NCBI GenBank assembly: GCA_022768945.1
Contig: JALEKY010000064.1
Span: 1 to 55,130, forward strand
Reading direction: 5' to 3'
Source of the DNA: Christensenellaceae bacterium
GTDB lineage: Bacteria; Bacillota; Clostridia; Christensenellales; Borkfalkiaceae
DNA: 55,130 nucleotides
A model generated the notes under the pieces. That model did not search any database. It was not told the DNA's origin and saw only the letters and a list, made by a program, of their open reading frames with translations. The position numbers and the translations under genes were made by a program. Positions 1-55,130 of the stretch are shown one piece after another (positions within the stretch are counted from its first letter, which is position 1; each line of letters starts with the position of its first letter).

Positions 1-1511
1 TTATATGTCGTCTTTTCCTGCGGTTTTCTTTTTTCCGCTCGCTCCGAAATTGCCATTTTATCAAGCGAAGTGTTGTCAAAATCGATTTTCACTTCAAGAT
101 GAGAATCGGGTTTTTTGTGGGATAATACAACCAACGTCTCGACGTGCTTCGTGAACGGAAACATATCGTATGCTTGTATGTGCGTTATTTCATATAAACC
201 TTCGGGGCATTCGGCTTTCTTCAGTTGGTTTCCGTCGTAAACTATCGAGCCTGTTATAAGCCCAACGTCACGCGCGAGCGTAGCAGGATTACACGAAACG
301 TATATGATTTTTGACGGAGAAACGCTTTTTACGGCATTGATCACCCTTTCTTCCACTCCTTTCCTCGGAGGATCGAGAACGACCGTTATTCCCCGTGTTT
401 TGTCTATCTTTTTAACAAGTTCGGGCAAAACGTTTTCGCACGCGCCGCACATATTCGTCATTTTATCCGAAAGTCCGTTCATTCTCGCAAGTTCGTCCGC
501 GCAATCAACGGCTTCCTTTATTATCTCTATTCCGTAAACCTTGTCGCAATATTTCGCGAGGTTAGCGGTTAAAAAACCTGCTCCGCTGTACGCGTCTATA
601 ATCGCGGAATTATTTTCATCCTTTGCAAAACCGCAAACGTCCGCATAAATTCTGCGCCTTACTTCGTCGTTCACCTGCATGAAAGACTCCGGTCCCATAA
701 AGAATTTTATGCCGTCTTCCTCGCATGAAAATCTTTTCTCACCGAAAACGTGTATGAACTTTTCGCCGAAAATAACGTTATTGTTCAGTTTGTTTACGTT
801 TACGTAAAGGGAAAAACAATCGAAAGTTTCCGACAGAATTTTCGTTAAAAGTTCGGAATTTTTAAGTTTTTCGGTTGTAATTACTACGGTTACGATAAGT
901 TTATCGGAAACACTTCTCGCAACAAGGTGCTTTACGTTCCCTCTCGAAGTTATTTCGTCAAAACAACTTTCTCCGGACAATTCGAGATATTTTTTAAACG
1001 CCGAAATAAGCTTCGCCGCCCATTCTTTTTGTATTAAACAATCGGAAATCTCCGTTACATCGTGAGAACCCTCTCTGAAAAATCCGATAACGTTTCCTTT
1101 CTCCGTATGCCTTACGGGGAGTTGAAGTTTGTTCCTGTATCTGTAGTTGTCCCCGACGTTTATAGCTTCGCCGCATTCGATTTTTATACCTGCAACGGAC
1201 GAAAAACAATTTTTTACCTGCTCGCCCTTCCACTTAAGCTGTTCGGAGTAATCGAGATGTCTTAAACTGCAACCGCCGCACTTAAAAAAAACAGGGCAAT
1301 CGCTCTCGACTCTTTTTTCGGAAGGGGTTAAAATCTGTATAAGCTTGCCGAACGCATAGTTGCTTTTTACTTTTACTATCTTGACTTTTACCGTTTCTCC
1401 GGGTAAAGCAAAGGGCACGAACACCGCGCACCCCTCTAACTTGCAAATACCCTCTCCGTTGCAACCTAAGCTATCGATTTGTGCAACATATTCGGAATTT
1501 TTAACCAACAT
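1..1511 (-). CDS. rlmD: 23S rRNA (uracil-5)-methyltransferase, RlmD/RumA type; 3' end cut by window edge
   Basis: Translating the minus strand from ATG at 1511 gives 503 codons without a stop, so the gene runs off the left edge. It opens with a TRAM-like RNA-binding region, then a cysteine cluster CPVFFKCGGC (C-x5-C-x2-C) that fits the 4Fe-4S site of RlmD. The methyltransferase domain follows with FMGPESFMQVN, the SAM-binding DAYSGAGFLT, DPPRKG and the catalytic SCNPATLARD. After the usual end (HVETLVVLS) the protein continues with a charged tail, as in many Firmicute homologues. Family knowledge: SAM-dependent m5U formation in 23S rRNA; the exact uridine cannot be told from sequence (RlmD or RlmCD activity). 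It is the last visible gene of the trpS-led run, three bases after the membrane-protein stop, with only a weak ribosome site. Confidence 0.9.
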   Translation of the reverse strand, partial: MLVKNSEYVAQIDSLGCNGEGICKLEGCAVFVPFALPGETVKVKIVKVKSNYAFGKLIQILTPSEKRVESDCPVFFKCGGCSLRHLDYSEQLKWKGEQVKNCFSSVAGIKIECGEAINVGDNYRYRNKLQLPVRHTEKGNVIGFFREGSHDVTEISDCLIQKEWAAKLISAFKKYLELSGESCFDEITSRGNVKHLVARSVSDKLIVTVVITTEKLKNSELLTKILSETFDCFSLYVNVNKLNNNVIFGEKFIHVFGEKRFSCEEDGIKFFMGPESFMQVNDEVRRRIYADVCGFAKDENNSAIIDAYSGAGFLTANLAKYCDKVYGIEIIKEAVDCADELARMNGLSDKMTNMCGACENVLPELVKKIDKTRGITVVLDPPRKGVEERVINAVKSVSPSKIIYVSCNPATLARDVGLITGSIVYDGNQLKKAECPEGLYEITHIQAYDMFPFTKHVETLVVLSHKKPDSHLEVKIDFDNTSLDKMAISERAEKRKPQEKTTY

Positions 1512-1514
1512 AAC

Positions 1515-2072
1515 TCACTTCTTTATAACTCGCGAAACGAGTATTTCTATAACTCGCTGCATTTTTTTCATAACGTAGTCGTACAAAACGAAGAACACCG
1601 CGCCGAAAAATATAAGTGCCGGCACTATATACTGCCTGAATTGCTCGGGCACAAAAGCGAAATCCGCTGCGAAATCATACCCCGTGAACGCTACGAGCAC
1701 CCTATAGTACACATACATGGACAATAGAAACCATATATCTTTTAATACGATAAAAATGATATTTAAAATCTTTTTATTCGGAAGATATTTTTCTATAATC
1801 GCATTTACAATCGGATAAAGCCCGAAAAACACCGCGTATGGCACGATAACAGCAAATCTGAAACCCGTTACTGGCAACGCGAGAAGCCCCGCGGCAAGAT
1901 ATGCGAGAAAGCCGCCCAAAATATCTTTTTTCGACAAAGGGAGCATTATGGCTATCCCCGCAAGCATAACGCAGGATATATCGAGAATTTCTATATACGC
2001 CCCGAGCGTAAGCAATATTATCGCGAAAGCGGCAGATACCGCGCTCAAAGCGATGCGATGAGCGTTATTCAT
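1515..2072 (-). CDS. Small integral membrane protein, possibly ECF S-component-like
   Basis: About 185 residues starting MNNAHRIALS, almost entirely hydrophobic, with five or six likely membrane segments and a basic C-terminus. The ATG at 2072 overlaps the stop of the upstream J-like gene by one base (TAATG), which decides the start against a longer in-frame ATG at 2147 lying inside that gene. The N-terminal ALSAVSAAFAIILL pattern and segments rich in Gly/Ala followed by short loops resemble the substrate-binding S components of ECF transporters, but no substrate motif is recognisable, so this is only a suggestion. Translational coupling to the J-like and DUF5685 genes implies a shared role or shared expression. 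Confidence 0.6.
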   Translation of the reverse strand: MNNAHRIALSAVSAAFAIILLTLGAYIEILDISCVMLAGIAIMLPLSKKDILGGFLAYLAAGLLALPVTGFRFAVIVPYAVFFGLYPIVNAIIEKYLPNKKILNIIFIVLKDIWFLLSMYVYYRVLVAFTGYDFAADFAFVPEQFRQYIVPALIFFGAVFFVLYDYVMKKMQRVIEILVSRVIKK

Positions 2073-2845
2073 TATCTGCAACAACCATTGCAACAAATAT
2101 TGAGCATCATATTGCACGCGCAGCACTCGCACATCGACTGCATGCAACCGTCGCCGCCCATTTGTCTGTCGTACGGATCGAAGTCCTTATGAGCTTTTCT
2201 CTGTCCGTCATTTCCTTCGCTTGCGTTGCCTGACGTGAAATTGCTGTTTTTGAATTCAAGCTCTTTCTTTAATTTTTCGTAAGTGGTTTTGTACTTTTCG
2301 TTATCGGGATCTTTCGTCATAGCTATTTCAAGCTGTTTTTTGCACTCGTTGCCCCAATTCTTTTTATAGTAAACCACTGCCTGAAGATAATGCCACTCGG
2401 CAAGTCTTTCGTCGCAATCGTCGAGAGCGTGCTGAGCGTCGTCAATCTTACCCGCGCGTATCAGCTTATCTATGTTTTCGTACGCTTTTTTAGGTGAAGA
2501 ATTATCTCCGTCGGGACTTTGATCTCCTTTGTTTCCCGAAGAACCGCCCGAAACGGAAGAGACGTTCGAAGTCTCGGCTTTTTCGGAATTTTCGGAAGCG
2601 TTTCCGTGGTCGTGATTCGGTTTATCCACAAAACCGTCGGCGCGTCTTTCCGTCATAATCGCGTCGTATGCGGTATTAACCGCCTGAAGCCACGCTGCGG
2701 CTTCGTTTCCCGCCTCGCCGGGTAAAAATCTTTCTTCCGAATATTTTGATTTGAGCGCGTTATACGCTTCTGTTATTTCGCCGTTGGTTGAATACTCTTT
2801 AACGCCGAGTATTTCATAATTCGACATTGTGGAAAAATCTTTCAT
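2072..2845 (-). CDS. J-domain-like protein with TPR-type helices and a cysteine-rich C-terminus
   Basis: About 257 residues from ATG 2845. AAGGAG lies four bases upstream and the ATG overlaps the DUF5685 stop (ATGA), which argues against the longer ORF start at 2863. Residues 7-67 look like a DnaJ N-terminal domain (YEILGV, AYNALKSKY, AVNTAYDAI), but the HPD tripeptide needed to stimulate DnaK is missing: the loop reads ERFLPGEAG. A Ser/Gly/Asn-rich linker (about 75-118) leads to helical pairs like a tetratricopeptide unit (about 120-195). The tail at 234-256 holds nine cysteines in CC, CxC and CxxCC arrangements, suggesting metal binding or disulfides. Function unknown; it probably acts with the coupled DUF5685 and membrane proteins. 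Confidence 0.8.
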   Translation of the reverse strand: MKDFSTMSNYEILGVKEYSTNGEITEAYNALKSKYSEERFLPGEAGNEAAAWLQAVNTAYDAIMTERRADGFVDKPNHDHGNASENSEKAETSNVSSVSGGSSGNKGDQSPDGDNSSPKKAYENIDKLIRAGKIDDAQHALDDCDERLAEWHYLQAVVYYKKNWGNECKKQLEIAMTKDPDNEKYKTTYEKLKKELEFKNSNFTSGNASEGNDGQRKAHKDFDPYDRQMGGDGCMQSMCECCACNMMLNICCNGCCR

Positions 2846-3732
2846 TTTGCTCCTTTTCCGCACTTATCGCAATTTGCGGAAAGATATTTTTTTATTATAC
2901 CGTCCGTCACTTTCGGTATTCCTCTTACAAGAACGTTTTCTATCAGATCTTTATTGAAATAAAACGTCAGCCTTCCGAGGTTTTCTTTTAAACGGAAAAA
3001 CACGAAATTCAGAAGCTGAAAAATTTCCTCTCCGTGTTTTTTTATAAGCTCTTTGCCGTTTTCCTCGCCGTACAGGCAGAAAAAAACGTTGTAATTTCCG
3101 CTCGTTTTGTCCTTATCGTAATCGTCGAGCGCGTCTATGAGATATATCCATTTTCCGAGAAAATAGAACGTTTCTCCGACTTCGTCCGTATACTTTTCAC
3201 CGAGAATAAATCTTGCGCTCTCCTTTGCCGCAACGGAAAAATCGTCCGCGACTATATCGGGAGAATCGCACTTTCCCTTTTCTTTTTCGGCTAAACTTTT
3301 ATAACAACGGGAGAAAATATCGTCTATTTCGGGATAGACTTTTTTAGCCTTATAATACCCTTTTTTTACAATCGATTTTTTTAAGGCATTTTTTATTCCG
3401 CTTGACTTTTCGTCGTCGATATCGTCAATCGCCTTATAATACGCGAGAATAACGTTTAGCGCGGCGCAAGAGAGGAAAACTTCGTCTGTTTTTGCTATTT
3501 TTCTTTTTTTAAACGGATGAACCGCGCATTTTTTGTTTTCTATTTCAACGTCCGCGTCCGACAAATTGTGCAGTAACACGGATAAAAACGCAACGTCGTA
3601 AGTGAGCGACAATCTCGCCTTTTGTCCGCATAGTTTTTTTATCGCAAAACACAGTCCGCAATAACACGCATTGTAAAGCGTTTCGTCTTTTTTGTATAAA
3701 AACGGCTCGTCCGTTCTGATGTATCCGAACAC
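2842..3732 (-). CDS. DUF5685 family protein
   Basis: About 296 residues, starting with GTG two bases after the trpS stop; the ribosome site is weak. The opening MFGYIRTDEP, the CYCGLC cluster near 23-28 and CAVHPFKKRK near 69-78 match what I recall of the uncharacterised DUF5685 family. Seen directly: a mostly helical protein with two Asp-rich motifs, DDIDDE near 103-108 and DALDDYDKD near 200-208 followed by N213, and a C-terminal CDKCGKG that could pair with CxCxxC for metal. The two Asp-rich helices recall isoprenoid synthases and phytoene/squalene synthases (inference only). It overlaps the J-like gene by four bases, so the two are probably translated together. Confidence 0.75.
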   Translation of the reverse strand: MFGYIRTDEPFLYKKDETLYNACYCGLCFAIKKLCGQKARLSLTYDVAFLSVLLHNLSDADVEIENKKCAVHPFKKRKIAKTDEVFLSCAALNVILAYYKAIDDIDDEKSSGIKNALKKSIVKKGYYKAKKVYPEIDDIFSRCYKSLAEKEKGKCDSPDIVADDFSVAAKESARFILGEKYTDEVGETFYFLGKWIYLIDALDDYDKDKTSGNYNVFFCLYGEENGKELIKKHGEEIFQLLNFVFFRLKENLGRLTFYFNKDLIENVLVRGIPKVTDGIIKKYLSANCDKCGKGAK

Positions 3733-3734
3733 TT

Positions 3735-4748
3735 TTACTTTTTATCCGGGGTGTAAAGCCCCACTTTTCTGTATACTTTCGCAATGGTTTTATTCGCAAG
3801 ATAATTAGCGGTTTCCGCACCTTTAATCATAATGTCGTCAAGGTACGCCTTATCCTTTAAAATACGCTCTTTTTCTTCCTTTATGGGAACAATTTTATCT
3901 GCAACAACCTCGCCTACGGCTACTTTGAATTCGCCGTATCCCTTTCCATCGAACTCGCGCTGAGTTTCTTCTATCGTTTTGTTTGCGAAAATGGAATATA
4001 TATTTATAAGATTGGTTATGCCGGGCTTGTCTTCGCCTACCGCAACCGTATTGTCGCTGTCCGTAACCGCGCGTTTAAACTTGCGGATAATCGTATCTCT
4101 GTCGTCTTCGAGAGAAATAAACGCGTTTTCGTTATCGTCGCTCTTGCTCATTTTGTGAAGCGGATCCTGCAAACTCATTATCCTCGCGCCGACTTTGGGA
4201 ATATACCCGTCGGGCACAACGAACGTGGGCGAGTATCTGTTATTGAATCTGTTCGCGATGTCTCTCGCGATTTCAAGATGTTGCTTCTGGTCTGAGCCTA
4301 TCGGAACTATATCCGTCTGATACAAAAGAATATCCGCAGCCATAAGCACGGGATAATCCATAAGCCCCATGTTAACGTTATCCGCATGACGGAGAGATTT
4401 ATCCTTAAACTGAGTCATTCTCGTCATTTCGCCCGGATAGGTAATCGTGTTCAAAACCCATGTAAGCTCCGCATGAGCGGGCACGTGAGACTGCATGAAC
4501 AACACGCATTTTTCGGGATTTACACCGCAGGCTATATAGAGAGCGAGCAAATCGAGGCTCTGTCTTCTTAAATCTTTCGGTTCGCGTTTTACCGTAAGAC
4601 AATGCAAGTCGGCTATCGAATAAATACAGTTATACTCGTCCTGAAGGTCCACCCAGTTCTTTATCGCGCCGAGATAATTACCTATCGTGGGAATACCGCT
4701 CGGCTGAGCCGCGCTGAACAGAATTTTTTTGTCTTTGTCGAATTGCAT
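3735..4748 (-). CDS. trpS: Tryptophanyl-tRNA synthetase
   Basis: 337 residues, normal length for bacterial TrpRS, a class I enzyme that charges tRNA-Trp in the cytoplasm. The nucleotide-binding HIGH variant is TIGN at residues 21-24 (PSGIPTIGNYLG), and the KMSKS loop is intact (HKMSKSDDN, near 200). The tryptophan pocket and dimer region (MTQFKDKS, GSDQKQHLE) are present. ATG at 4748 follows GGAGG with seven bases between. The gene heads the run to DUF5685, the J-like protein, the membrane protein and rlmD, behind the promoter described at 4770-4797. No tryptophan T-box leader fits in the 87-base gap upstream. Confidence 0.97.
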   Translation of the reverse strand: MQFDKDKKILFSAAQPSGIPTIGNYLGAIKNWVDLQDEYNCIYSIADLHCLTVKREPKDLRRQSLDLLALYIACGVNPEKCVLFMQSHVPAHAELTWVLNTITYPGEMTRMTQFKDKSLRHADNVNMGLMDYPVLMAADILLYQTDIVPIGSDQKQHLEIARDIANRFNNRYSPTFVVPDGYIPKVGARIMSLQDPLHKMSKSDDNENAFISLEDDRDTIIRKFKRAVTDSDNTVAVGEDKPGITNLINIYSIFANKTIEETQREFDGKGYGEFKVAVGEVVADKIVPIKEEKERILKDKAYLDDIMIKGAETANYLANKTIAKVYRKVGLYTPDKK

Positions 4749-4769
4749 ATTTATACCTCCATTGTACGC

Positions 4770-4797
4770 ATTATAACTTAAATCTGACTTAAAACAA
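4770..4797 (-). promoter_or_regulatory. Promoter for trpS operon
   Basis: On the minus strand TTGTTT (4792-4797), 16-base spacer, TATAAT (4770-4775), about 20 bases upstream of the trpS ATG. Perfect -10, moderate -35. It implies that trpS and its downstream partners are transcribed apart from ftsZ. Confidence 0.55.
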
Positions 4798-4835
4798 TCG
4801 GTCGATACAGCCGAATAAAGTCTTCTCTATCGATT

Positions 4836-6008
4836 TTACTTCTTGCCGAACAACTTTTTTACAAACGACGGAAGCTCTTTATCTTTCTGCTTCTCGTTAA
4901 CGTTGTAATGCTCGGGCTCTTCGGCCATAGGCTGCTGAGTGAAAATAATCGGCTCGGGCGAGGTTTTTTCTTCTTCCGGCTCTTCCGTTTTATTCTTCTT
5001 CATCAAAATTTCGAAAGCCTGCATCGGGTTAGCCTTTGTGTCAGGCTCTTCCTCTATTTTCTGTTCGCCCTCGAAACCGGTCGCAATGACGGTAATATCT
5101 ATTTCCTCCGAAAGCTCGTAATCGATGTTCGCACCGAAGATAATATTCGCGCTTTCGTCTACAACGCTCTGAACGAGTCTCGCGGCTTCGTTAACCTGAC
5201 CGATCGTCAGATCTCTGCCGCCCGTTACGTTGATGATAACGCCGTGCGCGCCCTCTATCGTCGTTTCGAGAAGGGGACTCGAAACCGCCTGACGAACGGC
5301 TTCTATAATGCGGTTTTCGCCCTTTGCTCTTCCTCTGCCCATATGCGCGAGCCCTTGATTCTGAATAATCGTTTTCACGTCGGCAAAGTCGAGGTTTATA
5401 AGCGCGGGAGTAGCGATAAGGTCTGCTATTCCGCAAATCCCCTGACGAAGATTATCGTCCGCAACCTTTAACGCGTCGAGCATCGGAGTGTCTGCGGAAA
5501 GAGTCTGAATAAGCTTGTCGTTCGGAATGATGATAAGAGTATCGACGTACTTTTTAAGGTTGTTTATGCCGGTAGCGGCGTTTTCCTGTCTTTTTCTGCC
5601 CTCGAAAGCGAAAGGCTTGGTTACGACCGCAACCGTGAGGCAGCCTTTTTCCTTAGCGATTTTCGCGATTACGGGAGCCGCGCCCGTGCCCGTGCCACCG
5701 CCCATACCGGCTGCGATGAACAAAAGGTTTACGCCCTCGCACATTTCTTCGAGTTCTTTTCTGTTTTCCTCCGCGGCTCTTTCACCGAGTTCGGGATCGG
5801 AACCCGCGCCGAGACCTTGGGTTGCCTCCTGCCCTATCTGAATTATATGTTCAGCTTTTGAAAGTATCAGCGGTTGTTTATCCGTATTTATCGCATAGAA
5901 ATCCGCGCTTTGAATATCGGATTCTATCATTCTGTTAATTGCGTTGTTACCTGCTCCGCCCACGCCTACTACGCGGATTTTCGCAAAATTCATCGAACTG
6001 TCAAACAT
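4836..6008 (-). CDS. ftsZ: Cell division GTPase FtsZ
   Basis: 390 residues. The tubulin-like GTPase domain carries the signature GGGTGTG at 103-109, GVGGAGNNAINRM at the N-terminus and the T7-loop region NLDFADVKTI. A variable Glu/Pro-rich linker (about 320-370) leads to a conserved C-terminal peptide ending ELPSFVKKLFGKK that would dock FtsA and other partners. FtsZ polymerises into the Z ring at midcell. ATG 6008 follows AAGGAG by eight bases. It is the last gene of the murA-ftsQ-ftsA-ftsZ unit, 48 bases after ftsA. Confidence 0.98.
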   Translation of the reverse strand: MFDSSMNFAKIRVVGVGGAGNNAINRMIESDIQSADFYAINTDKQPLILSKAEHIIQIGQEATQGLGAGSDPELGERAAEENRKELEEMCEGVNLLFIAAGMGGGTGTGAAPVIAKIAKEKGCLTVAVVTKPFAFEGRKRQENAATGINNLKKYVDTLIIIPNDKLIQTLSADTPMLDALKVADDNLRQGICGIADLIATPALINLDFADVKTIIQNQGLAHMGRGRAKGENRIIEAVRQAVSSPLLETTIEGAHGVIINVTGGRDLTIGQVNEAARLVQSVVDESANIIFGANIDYELSEEIDITVIATGFEGEQKIEEEPDTKANPMQAFEILMKKNKTEEPEEEKTSPEPIIFTQQPMAEEPEHYNVNEKQKDKELPSFVKKLFGKK

Positions 6009-6056
6009 TTATTTTTCTCCTTTTGTAATGATGTCATTTGTTTTTAGATTGTGCTT

Positions 6057-7172
6057 CTATTCACGGCTGAGCGCCGCGTCCATAAGGCTGAACACGGACG
6101 AATTTATCGGTTTATCGTATAGGGGAATATCGGGAGCGACGCATTTTACTATCGCGCCGAGTCTGCCGGAGAGATATTCTTTAGCCCCTCTTATATAGCT
6201 TATGCCCCCGCCCGTAAGATAAATCGTAATGTTGCCGTTGTAGTTGAGAACCCCTTCTTCAATACATCTTGCAGTTTGCTCCGCAATCGCGTCGAGGACT
6301 TCTTTCACCGAAGAATTGACGTCCGTAACCGAAGCGGAGTAAAGTTTATTATCGTCCTCTATTTCGTACTTTGCCGACGAAAAAGGATTGTAACCTATAT
6401 TGACCGTGCGTTTCATCTTTTCGGAAACGACGAACGGTAGTTTAAAATCGTTTAAAATCTTTGCGGCGATATACCCGCCCCCGAGCGAAAACGATTTTTC
6501 GTATAAAATGCCGTCGCCCGAAAAATACGTGAACGTGGAAGACAGATACCCGACGTCGAGCAAAATGCCGCCCTTATCCCTTTCGTACGGCGGGAAAAGA
6601 TACAGCACCTCCGCAAGCGATGCGGGGAAATATTCCGTCTTGGTTATACCGAGCGAACGAAGCGCGGAATCGAAAATTTTCAAAAACGAGCCAAGACAAA
6701 GCGTGAAGCTTAAAAAGCCGCCGAGCGTATCCGAAACTTCGCCTATCGGCGCGCTGACCTTTCTGTTTCCCGAAAGCACGTAGTTCACCGCGGAACGCGC
6801 GATAAGCTTGTATTGATTGGATCTTGCCGTAAACGCCGCGTTATACAGCTTGTCCACGTCTTCTTTCGTTATTCTCTTTTTCTTCTGAAGAGAAATATTG
6901 AAGTACTTGCAATACGAAACGGTGAATTCGCCCGGAACGCCCACGTAAAGAACGTCCGTGCGGTCCTTCATAACGTCGCCGGCTTTTCTTATAACCTCGC
7001 CTATGGCTTTCTCGAGCTCGGAAACGTCGAAAAATGCTTGGTCGGAATAACCGGAATAGCTTACTTCCGCCGAGGATTTAATTATAAAGGTACCGTTCAA
7101 CCCCCTTTCGGCAACCATAAAATGGAGAGCCGAAGAGCCTACGTCGAGTACCGCGGCATATTTTTTTCGCAT
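6057..7172 (-). CDS. ftsA: FtsA-like actin-family cell division protein
   Basis: 371 residues, shorter than typical FtsA (about 420). The phosphate-1 loop is LDVGSSALHF near 9-18; YVGVPGEFTVS begins the 1C region; phosphate-2 is LLDVGYLSSTF, then SLGGGYIAAKI, and the adenosine motif is YLTGGGISYIRGAK near 320. FtsA normally tethers FtsZ to the membrane through a C-terminal amphipathic helix; here the protein ends about 25 residues after the last core motif (VFSLMDAALSRE) with no evident helix of that kind. The position directly upstream of ftsZ supports the call. Confidence 0.9.
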   Translation of the reverse strand: MRKKYAAVLDVGSSALHFMVAERGLNGTFIIKSSAEVSYSGYSDQAFFDVSELEKAIGEVIRKAGDVMKDRTDVLYVGVPGEFTVSYCKYFNISLQKKKRITKEDVDKLYNAAFTARSNQYKLIARSAVNYVLSGNRKVSAPIGEVSDTLGGFLSFTLCLGSFLKIFDSALRSLGITKTEYFPASLAEVLYLFPPYERDKGGILLDVGYLSSTFTYFSGDGILYEKSFSLGGGYIAAKILNDFKLPFVVSEKMKRTVNIGYNPFSSAKYEIEDDNKLYSASVTDVNSSVKEVLDAIAEQTARCIEEGVLNYNGNITIYLTGGGISYIRGAKEYLSGRLGAIVKCVAPDIPLYDKPINSSVFSLMDAALSRE

Positions 7173-7261
7173 TTATGCTCCTTTGTTTTTATACTTGGTA
7201 GAACGATTTTTGTCTTTGAAAAAATTCCGCGTCGGCGGAAATCCGTCGTTTTTTCGAAACG

Positions 7262-8029
7262 CTACTCGTAATCGACCTCGCTGTCGTCGAGCGACGAAGT
7301 AAAAATCGTATATCGTCCGTTTACTCTGTCCTCTCCCTCGAGAGAAGCGTAAACGGTTTTAAACAGTTCGACCTTTTTATCGGCAAGCACGGTGGCTTCC
7401 GAAATCGTAAATACCGCGCCTTCTTCGGTTTCGACGATTATCCTGTTCCACTCGTGGCGTTTTTCGGAATTGTCGTAACGTGAAACGGTAATTTTAGCTA
7501 TCTCGTTACGAGCGTCTTCCAAAGCGAAGACGAATTTTATCGCGGAGCCGAACAGCTCGTCCTCACCCGAGTATTGCGTATTTCCCTTTAAATCCGGAAC
7601 GTCGCCGTCTATAACCGTCAGAGGCTTTCCGTCCGCTCGCGAAACGTTATCGTTTTTTTCGGAAAGGACAAAGATATTTTCGTCGAAAAAGAAAAATTTT
7701 CCGTTCTTCTCCGCGACGAACGCTTCCCTTCTCTCCTTCACCTTAACTCTTATTTCTCGAGGAAAGCGTACTTTAACTTCCTCCACTTCGAAATAAGCGT
7801 ATCCGGCAAGATACTCGGACACCTCGCTTTCCCTTACCGAAAACGTGTTTTTGCCGAGAAACGTATTAAGTTTTTCTTTAGCCTCGGAAATCTCCTTTTC
7901 CGTTTCCGCGCTGCATATCGAATAATCCACGCTTATGCTCCCGACCGTAAAAATCAATCGGAAAGAGATAAGCAGAATTATCGCGAACAGCACCGAAGCG
8001 ATTACGGCTGCCGTTTTCTTATGTTTCAT
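7262..8029 (-). CDS. ftsQ: Cell division protein FtsQ/DivIB
   Basis: 255 residues with a short basic N-terminus, one membrane segment (about 7-28) and an extracellular part. A POTRA-like region follows the membrane (SISVDYSICSAETEKEI to FPREIRVKVKERREAF), and the FtsQ pattern of a beta-rich central domain with an acidic C-terminus is clear. In the divisome FtsQ/DivIB bridges FtsL and FtsB/DivIC and controls septal peptidoglycan synthesis. Placement between murA and ftsA is classical for division clusters. Sequence conservation is low, as is usual for this family. Confidence 0.85.
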   Translation of the reverse strand: MKHKKTAAVIASVLFAIILLISFRLIFTVGSISVDYSICSAETEKEISEAKEKLNTFLGKNTFSVRESEVSEYLAGYAYFEVEEVKVRFPREIRVKVKERREAFVAEKNGKFFFFDENIFVLSEKNDNVSRADGKPLTVIDGDVPDLKGNTQYSGEDELFGSAIKFVFALEDARNEIAKITVSRYDNSEKRHEWNRIIVETEEGAVFTISEATVLADKKVELFKTVYASLEGEDRVNGRYTIFTSSLDDSEVDYE

Positions 8030-8066
8030 TTATTCTCTCGTAAATACGATTGCTTCGGAGAATGTT

Positions 8067-9329
8067 TCAGCCCCGATAGTTTTTTATTCTCTTTATTTTC
8101 GCGCCGAGTGCGGACAGTTTATCTTCGATAGCCGCATACCCTCTGTCTATAAGTTCCGCATTCTCCACTGCAGACAATCCATCCGCCTTAAGACAAGCAA
8201 GTACGAGCCCCGCGCCGCCGCGCAGATCTTCCGCCTTTACCCTCGCCCCTTTAAGACTACGCACTCCCGAAACGATCGCGCAGCCGTTTTTTACTTTTAT
8301 ATCCGCGCCGAGTTGTTTCAGCTGTTCGACGCAGGCAAACCTTTCGGGAAAAACAGTATCGGAAACTATACTTTCGCCTTTGGCTACGGAAAGCAACGCT
8401 ACTACCTGAGATTGCATATCCGTAGGGTATCCGGGGTAGGGCGACGTCGAAATTTTCGTACAAGAAAAAGGCGTCCCTTTCGCGCTTATATATATATTAC
8501 CATTAAAACACTTTATTTTGCAAGCGTTATTTCCCGATTTAGCGACGAAAGAACAAATTTTTTTTTCGGGAACGCAGTTTATAGCGACCTCTCCTCCGAC
8601 AAGCGCGGTCGCATATAAAAAAGTACCCGCTTCTATACGATCCTTTATCGGAGTGTACTCGCACCCCGTAAGCTTTTTTACGCCGCCGATATAGAACGTA
8701 CGCCCGCGGGTGGCGATTTTACCTCCGCATTCGTTAAGAAAATTTTTTAAATCCATAACCTCGGGCTCGATTGCCGCGTTGTGAATTTCCGTATCTCCGT
8801 CCGCAAGGCAAGCGGCAATCATAACGTTTTCCGTAACGCCCACCGACGGAAACGGCAAAACGATTTTTGCTCCGTGAAGTCCGTCCGCCCGGCAAATCAC
8901 TTTTTCGCCGTCGCAACGTATATTCGCCCCCATTTGTTCAAGAGCCTCGAGGTGAAGATTTATCGGTCTGTCGCCTATTCTGCAACCGCCCGGAAGCGGA
9001 CACTCCGCATAACCGAGCCGGGCAAGAACTCCTCCGAGCATAAAAATCGAAGCCCGAACTTCGCGAAAAAGTTTATCGGGAAACACTCCTCGGCAAAAAG
9101 ACGAAGAATCGATTTTTACTCCGCCGTTTTTTCTCTCCACCTTTGCGCCGCCGTGTTCCGCAATAGAAAGAAGCACTTCGGTATCGCGATAATTCGGAAA
9201 AGACGGAAAACATACGGTCGAACCCGTCGCCACCGTAGCGGATATAAGCGGAAGCAACGAATTTTTTGCAAAATCTATCTTCACGGATCCGTATAGTTTT
9301 TCTCCTCCGCATATTTCGAACGCGTCCAC
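8067..9329 (-). CDS. murA: UDP-N-acetylglucosamine 1-carboxyvinyltransferase
   Basis: 420 residues when started at GTG 9329, which follows AAGGAGG by seven bases; the longer ATG at 9371 adds 14 unrelated residues. With this start the conserved Lys-Asn pair falls at 22-23 (FAKNSLLPL) as in E. coli, and the catalytic loop cysteine is C116 in PGGCRIGDRP, the residue attacked by fosfomycin. The enzyme transfers enolpyruvate from PEP to UDP-GlcNAc, the first committed step of peptidoglycan synthesis. The usual GAKN or GSKN is FAKN here, a minor variation. It leads the murA-ftsQ-ftsA-ftsZ unit. Confidence 0.95.
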   Translation of the reverse strand: MDAFEICGGEKLYGSVKIDFAKNSLLPLISATVATGSTVCFPSFPNYRDTEVLLSIAEHGGAKVERKNGGVKIDSSSFCRGVFPDKLFREVRASIFMLGGVLARLGYAECPLPGGCRIGDRPINLHLEALEQMGANIRCDGEKVICRADGLHGAKIVLPFPSVGVTENVMIAACLADGDTEIHNAAIEPEVMDLKNFLNECGGKIATRGRTFYIGGVKKLTGCEYTPIKDRIEAGTFLYATALVGGEVAINCVPEKKICSFVAKSGNNACKIKCFNGNIYISAKGTPFSCTKISTSPYPGYPTDMQSQVVALLSVAKGESIVSDTVFPERFACVEQLKQLGADIKVKNGCAIVSGVRSLKGARVKAEDLRGGAGLVLACLKADGLSAVENAELIDRGYAAIEDKLSALGAKIKRIKNYRG

Positions 9330-9385
9330 GATTTTCCCTCCTTTTCCCGAGCGACAACGAAGAATCTCCATATTTTATACGCGAC

Positions 9386-9415
9386 ATTATATGCCGAACG
9401 GAATTTTTCAGTTAA
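9386..9415 (-). promoter_or_regulatory. Promoter for murA-ftsQ-ftsA-ftsZ
   Basis: Minus strand TTAACT (9410-9415), 18-base spacer, TATAAT (9386-9391), about 55 bases upstream of the murA GTG and downstream of the ftsW terminator. Perfect -10, four of six at -35. Confidence 0.5.
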
Positions 9416-9484
9416 AACACTCGTTTATATTCACAGCAAAAAGCTACGGAAAAAAGAGGCAAAAACACCAGGTAAGCATACGGC

Positions 9485-9513
9485 AAAAACGTCCGCGACA
9501 AGCGCGAACGTTT
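9485..9513 (-). terminator. Intrinsic terminator after ftsW
   Basis: An 11-bp stem with one G-U pair (9487-9497 with 9503-9513), five-base loop, followed on the minus strand by TTTTT. It lies about 40 bases past the ftsW stop and closes the mraZ-to-ftsW transcript. Confidence 0.75.
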
Positions 9514-9552
9514 CTAAAAATAGCAAAAATCATATAAAACTGCTAAGATTTT

Positions 9553-10719
9553 TTAAATTGAGTTTTTTGAGATATTATACAGCACGCCGAACGCAGACGA
9601 AAAAACGATAACTGAAGTGTTTCCGCTGCTTACAAGCGGCAAAGGTATTCCCGTCGGCGGAATGCTGCCCGTTACGACAAGCGCGTTTATTATAACCTGC
9701 AAGGCGTATACGAGCGTTATCCCCGAAGCGAGCAACGAGCCGTACAAATCCTTAGCCCTTGCGGCGACAAGAATTCCGCGACTGATTAAAAACAAACTCA
9801 AAAAAAGAAACGCCGTCACTCCGACGAAACCGAGTTCCTCGCCTATAACGGAAAGTATGAAATCGGACTCGGCAAAAGGCAAAAACAGATATTTTTGCCG
9901 GGAGTTGAATAACCCCACCCCGAAAAAGCCGCCTGAGCCGAGCGAATACAACGATTGAATTAACTGATAACCTTCACCTTTAGGCGAAGCCCACGGATCG
10001 AGAAACGCGGAAAGTCTTTTTAGTCTGTACGGCTCGGCAACGATAAGCACGGGAACGGCTAAAATAAGCGGTACGACAAAAAGCGCGATTCGCCTTAAAG
10101 GCACCCCCGCAAAAAATAACATTCCGAGCATCACGCCGCCGATAAGCATCGTAACCGACATATTCGGTTCGGCTATAACAAGCAGACAAATCGCCCCTCC
10201 TACGGCTACGACGGGAAGAATCCCCTTAAACGTGTTTACTCTTTCCGGATACTTTGCAAAATATCCCGCCGTAAAAAAAACGAACGCGAATTTGGCTATT
10301 TCCGACGGCTGAAAAGAAAAAGAGCCGAAGCCTATCCACCTCTTTGCTCCGTAGCTTTCCACGCCGATTCCGGGAACGAAAACAAGCGAAAGCAAAACCG
10401 CCGAAACGATAACGAGCGGCACACCTGCTTTTTTAGTTCTTCTATAGTCGAACAAACAAGCAAAGAACATTGATGCCAGCCCGAGTAAAACGCCTAAAAT
10501 ATGTTTTCTTAAAAAGAAAAATTCATCACTATAATTCTTCTTTGCCGTATAGCTGCCGGCAGAGTATACGGCGACCGCGCCGAACGCCGAAATAATCGCG
10601 ACGACTATCGGAATAGTTATATCTCCGCGGCGTTTGTTCACTCTTTCTATAAGACGATTTTTTACGGTCACGACGGAGCCTCGAGGTTTTTCGTTACCCA
10701 AAACCTTTTTTTTAAACAT
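9553..10719 (-). CDS. ftsW: SEDS-family peptidoglycan glycosyltransferase FtsW/SpoVE
   Basis: 388 residues with about ten membrane segments after a basic cytoplasmic N-terminus. SEDS hallmarks are visible: GAKRWIGFGSFSFQPSEIAKF, AEPNMSVTM, the large extracellular loop with ASPKGEGYQLIQSLYSLGSGGFFG, PFAESDFILSVIGEELGF and PTGIPLPLVSSGNTS near the C-terminus. These proteins polymerise lipid II into glycan strands at the septum with a class B PBP, here probably the FtsI protein. The ATG overlaps the murD stop by one base (TGATG), indicating translational coupling. FtsW versus the sporulation paralogue SpoVE cannot be separated by sequence alone. Confidence 0.95.
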   Translation of the reverse strand: MFKKKVLGNEKPRGSVVTVKNRLIERVNKRRGDITIPIVVAIISAFGAVAVYSAGSYTAKKNYSDEFFFLRKHILGVLLGLASMFFACLFDYRRTKKAGVPLVIVSAVLLSLVFVPGIGVESYGAKRWIGFGSFSFQPSEIAKFAFVFFTAGYFAKYPERVNTFKGILPVVAVGGAICLLVIAEPNMSVTMLIGGVMLGMLFFAGVPLRRIALFVVPLILAVPVLIVAEPYRLKRLSAFLDPWASPKGEGYQLIQSLYSLGSGGFFGVGLFNSRQKYLFLPFAESDFILSVIGEELGFVGVTAFLFLSLFLISRGILVAARAKDLYGSLLASGITLVYALQVIINALVVTGSIPPTGIPLPLVSSGNTSVIVFSSAFGVLYNISKNSI

Positions 10720-12059
10720 CAGAACGCATTAACCAATTCAACGAATTTGTCGCCGCGTTCTTCAAAGCCCGAAAACTCGTCGTAACTCGCGCACGCAGGG
10801 CTTAAAAGAACGTTTTCGCCCTCTTTACTTTCCGTCCTTGCGAGGTTTACCGCCGATATAAAATTTGACGCAACGCACACGTCTTCGAACGAAGCCTTTT
10901 CCGCGCTTTTGAGCATTTTGTAACGCGTTTCCCCGAACAACACAACCTTATCGACGTTTTTATCTTTGAGCTGCTCGAACAAAGAATCGAAAGACTGTTC
11001 TTTATCCCTGCCTCCGAGCAAAAGAACAGTTTTTCCGTTCATCGAAGAAAGCGCGTTAACAGTCGAGCCGACGTTTGTTGCTTTGGAGTCGTTAAAGTAT
11101 TTAACGCCTTCGAATTCTCTTACGAATTCAATCCTGTGACGTATACCTTTAAACCCGATAATCCCTTCTGCTATAACGTTATTTTCAATTTTCATACACT
11201 TACATACGGCAACAGTTGCAAGTGCGTTCAACAGGTTATGTTCCCCGCCGGCAGGCAGTAGCGCTTTACTGAAAACCTCCTCGTCCTTATAACAAATCAT
11301 ATCGCCGTCGATATACGCCCCGTCTACTTTTTCCTTTGCCGAAAACCATACGACTTTAGCTTTCGTTTTATCTTTAAACCCGCGAACGACAAAATCGTCG
11401 TAACCGAGCACTGCAAATTCGCTTTCTTTCATGTTAAACAAAATTTTGCTTTTCAGATATATGTAATTCTGCATATTGTAGTGCCGTATAAGGTGGTCTT
11501 CCGAAATATTCGTAACTACGGCTATATGCGGGCAGAACGTCTGCGTCGTTTCGAGTTGAAAGCTCGATACTTCTGTAACGGCAACCGTTTCGGGCGTATA
11601 TTTATCTATTTCCTTTGTGAACGGAACTCCGATATTCCCTACTTTGAAGTTTTCTATTCCGGCTTTCATCAAAACCTCCGAAACCATCGTACATACGGTT
11701 GTTTTGCCGTTTGTTCCCGTAATGCCGATAACAGGACAATTCGAGTATAAAAAGCCGAGTTCGAGCTCGCCTATAATTCTCTTTCCGAGCCTTTTCGCAC
11801 AAACAGGAATTCGATTATCTATCGGAATTCCGGGCGAAAGCACAAGCACGTCGATTTCTGAAAGTTTTTCTTCGACGACGACACTATCCACCTTTTCCGC
11901 GCCGAGATTTGCCAATATATCGAAAGCTCTGCCTGTTTTTTCGTTTTCTATTTCGTCTACGACGTACACTTTTGCTCCGTGAGAAAGCAAGAATTCCGTT
12001 GCGGCAATCCCGCTTTTCGATACCCCCGCTACCATAAACACACTGTTTTTGAGATACAT
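10719..12059 (-). CDS. murD: UDP-N-acetylmuramoyl-L-alanine--D-glutamate ligase
   Basis: 446 residues, normal for MurD, which adds D-Glu to UDP-MurNAc-L-Ala in the cytoplasm. The N-terminal Rossmann region reads VAGVSKSGIAATEFLL; the ATP P-loop is GITGTNGKTTV near 110-120; the central domain has EVSSFQLE and NISEDHLIRH; the C-terminal domain has NDSKATN and LSPACASYDEF, diagnostic for MurD. Start ATG 12059 follows GGAGGGG. It lies between mraY and ftsW, 12 bases after mraY. Confidence 0.97.
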   Translation of the reverse strand: MYLKNSVFMVAGVSKSGIAATEFLLSHGAKVYVVDEIENEKTGRAFDILANLGAEKVDSVVVEEKLSEIDVLVLSPGIPIDNRIPVCAKRLGKRIIGELELGFLYSNCPVIGITGTNGKTTVCTMVSEVLMKAGIENFKVGNIGVPFTKEIDKYTPETVAVTEVSSFQLETTQTFCPHIAVVTNISEDHLIRHYNMQNYIYLKSKILFNMKESEFAVLGYDDFVVRGFKDKTKAKVVWFSAKEKVDGAYIDGDMICYKDEEVFSKALLPAGGEHNLLNALATVAVCKCMKIENNVIAEGIIGFKGIRHRIEFVREFEGVKYFNDSKATNVGSTVNALSSMNGKTVLLLGGRDKEQSFDSLFEQLKDKNVDKVVLFGETRYKMLKSAEKASFEDVCVASNFISAVNLARTESKEGENVLLSPACASYDEFSGFEERGDKFVELVNAF

Positions 12060-12071
12060 ACTCCCCTCCGT

Positions 12072-13040
12072 TTAAATAAGGCGCAAAATACACAAAAGCC
12101 CGGCTATCAGCGTTACCGCCTTATAGCAAAAGGCAATTTTGGACTCGCTTGCCCCTTTCATCTGAAAATGATGATGAACAGGCGCCATAAGAAAAAACCT
12201 TTTACCCGTTCTTTTATAATATATTACCTGAACTATCACCGATATTCCGCTCAGCACGAAAACAATTCCGACAATCGGAATATAAAAAGTGTTCGAACTG
12301 AAGACGGACAGACAGGAAATAAACCCTCCGAGAGCAAGCGAGCCTGTATCGCCCATAAAAACCTTCGCCCTGTAGGTATTAAACAAGAGAAAGCCTATCA
12401 GCGCACCAGAAAGACAAAAAGACAACAGGGCGTAATTATTCGTCGTCGCGCCAGAAAACTCCTCTTCCGCAAGAACGATAAAAGCAAGAATAAGGAGATA
12501 CACGTAGCTAGTCCCCGCGGCAAGCCCGTCGAGCCCGTCCGTCAGATTTACGCAATTCGTCACGGCAATAAACACAAACACGTTAAGCGGAACCGACAGC
12601 CACCCGAGCTCTATTCTCGTACGAAAAAAAGGAACGTACGGGCACGTAAAACCTCTCGAGTAAGCAAATACGGCAGATAGCGTCGCGATTAACGTCTGAA
12701 AAACAATCTTTTGAAACGGAGTCAATCCCTCGTTTCTTTTATGTCTTATTTTGATAAAATCATCAAGAAAGCCCACGAGGCAGAATCCAAGCCCCGCGGC
12801 GACCGATACCAGCATCGGACGTAAATCGACTCTGCTCGAAAGAAGCAAAGAAACAAAAACAGACGCAGCAACGAAAAAGATACCTCCCATAGTCGGCGTT
12901 CCGCCTTTGTCTTTATGCTCTTTCACATACGATAAAATGGACTGCCCCGCTTTCAATCTTTTCAGTAAGGGCAAAAACAAAAAACATAAGACTGCCGAAA
13001 CGACAAAAGACAGCAAAAAAGCGAGAATATATACCTTCAA
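12072..13040 (-). CDS. mraY: Phospho-N-acetylmuramoyl-pentapeptide transferase
   Basis: 322 residues with about ten membrane segments. MraY motifs: KDKGGTPTMGGIFF, FLDDFIKIRHKRNEGLTPFQK, NLTDGLDGLAAG with catalytic aspartates, FMGDTGSLALGG and the PVHHHFQMKG histidine motif. It joins phospho-MurNAc-pentapeptide to undecaprenyl phosphate to make lipid I at the inner face of the membrane. The ATG overlaps murE by four bases. Confidence 0.97.
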   Translation of the reverse strand: MKVYILAFLLSFVVSAVLCFLFLPLLKRLKAGQSILSYVKEHKDKGGTPTMGGIFFVAASVFVSLLLSSRVDLRPMLVSVAAGLGFCLVGFLDDFIKIRHKRNEGLTPFQKIVFQTLIATLSAVFAYSRGFTCPYVPFFRTRIELGWLSVPLNVFVFIAVTNCVNLTDGLDGLAAGTSYVYLLILAFIVLAEEEFSGATTNNYALLSFCLSGALIGFLLFNTYRAKVFMGDTGSLALGGFISCLSVFSSNTFYIPIVGIVFVLSGISVIVQVIYYKRTGKRFFLMAPVHHHFQMKGASESKIAFCYKAVTLIAGLLCILRLI

Positions 13041-14500
13041 TTTTTATCCTCCGAACGCAATAATTCGAGAACGTATTTTTTATCGTTAAACGGAAGTTTC
13101 GTTCCCATAATTTCCTGGTAGTCTTCCGCCCCTTTGCCGGCAATAAGCAACACGTCCCCGTCTTGTATGTAAGAAAGCGCGTAAGCAATCGCTTTTCTCC
13201 TGTCCTCGCACGTTATGTAGTTGTCCGTCTTTTTCTTTAATCCTTTCTCTACGTCGTTTATAATGGCGTCCGGATCCTCAAAACGCGGATTATCCGACGT
13301 CAGCACCGTAAAATCGGCATACTCCCCGGCAATTTCACCCATTACCGCTCTTTTTGTCTTATCTCTGTTTCCTCCGCACCCGAACAGACAAACAAGTCTT
13401 TTTTTCGTCGTTTTTCTGAGTGATGAAAGAATTTGTTTTAGTCCGTCCGGCGTATGAGCATAATCTATAAAAACGCATTTGTTTTTCTCGTTTTTTACTC
13501 TCTCCGCCCTGCCGCTTACGGCATTTACCGCGTTAAGTCCTCGTTTAATGCTGTCTGCGTCGAAGCCGAGTTTATAACAAACCGCGCTTGCGGCAAGACA
13601 GTTGCAGACGTTGAACAACCCGTTCAATTTGCAGAAAATCTCGACAATTTCGTCATAAACGTTCATCGTGAAAAACGTCCCGTCAAGAGTTTCTTTTATA
13701 TTTACGGCAAATACGTCAGACGGATTTTTTATTCCGAACGAAAAACTCATTTTTCCTGATTTTATAAAGGAATTTCTCACTCGGTCGTCGTCGGAATTAT
13801 ATACGGCAAAGCAATATTTGACATCGTCAAAAAATGAAATTTTCGCTTTAAAATACTCATCCATTGTTTTAAAAAAATCAAGATGATCGGGCGTAAAATT
13901 CGTAAATACCTTAGCGCAAAAACGTAAGCCGAAAAGTTTTCTCAAACTAATCGCATGAGCCGAAGCCTCCATTGCAACGTATTCAACCCCGTTGTCCGCC
14001 ATATCCTTTAAAACGCGATTTAAAAAAATAGGATCCGGAGTCGTAAGTTTAGGGGGAATATATTTTCCTTCGTAAAATATGCCGAGAGTGCCGATTACGC
14101 CGATTTTTCTCCCTGAATTCTTAATAATCGAAGAAATCAAATGACATGTCGTTGTCTTGCCGTTTGTTCCCGTAACGCCGATAAGTTTGAGTTTCTCGGA
14201 CGGATTTCCGTAAAAATTACAAGCAAACGCACTCATTGCTTCCCTGACGTCTTTCACTACGACCTGAATAAGGTCAAGTTCGAGTTTCCGCTCGCAAACA
14301 ACGCAAACCGCTCCATAGTTTCGAGCAAGTTTTACAAACGTCTCGCCGTTTGAGTTTTGCCCATTAATACAAAAGAACATAGAACCCTCTCGAGCTTCCC
14401 TGTGATCTTGGCACAAATCATTTATTTCGACGTCGGAACTCCCCACAATCTCTTCTATATTATACCCGTTTATTACTTCCTTTAAAAACATACAACTCAT
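13037..14500 (-). CDS. murE: UDP-MurNAc-tripeptide ligase, meso-diaminopimelate type
   Basis: About 487 residues (484 if the second ATG at 14491 is used). GGAG sits only two bases before the first ATG but eleven before the second, so the start is uncertain by three codons. P-loop GVTGTNGKTTTCH, central EASAHAISLRK and NFTPDHLDFF, and C-terminal TSDNPRFEDP are present. DNPR is the motif that marks MurE enzymes adding meso-diaminopimelate rather than L-lysine, so the wall is predicted to be DAP-type. It lies between ftsI and mraY; the 152-base gap to ftsI is AT-rich and could hold a promoter, though none is convincing. Confidence 0.96.
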   Translation of the reverse strand: MSCMFLKEVINGYNIEEIVGSSDVEINDLCQDHREAREGSMFFCINGQNSNGETFVKLARNYGAVCVVCERKLELDLIQVVVKDVREAMSAFACNFYGNPSEKLKLIGVTGTNGKTTTCHLISSIIKNSGRKIGVIGTLGIFYEGKYIPPKLTTPDPIFLNRVLKDMADNGVEYVAMEASAHAISLRKLFGLRFCAKVFTNFTPDHLDFFKTMDEYFKAKISFFDDVKYCFAVYNSDDDRVRNSFIKSGKMSFSFGIKNPSDVFAVNIKETLDGTFFTMNVYDEIVEIFCKLNGLFNVCNCLAASAVCYKLGFDADSIKRGLNAVNAVSGRAERVKNEKNKCVFIDYAHTPDGLKQILSSLRKTTKKRLVCLFGCGGNRDKTKRAVMGEIAGEYADFTVLTSDNPRFEDPDAIINDVEKGLKKKTDNYITCEDRRKAIAYALSYIQDGDVLLIAGKGAEDYQEIMGTKLPFNDKKYVLELLRSEDKN

Positions 14501-14652
14501 TTCTCCGAGGTTTTTTTCATAATAAGTATATGCGAAAAAACGAAATTCAAGAACACGTACTCGATGCCGTATCTACTTATTAAAAAAACTAATTATTCCT
14601 TTTAATATAAGGGATTTTAACAACAAAACACAATACGGCAAATTTAAAATAC

Positions 14653-16377
14653 TCACGTCTTATTTATTTTCTTTACGCCGATAATTCCTTCAAAAATCGT
14701 TTTTGCATACGGAGCCGCCACAACAGAACCGTAATGTTGTCCCTCCGGCTCGTCTACTATAACAAGCGCCAGATACTTCGGATTATCGGACGGGAAAAAA
14801 CCGACGAACGACGAAACGTACTTTCCCTGAGCAATTACACCGTTTTCATATTTCTGAGCCGTGCCCGTTTTTCCCCCTACCTTATAGCCTTCAATATATG
14901 CGTTTTTACCGCTTCCCTCCGAAACGACTCCCTCAAGATACGAAGCCATCAGTTTTGACGTTTTCTCCGAAAAAGTCACCCTTTTAACCTCGGGAGCGAC
15001 AGTCTGCACTCTTACGCCTTTTTGAGAAGAAACCTCCTTAAGCAGATGCGGCGTATAGTATTTCCCTCCGTTTATCACCGAGGCGGTAGCCGAAGCAAGT
15101 TGCACGGGTGTGACTGCGATTGTCTGCCCGAAGCCGATACGCGCGAGATCTCCGTCCGTTACTGCTTTCTCAGGAATAAGCATTCCGCTTGCCTCACCTA
15201 CAAAATCGACTCCCGTCTTACTGCCATAATTCACTTTTTCTATATAGGAATAAAACGTCTCTTTACCGAGAGCAAGCGCCATATCGACAAAACACGGGTT
15301 GCAGCTGTTGTTAAGCGCTTCTTTTATCGTCTGATTGGAGTGCTTTCCGTCTGCGTGAGAGCGCCAGCACTTTATATTCCGCCCGAGAACCGTTCTGTAT
15401 CTCGACGAATTGAACACGTAATTCGGTGAAAACGCACGCGGATTTCCGTTAAAATACTCCTCCAAAGTCGCTGCGGCGGTCAATATTTTAAACGTAGAAC
15501 CAGGCTCGTAGTTGTCCGCGATAAGCCCGTTTCTCGAAAGGGAATTCAGCAAAGCGACGTTTTTCCTCGGAATATCGTTAAGATCGTACGACGGTTTGCT
15601 TGCCATAGCGAGAATTTCCCCGCTTGACGGATCGAGAACAATACATTCCGCCCTTTTCGGTGAATGCGTTAAATACGCAATCTGCATTGTTTGCTCGACA
15701 ATCTGCTGTATCTCGTAATCTATCGTAAGCGTTACGTCAAGCCCCGCAACCGAAGGCAGATACGAAGCGCCCGTGCCGTCTATCTCCACGCCGACTATGT
15801 CCGTTTCATACAGCATCTCGCCGTCCTTTCCCTTAAGTATTTCGTCGTACTGTTTCTCTATTCCGGATTGCCCGGCGTTATCGTAAGACACAAATCCGAG
15901 CGTCTGCGTTAAAAAGTCGCCGTACGGATAAAATCTGACCGGATCCTCCGAAAAATAGACGCCTTTTAGTCCGAATGATTTCACTCTTTCGTACTGCTCG
16001 TCGGATATATGTCTTTTTACCGTGTATTCGGATACGTTGCTTTGTATTTTTTTTAGAAGTTTTTCGCAATCGAGATTAAATTCTTCAGACAACAATACGG
16101 CAGTTTTTTGAACGTCTTCAACCGTTTTCGGTCTGACGAATACGGCATATGCGGATTCATTGTCCACTAAAACCACGCCGTTTCGGTCAAGAATTCTCCC
16201 TCTCGGAGCAAGAAGCGGCAACTCTCGCGTCCACTGATCCACAGCCTTTAACCTAAGTTCTTTTCCGTCTACGATCTGAACTACAAACAGTCTTACGGCA
16301 ACAACGGCAAACAACGCGGATAAAATTATTATTCCTGCGCAAATCCTCCTCCTGAAAACCGTAAACGAATACTCCAT
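14653..16377 (-). CDS. ftsI: Class B penicillin-binding protein (FtsI/PBP2B type)
   Basis: 574 residues from ATG 16377, preceded by GAGGTG; the ORF extends to 16470 but that start lies next to a terminator hairpin and adds 31 unsupported residues. A short basic cytoplasmic end, one membrane segment (about 12-34), a PBP dimer domain (RELPLLAPRGRILDRNG onward) and a transpeptidase domain follow. Catalytic motifs: STFK at 294-297, SCN at 358-360, KTGT at 503-506. No PASTA domains follow, so it is unlike SpoVD or many Firmicute PBP2B proteins. It cross-links septal peptidoglycan, with FtsW as likely partner. Confidence 0.95.
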   Translation of the reverse strand: MEYSFTVFRRRICAGIIILSALFAVVAVRLFVVQIVDGKELRLKAVDQWTRELPLLAPRGRILDRNGVVLVDNESAYAVFVRPKTVEDVQKTAVLLSEEFNLDCEKLLKKIQSNVSEYTVKRHISDEQYERVKSFGLKGVYFSEDPVRFYPYGDFLTQTLGFVSYDNAGQSGIEKQYDEILKGKDGEMLYETDIVGVEIDGTGASYLPSVAGLDVTLTIDYEIQQIVEQTMQIAYLTHSPKRAECIVLDPSSGEILAMASKPSYDLNDIPRKNVALLNSLSRNGLIADNYEPGSTFKILTAAATLEEYFNGNPRAFSPNYVFNSSRYRTVLGRNIKCWRSHADGKHSNQTIKEALNNSCNPCFVDMALALGKETFYSYIEKVNYGSKTGVDFVGEASGMLIPEKAVTDGDLARIGFGQTIAVTPVQLASATASVINGGKYYTPHLLKEVSSQKGVRVQTVAPEVKRVTFSEKTSKLMASYLEGVVSEGSGKNAYIEGYKVGGKTGTAQKYENGVIAQGKYVSSFVGFFPSDNPKYLALVIVDEPEGQHYGSVVAAPYAKTIFEGIIGVKKINKT

Positions 16378-16462
16378 ACTCACCTCTTCAAAAAAACTCG
16401 CCAAAAGTAATTCGATTATAATTATTCTTAAACAGGACGAGTTATGCCTTTTCGGCAAAATT

Positions 16463-16490
16463 AAAAACACCCGCGTTTGCGAGTGTTTTT
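16463..16490 (-). terminator. Terminator hairpin between the ftsL-like gene and ftsI
   Basis: A 12-bp stem with one G-U pair and a four-base loop, with five A on one side and five T on the other, so it can act on either strand. On the minus strand it lies about 40 bases after the ftsL-like stop and before ftsI, within the division cluster. Read-through or an unseen promoter must supply ftsI. Confidence 0.7.
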
Positions 16491-16528
16491 AAGAAAGGAA
16501 TTATTTTATATAAAGCTATTATGGTACA

Positions 16529-17071
16529 TTACTTCGTCATACCCATTTCCATGGCTTTTTTAATGATAGTTTCTTCGGAAGAAACTTCTTCGAGTTCTTC
16601 TTTTAACGTCTGAGTCTGAGTTTTAAGCTCGGTTACGGCGTCTTCTTTCGCGTGGATATTTTCCTGCATAGAACGAAGCACGCTCGCATTAACCGCAATA
16701 AGCGCGATTATCGTAGCGACAACCAAAGCGTAAACAACGATCATAATTTTCCCTTTTGCGGAAATTTTGTAGGAGCTTTTGTTTTGCTGTTCGTCTTCAT
16801 CCTCGAAATCGGCGTTATCGAAAGTGAACTGTAAAGTCGTTTCGGACGGGTTTGTATCCACGCCGGCATTTACGTTCACGTTCGTATCGTTTACTTCCGT
16901 ATCCGCAAGATGCTGCTCGATAAACAACCCTTTATCTGCATAATTGCGCATTAAATCGTTGGATACTGATACGTCTCTCTGATAAGTAACCGAATCCGAA
17001 TTCCTCTTTTGTTCCTGATATGTCGTTTGATTTTTTTCAAGCAAATCTGCCGTAGTGCCGGTGTTAATCAT
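16529..17071 (-). CDS. ftsL: FtsL-like single-pass division protein with long acidic N-terminus
   Basis: 180 residues. One membrane segment at about 109-131 (IMIVVYALVVATIIALIAV) is followed by a short coiled coil (about 133-167, heptads ENIHAKEDAVTELKTQTQTL) and a C-terminal tail MEMGMTK. This topology and the position between rsmH and ftsI are those of FtsL, which joins DivIB and DivIC/FtsB in the divisome. The cytoplasmic N-terminus of about 105 residues is polar and acidic and is far longer than in usual FtsL. ATG 17071 lies 12 bases after AAGGAG. Confidence 0.75.
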   Translation of the reverse strand: MINTGTTADLLEKNQTTYQEQKRNSDSVTYQRDVSVSNDLMRNYADKGLFIEQHLADTEVNDTNVNVNAGVDTNPSETTLQFTFDNADFEDEDEQQNKSSYKISAKGKIMIVVYALVVATIIALIAVNASVLRSMQENIHAKEDAVTELKTQTQTLKEELEEVSSEETIIKKAMEMGMTK

Positions 17072-17142
17072 TCCCTATGTCATCTCCTTTATAGTCGTTA
17101 TAGTATTATTTACCTATTTTGTATTATTAGAATATTCTTAGT

Positions 17143-18075
17143 TTATAATTTCTCGGCTATTCTTAATTTAGCCGGTTTCGAACGCGGGTTCTCTCTCGCT
17201 TCTTTTTCAGAAGCTACAAGCGGTTTTTTTGTTATAGTCTCTATTATTTGCTTTCTTCCGCATACGCACATCGGCAATCTTTTGTCGCAAACGCACGCTG
17301 TTTCAAGGTCTTTAAAGCACTGTTTAACGATGCGATCTTCAAGCGAATGAAATGTAATAACGGCAAGTCTTCCGCCTTTTTTCAAGCGTTTGACCATTCC
17401 GTAAATACAATCTTTCAAACCATCAAGCTCTCCGTTAACCTCAATTCTGATAGCCTGAAAGGTTCTTTTCGCGGGGTGTCCGTCGTGTTGAAATTTCTTC
17501 GGGATAGAATCGACTATAATTTTTACGAGTTCCCCCGTAGTTTCAATCGGCTTAATCTGTCTTCTCGCGACAATTTCTCTCGCGATGTTAGCGGCAAAAC
17601 GTTCTTCGCCGTACATCGAAATCAAATATCTCAAATTTCCTTCGGTGTACTCGTTTACGACCGTTTTTGCAGACAGTTCCTGCGATTCGTCCATTCTCAT
17701 ATCGAGCGGAGTATCTTCCGCAAGATACGAAAAACCTCTGTCTCTGTTATCGAGCTGGTAACTCGAAACGCCCAAATCAAGAAGAAAGCCGTCTATCTCT
17801 CCGTAGCCTTTCGAGGTAAGAACCTTATCAAAGTCCTTAAAATTACTTTTTACCGGAATAAAATTGTCCGAATACGCACGAAGTCTTTTCTTGGCGTAAC
17901 CGAGAGCTTCGTCGTCAAGATCGGTCGCAATCAGCTTACCGGTATCGAGTCGTTTCAAAATCTCTTCGGAATGGCCTCCCCCTCCGAGCGTGCCGTCAAA
18001 ATATATTCCGTCGGGTTTTATATTCAGCCCTTCTATGCATTCTTTCAGCATAATAGGTATGTGATGAAATTCCAT
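17143..18075 (-). CDS. rsmH: 16S rRNA (cytosine(1402)-N4)-methyltransferase
   Basis: 310 residues, typical length. SAM-binding motif YFDGTLGGGGHSEEIL near the N-terminus, DLGVSSYQLD, RGFSY, DMRMD, and the late motifs HPAKRTFQAIRIEVN, FHSLEDRIVK and NPRSKPAKLR are diagnostic of RsmH/MraW. It methylates C1402 in the 16S decoding centre. GGAG lies eight bases before the ATG. It sits three bases after mraZ, the classical order. Confidence 0.98.
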   Translation of the reverse strand: MEFHHIPIMLKECIEGLNIKPDGIYFDGTLGGGGHSEEILKRLDTGKLIATDLDDEALGYAKKRLRAYSDNFIPVKSNFKDFDKVLTSKGYGEIDGFLLDLGVSSYQLDNRDRGFSYLAEDTPLDMRMDESQELSAKTVVNEYTEGNLRYLISMYGEERFAANIAREIVARRQIKPIETTGELVKIIVDSIPKKFQHDGHPAKRTFQAIRIEVNGELDGLKDCIYGMVKRLKKGGRLAVITFHSLEDRIVKQCFKDLETACVCDKRLPMCVCGRKQIIETITKKPLVASEKEARENPRSKPAKLRIAEKL

Positions 18076-18078
18076 TAT

Positions 18079-18501
18079 TTATTCTCCACACACCTTACCT
18101 AAATAATCAAAGACTTTTTCGAAACCTTCGTCGTCGCCGTAAAGACGGTCGGGCGCCCAAATCTCGAGATGATTGAATTTACCTACGGTAACGACGTCCT
18201 TTTTTATGCCGGCGTACTTAAGTAAATCCCCGTCAACGAGAATTCTGCCCTGATTGTCTTCTTCGACCTCGTACAGATTGGCAAAGAACTTAGTAAAATT
18301 CTTCTGCTCTTCCGCTTTGAATTGGTTTGAAGTAGCGTATTTAGAAAAGATTTCTTCAAATTGCTGCCTTGTGTAAACGCCTATGCAGCCGTTTACCGAG
18401 CAACTCATTACGAGCGGACCTTGCATTTGTTGTTTGAATGCAATCGGAATTCTTATTCTGTTTTTAGCGTCTATCTGGTGTTTATAGCTGCCGATAAGCA
18501 T
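18079..18501 (-). CDS. mraZ: Transcriptional regulator MraZ
   Basis: 140 residues with two SpoVT/AbrB-like repeats: GSYKHQIDAKNRIRIP at the N-terminus and EDNQGRILVDGDLLKYAGI in the second half. MraZ forms a ring that binds short direct repeats upstream of its own gene and represses the division cluster. Start ATG 18501 follows GGAGG at a longer spacing. The upstream region carries the expected repeats (18587-18606 and 18648-18657), consistent with autoregulation. Confidence 0.97.
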   Translation of the reverse strand: MLIGSYKHQIDAKNRIRIPIAFKQQMQGPLVMSCSVNGCIGVYTRQQFEEIFSKYATSNQFKAEEQKNFTKFFANLYEVEEDNQGRILVDGDLLKYAGIKKDVVTVGKFNHLEIWAPDRLYGDDEGFEKVFDYLGKVCGE

Positions 18502-18560
18502 ATTCCGCCGTCCTCCCGTTTTTATTCGAGAAAAAGAGAATTCCCCCTTTCTCTGTTAGT

Positions 18561-18589
18561 ATAATATCACATAAAAACGATTAACGCAA
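18561..18589 (-). promoter_or_regulatory. mraZ promoter
   Basis: Minus strand TTGCGT (18584-18589), 17-base spacer, TATTAT (18561-18566) with an extended -10 TG (GTGATATTAT). The -35 overlaps the proximal MraZ-type box, so repressor binding would block RNA polymerase. Confidence 0.65.
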
Positions 18590-18657
18590 CTACTTTTGAC
18601 CACTTTTTTAAAATTTTTTAAATTTTTAGCTAAAAATCGAACGATAATGACCACTTT
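18587..18657 (-). promoter_or_regulatory. MraZ-type operator boxes
   Basis: On the minus strand AAAGTGGTCA (18597-18606) is followed directly by the ten-base variant AAAGTAGTTG (18587-18596). An identical AAAGTGGTCA lies upstream at 18648-18657, 51 bases away, about five helical turns. Known MraZ sites are tandem repeats with GTGG cores at roughly 10-base intervals; the assignment rests on that knowledge and on position. Confidence 0.6.
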
Positions 18658-18710
18658 AACCCTTTTTGCGATTTTAAATAAGCGTCTCGTACAGTCGCTT
18701 TTCGTACCGA

Positions 18711-19568
18711 TTAAACGGATAGAACGTACCCGGCGAAAGTATCTGCGTTTTTCCTCGCGCACTCACCGGCAAAATCGATTGTTTGCAGATTTTCCCCGAA
18801 TATTCCGTTGTTTTCCAAGTAAAAATTGATATTTTCAATAAGAGAAGGTATTCCGCTATAGCATTTTATATCACCGAACAAACTTTTTATAACCTTTTCT
18901 TTGAACAAATAATGCGTACACCCGAGATATAAAAAGTCATATCGCGCTATCTGTTTTTCAAAGTGGTCACGGAATACTCGTGCGCGGTCATGAAAAACTT
19001 CTTTTCGTTCGTTTTCGTCTTTTTTGTGTTCGGCAATATCCATAAACGGCGCGAAATTATTCTCTTTCGTCGCAAAAAAACTTTCCGCTAAAATTTCAGC
19101 GAAACGGTGTTTAAATACTTCGACGTCGGAAAACGGTTCTTTTTCGATTTCTCCCGCAAGGTCTTTAAGAGGATAAAAATCGATATTTGCTTTCAACTCA
19201 GGCGAACGTTTCAATATCTCCCCCACCGTAAACGGCGTGCCTAAAAACGCCCCTTTACCGACAAACTTCTCGCGATTGTTTTGATTTATACCTATTTTAA
19301 AAATTCTCCGACCGGAAAAATCGTCGCCTATGCACGCCGATACCGTATTGCACGCAACGACTATAATCTTAACCCCGAGAGAAACGAGTTCCCTTAAATT
19401 TCCTTCCGAAAGCCTTTTTATCTCCCGTTCGCTCCTTGTTCCGTAAGGCACGTTGCGATTATCTCCGAGATAGAGAAAATCCTCGTTCGGGAAAGCCTTT
19501 GCCAATTTATACAGAACGGGCAAACCGCCTATTCCGCTGTCAAAAACGCCAATCGGTCTGTTATCCAT
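18711..19568 (-). CDS. murI: Glutamate racemase
   Basis: 285 residues from ATG 19568 (MDNRPIGVFDSGIGG), with AGGAG ten bases upstream; the ORF could extend to 19730 but the extension is hydrophobic and unrelated. D10-S11, the catalytic cysteines C73 in VACNTVSA and C217 in LGCTHYLF are all present. It makes D-glutamate for MurD. Slightly longer than usual (about 265) owing to a charged insertion near 165-205. It lies directly upstream of the mraZ promoter and is divergent from rpsT. Confidence 0.95.
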   Translation of the reverse strand: MDNRPIGVFDSGIGGLPVLYKLAKAFPNEDFLYLGDNRNVPYGTRSEREIKRLSEGNLRELVSLGVKIIVVACNTVSACIGDDFSGRRIFKIGINQNNREKFVGKGAFLGTPFTVGEILKRSPELKANIDFYPLKDLAGEIEKEPFSDVEVFKHRFAEILAESFFATKENNFAPFMDIAEHKKDENERKEVFHDRARVFRDHFEKQIARYDFLYLGCTHYLFKEKVIKSLFGDIKCYSGIPSLIENINFYLENNGIFGENLQTIDFAGECARKNADTFAGYVLSV

Positions 19569-19724
19569 ACAAAAAAAACTCCTTTCGTCCGTTTCCCGTC
19601 GCACCGGAAGATATGCCGACATATAACCCGAAAACGAAAAACAAACTCTTTTATATTTCAATATAATATATTTTGACAGAAGCAAAAATATTGTCGATAA
19701 AACAGAAAAAGGCGATTCAAACAC

Positions 19725-19753
19725 TTGCATTGTATAAAAATTTATGTTAAAAT
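19725..19753 (+). promoter_or_regulatory. rpsT promoter
   Basis: TTGCAT (19725-19730), 17-base spacer, TAAAAT (19748-19753) with an extended -10 TG at 19745-19746. It lies about 40 bases before the rpsT start. Confidence 0.6.
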
Positions 19754-19795
19754 ATTATGGCAATAAATTGAAAGAAGATTTAAGGAGAAAATAAA

Positions 19796-20062
19796 GTGCC
19801 TAATATTAAATCCGCGAAAAAACGCGTACTTGTTACCGAAAAGAAAAACGCTATCAACAGAAGCGACAATGCAGAACTCAAAACCGCAATCAAAAAGATG
19901 AACGCTGCTATCGAAGCAGGCAACTACGACGAAGCAAACGCACTTCTCCCCGCTACGATGTCCGTTATCGACAGCGCTGTTTCCAAGGGACTTATCCACA
20001 AAAACAACGCGGCTAACAAAAAGTCCGCTATATCCAAGAAAGTCAACGCTTTAAAGGCGTAA
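19796..20062 (+). CDS. rpsT: 30S ribosomal protein S20
   Basis: 88 residues, GTG start preceded by AAGGAGA at nine bases. MPNIKSAKKRVLVTEKKNAI and the long basic helices ending KNNAANKKSAISKKVNALKA are typical of S20, which binds 16S rRNA early in 30S assembly. Monocistronic: own promoter upstream and a terminator right after it. Confidence 0.98.
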   Translation: MPNIKSAKKRVLVTEKKNAINRSDNAELKTAIKKMNAAIEAGNYDEANALLPATMSVIDSAVSKGLIHKNNAANKKSAISKKVNALKA

Positions 20063-20086
20063 CTTATAGTTAAAAAAAGAAATTAT

Positions 20087-20117
20087 AAAGCCGACGCGCT
20101 AATCGCATCGGCTTTTT
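20087..20117 (+). terminator. Intrinsic terminator after rpsT
   Basis: AAAGCCGA pairs with TCGGCTTT, with a GCG/CGC inner extension across one mismatch, and is followed by six T. It separates rpsT from the convergent PrsW-like gene. Confidence 0.8.
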
Positions 20118-20191
20118 TGCGTTGAAAAATATTTTTAGTATTGCACTTCCCTATTACTACGTTTTATCAGAGACGGAAAGCGGAAGCATTT

Positions 20192-21241
20192 TTATAATTC
20201 ATATTTATTATTCGAAAGACCGTATCGAATAATTTTCGCGGAAACTATTATCGCGCACACAATATGAAGAATTCTTAGCCCGTAAACTATGTATTCTGCA
20301 GACGAAATATCCGAGACATACCAAAGGGAAGTAAAAACAAAACCGCCTAACAGTATCGTAATATAATACAAAACCACTACATACATTCTCTCTTCGGTAA
20401 CGCCCGCATATACGGAAAATCCCCCGAAAATGCAGCCCGTCAACAAACTTGCGACAGACCGCGGGACGCAGTCCCACGTCACAGCGGTTATCATATTGTT
20501 GAATACGTCCGAAAAAGAGTATTTACCAACTCCGGAAACCAAAGTAAAGTCATACCCGGCAGCAGTTTGCGAATACGAGCTGTTAAAACATACGATAATA
20601 TTGTTCATCACGGCAAACGCGGTACCTACAATCGCGCCGAGGTAGCACCCCGTGATTACGTCCTTTATTTTCAAGCTTTTTACCATTAAAAAGATGAACA
20701 AGAAGGAAACGGTCACTTCTATTCCGCCTACGAGCAAACTGCCTAAAAAATTTACCGTGTCGTTCAATTCAATAACAAATTTAACGGCTAAGAACCTTAT
20801 ACCTAAAAAGATTCCCGAAGCAATAAAAAACAGGAATATCGTCATCCCGATGCCTATTTTGTCGTTTGTGTCGAGCTCAAAGAAAAAAATCAGACAGACG
20901 AACGGTACAAACGTACCCACAAGCAAACAGATTATCGGGTAAAGTTCGTGAAAATCGAAGAAATAGAACACCGTCAACAGTATTATTATCGCTATAACGT
21001 AAAGTGCTGCGATTCTCAGGTATACGTATGGTGAAGGAGCTTTTTTCTTAACCGAAACCTCTTTAGGTTCGGCAAGCTCGCCCTTTTTGTGCATGAACGC
21101 GTCCGCCCACATTTCACGAAAAACGATTTTTCTCTTGTTCTCTGATTTCTCGAGCGGCGCGTCGCTTCCTTTTATTCTTACGGCAAGCTCGGCGTCGTTT
21201 TTCTCTTTTTCGTATTCTTTTACTCTCAAATCTTCGTTCAT
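20192..21241 (-). CDS. Polytopic membrane protein resembling PrsW, without obvious catalytic residues
   Basis: 349 residues: a charged cytoplasmic N-terminus of about 75 residues, then about eight membrane segments. GAIVGTAFAVMNNII near 205-220 resembles the PrsW region around GFAxxEN, and the preceding segment would normally carry EExxK; here it reads GGIEVTVSF. The histidine expected in a later helix is also not seen (SVASLLTGCIFGG). PrsW proteins cut anti-sigma factors or sense stress in Firmicutes. The gene overlaps the histidine kinase by four bases, so it probably belongs to that signalling unit. The homology call is tentative. Confidence 0.5.
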   Translation of the reverse strand: MNEDLRVKEYEKEKNDAELAVRIKGSDAPLEKSENKRKIVFREMWADAFMHKKGELAEPKEVSVKKKAPSPYVYLRIAALYVIAIIILLTVFYFFDFHELYPIICLLVGTFVPFVCLIFFFELDTNDKIGIGMTIFLFFIASGIFLGIRFLAVKFVIELNDTVNFLGSLLVGGIEVTVSFLFIFLMVKSLKIKDVITGCYLGAIVGTAFAVMNNIIVCFNSSYSQTAAGYDFTLVSGVGKYSFSDVFNNMITAVTWDCVPRSVASLLTGCIFGGFSVYAGVTEERMYVVVLYYITILLGGFVFTSLWYVSDISSAEYIVYGLRILHIVCAIIVSAKIIRYGLSNNKYEL

Positions 21242-22773
21242 TTATTATCCCCCTTTTCGGGAATGGATTTCGTAGTCAAACGTTTTTTACTTTCCGTTAC
21301 AATCGGCTCTCCGTTTATATCGTAAGCGGGAAGCTCCACAAAGAAATTGCTTCCTTCGTTTTTCTTGCTTATAACGCCGTACCTAAGGTGATGAGCCTCG
21401 AGTATCGCTTTTACGATTGAAAGCCCGAGCCCTGTACCCTTAACAGGTCTTTTATGAGTTTCGCTCGCCCTGTAGTATTTATCCCATATAGTGTCGATTT
21501 TGTCCGCGTCGATACCCTTGCCCGAGTCAACGACTTCCAATAAAATCTTACCTTTTTCGTTGCGTTCGAGGAAAACTTCCACCGTTTTGTCCTCTCCGGT
21601 ATAATTGATTGCATTACCGATAAGATTGTAAACGACCTGCTCTATTTTCATCGAATCGCAGACGGAATACAATCCGTCCGTAATATGAGCGTTTATCGTG
21701 TAGCCGTTGTTCTCGCAAAAATCGTAAAATCTTTCGGTTACCCCCCTCGTAAGGGCGGAGATATCCGTCGTTTGCAGATTAAGCCCGTCCATTCCCGACT
21801 GAACTTTGGACAAATTCAATATATCGTTTACAAGCATCGTAAGTCTGTCGGCTTCGTCAATTATAACCTGTGCGTGTTTGTTTCTCTTTTCCTTATTATC
21901 CCCCGAAATGTCTTTTATCATTTCGGCATATGCTTTAACCATCGTAAGGGGCGTTTTCAAATCGTGCGTAACGTTTGCGAGAAGCTCTCTCTGCAACACG
22001 CCCGTACGCTTAAGTTCCTCTTTCATATAGTTAAGAGTATCCGAAAGCTCGCTGATTTCATAGTAACTGTTCGAGCTGAACTCTACGGAAAAATCGCCCT
22101 CTGCAAGTTTTTTTGCCGTTTGCGACATCTCCGAAATAGGCGCGGAAACGTTCGAAGCAACAACCGCGGCGATAAAAAACGCTATAAATATTACTATTAT
22201 CGTTATAAAAGCAAGTTGTTTCTGCATCAGCTCAACCATAGAAGTAATTCTCTCGAGCGAGGTGATAATTATAAGATAATAGTTGTCCGACTTTTGCTCT
22301 TTCGTGTAGACTCGTTTAACAAAAGTATAAAGCCTGCCCGTTTTGTTCTCGTTACTCGAAACAACCCCGGTATGGTAATAGCCGTTTTCTTCCGTGCAAA
22401 AAGCCTTCAGCTGCTCTATAACGTCGCTATATTCGACAAAGAGCATATCCATATCCCCTTTCGTTTCGGGATAGGAATCCGAAGTGAATCCGTCGCTCCC
22501 CCCTTGGTAAGAACCCGGCACCACGATTACTTCGAAATTGTTAACTTTCGCGTCGCGCGCGGCCTCTGTGAAAGCGTCGGGAAATTCGTCTTTATTGACG
22601 TATTTCGCCTCGAGATCCTCTCCGACCGAGACCGTTTCGGTTTCGATTTCCGAAACGAAAAAACGCTCGGCAAAAAAGACCTGACATACCCACACGACGC
22701 ACATAAGCGCGAGCGCGAACACCACGAAATACAGCCAGATATTGTTTTGTAGCTTGTTAAGAGAAAACCTCAT
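21238..22773 (-). CDS. Sensor histidine kinase
   Basis: 511 residues. Two membrane segments (about 14-34 and 188-207) flank an extracellular sensor region of about 150 residues with no family I recognise. A HAMP linker (about 208-260), the dimerisation/phosphoacceptor domain with H270 in NVTHDLKTPLT, and an ATPase domain with N-box NLIGNAINYT, G1 DSGKGI and G2 GTGLGLSI follow. It would autophosphorylate and pass phosphate to the response regulator encoded just upstream, with which it shares a four-base overlap. The stimulus is unknown; the ABC exporter upstream suggests a cell-envelope or antimicrobial signal. Confidence 0.93.
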   Translation of the reverse strand: MRFSLNKLQNNIWLYFVVFALALMCVVWVCQVFFAERFFVSEIETETVSVGEDLEAKYVNKDEFPDAFTEAARDAKVNNFEVIVVPGSYQGGSDGFTSDSYPETKGDMDMLFVEYSDVIEQLKAFCTEENGYYHTGVVSSNENKTGRLYTFVKRVYTKEQKSDNYYLIIITSLERITSMVELMQKQLAFITIIVIFIAFFIAAVVASNVSAPISEMSQTAKKLAEGDFSVEFSSNSYYEISELSDTLNYMKEELKRTGVLQRELLANVTHDLKTPLTMVKAYAEMIKDISGDNKEKRNKHAQVIIDEADRLTMLVNDILNLSKVQSGMDGLNLQTTDISALTRGVTERFYDFCENNGYTINAHITDGLYSVCDSMKIEQVVYNLIGNAINYTGEDKTVEVFLERNEKGKILLEVVDSGKGIDADKIDTIWDKYYRASETHKRPVKGTGLGLSIVKAILEAHHLRYGVISKKNEGSNFFVELPAYDINGEPIVTESKKRLTTKSIPEKGDNK

Positions 22774-23441
22774 ACAACCTCGAATTTATATCCCATTCCG
22801 CGAAGAGTTATTATGTACTTTCTGTATTCCTTCAGATTGCTTCTGAGCATTTTTATATGCGTATCTACCGTTCTGTCGTCTCCGAAGAAGTCAAAGCCCC
22901 ATACGTCCGTCAAGAGTTTCTCTCTCGAAAGAGCGACTCCTTTGTTTTTTACAAGGTAGAATAAAAGCTCATATTCCTTTGGTGTGAGGTCTGCTTTTAC
23001 GCCGTCTACGTATACGTTTCTCGCGGTGATATCGATTTTAAGACCGTCGAAAGTATATACGTCGCTTGGTTTTTCGACCGTTACATGTCTTTTCAGAACA
23101 GCGTTTATTCTCGCCATAACTTCCTTAGGCGAAAACGGCTTAACCACGTAATCGTCGACGCCGAGTTCGAAACCGAAAAGTTTATCGTACTCTTCCCCTC
23201 TTGCAGAAAGCATTATAACGGGAACGTCCTTATACTTTTTAATTTCCTTTACTGCGGAAAAACCGTCGAGCTTAGGCATCATTACGTCCATTAAAACGAT
23301 GTCGTAATCGTTTTCCTTGCATTTGCGAACGGCTTCTCTTCCGTCTTCGGCCTCGTCGGGTTCGTAGCCTTCATACTCGGCGTACTCTCTGAGCACCTCG
23401 CGAATCATTTCTTCGTCGTCAACAATAAGAATTTTTTTCAT
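22770..23441 (-). CDS. OmpR/PhoB-family response regulator
   Basis: 223 residues. Receiver domain with acidic pair D8-D9, phosphoacceptor D52 in VLMDVMMP, and the K in VVKPFSPKE; C-terminal winged helix (about 128-223) with LTPKEYELLFYLVKN and RTVDTHIKMLR. AAGGAG precedes the ATG by eleven bases. It starts 40 bases after the ABC subunit stop, consistent with cotranscription of exporter and two-component genes. Confidence 0.95.
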   Translation of the reverse strand: MKKILIVDDEEMIREVLREYAEYEGYEPDEAEDGREAVRKCKENDYDIVLMDVMMPKLDGFSAVKEIKKYKDVPVIMLSARGEEYDKLFGFELGVDDYVVKPFSPKEVMARINAVLKRHVTVEKPSDVYTFDGLKIDITARNVYVDGVKADLTPKEYELLFYLVKNKGVALSREKLLTDVWGFDFFGDDRTVDTHIKMLRSNLKEYRKYIITLRGMGYKFEVV

Positions 23442-23481
23442 TTTAAAAATCCGCTCCTTTTCTTCTATTAGATTTATTTTA

Positions 23482-25362
23482 TTATGATAATTCGGTTTTA
23501 CCCGTATACAGGCTGTAATATTTTCCTTTTTCGGCTATAAGACTTTCGTGATCGCCTCTTTCTATAATCTTTCCGTTTTCCAGAACCATTATGGCGTTCG
23601 CGTTTCTGACGGTCGAAAGTCTGTGCGCGATAACTAAAACCGTTCTGCCTTTCATAAGGCTGTCCATTCCTTTCTCGATGAGCTTCTCCGTTCTCGTATC
23701 GATCGAACTCGTAGCTTCGTCGAGAATAAGCACAGGCGGATCGGATACGGCAGCCCTCGCAATGGAAATAAGTTGCCTTTGACCTTGCGAAAGATTAGCC
23801 CCGTCCGAAACGAGCATCGTTTTGTACCCGTCCGGAAGATGCGAAATAAAATAATCGGCGTTAGCCGTTTTTGCCGCGGCTATACATTCTTCGTCCGTAG
23901 CGTCGATTCTGCCGTAACGAATATTGTCCATTACAGTGCCGGTGAACAAGTGTGTGTCCTGCAAAACCATACCGAGAGAATGCCTTAAATCCGCTTTTTT
24001 GATGCGCTTTATATCTATTCCGTCGTAAGTGATTTTTCCGCCGTTTATATCGTAAAATCTGTTTATTAGGTTCGTTATTGTAGTTTTGCCCGCACCCGTA
24101 GAACCGACAAACGCGATTTTCTGACCTTCCTTCGCGTACAGACTCACGTCCTTCAAAACGGGTTTTTCCGGCTCGTAGGAGAAGTCTACGTCGAAGAATC
24201 TCACGTCGCCGCGAAGGGGTTCGTATCTGAAACCGCCGTCCGGGAGAGGCTCTTTCCACGTCCAGTCGCCTTTGTCGCTCTCTTCTACCTTACCGTCGTT
24301 CGTCTTTATCGTTTTCACAAGAGTAACGTCGCCCTGATCGACTTCGGGCGTTTCGTCTATAAGCGCGAAAATTCTCTCTGCTCCGGCAAGAGCGAGGAGT
24401 ATAAAGTTGAACTGCTGGGATATTTGCGACACTCTGTCCGAAAACTGCCTTATATACTGCAAAAACGCAACGAGAACGGCAGTTTCCACCGAAGCGACCG
24501 CGCCTACGGTAGTGGTAATCGCATAGAATATATGCGAAAGGTTGTTCATTATCGGTCCGACGACATTTGCGTAAATATTTGCCTTTGTGGAAACTTCGCA
24601 CAGCTCCTCGTTAAGCTCGTCGAATCGTTCTTCCGCCTGCTTTTCGTGGTTAAACGCTTTTACTACTTTCTGCCCCGCCATCATTTCTTCGATGTAGCCG
24701 TTCACTTTGGAAAACACCTGTTGCTGACGAGCGAAGTTTTTACCGCTTTTCTTGCCGATGTACTTTGCGGTAAAAAACACGATTACGCCGAGCACAACCA
24801 CTATAAGAAACAGAGGCGGGCTTAAAATAAGCATAAACGCGATTATCCCCACGAGCGACACAACGGATATAATAAGCTGTGTTATCGAGTGATGCAGAAG
24901 TTCGCGTACGGCGTCCGTATCGTTGGTGTAATAGCTCATCAGCTCGCCGTGCGTGTGCTTATCGAAAAACGATACGGGCAGGTTCTGCATCTTATTGAAC
25001 ATATCCTTGCGGATAACGCACAGAACTCTCACCGAACATTCGAGCATCAACCTGTTCATTATATAGTTAGTAACGGTGGCGAGAACGTACAGCCCCGCGG
25101 TAGCGATTATAAGCGCTATATACGAAGCCCATTTCTCGTCAAGCGTTATAAAGCTTTGATCTTCGAGCACGGCTACGAGCGGTTTTAGCAAGAACGACGC
25201 GACTATTATGCTTGCCGAATACAGAAAAATAAATACTATAGCGGTAATCAGATAACCGCGGCAGTCCTTATAATAACCGAACAGCCTTGAGAAAGTTTTA
25301 AGCGGGTTCTTAGCTTTTACGTTCCCGGATTTTGCCATTGCGGCATTCATTCCTCTTGCCAT
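23482..25362 (-). CDS. ABC exporter half-transporter (subunit with catalytic Walker B, LSQGQ signature)
   Basis: 626 residues: six-helix exporter membrane domain (about 35-340), a charged insertion (about 355-395) before the nucleotide-binding domain, then Walker A GSTGAGKTT, Q-loop GMVLQDTHLF, signature LSQGQRQ, Walker B VLILDEATSSID with catalytic Glu, and H-loop VIAHRLSTV. The signature departs from LSGGQ. Its ATG overlaps the stop of the partner gene, so the two form a heterodimeric exporter of the multidrug/lipid type. Substrate not predictable. Confidence 0.93.
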   Translation of the reverse strand: MARGMNAAMAKSGNVKAKNPLKTFSRLFGYYKDCRGYLITAIVFIFLYSASIIVASFLLKPLVAVLEDQSFITLDEKWASYIALIIATAGLYVLATVTNYIMNRLMLECSVRVLCVIRKDMFNKMQNLPVSFFDKHTHGELMSYYTNDTDAVRELLHHSITQLIISVVSLVGIIAFMLILSPPLFLIVVVLGVIVFFTAKYIGKKSGKNFARQQQVFSKVNGYIEEMMAGQKVVKAFNHEKQAEERFDELNEELCEVSTKANIYANVVGPIMNNLSHIFYAITTTVGAVASVETAVLVAFLQYIRQFSDRVSQISQQFNFILLALAGAERIFALIDETPEVDQGDVTLVKTIKTNDGKVEESDKGDWTWKEPLPDGGFRYEPLRGDVRFFDVDFSYEPEKPVLKDVSLYAKEGQKIAFVGSTGAGKTTITNLINRFYDINGGKITYDGIDIKRIKKADLRHSLGMVLQDTHLFTGTVMDNIRYGRIDATDEECIAAAKTANADYFISHLPDGYKTMLVSDGANLSQGQRQLISIARAAVSDPPVLILDEATSSIDTRTEKLIEKGMDSLMKGRTVLVIAHRLSTVRNANAIMVLENGKIIERGDHESLIAEKGKYYSLYTGKTELS

Positions 25363-27152
25363 CAGTTTTTCCCTCCTTGTTGAGAGTTAAAAACTTCCCT
25401 GTATATTTCGGAACGCTCCATAAGCTCGTCGTGCGTGCCTACGGCGGAAATTCTGCCCTTATCCATAACCACAATCTTATCGCAGTCCATAACGGAAGCT
25501 ATTCTCTGAGCTATAACCACCTTTGTGGTACCCGGCATAAATTCCCTTAAAGCTTTTCTTATCTTTTTATCGGTAGCGGTATCGACCGCGCTCGTCGAGT
25601 CGTCCAATATAAGAATTTTCGGTTTTTTGAGAAGGGCGCGCGCTATGCAAAGACGCTGTTTCTGTCCTCCCGATACGTTTACTCCGCCTTGCCCGAGATC
25701 CGTTTCATATCCGTTCGGGAAAGCCTCCACGAAGTCGCTCGCACAGGCAAGTTCGCAAGCCCGTTTTATTTCCTCGTCCGTTGCGGAAGGATTTCCCCAC
25801 CTGAGGTTTTCCTCTATAGTTCCCGAGAAAAGCAAATTCTTCTGCAAAACCATAGAAACGCTTTCTCTCAATTCGTAGAGTGAATACTCTTTAACGTTCC
25901 TGCCTCCGACTAAAACTTCCCCCTCCGTAGCGTCGTAAAACCGGGGAATAAGCTGAACGAGCGTTGATTTTCCGTCTCCCGTACCCGCGATGATCCCTAC
26001 CGTTTCACCCGATAAAAAGTGAAGATTTATATCCTGCAAAGTCAGGTTGTTAACGTCGCCCGAGTAAGAGAAATTTACGTTTTTAAACTCTATTTCGCCC
26101 GTTTCGACCTTTAACTCATCGCTATCGGAACCGACTATATCCGGCTGTTCGTTCAACACCTCGTTTATTCTGACAAGCGAAGCTTTGGACAAGGAAATAG
26201 TTACGAACATAAACGATACCATCGAGAGCGAGTTCACTATCTGCGTGGAGTAGGTAAGCAAACTGACGAGTTCGCCCTCTCCTATACCGCCGTCGAAAAT
26301 AGACGTTTTACCTCCGAAAAGAAGTAAAAATATCGTACATATATACATCACGGCGAGCTGAACGGGTATGGACAAAGTAAAAATCTTTTCCGCCGACAGC
26401 TGAGCTTGTTTAAGTTCTTCTACCGATTTATCGAATTTCTCCTTCTCGTAATCCTCTCTCACGTAAGATTTAACTTCTCTCGCGGCAATTACGTTTTCCT
26501 GAACTGAAGCGTTTAATCCGTCGTATTTTTTTAACATTACTTTAAAACGAGGAAAGCCGAATTTTATCATAAAGAATATCGCCGCGCCGAGAACGGGAAT
26601 AGCGAACACGAAAATCATCGAAAGTTCGGCGTTTATGTTAAACGCCATTACCGCGGCGAATATTATCATTGCGGGCGCGCGCACGAACATTCTGATCAGT
26701 TGCTGATAGGTGTTCTGCAGGCTCGTAACGTCCGTCGTAAGCCTCGTAACGAGCGACGGAGTCGAATATTTATCCGTGTTTTTAAACGAGAAATCCGTTA
26801 CTTTTAAAAAGAGTTTTTTGCGAAGATTAGCCGCAAAACGCATGGAAGCGATTGCCGCGGTTCTGCTTGCAAGCATACCGAAAGCGAGCGAACAAAGCGC
26901 CGCGATTATCATTCCTACGCCGAGAGTGATTATAAGCGTTTTAGGCTCCGATTTGACCGCAGCGGGAATAAACCCGGCAAGCGGATAATCCGTTTTGCCT
27001 TTCAGTCCGCCGTCTACTATCGCCGCCATTAAAAGGGGAATAAAAACCTCCAAAGCGACTTCGAATATAATAAATACAGGCGTTAAAACCGTAGGCAAAA
27101 CATTGCCTTTTACGCATGATTTTAAATTTGTAAGAGAACTTTTCTTTTTCAT
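25362..27152 (-). CDS. ABC exporter half-transporter (subunit with Asp in place of catalytic Glu)
   Basis: 596 residues: six membrane helices (about 15-320) and a nucleotide-binding domain with Walker A AGTGDGKST, Q-loop SMVLQKNLLF, canonical signature VSGGQKQRL, and Walker B ILILDDSTSAVD, where Asp replaces the catalytic Glu. Such asymmetry is typical of heterodimeric ABC exporters with one degenerate ATP site. First gene of the exporter/two-component/PrsW-like run. No strong ribosome site; the upstream 53 bases carry a small AAGAAAT hairpin but no clear promoter. Confidence 0.93.
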   Translation of the reverse strand: MKKKSSLTNLKSCVKGNVLPTVLTPVFIIFEVALEVFIPLLMAAIVDGGLKGKTDYPLAGFIPAAVKSEPKTLIITLGVGMIIAALCSLAFGMLASRTAAIASMRFAANLRKKLFLKVTDFSFKNTDKYSTPSLVTRLTTDVTSLQNTYQQLIRMFVRAPAMIIFAAVMAFNINAELSMIFVFAIPVLGAAIFFMIKFGFPRFKVMLKKYDGLNASVQENVIAAREVKSYVREDYEKEKFDKSVEELKQAQLSAEKIFTLSIPVQLAVMYICTIFLLLFGGKTSIFDGGIGEGELVSLLTYSTQIVNSLSMVSFMFVTISLSKASLVRINEVLNEQPDIVGSDSDELKVETGEIEFKNVNFSYSGDVNNLTLQDINLHFLSGETVGIIAGTGDGKSTLVQLIPRFYDATEGEVLVGGRNVKEYSLYELRESVSMVLQKNLLFSGTIEENLRWGNPSATDEEIKRACELACASDFVEAFPNGYETDLGQGGVNVSGGQKQRLCIARALLKKPKILILDDSTSAVDTATDKKIRKALREFMPGTTKVVIAQRIASVMDCDKIVVMDKGRISAVGTHDELMERSEIYREVFNSQQGGKN

Positions 27153-27205
27153 CGATTACCTATAAGAAATCATCATTTCTTTTTATTTATGCCCCGTTAT
27201 CCTCT

Positions 27206-27901
27206 TTACATCTCTATTTTGACTATTGTTTCTCCGTCGCCGCATACTCTGTAAGATTTCCCTCCCGAACTTAAAGAATATACCGCTTTTCCATTTTTAA
27301 ACACTATTGCGGAGTTGTTTTCCATACAAAACGCCGTTTCTTTTTCCGAAATCAGCAGACTGTCGAACTCATCCGCCCTTTCGTTATAGTGCGGGCAAGC
27401 AAGCCCTTTTAGAAATCCGAGTCCGGGATGTACCGAGTATTTGTCATCGCTCCCGGAGGAAGCGGAATCGGTATACATTTTTTCGAACCAACAAACGGCT
27501 CCCGCCGAAAGACCGGCAATTATAACGCCTCTGTCGTACGCGTCGCGGATAAGCCCGGTAATGCCGTTTTCCTCCCAATTCTTTAGCATGAATACCGTAT
27601 CCCCACCGCCGACGTATATCATATCAGCGGACAGAAATTTTTCTTTAAGCTTTTCCTTCTCCGTCTTTTTGTATACGGACAGCGCGACTTCCGCCTTAAT
27701 ATCGAAAACGGAAGTATACGTCTTTCTGAACGAGTTGAAATACGGAAGAAAATCGTGACTTGCCGTTCCCAAAAACAATGCGACGGCTCGTTTCCCATTC
27801 GCTCTGTCTTTTGCAAGATCGGCAATTTGCTCGTCTATTTTAAGCGTCGTTTTTTCTCTGATTTCTCCCCCGCCTATCGCAACAATAATTTTATCCGACA
27901 T
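27206..27901 (-). CDS. Peptidase S51 (peptidase E-like, YgaJ type)
   Basis: 231 residues. The S51 nucleophile elbow GLSAGAVCWF has S132; YVGGGDTVFML lies at 96-106; a likely catalytic histidine is H171 in ACPHYNER. Peptidase E hydrolyses Asp-X dipeptides; many Firmicute members have unknown substrates. It has its own promoter and lies upstream of the ABC exporter genes on the same strand, 53 bases from them, so read-through is possible. Confidence 0.9.
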   Translation of the reverse strand: MSDKIIVAIGGGEIREKTTLKIDEQIADLAKDRANGKRAVALFLGTASHDFLPYFNSFRKTYTSVFDIKAEVALSVYKKTEKEKLKEKFLSADMIYVGGGDTVFMLKNWEENGITGLIRDAYDRGVIIAGLSAGAVCWFEKMYTDSASSGSDDKYSVHPGLGFLKGLACPHYNERADEFDSLLISEKETAFCMENNSAIVFKNGKAVYSLSSGGKSYRVCGDGETIVKIEM

Positions 27902-27979
27902 ATGTTTTACGTCTCCCCGAAAGCATTTTTTTCAGCAAAAACGGGCAAAATTCTCCAACATAATAATTCTATTTGAATT

Positions 27980-28008
27980 ATTATAACATTTTGCGTTTTT
28001 TTTTGCAA
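27980..28008 (-). promoter_or_regulatory. Promoter for the S51 peptidase gene
   Basis: Minus strand TTGCAA (28003-28008), 17-base spacer, TATAAT (27980-27985) with an extended -10 TG. Confidence 0.65.
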
Positions 28009-28019
28009 ATATTTAACCG

Positions 28020-28053
28020 TAGGGATTCCATTTCTTATCACTAACTATTTTGC
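28020..28053 (+). repeat. Solo end of the TIR element found at 41770-42026
   Basis: 28020-28047 matches the left terminal repeat at 41770-41797 in 27 of 28 bases, and similarity fades after about 34 bases. No second inverted end is visible before the LysR gene, so it looks like a truncated relic. Confidence 0.7.
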
Positions 28054-28120
28054 AGTAATTAGCGGCGTCGTTTTTAACAGACGAACGCATTTCGGTTCGA
28101 AAAATCACCGTAGCATAAAA

Positions 28121-28161
28121 AAATCGGAGAAAAAATCCCCGACCTGAAAAAAATCCGATTT
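28121..28161 (-). terminator. Terminator after the LysR gene
   Basis: AAATCGGA at 28121-28128 pairs with TCCGATTT at 28154-28161, followed on the minus strand by a T run; the long loop holds further short complementarity. The stem starts within the LysR stop codon. Confidence 0.6.
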
Positions 28162-29116
28162 AATTTTTATCCGCTTCTTCCGTTTTAACGTTGAACTTGG
28201 GCAGAGCTTTCGGATCGCAATCGTATTGATCGTCGTCGAGTATTCTTATAAACTCGCGCACGGCAAACGACTGAGCGTTTATATCCTTGTTTACAACTAC
28301 TCCCGTCGCCCTTAAAGGAAGGGACGGCACCACGTTAATTTCGAAAAGTTCCTTCTTCTCGAGCTGTTCGCGAACGTAACGCCTCGGCACGCATGCTATG
28401 CCGAAACCTTCTTTCGCCATCTCTATAAGAAGCTCCACGCTTCCCACGGTAAATTCCGGCACGATATTTATCGACATGGTTTCGAGGAAAGTGTTGATTT
28501 CCTTAGAAGTCGTGGTAGATTGTTCGAGCATTAAAACAGGATAATTCGGAATATCTTTAAGCTCAACGATTTTGTCGAACAGATGCTCGAATTTGCTGTT
28601 CGCAACGAAAATATCCTCTACGATACCGGTCTGACCCGTGCAAACGATGTCGTCGTCGTGAACGGGAAGGTTTACGAGCCCGACGTCGGCTTTGTTTGAC
28701 TTTATAAGCGCAATGGTTTCGGCGGACGTACTGTCCTTAAACGTAATGGTAACGTTCGGATACAGTTCGTGAAATTTCTTTACGTACCTCATAAGGAAGT
28801 GCGTAATATTCGTATCCGCCGCGCTTATCCTTATGCTGCCCGTAGCGATGTTTTTGCTTTCCTTAAATCTGTCCTCGGCGTGGTCGAGCATATCGAGAGC
28901 CTGTTCGACTATTTTGAACATCTGCTTTCCGCCCGTGTCGGTAAGCTCAACGCCGCGGCTGACTCTGTTAAAGAGTTTTCCTCCGAGTTGAGTTTCAAGC
29001 TGTTTGATTGCCTGCGAAACCGCCGGCTGAGAAATATACAATTCGTCGGCAGCTTTAGTTAAACTACCGCATTTTGCAACCGTATAAAACACTCTGTAAA
29101 GCTCTAAATCAATCAT
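28160..29116 (-). CDS. LysR-family transcriptional regulator
   Basis: 318 residues. N-terminal winged helix-turn-helix (about 1-60: FYTVAKCGSLTKAADELYISQPAVSQAIKQLE) and a periplasmic-binding-like effector domain (about 90-300). The effector and targets are unknown; GSIRISAADTNI and the domain length are like CysL/CysB-type regulators, but no closer assignment is justified. AAGGAG lies eleven bases before the ATG. Monocistronic with its own promoter and terminator; no adjacent divergent target gene. Confidence 0.93.
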   Translation of the reverse strand: MIDLELYRVFYTVAKCGSLTKAADELYISQPAVSQAIKQLETQLGGKLFNRVSRGVELTDTGGKQMFKIVEQALDMLDHAEDRFKESKNIATGSIRISAADTNITHFLMRYVKKFHELYPNVTITFKDSTSAETIALIKSNKADVGLVNLPVHDDDIVCTGQTGIVEDIFVANSKFEHLFDKIVELKDIPNYPVLMLEQSTTTSKEINTFLETMSINIVPEFTVGSVELLIEMAKEGFGIACVPRRYVREQLEKKELFEINVVPSLPLRATGVVVNKDINAQSFAVREFIRILDDDQYDCDPKALPKFNVKTEEADKN

Positions 29117-29191
29117 CTCTGGTTCTTCTCCTTAATTCCTCAATTTCCGTCAAAATCTCGCCTATTCATAAATTTATAAACTTCCTAAATT

Positions 29192-29220
29192 ATTTTATCA
29201 TATTTTTGATTTTCAATCAA
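29192..29220 (-). promoter_or_regulatory. LysR gene promoter with overlapping palindrome
   Basis: Minus strand TTGATT (29215-29220), 17-base spacer, TAAAAT (29192-29197) with extended -10 TG. The -35 lies in the 15-base palindrome TTGATTGAAAATCAA (29206-29220), a T-N11-A layout used by LysR proteins, so autoregulation is possible. Confidence 0.5.
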
Positions 29221-29271
29221 GCAAATTGCGTCGGTGAGGCATATTTTGCTCTGTTTTTTCGGATTATAAAT

Positions 29272-29301
29272 AAAAAAAAGTCCGGGTTTTACCCCGAACT
29301 T
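29272..29301 (-). terminator. Terminator after the PAP2 gene
   Basis: Nine-base-pair stem with one G-U pair (29278-29286 with 29293-29301) followed on the minus strand by eight T. Confidence 0.8.
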
Positions 29302-29348
29302 ATAAAAACGATATGTCAACAATCCGTATACGAACTGCTTTTCTCTTA

Positions 29349-30338
29349 TTACTCTTCCGCTTCCTCTGCTTCGTCGCAGAAATCGGCAAGCGGTTTTATT
29401 TTTTTTCTTACAAAGAGAATTTGTATCGCGATAAGCGTAAACAAAAAGCTGACCGAGCCGCCGATAACGACGTCGGACAAATAATGCGCGCCCATTAAAA
29501 TTCTTGCATACGCAACCATCCCCGTATACGCGAGAGCGACGAAGAACACAACAAACTTACCCCAGAAGTCGTTTAGTCTCTTGAACAAAAACGGCAAAGC
29601 GACCAAGGTGTAAGTTATGCCAGCTGCCGTGGTATGCCCGGACGGGAAAGACCTGACGGAATCCTTTCCGAAGCCGGGTAAATCTATAACCGACTCGAAT
29701 TTTCCTTTTCCGTTAAAAATATACCAAGGGGTAAAAAACTCGTCGCTCGACATACTGTTAAGCGCGCGGTAACGAACGCGTTGAGTAAACGTTTTTACGC
29801 CTTGCGTAAACAACTGAGAAAACGCGGCGACGAATAATACAACGACTGCAAAAGCAAGCAGCTTGCGCATTTTTTGCTTACCCGCCATAGAAGCGCCGGC
29901 AAGCGACAGCATCGTTAAAGCCGCGCCTACGACCAGCACGAAAACGACGTAAGCGGCTCCGCCCCGTACTTCGGTTTCGTCGAAAATAGCTTCTTTGAAC
30001 TTCGAAAAATAAGAGTGTATTCTCACCGGAACGAATAACGCGCAAGCTGCGCACGCAAGAAGCGCAAAAACACATATAAGCGGCTTGGAATTATTTTTAC
30101 CGAAATAGAATCCGTTCCAGAAAATAACGGCAAACGAAAAGCAAAGGAACAAATAAAGAGGTATTTCTCCGAAAATCTCGATTGCTCTTGCAAAAGTGTT
30201 TGTAGAATAATATTCTCCCGGTTTTAGCGCCGCTATGTTTTTGCTTATTTGCAAATCGCTGAAAGACGCCCATACCATAAGCCCCGCGAATATAACGATA
30301 AACATCGTCCAGGTAATTATTCTCTCGGTTTTTTTCAT
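29349..30338 (-). CDS. PAP2-family membrane phosphatase
   Basis: 329 residues with about eight membrane segments. Phosphatase motifs are KTFTQRVRY (variant of KxxxxxxRP, Pro missing), SFPSGHTTAA and ARILMGAHYLSD, containing the catalytic histidines. Such proteins dephosphorylate undecaprenyl pyrophosphate, phosphatidic acid or similar lipids at the outer face of the membrane; the substrate is not known here. A role in recycling the lipid carrier for wall synthesis is plausible but not shown. AAAGGAG lies seven bases before the ATG. Confidence 0.88.
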   Translation of the reverse strand: MKKTERIITWTMFIVIFAGLMVWASFSDLQISKNIAALKPGEYYSTNTFARAIEIFGEIPLYLFLCFSFAVIFWNGFYFGKNNSKPLICVFALLACAACALFVPVRIHSYFSKFKEAIFDETEVRGGAAYVVFVLVVGAALTMLSLAGASMAGKQKMRKLLAFAVVVLFVAAFSQLFTQGVKTFTQRVRYRALNSMSSDEFFTPWYIFNGKGKFESVIDLPGFGKDSVRSFPSGHTTAAGITYTLVALPFLFKRLNDFWGKFVVFFVALAYTGMVAYARILMGAHYLSDVVIGGSVSFLFTLIAIQILFVRKKIKPLADFCDEAEEAEE

Positions 30339-30387
30339 AAAAATTCTCCTTTTTACGAATACAAGTAATTCGTCGTCCGCTCCGTAT

Positions 30388-31311
30388 TTATCTGTTGAAC
30401 GAGCCGAAAATCTCGTTCACCTGACATACGTACGCGAATGTGTCGGGATATTTTTTAAGTATTTCTTTAAACTGCTCTATCTGCCCCTTTTTAACCACGC
30501 ATATAAGCAACGCCCTGTCCTGACGGGCATACATTCCCTTTGCGGGAATAACGGTAACGCCGTGCTTTAAAGAAGTTAATAGGTCGTTTGAAAGCTCTTC
30601 CGGGTGGTCGGTAACCACCTCGAACTTAAGAGCTACTTTCGAGCCTTTCATCATAATGTCGCTCATCTTCGAGTTCATAAACTGAAAAATAAGCGCGAGC
30701 ATTATCGGTTGAATGGATTCCGCTGTAAGCGAAAACGCGCCCGTATGCCTGTCGAACGAAAAAACAATGACCGACGTGCCTATAATAACCGCGTTGGTTA
30801 TGAAAATCATCCATTGAATACTGTATGCGGGGTTCTTTTTCGTTATGTAAGCGGCTATAATATCCGGACCGCCCGTGCATGCGTTCACCTTCAAAACGAA
30901 AGAAAGGGTTATACCGGCAATCGCTCCGCCGAAAAGCGCTGCAAGGATACTTTTACCGACGTCGCCGTTTACTATGTATTGATCCATACCGATTACGTCT
31001 TTGATTTCGGGAAGAATATACAGCGTAGCCGAAACGGCAAGAACGTTCGCCATCGTTTTTATCGCAAAGTCCTTATCCAATTTAAAGAAAGCGAAAATCA
31101 GAAGAGGAACGTGTATGCACAAATTTATAACGCCGCCGTATTTAACGAAGCGTTCGGGCAGAAAGTAGCATATCATCGCTACAACGCCGGCAACTCCGCC
31201 GCTTGTAAATTTGTTTTCGTATATAAAGTAATACACGGCGAACGCATACAGAACGCCCCCGAATATTATAAGCAGATATTCTTTTAACTTATGTAAAAAG
31301 TTCGATTTCAT
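30388..31311 (-). CDS. YitT family membrane protein
   Basis: 307 residues: about five or six membrane segments (YitT_membrane, about 10-215; motifs GGVAGVVAMI and KVNACTGGPDIIAAYI) and a C-terminal soluble DUF2179 domain (about 225-295, ending FAYVCQVNEIFGSF). The family is common in Firmicutes, and its transported substrate, if any, is unknown. The ATG lacks a clear ribosome site. Confidence 0.9.
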   Translation of the reverse strand: MKSNFLHKLKEYLLIIFGGVLYAFAVYYFIYENKFTSGGVAGVVAMICYFLPERFVKYGGVINLCIHVPLLIFAFFKLDKDFAIKTMANVLAVSATLYILPEIKDVIGMDQYIVNGDVGKSILAALFGGAIAGITLSFVLKVNACTGGPDIIAAYITKKNPAYSIQWMIFITNAVIIGTSVIVFSFDRHTGAFSLTAESIQPIMLALIFQFMNSKMSDIMMKGSKVALKFEVVTDHPEELSNDLLTSLKHGVTVIPAKGMYARQDRALLICVVKKGQIEQFKEILKKYPDTFAYVCQVNEIFGSFNR

Positions 31312-31402
31312 TATTTTATCTTAACCCGTAATCGGAAGCGACGCTTTTTTTGCCCCGATATCCACTCTCTCCGCTCTTCGGAAAGAAAAGATTTTTTTGT
31401 TT

Positions 31403-31441
31403 CAAAACAAATTGTCACCCGCGAGGTGACAATTTGTTTTG
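31403..31441 (-). terminator. Strong hairpin terminator after rny
   Basis: A perfect 17-bp stem (31403-31419 with 31425-31441) and five-base loop, followed on the minus strand by AT-rich sequence with a T run. It lies ten bases after the rny stop and before YitT. Confidence 0.8.
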
Positions 31442-31450
31442 TTGTTATTT

Positions 31451-33079
31451 TTATTTTGCATATTCAACGCTGCGATATTCTCTTATAACGTTGACTTTAA
31501 TCTGTCCGGGATATTCGAGTTCTTCCTCTATCTTCTTCGCTATATCTTTAGCGAGGAAGAGGGTTTTCGCGTCGTCTATCTGATCGGGCTTGACAATCAC
31601 TCGGATTTCTCTGCCCGCCTGAATAGCGTAGCATTTATCCACGCCCTTAAATTCCTGACCGATGGACTCGAGTTTTTCGAGACGTTTAACGTAGTTCGTA
31701 GTAGTTTCTCTTCTCGCGCCGGGTCTCGCTCCGGAAATCGCGTCGGCAGCCTGAACGAGAACGGCTTCTATAGTGGTGGGTTCCACGTCGCCGTGGTGCG
31801 CCTGAATACAATTTATAACTTTATTGCTTTCCTTGTATTTTCTCGCAAGATCGGTACCTATCTGAATATGTGTGCCTTCCACCTCGTGGTCTACCGCTTT
31901 ACCTATATCGTGAAGAAGTCCTCCGCGTTTCGCAAGGTTCACGTCGCAACCGAGTTCCTGTGCCATAAGCCCCGCGATCGCGCTTACTTCGAGCGAATGC
32001 TGAAGAACGTTCTGCCCGTAACTCGTGCGGTATTTAAGTCTGCCGAGAAGCTTTATAAGTTCGGGGTGAATGCCGTACAGACCTGCGTCGAACATAGCGG
32101 CTTCGCCCGTTTCCTTGATTTTTACGTCGAGTTCTTTTCTTACCTTTTCAACCGTATCCTCTATGCTTGCCGGGTGAATTCTGCCGTCCGAAACAAGCTT
32201 TTCGAGCGCAAGACGAGCAACTTCTCTTCTGACCGGATCGAACCCGGAAAGGATAACTACTTCGGGCGTGTCGTCTATTACGAATTCGATACCCGTGGCG
32301 TTTTCGAGAGCCCTTATGTTTCTGCCCTCTCTGCCGATAATTCTCGCTTTCATATCGTCGTTCGGAAGGGGTACTACCGAAACGGTGATTTCCGAAGCGT
32401 GGTCGGTACAACAACGCTGAACGGCAAGACTTATGAGGTTTTTGGCTTTCTTTTCCGCCTCTTCCTTAGCCTGCGCTTCCTGATTTCTCACGAAAACGGC
32501 GGCTTCCTTACGGGCGTCGTCCTTGATAAGCTCTACGAGTTGAGCCTTTGCTTCCTCCTGAGAAAGCTGAGCCACTTTTTCGAGTTCCTGAGTCATAAGC
32601 TCCTGCTGCTTTTCTACCTGCTCGCTGCGCTTATCGACTTCGGCTCCCTTTTTGTCGATTTCTCTTTTGTAATTGTCGAGTTCCTTTCTCGTCTGTTCGA
32701 GTTCGTCGTTCCTCTTGATAAGGTTGATTTCCTTCTTGTTGAGAATGTCGTCTTTCTGATTGAGTCTGGACTCGAGTTTTTGCATTTCCGCGCGCTTTTC
32801 TTTCGCTTCTCTTTCGAAATCGTTGCGCAATTTCAATTCCTGCTCTTTGGCTTCGATGATTGCTTCTTTCTTTAACTGTTTGCTTTCCGTCTGAGCGTCG
32901 TCAAGCATCTTTTTTACGACGGACTTCGTTTCGCCAATTTTCTTTTCGCGTACATTGGAATAAACAAAGTACCCTACAAGCCAACCTATGGCAAGACATA
33001 CTACCGCCGCGATAACAATTCCTAAAATTAACCATGTCACTGTAGCATCAGAGAGCAGGGCGTTCATAGATATGGTCAT
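31451..33079 (-). CDS. rny: Ribonuclease Y
   Basis: 542 residues. N-terminal membrane anchor (about 14-40), long charged coiled coil (about 45-230), KH domain with [17 protein letters not shown], and HD domain with [13 protein letters not shown]. RNase Y is the membrane-bound endonuclease that starts mRNA decay in many Firmicutes. GGAGG lies eight bases before the ATG; own promoter and terminator. Confidence 0.98.
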
Positions 33080-33138
33080 TTGAACCGCCTCCTCTTTTTA
33101 TTTGTACAGATAATATTGTTATAGATATTATCCCTTAT

Positions 33139-33167
33139 ATTTTAAACAAATCTAAGGAAAAAGTCAA
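33139..33167 (-). promoter_or_regulatory. rny promoter
   Basis: Minus strand TTGACT (33162-33167), 17-base spacer, TAAAAT (33139-33144), about 60 bases upstream of rny. Confidence 0.65.
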
Positions 33168-33185
33168 TAACACGATATTGAAATT

Positions 33186-34172
33186 TTATCTTTTTTTTAT
33201 TATTTTGAAAAATCTTCCCGATTCGCGCGCGGCGTTCCGCTTTTTATTCTTATCCGATATAACGATTTTGCACAAAAAGACGGATAAAACGAAAATCACC
33301 GCCCATACGGCGATTCCCCACGTCTTATCGAAAGGTATCAGGGCGCCGCTTACCGCGTATGCCGAAAAGAAACAGGAAAGCCCCCTTGCGAAAAACGCCA
33401 CGGTTAAAAAGTATTTCGCGCTCATCGACGAAAGTCCCGAAACAAGACATAACAAGTCGTCCGGGAAAAAAGGAAATATCAACATAAGCGACAAAACCGC
33501 TTTATCTTTACCCCTTACCGCTTTCAGACCTTTTTCGAGATTATCTTTTCCCACGAGAAAGCCCGCCGCTTTGTTCCCGAACTTTCTCCCTGCGAAAAAC
33601 GCCGTCACCGAACCGAGATATACTCCGCAAAAACAAATAAGACCGCCGAAAAACGGACCGTACAACACCGCGCCCGCCGTTACGGGTATTATATCCGGTA
33701 CGGGTAAAAACAAAACGGCGAAAAATTCCACGGCGAAAAGCATTATCGCAGACAACGCTCCGAACGACCTGATATACTCGGTAAGTTGCTTCGCGTCCGA
33801 TATCTTTTCGAGCGCGCCGCTCTTTTTCAAAAAGTATACGGTAAGAGAGCATAACATAACGATAATAAGCGATAAAAGCCCCGTTCTGAATAAAACGAAC
33901 TTTCCTTTTAGAAGAAAAAACACCGTCGCGGCGTCAAGCGCACACAAAGCTACGGCTGCCGAAATTTTCAAAATTTTTTCGTTAAGAAAGAAAAAACCGC
34001 TTCGGCACAAATCGAGCCAGCCCGAAAAGAACGCTTGCGAAAACACCGCCGTAAGAATAACCGCAACAACGCCCGCCGTAACCGCAATCAACCTTTTCAA
34101 TCCTTTACAGTCAACCGAATTGGAATTGTTATTTTTTCTCTTTCCTTTAAACACGACAAACCCCGCCCGCAT
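33186..34172 (-). CDS. TVP38/TMEM64 (DedA-superfamily, VTT domain) membrane protein
   Basis: 328 residues with about eight membrane segments. The VTT domain (about 130-290) shows LPVPDIIPVTAGAVLYGP, GVYLGSVTAFFAGRKFG and FPFFPDDLLCLVSGLSSMS, the last typical of clostridial TVP38 proteins. The family includes lipid scramblases and flippases for undecaprenyl phosphate or phospholipids; the activity of this member is unknown. Three extra N-terminal helices precede the domain. A 332-codon ORF on the opposite strand is a shadow. Confidence 0.85.
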   Translation of the reverse strand: MRAGFVVFKGKRKNNNSNSVDCKGLKRLIAVTAGVVAVILTAVFSQAFFSGWLDLCRSGFFFLNEKILKISAAVALCALDAATVFFLLKGKFVLFRTGLLSLIIVMLCSLTVYFLKKSGALEKISDAKQLTEYIRSFGALSAIMLFAVEFFAVLFLPVPDIIPVTAGAVLYGPFFGGLICFCGVYLGSVTAFFAGRKFGNKAAGFLVGKDNLEKGLKAVRGKDKAVLSLMLIFPFFPDDLLCLVSGLSSMSAKYFLTVAFFARGLSCFFSAYAVSGALIPFDKTWGIAVWAVIFVLSVFLCKIVISDKNKKRNAARESGRFFKIIKKR

Positions 34173-34244
34173 ATAATCTCTATGATTAAATATATGCGCG
34201 CGGCGCCGTCATATAAACATAAAACGGTTTTCGGGCATAAAAAA

Positions 34245-34271
34245 TCCGCAGACCTTTTTGCGACCTGCGGA
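34245..34271 (-). terminator. Terminator after the CvpA gene
   Basis: TCCGCAG pairs with CTGCGGA (34245-34251 with 34265-34271) with a run of T following on the minus strand. Confidence 0.7.
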
Positions 34272-34289
34272 ATTTAATTTAAGTTCAAA

Positions 34290-34877
34290 TCAGTTCATAA
34301 TAGGATAACCGGGAATTATCGAATTGAGAATGGTTATTATGATTTTTACCATCGTGCTGTCTTTGATTATACCTGCAAACGGATTGTAATCATAGAAGAA
34401 CGTTGCAACCGCACCCATATGAACGTGCGCGTAAATATCGAATTCCGTCCCCTCGAGCGCGTAGAAAACGCCGAAAACGAGGAATATAAGACAGGAAGAA
34501 ATAATCAAACCGATAAGCGTGCCGATGATTTTATCTACGGCAACCTGAACGGGTTTATGTTTTGCGTACTTGAATTTGTTGTATAAGTAATCGGTAAGAA
34601 TAACGCTTACTATAAACATTACCAAAAACGCGACTATAAAATAAATAACGCCCGATTGCATTATCGCGTCCATACCGGAAGCGGAACCCAAATTCTTAAT
34701 CGCCTCGAGATCTACAAGCCCGAACCAAACGGTAGCCATACCGGCAAGCGCGCTGAGCGCAAGAACTACGATTATCTGCGCAAAACGAAGCAACGTTTTT
34801 ATTATCCCCTTGAAGAAACCGAGTACCGCCCCGACCGCAAGTACGGCAAGAACGATAATATCGTATACAGCAGTCAT
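34290..34877 (-). CDS. cvpA: CvpA family membrane protein
   Basis: 195 residues with four membrane segments; GAVLGFFKGIIKTLLRFAQ at the N-terminus and VDKIIGTLIGLIISSCLIF later are typical of CvpA. In Enterobacteria it is needed for colicin V export; in Firmicutes its role is unclear but tied to envelope processes. It is monocistronic, with a perfect consensus promoter and a terminator. Confidence 0.88.
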   Translation of the reverse strand: MTAVYDIIVLAVLAVGAVLGFFKGIIKTLLRFAQIIVVLALSALAGMATVWFGLVDLEAIKNLGSASGMDAIMQSGVIYFIVAFLVMFIVSVILTDYLYNKFKYAKHKPVQVAVDKIIGTLIGLIISSCLIFLVFGVFYALEGTEFDIYAHVHMGAVATFFYDYNPFAGIIKDSTMVKIIITILNSIIPGYPIMN

Positions 34878-34936
34878 AATATTCCCTTTCCGCTCACAGA
34901 CGAAAAGCCCGCAAACGAACTATTATAATTTATTTC

Positions 34937-34965
34937 ATTATATATTATATAATTTTTAATGTCAA
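34937..34965 (-). promoter_or_regulatory. Consensus promoter for cvpA
   Basis: Minus strand TTGACA (34960-34965), 17-base spacer, TATAAT (34937-34942): a perfect sigma-A consensus. Confidence 0.75.
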
Positions 34966-35117
34966 GAGTTTTTTTCGATAAAGGTCTTGATTTTCTCAAT
35001 ATTTCACTCAATAAACATATACGACCGCAAACATACGGCTTTCGTCTTCTTCCGTTTATCCGTTCGACATGTTTTCGTTATCGGCTGAGGCGCGCGACTG
35101 AAAACGTATTTTCCGAA

Positions 35118-36755
35118 TTACTTCGCCGCGGGTTTGTATCCGTCTTTAAGCGAAACGATTTCTCCGAGCGTCAGCACGTCGCCCTTTGTCTTTTTGTAAT
35201 AACCCGTACGAAGAAGTTGGAAAGCCTTTCCTTCCTCGCTGCTTGCAAGATACGGTTCGGCAAAGCCGTTAAACACGTGAACGCTGTCGTAATTCATTCT
35301 TTCGGAGAAGTCCTGTCCCGGATAAGTCGCGTCTTTCAGCAAATAATCGTACTTTTTAGCTACGAACGGAACGCAATTGTTCGCGTCCACCCAGTGAATC
35401 GTACCCTTGCATTTAATGCCGCTCGTATCGTTTCCGCTGTGAGAATCGGGCACATAAGAACATCTTATTTCGGTAACGTTGCCGTCTTCGTCCGTAACGA
35501 AATCGTCGCACTTTATAATATATGCGTTCTTAAGACGAACGTATCCGTCTTTTTTCAGTCTGAAATATTTCGGAGGCGGGCAAACGGAAAAGTCCTCTTT
35601 CTCTATATATATTTCGCGGGAAATGGTAATAGTCCTTTTTCCGAGTTCGGGCTTATTCGGATTTACGTCGAATTCGAGAGTTTCCGTTTTCCCCTCGGGG
35701 AAGTTTGTCAAAAGCACCTTTACAGGCGAAAGAACAGCCATTGCTCTCTCAGCCTCGGTATTGAGGAAATCTCTTGCAAAATGTTCGAAATAGGACACTT
35801 CTATCTCGCTGTTCGCTTTCGCCACACCTATTTCTTCACAGAAATTTTTAAGAGCCTGAGCCGGAATTCCGCGGTTTCTTATACCGGTAAGCGTGGGCAT
35901 TCTCGGATCGTCCCACCCCTCTACCGCGCCGTCTTCAACGAGCTTTTTAAGGTATCTCTTACTCATAACGGTATTCGTTATGTTAAGGCGCGCGAACTCT
36001 ATCTGACGAGGTTTGTGCTCAACCTCGGTGTTTTCTATCGTCCAGTTGTAAAGCGGGCGATGGTCTTCGAATTCAAGCGTGCATATGGAATGCGTTACCC
36101 CCTGCATGGAGTCGCAAATCGGGTGGGCGAAGTCGTACATCGGGTAAATACACCACTTGTCGCCGGTGCGGTGATGCGTCGCGTGCAGAACTCTGTAAAT
36201 TACGGGATCGCGCATGTTTATGTTAGGCGAAGCCATATCTAATTTAGCTCTTAAAACCTTTTCGCCGTCGGCATACTTACCCTCTCTCATTTCCTCGAAG
36301 AGTTTTAAGTTTTCCTCTACCGATCTGTTGCGGTAAGGGCTTTCCTTTCCGGGTTCGGTAAGAGTCCCTCTCGTTTCTCTTATCTGATCGGCGGTAAGGT
36401 CGCAAACGAACGCCTTTCCGTCCTTTATAAGCTTAACGGCAAGCGAGTAAATCGTATCGAAAAAGTCGGAAGCGTAATGAATTTCATACCACTTAAAGCC
36501 GAGCCATTCTATATCTTTCTTAATCGCGTCGACGTACTCCGTCTTTTCTTTCGAAGGGTTCGTGTCGTCGAAAAACAAATTACAAACGCCTCCGAACTTT
36601 TCGGCGGTACCGAAATTAAGACACAGCGATTTTGCGTGCCCTATATGCAAATAACCGTTCGGTTCCGGCGGGAAACGCGTATGAACCGTGGTAACTTTCC
36701 CCTCGGAAAGCTCTTCGTTGATAATATCCTCGATAAAATTCTTTGCTTCTATCAT
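35118..36755 (-). CDS. glnS: Glutaminyl-tRNA synthetase
   Basis: 545 residues from ATG 36755, nine bases after AAGGAG; an in-frame start at 36812 overlaps the upstream gene region and is not supported. HIGH motif in FPPEPNGYLHIGHAKSL, FDDTNPSKE, and the KMSKS equivalent VMSKRYLKKL identify class I GlnRS rather than GluRS, and the C-terminal beta-barrel anticodon domain (about 330-530) is of GlnRS type. It makes Gln-tRNA directly, while many Gram-positives use GluRS plus GatCAB. It lies 64 bases after the small unknown gene at 36820-37128 and probably shares its transcript. Confidence 0.97.
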   Translation of the reverse strand: MIEAKNFIEDIINEELSEGKVTTVHTRFPPEPNGYLHIGHAKSLCLNFGTAEKFGGVCNLFFDDTNPSKEKTEYVDAIKKDIEWLGFKWYEIHYASDFFDTIYSLAVKLIKDGKAFVCDLTADQIRETRGTLTEPGKESPYRNRSVEENLKLFEEMREGKYADGEKVLRAKLDMASPNINMRDPVIYRVLHATHHRTGDKWCIYPMYDFAHPICDSMQGVTHSICTLEFEDHRPLYNWTIENTEVEHKPRQIEFARLNITNTVMSKRYLKKLVEDGAVEGWDDPRMPTLTGIRNRGIPAQALKNFCEEIGVAKANSEIEVSYFEHFARDFLNTEAERAMAVLSPVKVLLTNFPEGKTETLEFDVNPNKPELGKRTITISREIYIEKEDFSVCPPPKYFRLKKDGYVRLKNAYIIKCDDFVTDEDGNVTEIRCSYVPDSHSGNDTSGIKCKGTIHWVDANNCVPFVAKKYDYLLKDATYPGQDFSERMNYDSVHVFNGFAEPYLASSEEGKAFQLLRTGYYKKTKGDVLTLGEIVSLKDGYKPAAK

Positions 36756-36819
36756 AATAGTCTGCTCCTTGGAAACATATAGCAAAATTAAGTCGCCGCC
36801 GTATCGCGGCATTTCAGAA

Positions 36820-37128
36820 TTATTTTCCGCACTTGCACGGCGAAGGAAGTTTCATATCCTTTGCGGAAGCCGCGTAAACGTCGTCTTCTTTTCTGAACCC
36901 GAACTGTTCCAGCGGAACTCCCCACTCGTCGAGCGCGGTAAATCTTTCAAAATCGGTATCCATGCACTTATTTATAATCGAGCGAAGCATAAGCTCCTTG
37001 AACGGACAATTCTCGTCTACGTAAAAACGATAATCTGCCGTTATACCGCCCGAAAACTCCTTTCCCTCATAACTCATAACGTAGCAAAGAATAAAGCCGG
37101 GTTTGTAAGACAGTTCCACTCGAATCAT
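36820..37128 (-). CDS. Small conserved-looking protein of unknown function with CxC tail
   Basis: 102 residues from an ATG preceded by AAGGTGA. Not recognised. The sequence is compact, mixed alpha/beta in appearance, and ends PSPCKCGK, a possible metal-binding or SEC-C-like fragment. It has its own promoter, and glnS follows closely on the same strand. Coding is supported by the ribosome site, promoter and normal composition. Confidence 0.7.
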   Translation of the reverse strand: MIRVELSYKPGFILCYVMSYEGKEFSGGITADYRFYVDENCPFKELMLRSIINKCMDTDFERFTALDEWGVPLEQFGFRKEDDVYAASAKDMKLPSPCKCGK

Positions 37129-37173
37129 AATTTCACCTTAAAATTTATCGGCGTACGCGATAAAATATATATT

Positions 37174-37202
37174 ATTGTATCATAACGCGCAACAATTTTC
37201 AA
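37174..37202 (-). promoter_or_regulatory. Promoter for the 102-residue protein and glnS
   Basis: Minus strand TTGAAA (37197-37202), 17-base spacer, TACAAT (37174-37179) with extended -10 TG. It is back to back with the glyS promoter. Confidence 0.6.
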
Positions 37203-37212
37203 ATCATTTCGC

Positions 37213-37241
37213 TTGACTTTATGCTTTTTTTTATATACAAT
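37213..37241 (+). promoter_or_regulatory. glyS promoter
   Basis: TTGACT (37213-37218), 17-base spacer, TACAAT (37236-37241). A leader of about 100 bases follows before the glyS start. Confidence 0.65.
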
Positions 37242-37271
37242 TATTAAGATTTACAAACAAAAGCGACTACT

Positions 37272-37300
37272 CGCTTGCGAAAAGTTTTCTTTCGCGGGCG
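37272..37300 (+). promoter_or_regulatory. Hairpin in the glyS leader
   Basis: An 11-bp stem with two G-U pairs and a seven-base AGTTTTC-type loop in the 5' untranslated region. No poly-T follows, so it is not a terminator, and no T-box sequence is present. Function unknown. Confidence 0.4.
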
Positions 37301-37351
37301 ACGCATAATCGCGTTTCCGGTAAAAAAGAAAGAATTATCGAGGTGTGTCTT

Positions 37352-38734
37352 ATGGAAGAAAAAAGATGCGTAACAATGGATAAAATAGTAAATCTCTGCA
37401 AGTCGAGAGGAATAATCTTCCCCGGCAGCGAAATTTACGGAGGCATGGGCAACACTTGGGACTACGGCCCCGTAGGCGTTGAAATCAAAAACAACATCAA
37501 GCGTTGCTGGTGGAAGAGATTCGTTCAGGAAAATCCCTCCTCTTACGGCGTAGACGCCGCTATACTTATGAATTCGAGGGTTTGGGAAGCGAGCGGGCAC
37601 ACCACTTCTTTCTCCGATCCGATGATGGACTGTAAAGACTGCAAATCCCGCCACAGAGCAGACAACCTTATAGAGGCTCACTCGAAGGGCGCCGTCAATC
37701 CCGACGTTATGACCAACGAGGAAATGCAGGAATATATCGAGAAACATCACGTTTGCTGCCCGAGATGCGGCAACTGCAACTGGACGCCCATTCGTCAGTT
37801 CAACCTTATGTTCAAAACGTCGAGAGGCGTTACCGAAGACAACCAGAACGTTATATATCTCCGCCCCGAAACCGCTCAGGGCGAATTCGTAAATTTCCAG
37901 AACGTTCAGAGAACGACGAGAGCGAAAGTTCCCTTCGGCATAGCTCAGATAGGTAAGGCGTTCAGAAACGAAATCACGCCGGGCAACTTCATTTTCAGAA
38001 CGATCGAATTCGAACAGATGGAACATCAATGGTTCTGCAAAGAAGGCACCGACCTTGCCTACTACGACGAATTCAAAAAGAAGGCTTGGGACTTCTTAAC
38101 CGACCTCGGCTTCAGCCCCGATCATTTAAGATATAAGGATCACGACAAGCTCGCTCACTACGCTAAATGCGCTTGTGACATTCAGTACCTCTTCCCTATG
38201 GGTTGGTCGGAACTCAACGGCATACACAACCGCACAAACTACGACTTATCCCGCCATCAGGAATTCTCCGGCAAAACGATGCTTTACAACGATCCGTTGA
38301 CGAACGAAAAATACATCCCGTTCGTTATAGAGTACTCCATCGGAGCGGACAGACTTATGCTCGCAACCCTTTCCGAAGCTTACGACGAAGAAGCTCTCGA
38401 GGGCGGCGACACCAGAGTAGTAATGCACTTCCACCCCGCCGTGGCGGCTTACAAATGCGCGATACTTCCTCTTCAGAAGAATCTCTCCGATAAGGCGCGC
38501 GAAGTTTTCTCTTCTCTTTCCAAAAAGTTTATGGTCACTTACGACGACGCCGGCTCCATCGGAAAACGTTATCGTCGTCAGGACGAAATCGGTACTCCGT
38601 ACTGCATAACGATCGACTTCGACACGCTCGAAAACGATACCGTAACCGTTCGCGACCGCGACACGATGGAACAAATCAGATTGCCGATAAGCGAACTCGA
38701 AGCGTTCATAAATGAAAAAATCGCTTTCAACTGA
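37352..38734 (+). CDS. glyS: Glycyl-tRNA synthetase, alpha2 (eukaryote-like) type
   Basis: 460 residues from ATG 37352, eight bases after GAGG; an in-frame GTG at 37343 overlaps that ribosome site and is rejected. Class II features: [45 protein letters not shown] (motif 2 region), a Cys-rich insertion (CKDCKSRH and CCPRCGNC) likely to bind zinc, GADRLML as motif 3, and the anticodon domain at the end. It charges tRNA-Gly. Monocistronic. Confidence 0.97.
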
Positions 38735-38752
38735 TTAAAAATTACAAGTAAA

Positions 38753-38789
38753 AAGTCCTCGATTTTACGCGAAATCGGGGACTTTTTTT
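38753..38789 (+). terminator. Terminator after glyS
   Basis: AAGTCCTCGATTT pairs with AAATCGGGGACTT (one T-G pair), followed by a run of seven T. It also separates glyS from the convergent FTR-like gene. Confidence 0.85.
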
Positions 38790-38821
38790 GAAGCAATCGC
38801 TCCGTCTGAGCCAATCAGAAA

Positions 38822-39022
38822 TCAATCTTTCGATTTATAATAAAGCAGGCAATGGCAGTATCCCTCGAAATTCGGATCGGCTATCTGCTCGCGAAACTCC
38901 TTGCACATACATTTTGTATCTTCGTTTACTTCTATCCGGCAAGGGCAATATCCGTTTTTCTTTTTTAGCCCCTCTCTCACCGCTTTTACTATTTCTTTAT
39001 TCTCGTTCAACCTTACAGCCAT
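38822..39022 (-). CDS. Ferredoxin-thioredoxin reductase catalytic-subunit-like Fe-S protein
   Basis: 66 residues from ATG 39022, six bases after GGAGG. The three cysteine pairs CPC (26-28), CMC (38-40) and CHC (56-58) match the FTR catalytic chain, which uses a 4Fe-4S cluster and an active disulfide to reduce thioredoxin; the loop between the first two pairs is shorter than in plant enzymes. No ferredoxin, thioredoxin or FTR variable chain is nearby. It is transcribed divergently from lexA. Confidence 0.85.
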   Translation of the reverse strand: MAVRLNENKEIVKAVREGLKKKNGYCPCRIEVNEDTKCMCKEFREQIADPNFEGYCHCLLYYKSKD

Positions 39023-39110
39023 GGCATACCTCCTTACGTTAATTATACACGATTTTTTGTTTTCTGTACAGCGTTTACATAAATTGGCATAAAAATCTTC
39101 CGTCAATCGA

Positions 39111-39139
39111 TTGACTTTTAATTCGCAAAATATTACAAT
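39111..39139 (+). promoter_or_regulatory. lexA operon promoter
   Basis: TTGACT (39111-39116), 17-base spacer, TACAAT (39134-39139). The LexA-type boxes lie immediately after the predicted start. Confidence 0.65.
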
Positions 39140-39149
39140 ATACTAAAAT

Positions 39150-39178
39150 AAAACAAATGTTCGCATAACAAATGTTCG
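39150..39178 (+). promoter_or_regulatory. lexA: Tandem LexA-type operators
   Basis: Two 14-base sites, AAAACAAATGTTCG at 39150-39163 and ATAACAAATGTTCG at 39165-39178, share ACAAATGTTCG. The right half matches the Firmicute SOS box (CGAAC-N4-GTTCG) but the left half keeps only AAC. Their position between start and ribosome site fits repression by LexA. Confidence 0.65.
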
Positions 39179-39192
39179 CAAGGCGGTAAAAA

Positions 39193-39828
39193 ATGACTAA
39201 AAAAGAAAATCCTATACCCGAAAAAATAGCTCAGTACGTTAACGAGTGTTATTTTTCGCAAGGCTATACGCCGTCGCTCAGAGAAATAGCACAAAAAATG
39301 AACCTTTCTCTCAGCACGGTGCACGGCTATATTTCGAGAATGGAAAAAAACGGACTTATTGACGGAGGGAATAAAAACAACGGAACAAATCACCGCCACG
39401 CCCGCGGGGTGAAGACCGCGATAATAAGCAAAACTTCTTCGGATACCGCGCTCGTTCCGATCGTCGGCACCGTTGCGTGCGGGACTCCCGTTCTCGCGGA
39501 GGAAAACATAGAGCGTTACGTGCCTCTTCCGAGGGAACTCATAGGCAAAGGCGAATTTTTCATTTTGAAAACGGAAGGCTACAGCATGAAAAACGCGGGC
39601 ATACTTCCCGGCGACCTCGTAGTTATACGCAAGCAGAACACCGCCGAAAACGGGCAGGTTGTCGTTGCGTTGACTGACGGCGAAAACGCAACGCTTAAAC
39701 GTTATTTTAAAGACGACGACAAGTCCCCCGTCCGCCTCCATCCCGAAAACGAAACGATGGAAGATATGTTTTCTTTCAACGTCGAAATTCAGGGCATCGC
39801 GGTAAAAATTATTAAGGATATCTTGTAA
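39193..39828 (+). CDS. lexA: SOS repressor LexA with Cys-Gly cleavage site
   Basis: 211 residues. N-terminal winged helix (about 8-60: TPSLREIAQKMNLSLSTVHGYISRME) and C-terminal S24 domain with S131 in EGYSMKNAGI and K169 in NATLKR as the catalytic dyad. The self-cleavage bond would be C96-G97 in TVACGTP rather than the usual Ala-Gly. LexA represses SOS genes until RecA filaments trigger autocleavage. The polymerase gene starts one base after the stop, so both respond together. Confidence 0.95.
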   Translation: MTKKENPIPEKIAQYVNECYFSQGYTPSLREIAQKMNLSLSTVHGYISRMEKNGLIDGGNKNNGTNHRHARGVKTAIISKTSSDTALVPIVGTVACGTPVLAEENIERYVPLPRELIGKGEFFILKTEGYSMKNAGILPGDLVVIRKQNTAENGQVVVALTDGENATLKRYFKDDDKSPVRLHPENETMEDMFSFNVEIQGIAVKIIKDIL

Positions 39829-39829
39829 A

Positions 39830-41158
39830 ATGTCCTATAGCAAAGTATATACGGACGGCATCGTTAGTTTTAAAAACCCCGTAAATCACGCAAAAACACA
39901 GAAAAAGCGAACGTATTTCTGCATAGATATGAAGTCTTTTTTCGCTTCTGTGGAATGCGCGGAGCGCGGTCTTAACCCGTTCGAAACCAACCTTGTCGTT
40001 GCGGACGAGTCGCGAGGAAACGGCGCGATATGCCTTGCCGTGTCACCGAAAATGAAATCGCTCGGCGTAAAAAACAGATGCCGCATTTTCGAAATTCCTC
40101 CGTCGATACAATATATAACGGCGAAGCCGCGAATGAAAAAATATATAGAATACTGCGCGGATATTTACGATATATATCTCGATTACGTTTCGCCGGACGA
40201 TATACACGTGTACTCCATCGACGAGTGTTTTATAGACGCGACAGACTACCTCTCCTGCTACAAACTCGGCGCGGAAGAATTCGCGATAAAACTCGTCGAC
40301 GAAATCTCGCTTAAGCTTCATATACCGGCATCCGCCGGCATAGGCACAAACCTTTATCTTGCAAAAATCGCACTCGACATCACTGCGAAACACACGCTCG
40401 GAAATATAGGAATTCTCGATGAAAAATCTTTTATCCGAACGTTATGGAAACACCGCCCGATAACGGATTTTTGGGGAATTTCCTCGGGAACGGCGAAACG
40501 CCTCGAGAAATACGGAATTTACGATATGGCGGGAATCGCCCGCGCGCCCGAGGAACTTATGTACCGCGTATTCGGCGTGAACGCGGAGCTTCTCGTCGAC
40601 CACGCGTTCGGCAGAGAAAGTTGCACGATGCAAGACATAAAAAGCTACAAAAGCAAACGCCGCTCCATATCGAATTCTCAAATTCTTTTCAGCGATTACA
40701 CTTATGAAAAAGCATTGACGGTCATGAAAGAAATGGCACTCACCGCATGTCAGACGTTGCTTCGCGAGAAAAAAGTAACCGACTGCGTTTCCATATTCGT
40801 AGGTTATTCGAAAAACGCCCTCCCCTCCTCGGGAAAAATGTTGCGAATGACCGAAAAAACAAACGTCTACTCGGTTATTCTGAAATACGTGATTCGCGCG
40901 TTCGAAGAATCCACGGATAAAAATACCCCCATACGTCGCCTCGGAATTTGTTACGCAAACCTGCAGGACGAATGCATGGAGGTCTACGATTTATTTACGG
41001 ACGTAAAGTCCGTAGAAAAGGAACGTCACCTCGAATACGCGGTTCTCGACATAAAGGAAAAGTTCGGTAAAAACGCAGTACTTCGCGGAACCGATCTTAA
41101 AGACGAGGCAACCACTAAAGAAAGGAACAAGCTGATAGGCGGTCACAACGGCGAATAA
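39830..41158 (+). CDS. Y-family translesion DNA polymerase (UvrX/DinB-like)
   Basis: 442 residues. Catalytic acidic residues are D33 in YFCIDMKSFFAS and D131-E132 in VYSIDECFID. Fingers/palm, helix-hairpin-helix (ITDFWGISSGTAKRLEKYGI near 210-230) and little-finger regions are present; ILFSDYTYEKA and the length resemble UvrX/YqjW rather than DinB. It copies damaged templates during the SOS response. The start lies one base after the lexA stop, next to AAGGATATC as ribosome site. Confidence 0.95.
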   Translation: MSYSKVYTDGIVSFKNPVNHAKTQKKRTYFCIDMKSFFASVECAERGLNPFETNLVVADESRGNGAICLAVSPKMKSLGVKNRCRIFEIPPSIQYITAKPRMKKYIEYCADIYDIYLDYVSPDDIHVYSIDECFIDATDYLSCYKLGAEEFAIKLVDEISLKLHIPASAGIGTNLYLAKIALDITAKHTLGNIGILDEKSFIRTLWKHRPITDFWGISSGTAKRLEKYGIYDMAGIARAPEELMYRVFGVNAELLVDHAFGRESCTMQDIKSYKSKRRSISNSQILFSDYTYEKALTVMKEMALTACQTLLREKKVTDCVSIFVGYSKNALPSSGKMLRMTEKTNVYSVILKYVIRAFEESTDKNTPIRRLGICYANLQDECMEVYDLFTDVKSVEKERHLEYAVLDIKEKFGKNAVLRGTDLKDEATTKERNKLIGGHNGE

Positions 41159-41211
41159 CACGCCGTAAAAAAACAATTAACCGCGTAAAACGCGCATAAA
41201 CGGCATATTTT

Positions 41212-41418
41212 ATGGACAGACAAGACAGAGCAAAACAGTTTTTATCTTTTGACGCCCTCAAAGGACTGAGAGAAGAACTTAAAAAAAGAGAAGAACGTCA
41301 CTTGAGAGAAGAAAACACCCGGAATTCGGACAACGCAGACGAAGAAAACTACGACGACGCAAGCGAAGAAATACCGTACAACCAAAGCGAAGAAATTCCC
41401 GACGGCGACTGCTTTTAG
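41212..41418 (+). CDS. Short YolD-like protein
   Basis: 68 residues. The N-terminus MDRQDRAKQFLSFDALKGL matches the start of YolD-like proteins, which accompany Y-family polymerases of the UvrX type in Firmicutes and may act as UmuD-like partners. The rest is acidic and low in complexity, and the protein is shorter than typical YolD (about 100). It lies 53 bases after the polymerase stop, with a CGCG hairpin between and no clear ribosome site. Confidence 0.7.
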   Translation: MDRQDRAKQFLSFDALKGLREELKKREERHLREENTRNSDNADEENYDDASEEIPYNQSEEIPDGDCF

Positions 41419-41462
41419 AAGATTTTTAGGAATTATATTCATTATTTATAACATAAAATATA

Positions 41463-41493
41463 AAAAATCGCGGAGAATTACCGCGAGTTTTTA
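41463..41493 (+). terminator. Terminator after the lexA-polymerase-YolD operon
   Basis: TCGCGG pairs with CCGCGA (41468-41473 with 41481-41486) and is flanked by A and T runs. Confidence 0.7.
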
Positions 41494-41562
41494 TATCGTA
41501 AAGTTTTCTGTGAATTAAAGTTAGGAATTCCATTCCGCAAATTTTTATTCCGCACCGCACTT

Positions 41563-41700
41563 TTATTCCGTTCTGAGAGCCGCCACCGGATCTTTTTTCG
41601 CCGCTTTCTTTACAGGGATAAGTCCTCCGAGAATGGTAATGCCTATGCTTATCAGAATCAAAATCAGCGACGTTCGACTGCTGCGGCAGTCGGTCCTCCG
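41563..41700 (-). pseudogene. C-terminal remnant of an FtsX/MacB-type ABC permease
   Basis: Translating the minus strand from about 41676 to the stop at 41563 gives a last membrane helix and GLIPVKKAAKKDP followed by VAALRTE, the typical end of MacB/FtsX permeases. Upstream the frame loses similarity and no ribosome site or start is present. Only about 35-40 codons remain, so this is a gene fragment, left in the same decayed region as the TIR element. Confidence 0.75.
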
Positions 41701-41769
41701 ATGATCAGTTATTCAATTTAATACGAGCTATTATATTGATTTTAAAAATAAAAGTCAAGCAAAAAAACA

Positions 41770-42026
41770 TAGGGATTCCATTCCTTATCACTAACTATTT
41801 TTGCGGCAATAAATCGGTTTTTGCCGTGTTAAACGAGCCTTTAGTACGCTTAACAATTTCGGTCGTTTGCCTTGCAAAAACGCTTCGCGCCGAAAAGAGC
41901 GTATTTTCAGATGATTTTTTTAAGAGCGCGAACGAAGCTGTGCTTTACGCACTGCAAGCGAGCGTTCGGAAAAAAGGGCTGAAAAGCCGCCTTTTCGGTA
42001 ATTAGTGATGAAGAATGGAATCTCTA
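41770..42026. mobile_element. 257-bp non-autonomous element with 28-bp terminal inverted repeats (MITE-like)
   Basis: 41770-41797 and the reverse complement of 41999-42026 agree in 24 of 28 bases, and both ends carry TA, fitting a TA target duplication. No transposase is encoded; a 90-codon ORF runs through it on the plus strand with no ribosome site. A second, truncated end is at 28020. The right end covers the cca stop codon. Confidence 0.75.
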
Positions 42027-43366
42027 TCTTTCAAATAATCGATAAGTTCCGCTTTTTCGTTTCTGACCTTATCCGACATAACGGCAGACAAAAGAGCGTT
42101 CAAAGCCTCGCCTATCTCCCTGCCGTCGTATCCAAGCGATTTCAAATCGTTTCCGTCCACTTTTAAATCTTTCACGGTAAACGCCATCTTCTCGGACAAA
42201 ATCAAATCGAGCCGAGCCGCAATACGTGTAAGCCGCTCTCTCCTCGTCGCCGTTTCTTTCGTTTCGCTTAACGCCTCGGCAAGCTGAAGAGAAAGAACGT
42301 CTCGCACGGTTTGCTCTCCGAGCTTATTCAGCGAGCGGAGAATGTATTTGTCGCAGCCCTCGTCAATGATTTTCGCTTCGCCGGGCACTATCGGATAGCC
42401 GTGAAAAGCAACGGCAGAAACAAATCTCTTTTTCTCCGCGGAAGAAAGCTTAAGCCTGTCCGCAATGCACTCGCACATTATCGCGCCGCGTTTTTCGTGC
42501 CCGTAAAAATGCCCCGCTGCGTCGCTGCCGACAAAAAAGGTTTCGGGCTTACCCACGTCGTGCGTCAGCGCGGCAAAGCGTAATATAAAGTCTTTTTTCG
42601 TCGAAACGCACGTCAGAACGGAATGAGTGTACACGTCGTAAGCGTGGTAAGGATTCCTTTGGTCAAAATCGAAGCAAAGCGCAAGCTCCGGCAAAACTAC
42701 GGCGAGTATTTCTCTGTAGTCGAAAAGTATCTTCTTTGCGTTATCACCGAGCAAAATTCCCTTAAGCTCCTTAGTCACGCGCTCCGCCGAAAGGTTTAAA
42801 ATTAACCATTTTTGCGCGAAAAGGGCGGCTTTTGTATTTTCTTCTATCTCAAAACCGAGTGCGGAAGCGAATCTCAGCGCGCGCAAAATTCTCAATGCGT
42901 CCTCCCGGAACCTCAGATACGGATCGCCTATCGCGCGGATAACTTTTTTTTCGCAGTCCTCTCTCCCGCCGAATAAATCGACAAAATTCACCCCGTCGAA
43001 ACACATTGCGTTAACGGTAAAATCACGCCTTTCGAGGTCTTTTTCTATCGTACGCACAAACTCTACGCTTTCGGGGTGACGACTGTCAGAATATTTTCCG
43101 TCCGACCGAAAAGAAGTAATCTCAACGCTCTCTTTAAAAATCCGAACGGTAACGGTGCCGTGTCGTATGCCTGTTTCTATAACGCGGCAGCCTTTTTCCA
43201 AAAAAATATCTCGGACTTTTTCGGGAGGAAAAGAACAGGTCACGTCGTAGTCGCCCGCCGGCAAACCGAGAAAATAATTTCTCACCGCGCCGCCGACAAC
43301 GTACGCCTCGCCCCCGCTCTCCTTTATCGTTTTTAAAACAAACTCGCTCGCCGCCGATAATTTCAT
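42002..43366 (-). CDS. cca: tRNA nucleotidyltransferase (CCA-adding type) with HD domain
   Basis: 454 residues from ATG 43366, preceded by GGGGG at six bases; the longer ORF start at 43441 lies between dtd and this site. The nucleotidyltransferase head has GG at 25-26 and D39/D41 (AGDYDVT); an arginine-rich neck and RNA-binding helices follow; an HD domain with AALTHDVGKPETF sits near 270-290. It adds or repairs the 3' CCA of tRNAs. The last residues, RDSILHH and the stop, are encoded by the terminal repeat of the element at 41770-42026. Last gene of the glycogen/GH13/dtd run. Confidence 0.93.
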   Translation of the reverse strand: MKLSAASEFVLKTIKESGGEAYVVGGAVRNYFLGLPAGDYDVTCSFPPEKVRDIFLEKGCRVIETGIRHGTVTVRIFKESVEITSFRSDGKYSDSRHPESVEFVRTIEKDLERRDFTVNAMCFDGVNFVDLFGGREDCEKKVIRAIGDPYLRFREDALRILRALRFASALGFEIEENTKAALFAQKWLILNLSAERVTKELKGILLGDNAKKILFDYREILAVVLPELALCFDFDQRNPYHAYDVYTHSVLTCVSTKKDFILRFAALTHDVGKPETFFVGSDAAGHFYGHEKRGAIMCECIADRLKLSSAEKKRFVSAVAFHGYPIVPGEAKIIDEGCDKYILRSLNKLGEQTVRDVLSLQLAEALSETKETATRRERLTRIAARLDLILSEKMAFTVKDLKVDGNDLKSLGYDGREIGEALNALLSAVMSDKVRNEKAELIDYLKDRDSILHH

Positions 43367-43457
43367 CTGAAACCCCCGAAAATAAACCAAGTTAAATCGA
43401 CACACAGTACAATCGGACAAAAGCTCTTTCAACAAGGTCAATCGTCCGCTCGAAAAG

Positions 43458-43895
43458 TTACGCTTCGAGAATAATCGTCACCGGACCGTTATTCGTCTGC
43501 TGAATAAGCATATCCGCTCCGAAAACTCCTTTTTTCACCGTAACGCCCTGACTTTCGAGCGCCTTGCAAAAATAGTCGTAAACGAATAACGCCCGCTCGG
43601 GAGCCTCCGCCCCCGTGAATCCCGGTCTGTTTCCGTGCGAAGCGTCCGCAAGAAGAGTAAACTGCGAAACGCTTAAAACCTCGCCGCCTACGTCTTTTAC
43701 CGATAAATTCATCTTTCCGTTTTCATCTTCGAATATGCGCATATTTGCAATTTTTTTTGCGAAGTAATCGCACTTATCCGTTTCGTCTCCGACCGCAACG
43801 CCGAAGAAAACTACAAGCCCGAAAGGTATCTCGGAAATCAATTCCCCCGCGACCGAAAGTTTCGTGTTTTTAACTCTTTGTATAACCGCTTTCAT
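43458..43895 (-). CDS. dtd: D-aminoacyl-tRNA deacylase
   Basis: 145 residues, typical. Active-site motifs SQFTLLAD and the Gly-cisPro motif in TNNGPVTIIL identify Dtd, which hydrolyses D-amino acids from mischarged tRNAs. GGAG lies five bases before the ATG. It stands 62 bases after the GH13 gene and 91 bases before cca. Confidence 0.97.
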   Translation of the reverse strand: MKAVIQRVKNTKLSVAGELISEIPFGLVVFFGVAVGDETDKCDYFAKKIANMRIFEDENGKMNLSVKDVGGEVLSVSQFTLLADASHGNRPGFTGAEAPERALFVYDYFCKALESQGVTVKKGVFGADMLIQQTNNGPVTIILEA

Positions 43896-43957
43896 TTTAG
43901 CTCCGTTTTTTAATTAGCCGATAACGCGTTAAATTTGTAGATAACTCGCGAAAAAGG

Positions 43958-45949
43958 CTACTTTTTCTCAAAAAAGATTTTAATTTGTCCGTAAGAAACA
44001 GTGTGCGAATTCGACGTTTCACCTTTAAGTTCTTCAGTTACCGCGGACGAAAAATTCAAGTTATAACTCTGCCCTCCGAGGTTTAAAGCAACGTAACACA
44101 CCTCGTTTTCGCTTTCCCTTTTATATATAAGCGAGCGTTTCGTTCTGAACAGCACGCTCAGCTCGCCGCTCAAAAACGCCTCATGACAAGCTCTCATTCT
44201 GCCGAGCTTTCTAAAAAATCCGAGAAGTTTTAAAGAAATATCCTTTTCGCCTCCCGCCGAGCCGTTCTCCTCTCGGGATAGCTGCATATTTTCGTCGGAT
44301 ATTTGCATATTCTCTCCGCCGCTCTCTGTTTTGCTCCAATCGAAGCACTTTCTGTTGAACGGATCCGCCCAACCGGTAGTGCCGATTTCGTCGCCGTAGT
44401 AAAGCGACGGAATTCCGTAAACCGTGTAAAGAACAGCCGAAGCGAGCATAACCCTCTCCGCTCCGCGAAGCCTTTCTTCCTCGTTAAGTTCGTCGTGCGC
44501 CTGTAAAATTCTCCCCGCGGGGCAGCTTCTCCCGGAAAGGCAGTTTATAATTCTCGCAGTGTCGTGCGTACCTAAAATATTCATTAAAAGGTCTAAATTC
44601 CTTTTGGGGTAAGAGTCCGTCTGCTTCAGCAAAACCGAAGAGAGCCCTGTTACGTCGTCCGAGCAAAAACAGTCGATAATCGCAGATTTAAGGGGGTAAT
44701 TCATCGCGGAGTCAATCTCCTCGCCCTGAAAATACTCTCTCCTTACTCCGTAAGAAATTTTGTCGGTAACGTTCTCCCACACTTCGCCTATTATAATCGC
44801 GTTTTGGGATAATTCCTTAACGCTTTTTCTTATTCTTTTAACGAATTCTCCGGGAAGCTCGTCCACAACGTCAAGCCGCCAGCCGCAAGCCCCGTCTCGG
44901 AGATATTTTTTCAATACGCCGTTTTCTCCGCAAACGAATTCCTTAAAATCCTCGCTTGCTTTGTTTATTCTCGGCAGAGTTTCTATTCCCCACCAACTCT
45001 CGTATTTTTCGGGATACTCTATAAAGTCGTACCACGTGTAATACTCGGAACTTTTGCTTTGATACGCGCCTATCGAGTCATATCTCCCTTTCTTGTTAAA
45101 ATATCTGCTGTCGTCGCCGGTGTGATTGAAAACGCCGTCCAAAACCACCTTTATCCCGCGTTTTTCAGCGTTTTCAAACAGTTCTTTAAGATCGTCTTCG
45201 CTTCCCAGAAGCTCGTCTGCAAGCATGTAATCGCCCGTGTCGTATCTGTGGTTCGAATACGCCTTGAATACCGGGTTAAGATAAATAACCGTCGTCCCGA
45301 GAGACTTTATATAATCGAGTTTCTCCGTTATTCCCTTTAAGTTCCCGCCGAAAAAATCGTCGTTAAGCACTTTCCCGTCCACGGGCAGATAATCGGGAAG
45401 TTCTCCCCATTTTTCTCTTAAACGCTGCTCCTTTCGAGGCAAAGTATCTCCGAACCTGAAAAATCTGTCGGGAAAAATCTGGTAAATCACGCCGCCTTCG
45501 AAATCCCTCGGCGTGCCGCTTCCTTCCTTATAAACGGTTTGGGAAAACTCCGCCCCTCCCCTTATAAGCCGTCCGAAATTTTCCCCGTAAGGGTTGTTCC
45601 TATCGCAACCGTAAATCTCTCCGTCTATTTCAAACGAATAAAAATACAGCCCCGAGCTTGAGAATTCCACTTCCGCTTTAAATCCGAAATCGCCGTTTTT
45701 TGCGCGATATACGGCACTTTCTATATTTTCCGGCGTCAGAATCGCTTCCTCGCGACTCCTTATATCGGTTTTATACGAAACAAATTCTCTTTCCATTGGA
45801 TACAGAACGAGGTCTTCGCCATCTTTCCGTACACGTAAAAAGCAGGCGTTGCCGTCCGCTTTTACAAAGAATTTTAATTTAGTTTTTTCCGCAATTCCGC
45901 CCCTTACGCTTTTGCAAAGGCTATCGAGCGGATTAAAAAATGCTTGCAT
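43958..45949 (-). CDS. GH13 alpha-glucan hydrolase/transferase (neopullulanase/maltogenic-amylase-like)
   Basis: 663 residues. A beta-rich N-terminal domain (about 1-130) of the CBM34-like type is followed by a TIM barrel with GH13 motifs: VVLDGVFNHTGDDS, GWRLDVVDELP (nucleophile Asp), IIGEVWE (acid/base Glu) and MNILGTHDTAR, then a C-terminal beta domain. No signal peptide is seen, so it acts in the cytoplasm on maltodextrins or on branches left by phosphorylase. It starts 24 bases after glgP with no clear ribosome site. Confidence 0.88.
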   Translation of the reverse strand: MQAFFNPLDSLCKSVRGGIAEKTKLKFFVKADGNACFLRVRKDGEDLVLYPMEREFVSYKTDIRSREEAILTPENIESAVYRAKNGDFGFKAEVEFSSSGLYFYSFEIDGEIYGCDRNNPYGENFGRLIRGGAEFSQTVYKEGSGTPRDFEGGVIYQIFPDRFFRFGDTLPRKEQRLREKWGELPDYLPVDGKVLNDDFFGGNLKGITEKLDYIKSLGTTVIYLNPVFKAYSNHRYDTGDYMLADELLGSEDDLKELFENAEKRGIKVVLDGVFNHTGDDSRYFNKKGRYDSIGAYQSKSSEYYTWYDFIEYPEKYESWWGIETLPRINKASEDFKEFVCGENGVLKKYLRDGACGWRLDVVDELPGEFVKRIRKSVKELSQNAIIIGEVWENVTDKISYGVRREYFQGEEIDSAMNYPLKSAIIDCFCSDDVTGLSSVLLKQTDSYPKRNLDLLMNILGTHDTARIINCLSGRSCPAGRILQAHDELNEEERLRGAERVMLASAVLYTVYGIPSLYYGDEIGTTGWADPFNRKCFDWSKTESGGENMQISDENMQLSREENGSAGGEKDISLKLLGFFRKLGRMRACHEAFLSGELSVLFRTKRSLIYKRESENEVCYVALNLGGQSYNLNFSSAVTEELKGETSNSHTVSYGQIKIFFEKK

Positions 45950-45973
45950 GCCGTGTCAGTTTTTCGGTTAAGA

Positions 45974-48403
45974 TTATCTTGTCGATTTTAAGTTCCAGAT
46001 ATTCTCGGCGTATTCCTTAATGGCTCTGTCCGCCGAAAATCTTCCGCTGTTTGCGATATTCACTATGCTCATTTCCGCCCACTTGCTCTTGTTTTGATAA
46101 ACGTCGGAAACTTTAGCCTGAATTTCGCGGTATGCGCCGAAGTCCGCCATACACATATAAGGATCGGCAACGGGCGAAGCGGTAAGCAGATAGTTCGCGA
46201 GATTTTCGAAAGAAGTTCCGTTAAACCCTGTCTTCAACGCGTCGATAACCTTTTGCAGCTGAACGTTGTTATTGTAATACGCCGTAGCGTTGTAACCGCG
46301 AGCCCAAAGCCCGTCCACGTCCTTGGCAGTAAGCCCGAAAATGAAGATGTTGTCGTCGCCTACCGCGTCGTGCATTTCGACGTTCGCTCCGTCAAGCGTA
46401 CCCACCGTAAGCGCGCCGTTAATCATAAACTTCATATTTCCGGTGCCCGAAGCCTCCTTGCCGGCAGTGGAAATCTGTTCGCTTATCTCCGAAGCGGGCA
46501 TAAGTTTTTCCGCCATCGTAACGCCGTAGTCTTCAAGGTAGATAACGTTAAGTTTTTCCCTTATTTCGGGATGCTTCTTCACGTCCTCCGCGATAAAGCA
46601 AATGAGCTTTATAATCTCTTTTGCCATATAGTAGCCGGGAGCCGCTTTCGCCGCGAATATATAAGTTTTAGGCTGAACCGCCGCCTTCGGATTTTCCTTT
46701 AATTCGATGTAACTCGCAATGATGTTCATCGCGTTCATCAGCTGACGTTTGTATTCGTGCAGTCTTTTCGCCTGAACGTCGAACAGCGTTTCGGGGTTGA
46801 TTTTCTCTCCCGTTCTCTTCAGCACGTATTCGGCAAACTGCTTTTTCTTAATAAGCTTTATCTCGTTTACTCTCTTTTGAACGTCCGCGTCGCCCTTGAA
46901 CGCCTCGAACTTTTTAAGCTCTTCCGCGTTGGTTTTAAACCCGTCGCCTATAAGGTCGGCTATAAGCGAAGTAAGTTCGGGGTTAGACTGGCAAAGCCAT
47001 CTTCTGTAAGCGATGCCGTTCGTCACGTTCGTGAACTTATCGGGCGTAACGTCGTTGAAGTCCTTAAAAATACTGTTCTTTATTATGTCGCTGTGCAGCG
47101 CGGAAACGCCGTTCACCTTGTGCGAGCCGATAACCGAAAGATTGGCCATTCTTATTTGCCCGTGGGAGATAATGCTCATTCTCTCTATTTTATCCCAGTC
47201 TCCGGGGAACTTGTTCCACATATCCGCGCAGAAACGCCTGTTTATCTCTTTTATAATGGAGTACACGCGCGGAAGTCTTCTTTCAATCAGATCCTCGTTC
47301 CACTTTTCGAGAGCCTCGCTCATAACCGTGTGATTTGTGTAAGCGACCGTACGAACGACTATCGACCACGCCTTATCCCAATCGTAGCCGTATTCGTCTA
47401 TGAGAATTCTCATAAGCTCGGGCACGACGAGCGCGGGGTGAGTGTCGTTTATATGGATAGCCGCCATATCGGGAAGATTATCGAGGCTGCCGTATCTTCT
47501 CACATGATCCGCTATAATGTTCTGAAGCGAAGCCGAAACAAGGAAATACTGCTGTTTAAGTCTCAGAGACTTTCCCTCGAAATGGTTATCGGACGGATAC
47601 AAAACCTTTGAAATAAGTTCCGCCTCGTTGTCCGCCTGCATGCTCTGCATATAGTCGCCCTGCGAGAAGGAACGCATATCGAACTTTTTGCGGTTTTGCG
47701 CGCTCCAGAGTCTGAGCACCGAAACGGCTTCCGAATTGTATCCGGAAATCATCATATCGTACGGAAGGGCTTCTATTTCCTGATAATCGAAATAATCGAC
47801 CTTCAGCCCGTTCTCCGTCCATTCTTCCTTAATATGCCCGTCGAACTTAACGGTAAACATTTTATCCGCGCGTTGAGTCAGCCACACTTCGCCGCCCGGA
47901 AGCCATATATCGGGAAGTTCCGTCTGCCAGCCGTCGACGATTTTCTGTTTGAATAAACCGTATTCGTAGCGTATAGAATATCCCATTGCGGGGTAATCGC
48001 CCGAAGCGAGCGCGTCCATAAAACAAGCGGCAAGTCTTCCCAGTCCGCCGTTTCCAAGCCCCGCGTCCGGCTCGAGCTCGTAAAGGTTGTCGAGCGAAGT
48101 GCCGAATTCCTTCAACGCTCCCTCGAGGCTTGAGCCGATCCCGAGGTTGAACACGTTGTTTTTAAGAGATCTGCCGAGCAAAAACTCCATGCAAAGGTAG
48201 TAAACTTTCTTTGCTTTCTGCTCCTTAACTACCGTATGGTAAGCGTTCCGCTTTTCGAGCAGAATATCTCTGACCACCATAACCACGGCTTTATAAAGCT
48301 GCTCCTCAGAGCATTCCGCGGGAGTAACGCCGAAAAATCTCGACAGCTTACCCTCGATTGCGTCCTTAGCTACGTCAACGGAAAAATTTTCTGTTTTGTA
48401 CAT
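45974..48403 (-). CDS. glgP: Glycogen/maltodextrin phosphorylase
   Basis: 809 residues, normal for GT35 phosphorylase, which releases glucose-1-phosphate from alpha-1,4-glucan ends. Substrate motifs LEPDAGLGNGGLGRLAACF and IHINDTHPALVVPELMR are present, and the PLP-binding lysine lies in EASGTGNMKFMINGA. AGAGG precedes the ATG by ten bases. Transcribed after glgA across a gap holding palindromic repeats. Confidence 0.97.
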   Translation of the reverse strand: MYKTENFSVDVAKDAIEGKLSRFFGVTPAECSEEQLYKAVVMVVRDILLEKRNAYHTVVKEQKAKKVYYLCMEFLLGRSLKNNVFNLGIGSSLEGALKEFGTSLDNLYELEPDAGLGNGGLGRLAACFMDALASGDYPAMGYSIRYEYGLFKQKIVDGWQTELPDIWLPGGEVWLTQRADKMFTVKFDGHIKEEWTENGLKVDYFDYQEIEALPYDMMISGYNSEAVSVLRLWSAQNRKKFDMRSFSQGDYMQSMQADNEAELISKVLYPSDNHFEGKSLRLKQQYFLVSASLQNIIADHVRRYGSLDNLPDMAAIHINDTHPALVVPELMRILIDEYGYDWDKAWSIVVRTVAYTNHTVMSEALEKWNEDLIERRLPRVYSIIKEINRRFCADMWNKFPGDWDKIERMSIISHGQIRMANLSVIGSHKVNGVSALHSDIIKNSIFKDFNDVTPDKFTNVTNGIAYRRWLCQSNPELTSLIADLIGDGFKTNAEELKKFEAFKGDADVQKRVNEIKLIKKKQFAEYVLKRTGEKINPETLFDVQAKRLHEYKRQLMNAMNIIASYIELKENPKAAVQPKTYIFAAKAAPGYYMAKEIIKLICFIAEDVKKHPEIREKLNVIYLEDYGVTMAEKLMPASEISEQISTAGKEASGTGNMKFMINGALTVGTLDGANVEMHDAVGDDNIFIFGLTAKDVDGLWARGYNATAYYNNNVQLQKVIDALKTGFNGTSFENLANYLLTASPVADPYMCMADFGAYREIQAKVSDVYQNKSKWAEMSIVNIANSGRFSADRAIKEYAENIWNLKSTR

Positions 48404-48507
48404 TTTTTAATATCCTCTTGTAAATAATAATGCCCGATTTTGCGCGTTTTAGAGGCTTTTTGTGCTTTCTCTATCGCGAACGAAAAAACTTTCCCCCTGC
48501 CCGCCGC

Positions 48508-48600
48508 TTAGCCGGTGGCGGTATCGTTGGAACGCACCGAAAAGGCGGCTGTTATCTTAGCCGGCGGTGATAGCGTTAGAACGCCATTACCGCCGGCTAA
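48508..48600. repeat. Two related palindromic repeats between glgA and glgP
   Basis: 48557-48600 is a 44-base near-palindrome: TTAGCCGGCGGT pairs with ACCGCCGGCTAA, with an inner GCGTT/AACGC. A degenerate partner lies at 48508-48537 (TTAGCCGGTGGCGG, CGTTGGAACGC). No T run follows on the minus strand, so a REP-like element or mRNA-stabilising structure is more likely than a terminator. Confidence 0.65.
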
Positions 48601-48605
48601 CCGAA

Positions 48606-50048
48606 TTACAATATCTCGTCGTACAGCTTTTCGTATTCCAAAGCGGAAGAAGCCCAGCTGAAATCCGCGCCCATCGCTCTTTTTACGTATTTTTGCCAAA
48701 GAGTCTTGTTCTTATAGTCGTCCGCCGCCTTTTTAAGCGCAAACAACATTTCGTGCGCGTTGAAATTGTCGAAAACGTAACCTATGCCGTTCGACTCCGT
48801 AACGGGAATTATGCTGTCCGCAAGCCCGCCCGTTTTTCTGACGACGGGAATAGTTCCGTAGCGGCAGGCAATCATCTGAGAAAGTCCGCACGGCTCCTGC
48901 TTGCTCGGCATAAGGAAAATATCCGAACCCGCGTAAATTTTAGCGGCAAGGTCCTTGTTGAACGCCGCGATGAATCTCATTTTTCCGCTGTACCTTTCGG
49001 CAAGGTAACGGAAGAAACTCTCGTAAACGGCGTCGCCCGTGCCGAGAACCACAAACTGAACGTCCTCGTGCAAAAGCTCCTCTATCACGCAGGTAACGAG
49101 GTCAAGCCCCTTGTGCTTGACAAGTCTCGAAATCATCGAAATTACCGGCGCGTAGTCCTTTACCGGAAGCCCGAGCATTTCCTGCAAACCTTTTTTATTC
49201 TCAGCCTTTTTCGCCGGCGAAGTTTTCGTGTAGTTCGCAAAAATCTTTCCGTCCGTCTTCGGGTTGTAATAATCCTCGTCTATACCGTTTAAAATACCCG
49301 AAAGTTTGAACGCGTTTCTGTTCGTAACGCTTTCGAGCCCGTGCGCGAAATAAGCATCGAGTATCTCTCTCGCATACGTAGGCGAAACGGTAGTCACCCT
49401 GTCGGACACTTCCATCGCGCCCTTCATAAGGTTAAGGCAGCCGTCGAACTCGAGCATGTTTTTAGTGTAATCGGGCAACCCGAACAAATCCCCGAGGCAT
49501 TCTTCGCCGTATTTACCCTGATATTCTATATTGTGAATAGTAAACACCGCGCGAATATCTTTATATTTGTATTTTCCGTAAAACAAAGTTTTCAGATAAA
49601 TCGGAGCGAGCGCCGTCTGCCAGTCATTGCAGTGCAGAATATGCGGATAAAAATCGATTAGCGGCATTATTTCGAGACAAGCCTTGGAGAAGAATGCAAA
49701 CCTCTCGCCGTCGTCGTACTCGCCGTAAAGCTTATCTCGTTTAAAGTAATACTCGTTGTCGATAAAATAATACAGCACCCCCTCGGAAAAATACGAGAAT
49801 ACTCCGCAGTACTGATTTCTCCAACCGAGCGGAACGTTTATATTTCCTATAAATCTGAACTGACGACGAAGTTTCTCGTCCGTAGTCTTGTACAGCGGAA
49901 GAACGACGCGCACGTCATACTCGCCCGTTTTCTGCAAAGCTTTCGGCAGCGAACCGGCGACGTCCGCAAGTCCGCCCGTTCCGACGAACGGATTACATTC
50001 CGAAGCAACGTACATCACACTCTTTTTCACGGTTACATTTTCAATCAT
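48606..50048 (-). CDS. glgA: Glycogen synthase (ADP-glucose type)
   Basis: 480 residues, GT5 fold. The N-terminal loop reads GTGGLADVAGSLPK (G23), where E. coli has KTGGL with the ADP-glucose lysine; C-terminal motifs VLGTGDAVY and PSKQEPCGLSQMIACRYG are present. GGAGG precedes the ATG. It extends alpha-1,4-glucan chains. Confidence 0.95.
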   Translation of the reverse strand: MIENVTVKKSVMYVASECNPFVGTGGLADVAGSLPKALQKTGEYDVRVVLPLYKTTDEKLRRQFRFIGNINVPLGWRNQYCGVFSYFSEGVLYYFIDNEYYFKRDKLYGEYDDGERFAFFSKACLEIMPLIDFYPHILHCNDWQTALAPIYLKTLFYGKYKYKDIRAVFTIHNIEYQGKYGEECLGDLFGLPDYTKNMLEFDGCLNLMKGAMEVSDRVTTVSPTYAREILDAYFAHGLESVTNRNAFKLSGILNGIDEDYYNPKTDGKIFANYTKTSPAKKAENKKGLQEMLGLPVKDYAPVISMISRLVKHKGLDLVTCVIEELLHEDVQFVVLGTGDAVYESFFRYLAERYSGKMRFIAAFNKDLAAKIYAGSDIFLMPSKQEPCGLSQMIACRYGTIPVVRKTGGLADSIIPVTESNGIGYVFDNFNAHEMLFALKKAADDYKNKTLWQKYVKRAMGADFSWASSALEYEKLYDEIL

Positions 50049-50079
50049 ATCCGACCTCCGTTGAAATGTGTCAAAATCC

Positions 50080-50107
50080 GCCGTTTATATGCGATAAAGG
50101 CGGCTTT
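50080..50107 (-). terminator. Weak hairpin between glgD and glgA
   Basis: CCGCC pairs with GGCGG with a bulge and a further T-A stem, followed on the minus strand by ATTTTG. It may modestly attenuate glgA relative to glgC/glgD. Confidence 0.35.
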
Positions 50108-50114
50108 TTAGTTT

Positions 50115-51230
50115 TTAAAGTATAGAATTCTTGCGAATATAGAACGGGTTAACGTCGCACCCGGAAAGAGTTCTGCCGTCCGTAATCACCACGTTCTTAT
50201 CCGTAATAATGCAGTTCAGGTAAGATTTTTCCAAAACCACGGTATCCTGCATAAGAATGGAATTTTTTATAACCGCGCCTCTGCCGACCTTTACTCCGCG
50301 GAAGAGAATGCTGTTTTCCACCTCTCCCTCTATAACGCAGCCGTCCGCAATGAGCGAATTTTTAGCCACCGCGCCCGCGCCGTACTTTGTGGGCGCCGAG
50401 TCTCTTATTTTTGTAAACACGTTGTTGTTCTGAAAAATCTCCTTCATTTTATCAGGGCAAAGGAGTTCCAGGCTCTTGTCGTAATAGCTCTTAAGCGAAG
50501 TTATCTTCGCCATATACCCCTTATGCTCATGCCCGTAAATTTTAAGCGACTTTACATTTTCGGCAAGCATTTCCGAAGAGAAATGATGCTTGTTATGAGA
50601 AATCGCGTCGTTAATCATAGAGATTAAAAGGTTCCTTTTCAGCACGAAAATGTTTGCGAAAAGTTTCACCTTTCCGTCCGCTTTCGGGCTGAACGAAATC
50701 GAAGTAACCCGTTCGTCTTCGTTTGTACCGAGAACGATATTCACCGAAGAAGTCATCTCTTTCGCGTCGCATTCGCTGTAAACGAGGGTTACGTCCGCAT
50801 TTCTCTTTATGTGTTGCCTTACAATCTGTTCGTAGTCTATATTGCAAACGAGGTCGCAATCGGTCATAACCACGTACTCCTCGGTGGAGCGGTTAATAAA
50901 ACCGATAATGTTCTTTAACGCTTCGAGCCTCGTATTATACAGAGAGGAACTCTCCTGCACTCCGAACGGAGGCAAAATGTGAAGCCCTCCGTGACGCCTT
51001 GCAAGGTCCCAATCCTTACCGCTGCCGATATGGTCCATAAGCGATTGATAGTTGCTTTTAGTAATTACCCCTACTTTGGTTATTTCGGAATTAACCATAT
51101 TCGAAAGAGCAAAGTCCACAAGACGGTATCTTCCGCAAAACGGAATAGAACCGAGCGTTCTGTAAGCCGTAAGTTCGGGTATGTCGTTATCGTGAATGTT
51201 GGAAAATATAATTCCCATCGTATTGCTCAT
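50115..51230 (-). CDS. glgD: ADP-glucose pyrophosphorylase GlgD subunit
   Basis: 371 residues. The fold matches GlgC, but the nucleotide loop GGxGxRL is missing (TMGIIFSNIHDND), as in GlgD of Firmicutes, which is regulatory or poorly active alone and stimulates GlgC. The middle has TDCDLVCNIDYEQI and the C-terminal left-handed beta helix is present. AGGAGGG precedes the ATG. The gene follows glgC by 15 bases, and the pair would form a heterotetramer. Confidence 0.93.
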   Translation of the reverse strand: MSNTMGIIFSNIHDNDIPELTAYRTLGSIPFCGRYRLVDFALSNMVNSEITKVGVITKSNYQSLMDHIGSGKDWDLARRHGGLHILPPFGVQESSSLYNTRLEALKNIIGFINRSTEEYVVMTDCDLVCNIDYEQIVRQHIKRNADVTLVYSECDAKEMTSSVNIVLGTNEDERVTSISFSPKADGKVKLFANIFVLKRNLLISMINDAISHNKHHFSSEMLAENVKSLKIYGHEHKGYMAKITSLKSYYDKSLELLCPDKMKEIFQNNNVFTKIRDSAPTKYGAGAVAKNSLIADGCVIEGEVENSILFRGVKVGRGAVIKNSILMQDTVVLEKSYLNCIITDKNVVITDGRTLSGCDVNPFYIRKNSIL

Positions 51231-51245
51231 AATTCTATCCCTCCT

Positions 51246-52436
51246 TTACTGCTCGTTCGCGTCGAGTATTTCTCCCGCCGCAACGCTCGCCCCGTCGGCA
51301 ACTTTGTACTCTCTGCCTATAACGGCTATTTCCGAACTGTCGGAAACGTCGCCTCCGACCGAAGCGTTCTCGCCCACAACGGCGTTTTCGTCTATAATCG
51401 AATGCTTGACCGCAGCGCCGCTTTTGATTACCGCGCCGCTCATAAGTATGCTGTCTTTAACGACCGCGCCTTTCTCTACTATTACCGAAGAAGAAAGAAT
51501 GGAATTTTCCACCACGCCCTCTATATCGCACCCGAGCGAAACTATGCTGTTTAAAATAACGGCGTCCTTACCCGCGTAGTGCGGCGGAGCGATAGGGTTC
51601 CTCGAATGGATACGCCAATTCACGTCCGAAAGGTCGAGCGTCGGCTTATCCCCGAGCAAATCCATATTCGCTTCGAACAGCGAATTAATCGTTCCCACGT
51701 CTTTCCAGTACCCTTCGAATGTATATGCAAACATCTTCTCTCCGGCTTTAAGCATCGCGGGCAGAACGTTCTTTCCGAAGTCGTTCGCGCTCCCTTTCGT
51801 CTTGTCGTCTTCTTCGAGGTACTCATACAGCTTCTCCGCGGTAAAAATGTAAATGCCCATCGAAGCGAGATTGCTCTTCGGTTTCTTCGGCTTTTCCTCG
51901 AATTCGTTTATCCGTCCGCTTTCATCCGTGTTGACTATGCCGAAACGCGAAGCTTCTTCCATAGGAACTTTAATCGCCGCGATTGTGCAATCGGCTTCGT
52001 TCTCCTTGTGGAATTCGAGCATTTTCGAGTAATCCATTTTGTAAATATGGTCGCCCGAGAGAATAAGCACGTACTTCGGCTGATACGTCTTTATAAAGTA
52101 CAGGTTCTGATAAATGGCGTTTGCAGTGCCCTTATACCAGTCCGACCTGTTTTTCGCCTGATACGGCGAAAGAATATGAACCCCTCCGAAAGACCTGTCG
52201 AGGTCCCACGGCTGACCGTTGCCGATATATTCGTTTAAAACCAGCGGCTGATACTGCGTGAGCACACCGACCGTGTCTATGCCGGAGTTCACGCAATTCG
52301 AAAGCGGAAAATCTATTATTCTGTACTTTCCGCCGAACGTAACCGCGGGCTTCGCGATTTTCGTAGTAAGCGCGTACAATCTGCTGCCCTGCCCTCCGGC
52401 AAGAAGCATTGCCACGCATTCCTTTTTCTTATACAT
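51246..52436 (-). CDS. glgC: Glucose-1-phosphate adenylyltransferase GlgC
   Basis: 396 residues. The nucleotidyltransferase domain has [30 protein letters not shown], the Asp motif [10 protein letters not shown] and [10 protein letters not shown]; the C-terminal beta helix is regulatory. It makes ADP-glucose from ATP and glucose-1-phosphate, the committed step for glycogen. GGAGG precedes the ATG. Confidence 0.97.
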
Positions 52437-52620
52437 TTTTCCCTCCCGTACAAGCGACCGAATAAGTTACTTATACAATAATTTTCAAAAAGTTATATGC
52501 AGCCGACTTTTGTTTAACACGGCTTATTTCGCCCGAAAACCTTGCCTGTAAACCGCGCCGTCTTTTAAAATGCCGCCTTTTTCGCGCATTATCTATCAAT
52601 TTTTATATTTAACCGAACGG

Positions 52621-54501
52621 TCACTGCTCCGCCTTTTGCAGGTACAGCGCGGAAAACTTATTCAGGTCTACGCAAATAGAATGCGTCTTTCCGTGCGAAC
52701 CCTTTTTAACGGTATTGTACACGCGCTTTGCGTTTTTACCCTCTCCGCCGAAGCGCGTCAAATCCGTATTGAGTATAACCTTGTATTTACCCTCGTCCAC
52801 TCCGATGCGGTACCCGTTGCGAGCTATGCCGGAGAAGTTTATAATCACGGTTATAACGTTTCCGTTCCCGTCTTTTCTGCTGTAAGCGATTACGTTGTTA
52901 TCTCTGTCGTCCGAAACTATCCACTCGAAGCCGTCCCAATCGGAGTCGTTCTTATACAGCGCGGGCGAGTTTTTGTAGATAAGGTTTATTTCCTTAAAGA
53001 AGTCTTTAAGCTGCCTGTGTTTTTCGTACCCGAGCATAAAGAATTCAAGCTGAGAGCCGAAATCCCACTCTTTGAACTGTCCGAATTCGCAACCCATAAA
53101 AATAAGTTTTTTGCCGGGATGCGACATCATATACGCCATAAACGCCCTTACGTTCGCGAATTTATCGTCGTACGAACAAGGCATTTTATCTATAAGCGAG
53201 CGTTTCCCGTAAACCACTTCGTCGTGAGAAACAGGCAGAATGAAGTTTTCCGAAAACGCATACATCATCGGGAAAGTGAGCTTATTATGCTCGTACTTTC
53301 TGAAATACGCGTCCGTCTGCATATAGGTAAGGGTGTCGTTCATCCACCCCATATTCCATTTGAAATTAAAGCCGAGTCCGCCCACTTCCTGCGGCTTGGT
53401 AACCATCGGCCAGGCAGTGGATTCTTCCGCCGCCATAATCGCATGCGGAAATCTCTCGAAAACCGCCGCGTTAAGCTTCTTTAAAAAAGCGATCGCCTCG
53501 AGGTTTTTATTCGTGCCGTACTGATTTGGCAGCCACTCGCCCGGCTTCTTGTCGTAGTCGAGATACAACATCGAAGCTACGGCGTCCACCCTCAGCCCGT
53601 CGATATGATATTTATCGAAAAGGAACACCGCGTTTGAAATCAAAAAGCTCTGAACTTCCGTCCTTCCGTAATCGAAGCGGCGTGTGCCCCATTGTCTGTG
53701 TTCTATTCTGTCCCAGGATTTATTCTCGTAGAGAGGCTGACCGTCGAACTCGATAAGTCCGTGTTCGTCCTTCGGAAAATGCGCGGGAACCCAGTCCATA
53801 ATAACGCCGAGCCCGTGGCGGTGGCATTCGTTCACAAGATACATAAAATCGTGAGGGGTGCCGAAACGCGAGGTAATCGAATAATACCCCGTCACCTGAT
53901 ACCCCCAACTTCCGTCGAAAGGATACTCGGAAAGCGGCATAAACTCTATGTGAGTGTACCCCATTTCCTTAACGTATTTCACAAGCTCCTTAGCCATCTG
54001 ACGGTACGAGTAATAACTGCCGTCCGCATTTCTCTTCCAACTGCCGGCGTGAACTTCGTAAATATTCACGGGCGAAGTATAAATATCCGTGTTTTCCCTG
54101 AGGGCGAGATACTCCCCGTCCGACCATTTAAACCCGTCCAGCGAGTAAATTTTAGAAGCCGTTCCGCTCGGCGTTTCGCTGTGAAAAGCATACGGATCGG
54201 CTTTAAAAACCGTTCCGCGCTCGCTTGTAACCGCGTATTTGTAGGTATCGTACTTCTTAAGCTTAGGAATAAACGCTTCGAAAATCCCCGTGTCGCCTAT
54301 TTGCTCCATCGGGTTTTTCGTAGTATTCCAGAAGTTAAACGCCCCCACTACCGAAACTGCTATCGCGTTCGGCGCCCACACCCTGAACCATACTCCGGGC
54401 TTTCCGTTTTTTTCACCGAAATGCGAGCCCAAAAATTCGTAAGTATTAAAGTTTGTCCCTTGGTGAAAAAGGTATACGGGCAATTCGTATTCGCTGTTCA
54501 T
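52621..54501 (-). CDS. glgB: 1,4-alpha-glucan branching enzyme
   Basis: 626 residues from ATG 54501; the ORF extends to 54624 but the extra 41 residues are unlike the family. The nearest AGGAG is 15 bases upstream, so translation may be weak. CBM48-like N-terminal domain (WFRVWAPNAIAVSVVG), then GH13 motifs: HGLGVIMDWVPAHFP, GLRVDAVASMLY (nucleophile Asp), AAEESTAWP (Glu) and LPVSHDEVVYGK. It makes alpha-1,6 branches. First gene of the glycogen run. Confidence 0.95.
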   Translation of the reverse strand: MNSEYELPVYLFHQGTNFNTYEFLGSHFGEKNGKPGVWFRVWAPNAIAVSVVGAFNFWNTTKNPMEQIGDTGIFEAFIPKLKKYDTYKYAVTSERGTVFKADPYAFHSETPSGTASKIYSLDGFKWSDGEYLALRENTDIYTSPVNIYEVHAGSWKRNADGSYYSYRQMAKELVKYVKEMGYTHIEFMPLSEYPFDGSWGYQVTGYYSITSRFGTPHDFMYLVNECHRHGLGVIMDWVPAHFPKDEHGLIEFDGQPLYENKSWDRIEHRQWGTRRFDYGRTEVQSFLISNAVFLFDKYHIDGLRVDAVASMLYLDYDKKPGEWLPNQYGTNKNLEAIAFLKKLNAAVFERFPHAIMAAEESTAWPMVTKPQEVGGLGFNFKWNMGWMNDTLTYMQTDAYFRKYEHNKLTFPMMYAFSENFILPVSHDEVVYGKRSLIDKMPCSYDDKFANVRAFMAYMMSHPGKKLIFMGCEFGQFKEWDFGSQLEFFMLGYEKHRQLKDFFKEINLIYKNSPALYKNDSDWDGFEWIVSDDRDNNVIAYSRKDGNGNVITVIINFSGIARNGYRIGVDEGKYKVILNTDLTRFGGEGKNAKRVYNTVKKGSHGKTHSICVDLNKFSALYLQKAEQ

Positions 54502-54629
54502 ATGCGCAAAAACACTCTCCTCTGTTCCTTTTGTACGGCGCGACCGTGAATTGCAAAGTTTTTGATAATTATTCACATTTAACCGCGCTTCGAAAAGCAA
54601 ATTCGTGGATTTGAACTGCTTCAATATAT

Positions 54630-54658
54630 ATTTTACTACAGAACTTGTTTTTTTTCAA
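54630..54658 (-). promoter_or_regulatory. glgB promoter
   Basis: Minus strand TTGAAA (54653-54658), 17-base spacer, TAAAAT (54630-54635). The leader to the glgB ATG is about 120 bases. Confidence 0.6.
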
Positions 54659-54728
54659 TATCTTACCGCGATTTTATTTGTGTTTTTTTGGTAAATTTTT
54701 AAGATTTTTGCTAAAAATCCCCGCAATT

Positions 54729-54892
54729 TTGTTGTTTTTTAACATCTGTTTTAACAATAGGCGAAAATCGGCATAAAAAAGAGGGAGAATTCATCAAAAG
54801 CGCAGTTTCCATAGGGAATTATTAAAATTAAATTTTAGAATTGCGCTTTCAAACGATAAAAGGCTCACGGAGAAAATTTCCGCGAGCCTTTT
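54729..54892 (+). other. Gene-free stretch with candidate leader or small RNA
   Basis: The gap 54502-54991 holds the glgB promoter (minus) and, on the plus strand, a possible promoter TTGTTG (54729-54734), 17-base spacer, TAACAA (54752-54757), then a long hairpin whose ends AAAAGCGCA (54796-54804) and TGCGCTTT (54842-54849) pair, with inner complementary AATT-rich arms, and a strong terminator hairpin at 54858-54892. No riboswitch class is recognised. The element could be a small RNA or a leader that controls the gene at 54992. Confidence 0.4.
54858..54892 (+). terminator. Terminator hairpin upstream of the right-edge gene
   Basis: AAAAGGCTC-A-CGGA pairs with TCCG-C-GAGCCTTTT (one internal mismatch), T-rich on both sides, so it could stop transcription either way. 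It lies about 100 bases before the 54992 ORF and follows no protein gene on the plus strand. Confidence 0.7.
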
Positions 54893-54991
54893 GTTGTAAA
54901 AAAATGCGTGATAGGAATTGAAGATATTTGTTCTTTACTTATTTTTAATAATTTTTTAGTCAAATAAATCATCTTAAAAAGGAGGAAAAAA

Positions 54992-55130
54992 ATGAAACTT
55001 AAAAAACTTTTAATCGTTATGGCTGTAACAGCCCTTGCTGTCGGCTTTTCGCTAAGCGCGTTAGCCACTGTTAATGCTTTAGCCGCAATAGTTCGGGACG
55101 AACTCGACGAAACGACAATGGCAACGCTCG
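54992..55130 (+). CDS. Start of a secreted protein gene (cut by right edge)
   Basis: 46 codons from ATG 54992, six bases after GGAGG. The N-terminus has basic residues (MKLKKLL), a hydrophobic core of about 15-20 residues and small residues near ALA, a clear signal peptide; the mature part begins with acidic sequence (RDELDETTMATL). No lipobox cysteine. Product unknown. Confidence 0.75.
   Translation, partial: MKLKKLLIVMAVTALAVGFSLSALATVNALAAIVRDELDETTMATL

Follow-up and report, generated by a model that had tools for sequence, protein, structure and literature searches.

A TA-bounded MITE-like element at the 3′ end of a cca gene

One end of a 257-bp repeat in the genome of a Christensenellaceae bacterium encodes the final seven residues and the stop codon of a CCA-adding enzyme (Cca). 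The repeat was examined in a 55,130-nucleotide stretch of DNA (GenBank assembly GCA_022768945.1, contig JALEKY010000064.1, positions 1 to 55,130 of the forward strand), hereafter the window. The interpretation that we favor, with a probability of roughly 0.87, is that a dispersed, TA-bounded MITE-like element of this genome inserted into a TA in the final one or two codons of cca and thereby capped the enzyme with the residues RDSILHH and a stop codon. We consider this a clear and recent-looking case in which a conserved housekeeping protein has its end written by a mobile element.

A multicopy element with common ends

The element spans positions 41770..42026 and carries TA at both ends. Its terminal inverted repeats (TIRs) are ∼25 bp long: the left TIR, TAGGGATTCCATTCCTTATCACTAA, is located at 41770..41794 on the plus strand, and the right TIR, TAGAGATTCCATTCTTCATCACTAA, is located at 42002..42026 on the minus strand, where it encodes RDSILHH and TAA in the cca frame. 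Longer inverted-repeat arms of 33 nt (41765-41797 and 41999-42031) are 85% complementary. The ends at 41770 and 42026 were set by the points where other genomic copies cease to match, and these agree exactly with the coordinates given in an earlier note made from the window alone. That note had also called the element MITE-like, a description borne out by its multiple copies, TIRs, and common ends in its own genome.

A BLAST search of this genome assembly (1.66 Mb, 76 contigs, 79.6% complete) returned 53 matches to the element, including seven near-full copies of 255-295 bp. The full copies share approximately query positions 11-267, equivalent to 41770-42026 of the window, and the remaining copies have internal deletions, the shortest measuring 84 bp, or are interrupted at contig ends. 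A copy at G000:C17:31050-31304 is 98% identical. When copies are aligned with their flanks, the flanking sequences are unrelated up to the TA, which bounds nearly all copies at both ends and rarely has one base changed. The left boundary reads TA followed by GGGATTCCATTC, and the right boundary reads GAATGGAATCCC followed by TA. Common ends are shared by the seven near-full and many partial copies, which are dispersed at unrelated sites.

A search with a 24-nt TIR pattern gave 35 matches in this genome and none with the reversed control. The same pattern is absent from 40 related genomes, five of which belong to the same genus, so the TIR family described here is present in one of the 41 genomes searched. 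In two genus members, the only similarity is a 75% match that covers part of the element core, and a search of viral contigs for the right end gave no matches. The 53 BLAST matches and 35 TIR matches, set against no matches with the control and none among the 40 relatives, indicate that the element is not a chance pattern.

No open reading frame is kept across the copies, which differ by many internal indels, and a search of Rfam found nothing at or near gathering scores. The element thus has the length and structure of a MITE (<∼600 bp, non-coding, with TIRs), and we conclude that it is MITE-like, non-autonomous, and multicopy. MITEs derived from IS630/Tc1-mariner elements are short and non-coding, with TIRs and with TA at both ends. 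The cca element shares their TA ends and TIRs, but membership in this group is not claimed because no IS630-type transposase was found and the collections searched contained no empty site from a close strain.

The presence of TA at both ends suggests duplication of a TA target. Since such ends are what TA-targeting transposases leave, we propose that a transposase recognizing TA targets would move this non-autonomous element in trans. However, searches for transposases of the PF13358, PF01609, PF01797, and PF01527 families found none in the 79.6%-complete assembly, and mobilization in trans is for this reason only inferred. An IS630 (DDE_3) transposase with matching TIRs was not found in this incomplete assembly. 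The source of mobilization might be a partner that is missing from the assembly or has been lost.

Two arrangements of copies deserve mention. The ends of contigs C72 and C27 (loci L018 and L016) share sequence, and each carries half an element copy, which suggests that another repeat inserted into a copy that is now split between these contig ends. At C2:7862 we suspected a nested palindrome centered on TA, which would have displayed the TA duplication, but the site proved not to be one.

The C terminus of Cca

The cca gene (42002..43366, minus strand) encodes 454 amino acids from its ATG. The protein is a class II tRNA nucleotidyltransferase with PolyA_pol head (PF01743), RNA-binding (PF12627), HD, and tRNA_NucTran2_2 tail (PF13735) domains, and it matches the Geobacillus CCA enzyme 1miv with an E value of 1e-52. 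No tRNA genes are present within the window.

The last seven codons and the stop occupy 42002..42025 on the minus strand, with the codons for RDSILHH at 42025-42005 and TAA at 42004-42002. The boundary TA is at 42026-42025, and its T completes a cca codon, GAT (D). The codons that follow, AGA GAT TCC ATT CTT CAT CAC TAA, all lie in the right TIR. This arrangement confirms the proposal of the earlier note that Cca receives its final seven or so codons and its stop from the inverted repeat. The consensus right end of the family (AGGGATTCC...), read in this frame, yields these residues as well, and the opposite end, read likewise, gives RDSIPYH and then TAA.

Related Cca proteins were gathered from 35 loci of public genomes and from another 56 genomes belonging to the same order. 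We aligned 22 of these proteins; the relatives can be aligned roughly as far as the residue preceding the junction, and their chains end 0-15 residues beyond it. The closest relative (53% identical) ends one residue past the junction, with ...LIEYVKTT where the window protein has ...LIDYLKD and then RDSILHH. None of the 22 proteins has RDSILHH, and the refutation named in the earlier note, identical C-terminal residues in relatives lacking the element, was thus not borne out. From this comparison, the tail is element-derived and starts about where the protein normally ends.

C-terminal ends of Cca do differ by several residues among relatives, and one could argue that the tail is native, its likeness to the TIR being coincidental or the repeat having evolved from the gene end. 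This is extremely improbable. Beyond the lack of RDSILHH in any relative, the 24-nt sequence recurs at ∼35 unrelated positions of the genome, and similarity to it breaks off at the junction, where TA is found. Copy number and boundaries together refute a native origin.

The earlier note also stated that an insertion at the 3′ end of an essential gene was tolerated by providing a new tail and stop. Both do come from the element. The word "tolerated" is overstated, however, because relatives end within those few residues of the junction, at the natural end of the protein, and almost nothing native needed to be lost. Pfam matches reach residue 445 of 455. Since all recognized Cca domains end before the junction, the insertion was probably neutral. 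Under the favored interpretation, reading from cca into the right TIR caps the enzyme, and the insertion would be harmless because the conserved portion of the tail domain ends ahead of it.

C termini written by MITEs have already been described in Erwinia and Coxiella, and the cca case is the same kind of event. In Erwinia carotovora, the 3′ end of the amidase gene ECA3499 is fused to RU-1, a small MITE-like repeat of enterobacteria; the normal stop is gone, and past the conserved domain both the C-terminal residues and the stop are those of RU-1 (Delihas 2007; PMC2759123). RU-1 thus resembles the cca element in ending a conserved enzyme gene, but it has its own sequence and adds ∼35 residues rather than seven. 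In Coxiella burnetii, the functional genes ubiB, pntAA, mutT, ruvB, and recN share 1-50 bp at their 3′ ends with copies of QMITE1 or QMITE2, and enhC is extended by 33 residues in one strain (PMC5896051). Again the overlap with gene 3′ ends is similar, but these are different elements, and QMITE2 is given direct repeats of 7-9 bp rather than TA. For annotation, odd C-terminal tails reading RDSILHH or RDSIPYH in this lineage should be taken as marks of element ends and not of protein function.

The left flank and the origin of the junction

A clean insertion at TA may have replaced a native stop, although the flanks restore none nearby. When they are joined at one TA, the frame remains open (...YLKDMFFCLTFIFKINIIARIKLNN) for 21 residues past the junction, which is not a typical Cca end. 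Because this join gives 21 more codons and not a nearby stop, the left flank may have undergone rearrangement. The former 3′ end of cca has either drifted or been lost through deletion or rearrangement.

The left flank has several features of its own. A permease-like gene is represented by a decayed C-terminal fragment (...GGLIPVKKAAKKDPVAALRTE stop) at 41563..41703 on the minus strand; the fragment has no Pfam match of its own but matches the end of an FtsX permease at G000:C40 (57% over 35 amino acids). This fragment suggests deletion or rearrangement downstream from cca. A solo TIR-like sequence, TAGGAATTCCATTCC, is present at 41522..41536 on the plus strand, with one mismatch to the 14-nt TIR start. 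Just outside the element, a promoter-like TTGACT-17-TATAAT (41730..41758, minus strand) reads away from cca; its 11 of 12 matches are a match to consensus only, and about one such site is expected by chance in the region. Farther along, a small acidic open reading frame of 68 amino acids with no Pfam match (41212-41415) follows a DinB/UmuC-like gene.

An unlikely, though not negligible, variant of the main interpretation is that no clean insertion into cca occurred. In this scenario the element inserted downstream or was already there, and deletion or recombination fused a truncated cca 3′ end to it, importing the left flank. The tail would still be element-derived. The missing native stop after the single-TA join favors such a fusion, as do the permease-like fragment and the solo TIR-like sequence. 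Gene order does so as well: upstream of cca, all five genus members keep dtd and four also keep the amylase gene ahead of dtd, but the downstream neighbor differs, and in the readable genus members cca is followed by none of the genes that lie downstream from it in the window. However, variable downstream neighbors are also found in genus members without the element, and a complete element bounded by TA on either side is what a straightforward insertion would leave.

Other gene ends and related repeats

At L004:1-830 (G000:C63), an iron-containing alcohol dehydrogenase of normal length has a TAG stop formed at the element boundary, which is consistent with insertion into the TA of its stop codon. 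Open reading frames that run into TIRs at C15:40140, C54:97405, and C40:34641 overlap or oppose more plausible genes and were not counted as element-ended.

The element might instead be retained because it acts as a terminator or as a signal for 3′ processing of the amylase-dtd-cca operon. The 257-bp element has a strong predicted fold (-91.2 kcal/mol, z = -6.9), and a rough reading of open reading frames places most near-full copies a short distance past the 3′ ends of genes. Nevertheless, we regard such a role as improbable, given that the element contains no site resembling an intrinsic terminator and that a 3′ bias is also expected from selection against insertions elsewhere.

Inward reading through the TIR halts translation in two of three frames, either by TAG at the boundary or by TAA after seven codons; the third frame reads on. 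More speculative still is the idea that the TIR is kept for this property, with the family adapted to serve as a portable stop signal at the 3′ ends of genes. If true, insertions at gene ends would be nearly cost-free.

The genome also carries a second family of TA-bounded inverted repeats (TAGCCGGTGGTRATRGCGTT...), found at 48509-48600 of the window and at G000:C73:16261, C5:56571, C74:8433, and other sites. Its pattern has 28 matches, compared with none for the control, and some copies are hairpins of ∼42 bp. Two copies (L148 and L149) have the core of the cca element between second-family ends, such that one interior occurs with two types of ends.

Solo sequences of ∼25 nt that resemble the left TIR are present at 28020-28045 of the window and at C15:14096, C18:2956, C40:34641, C54:2660, C54:95590, and C55:14442 of the G000 assembly. 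No partner TIRs are located within 320 bp of these sites, and the sequences may represent either remnants of the element or a short repeat of a separate kind. At L125:1125-1513 (G000:C40:16204), a DUF4368-containing fragment, probably from a large serine recombinase, starts right at a partnerless TIR of the right type.
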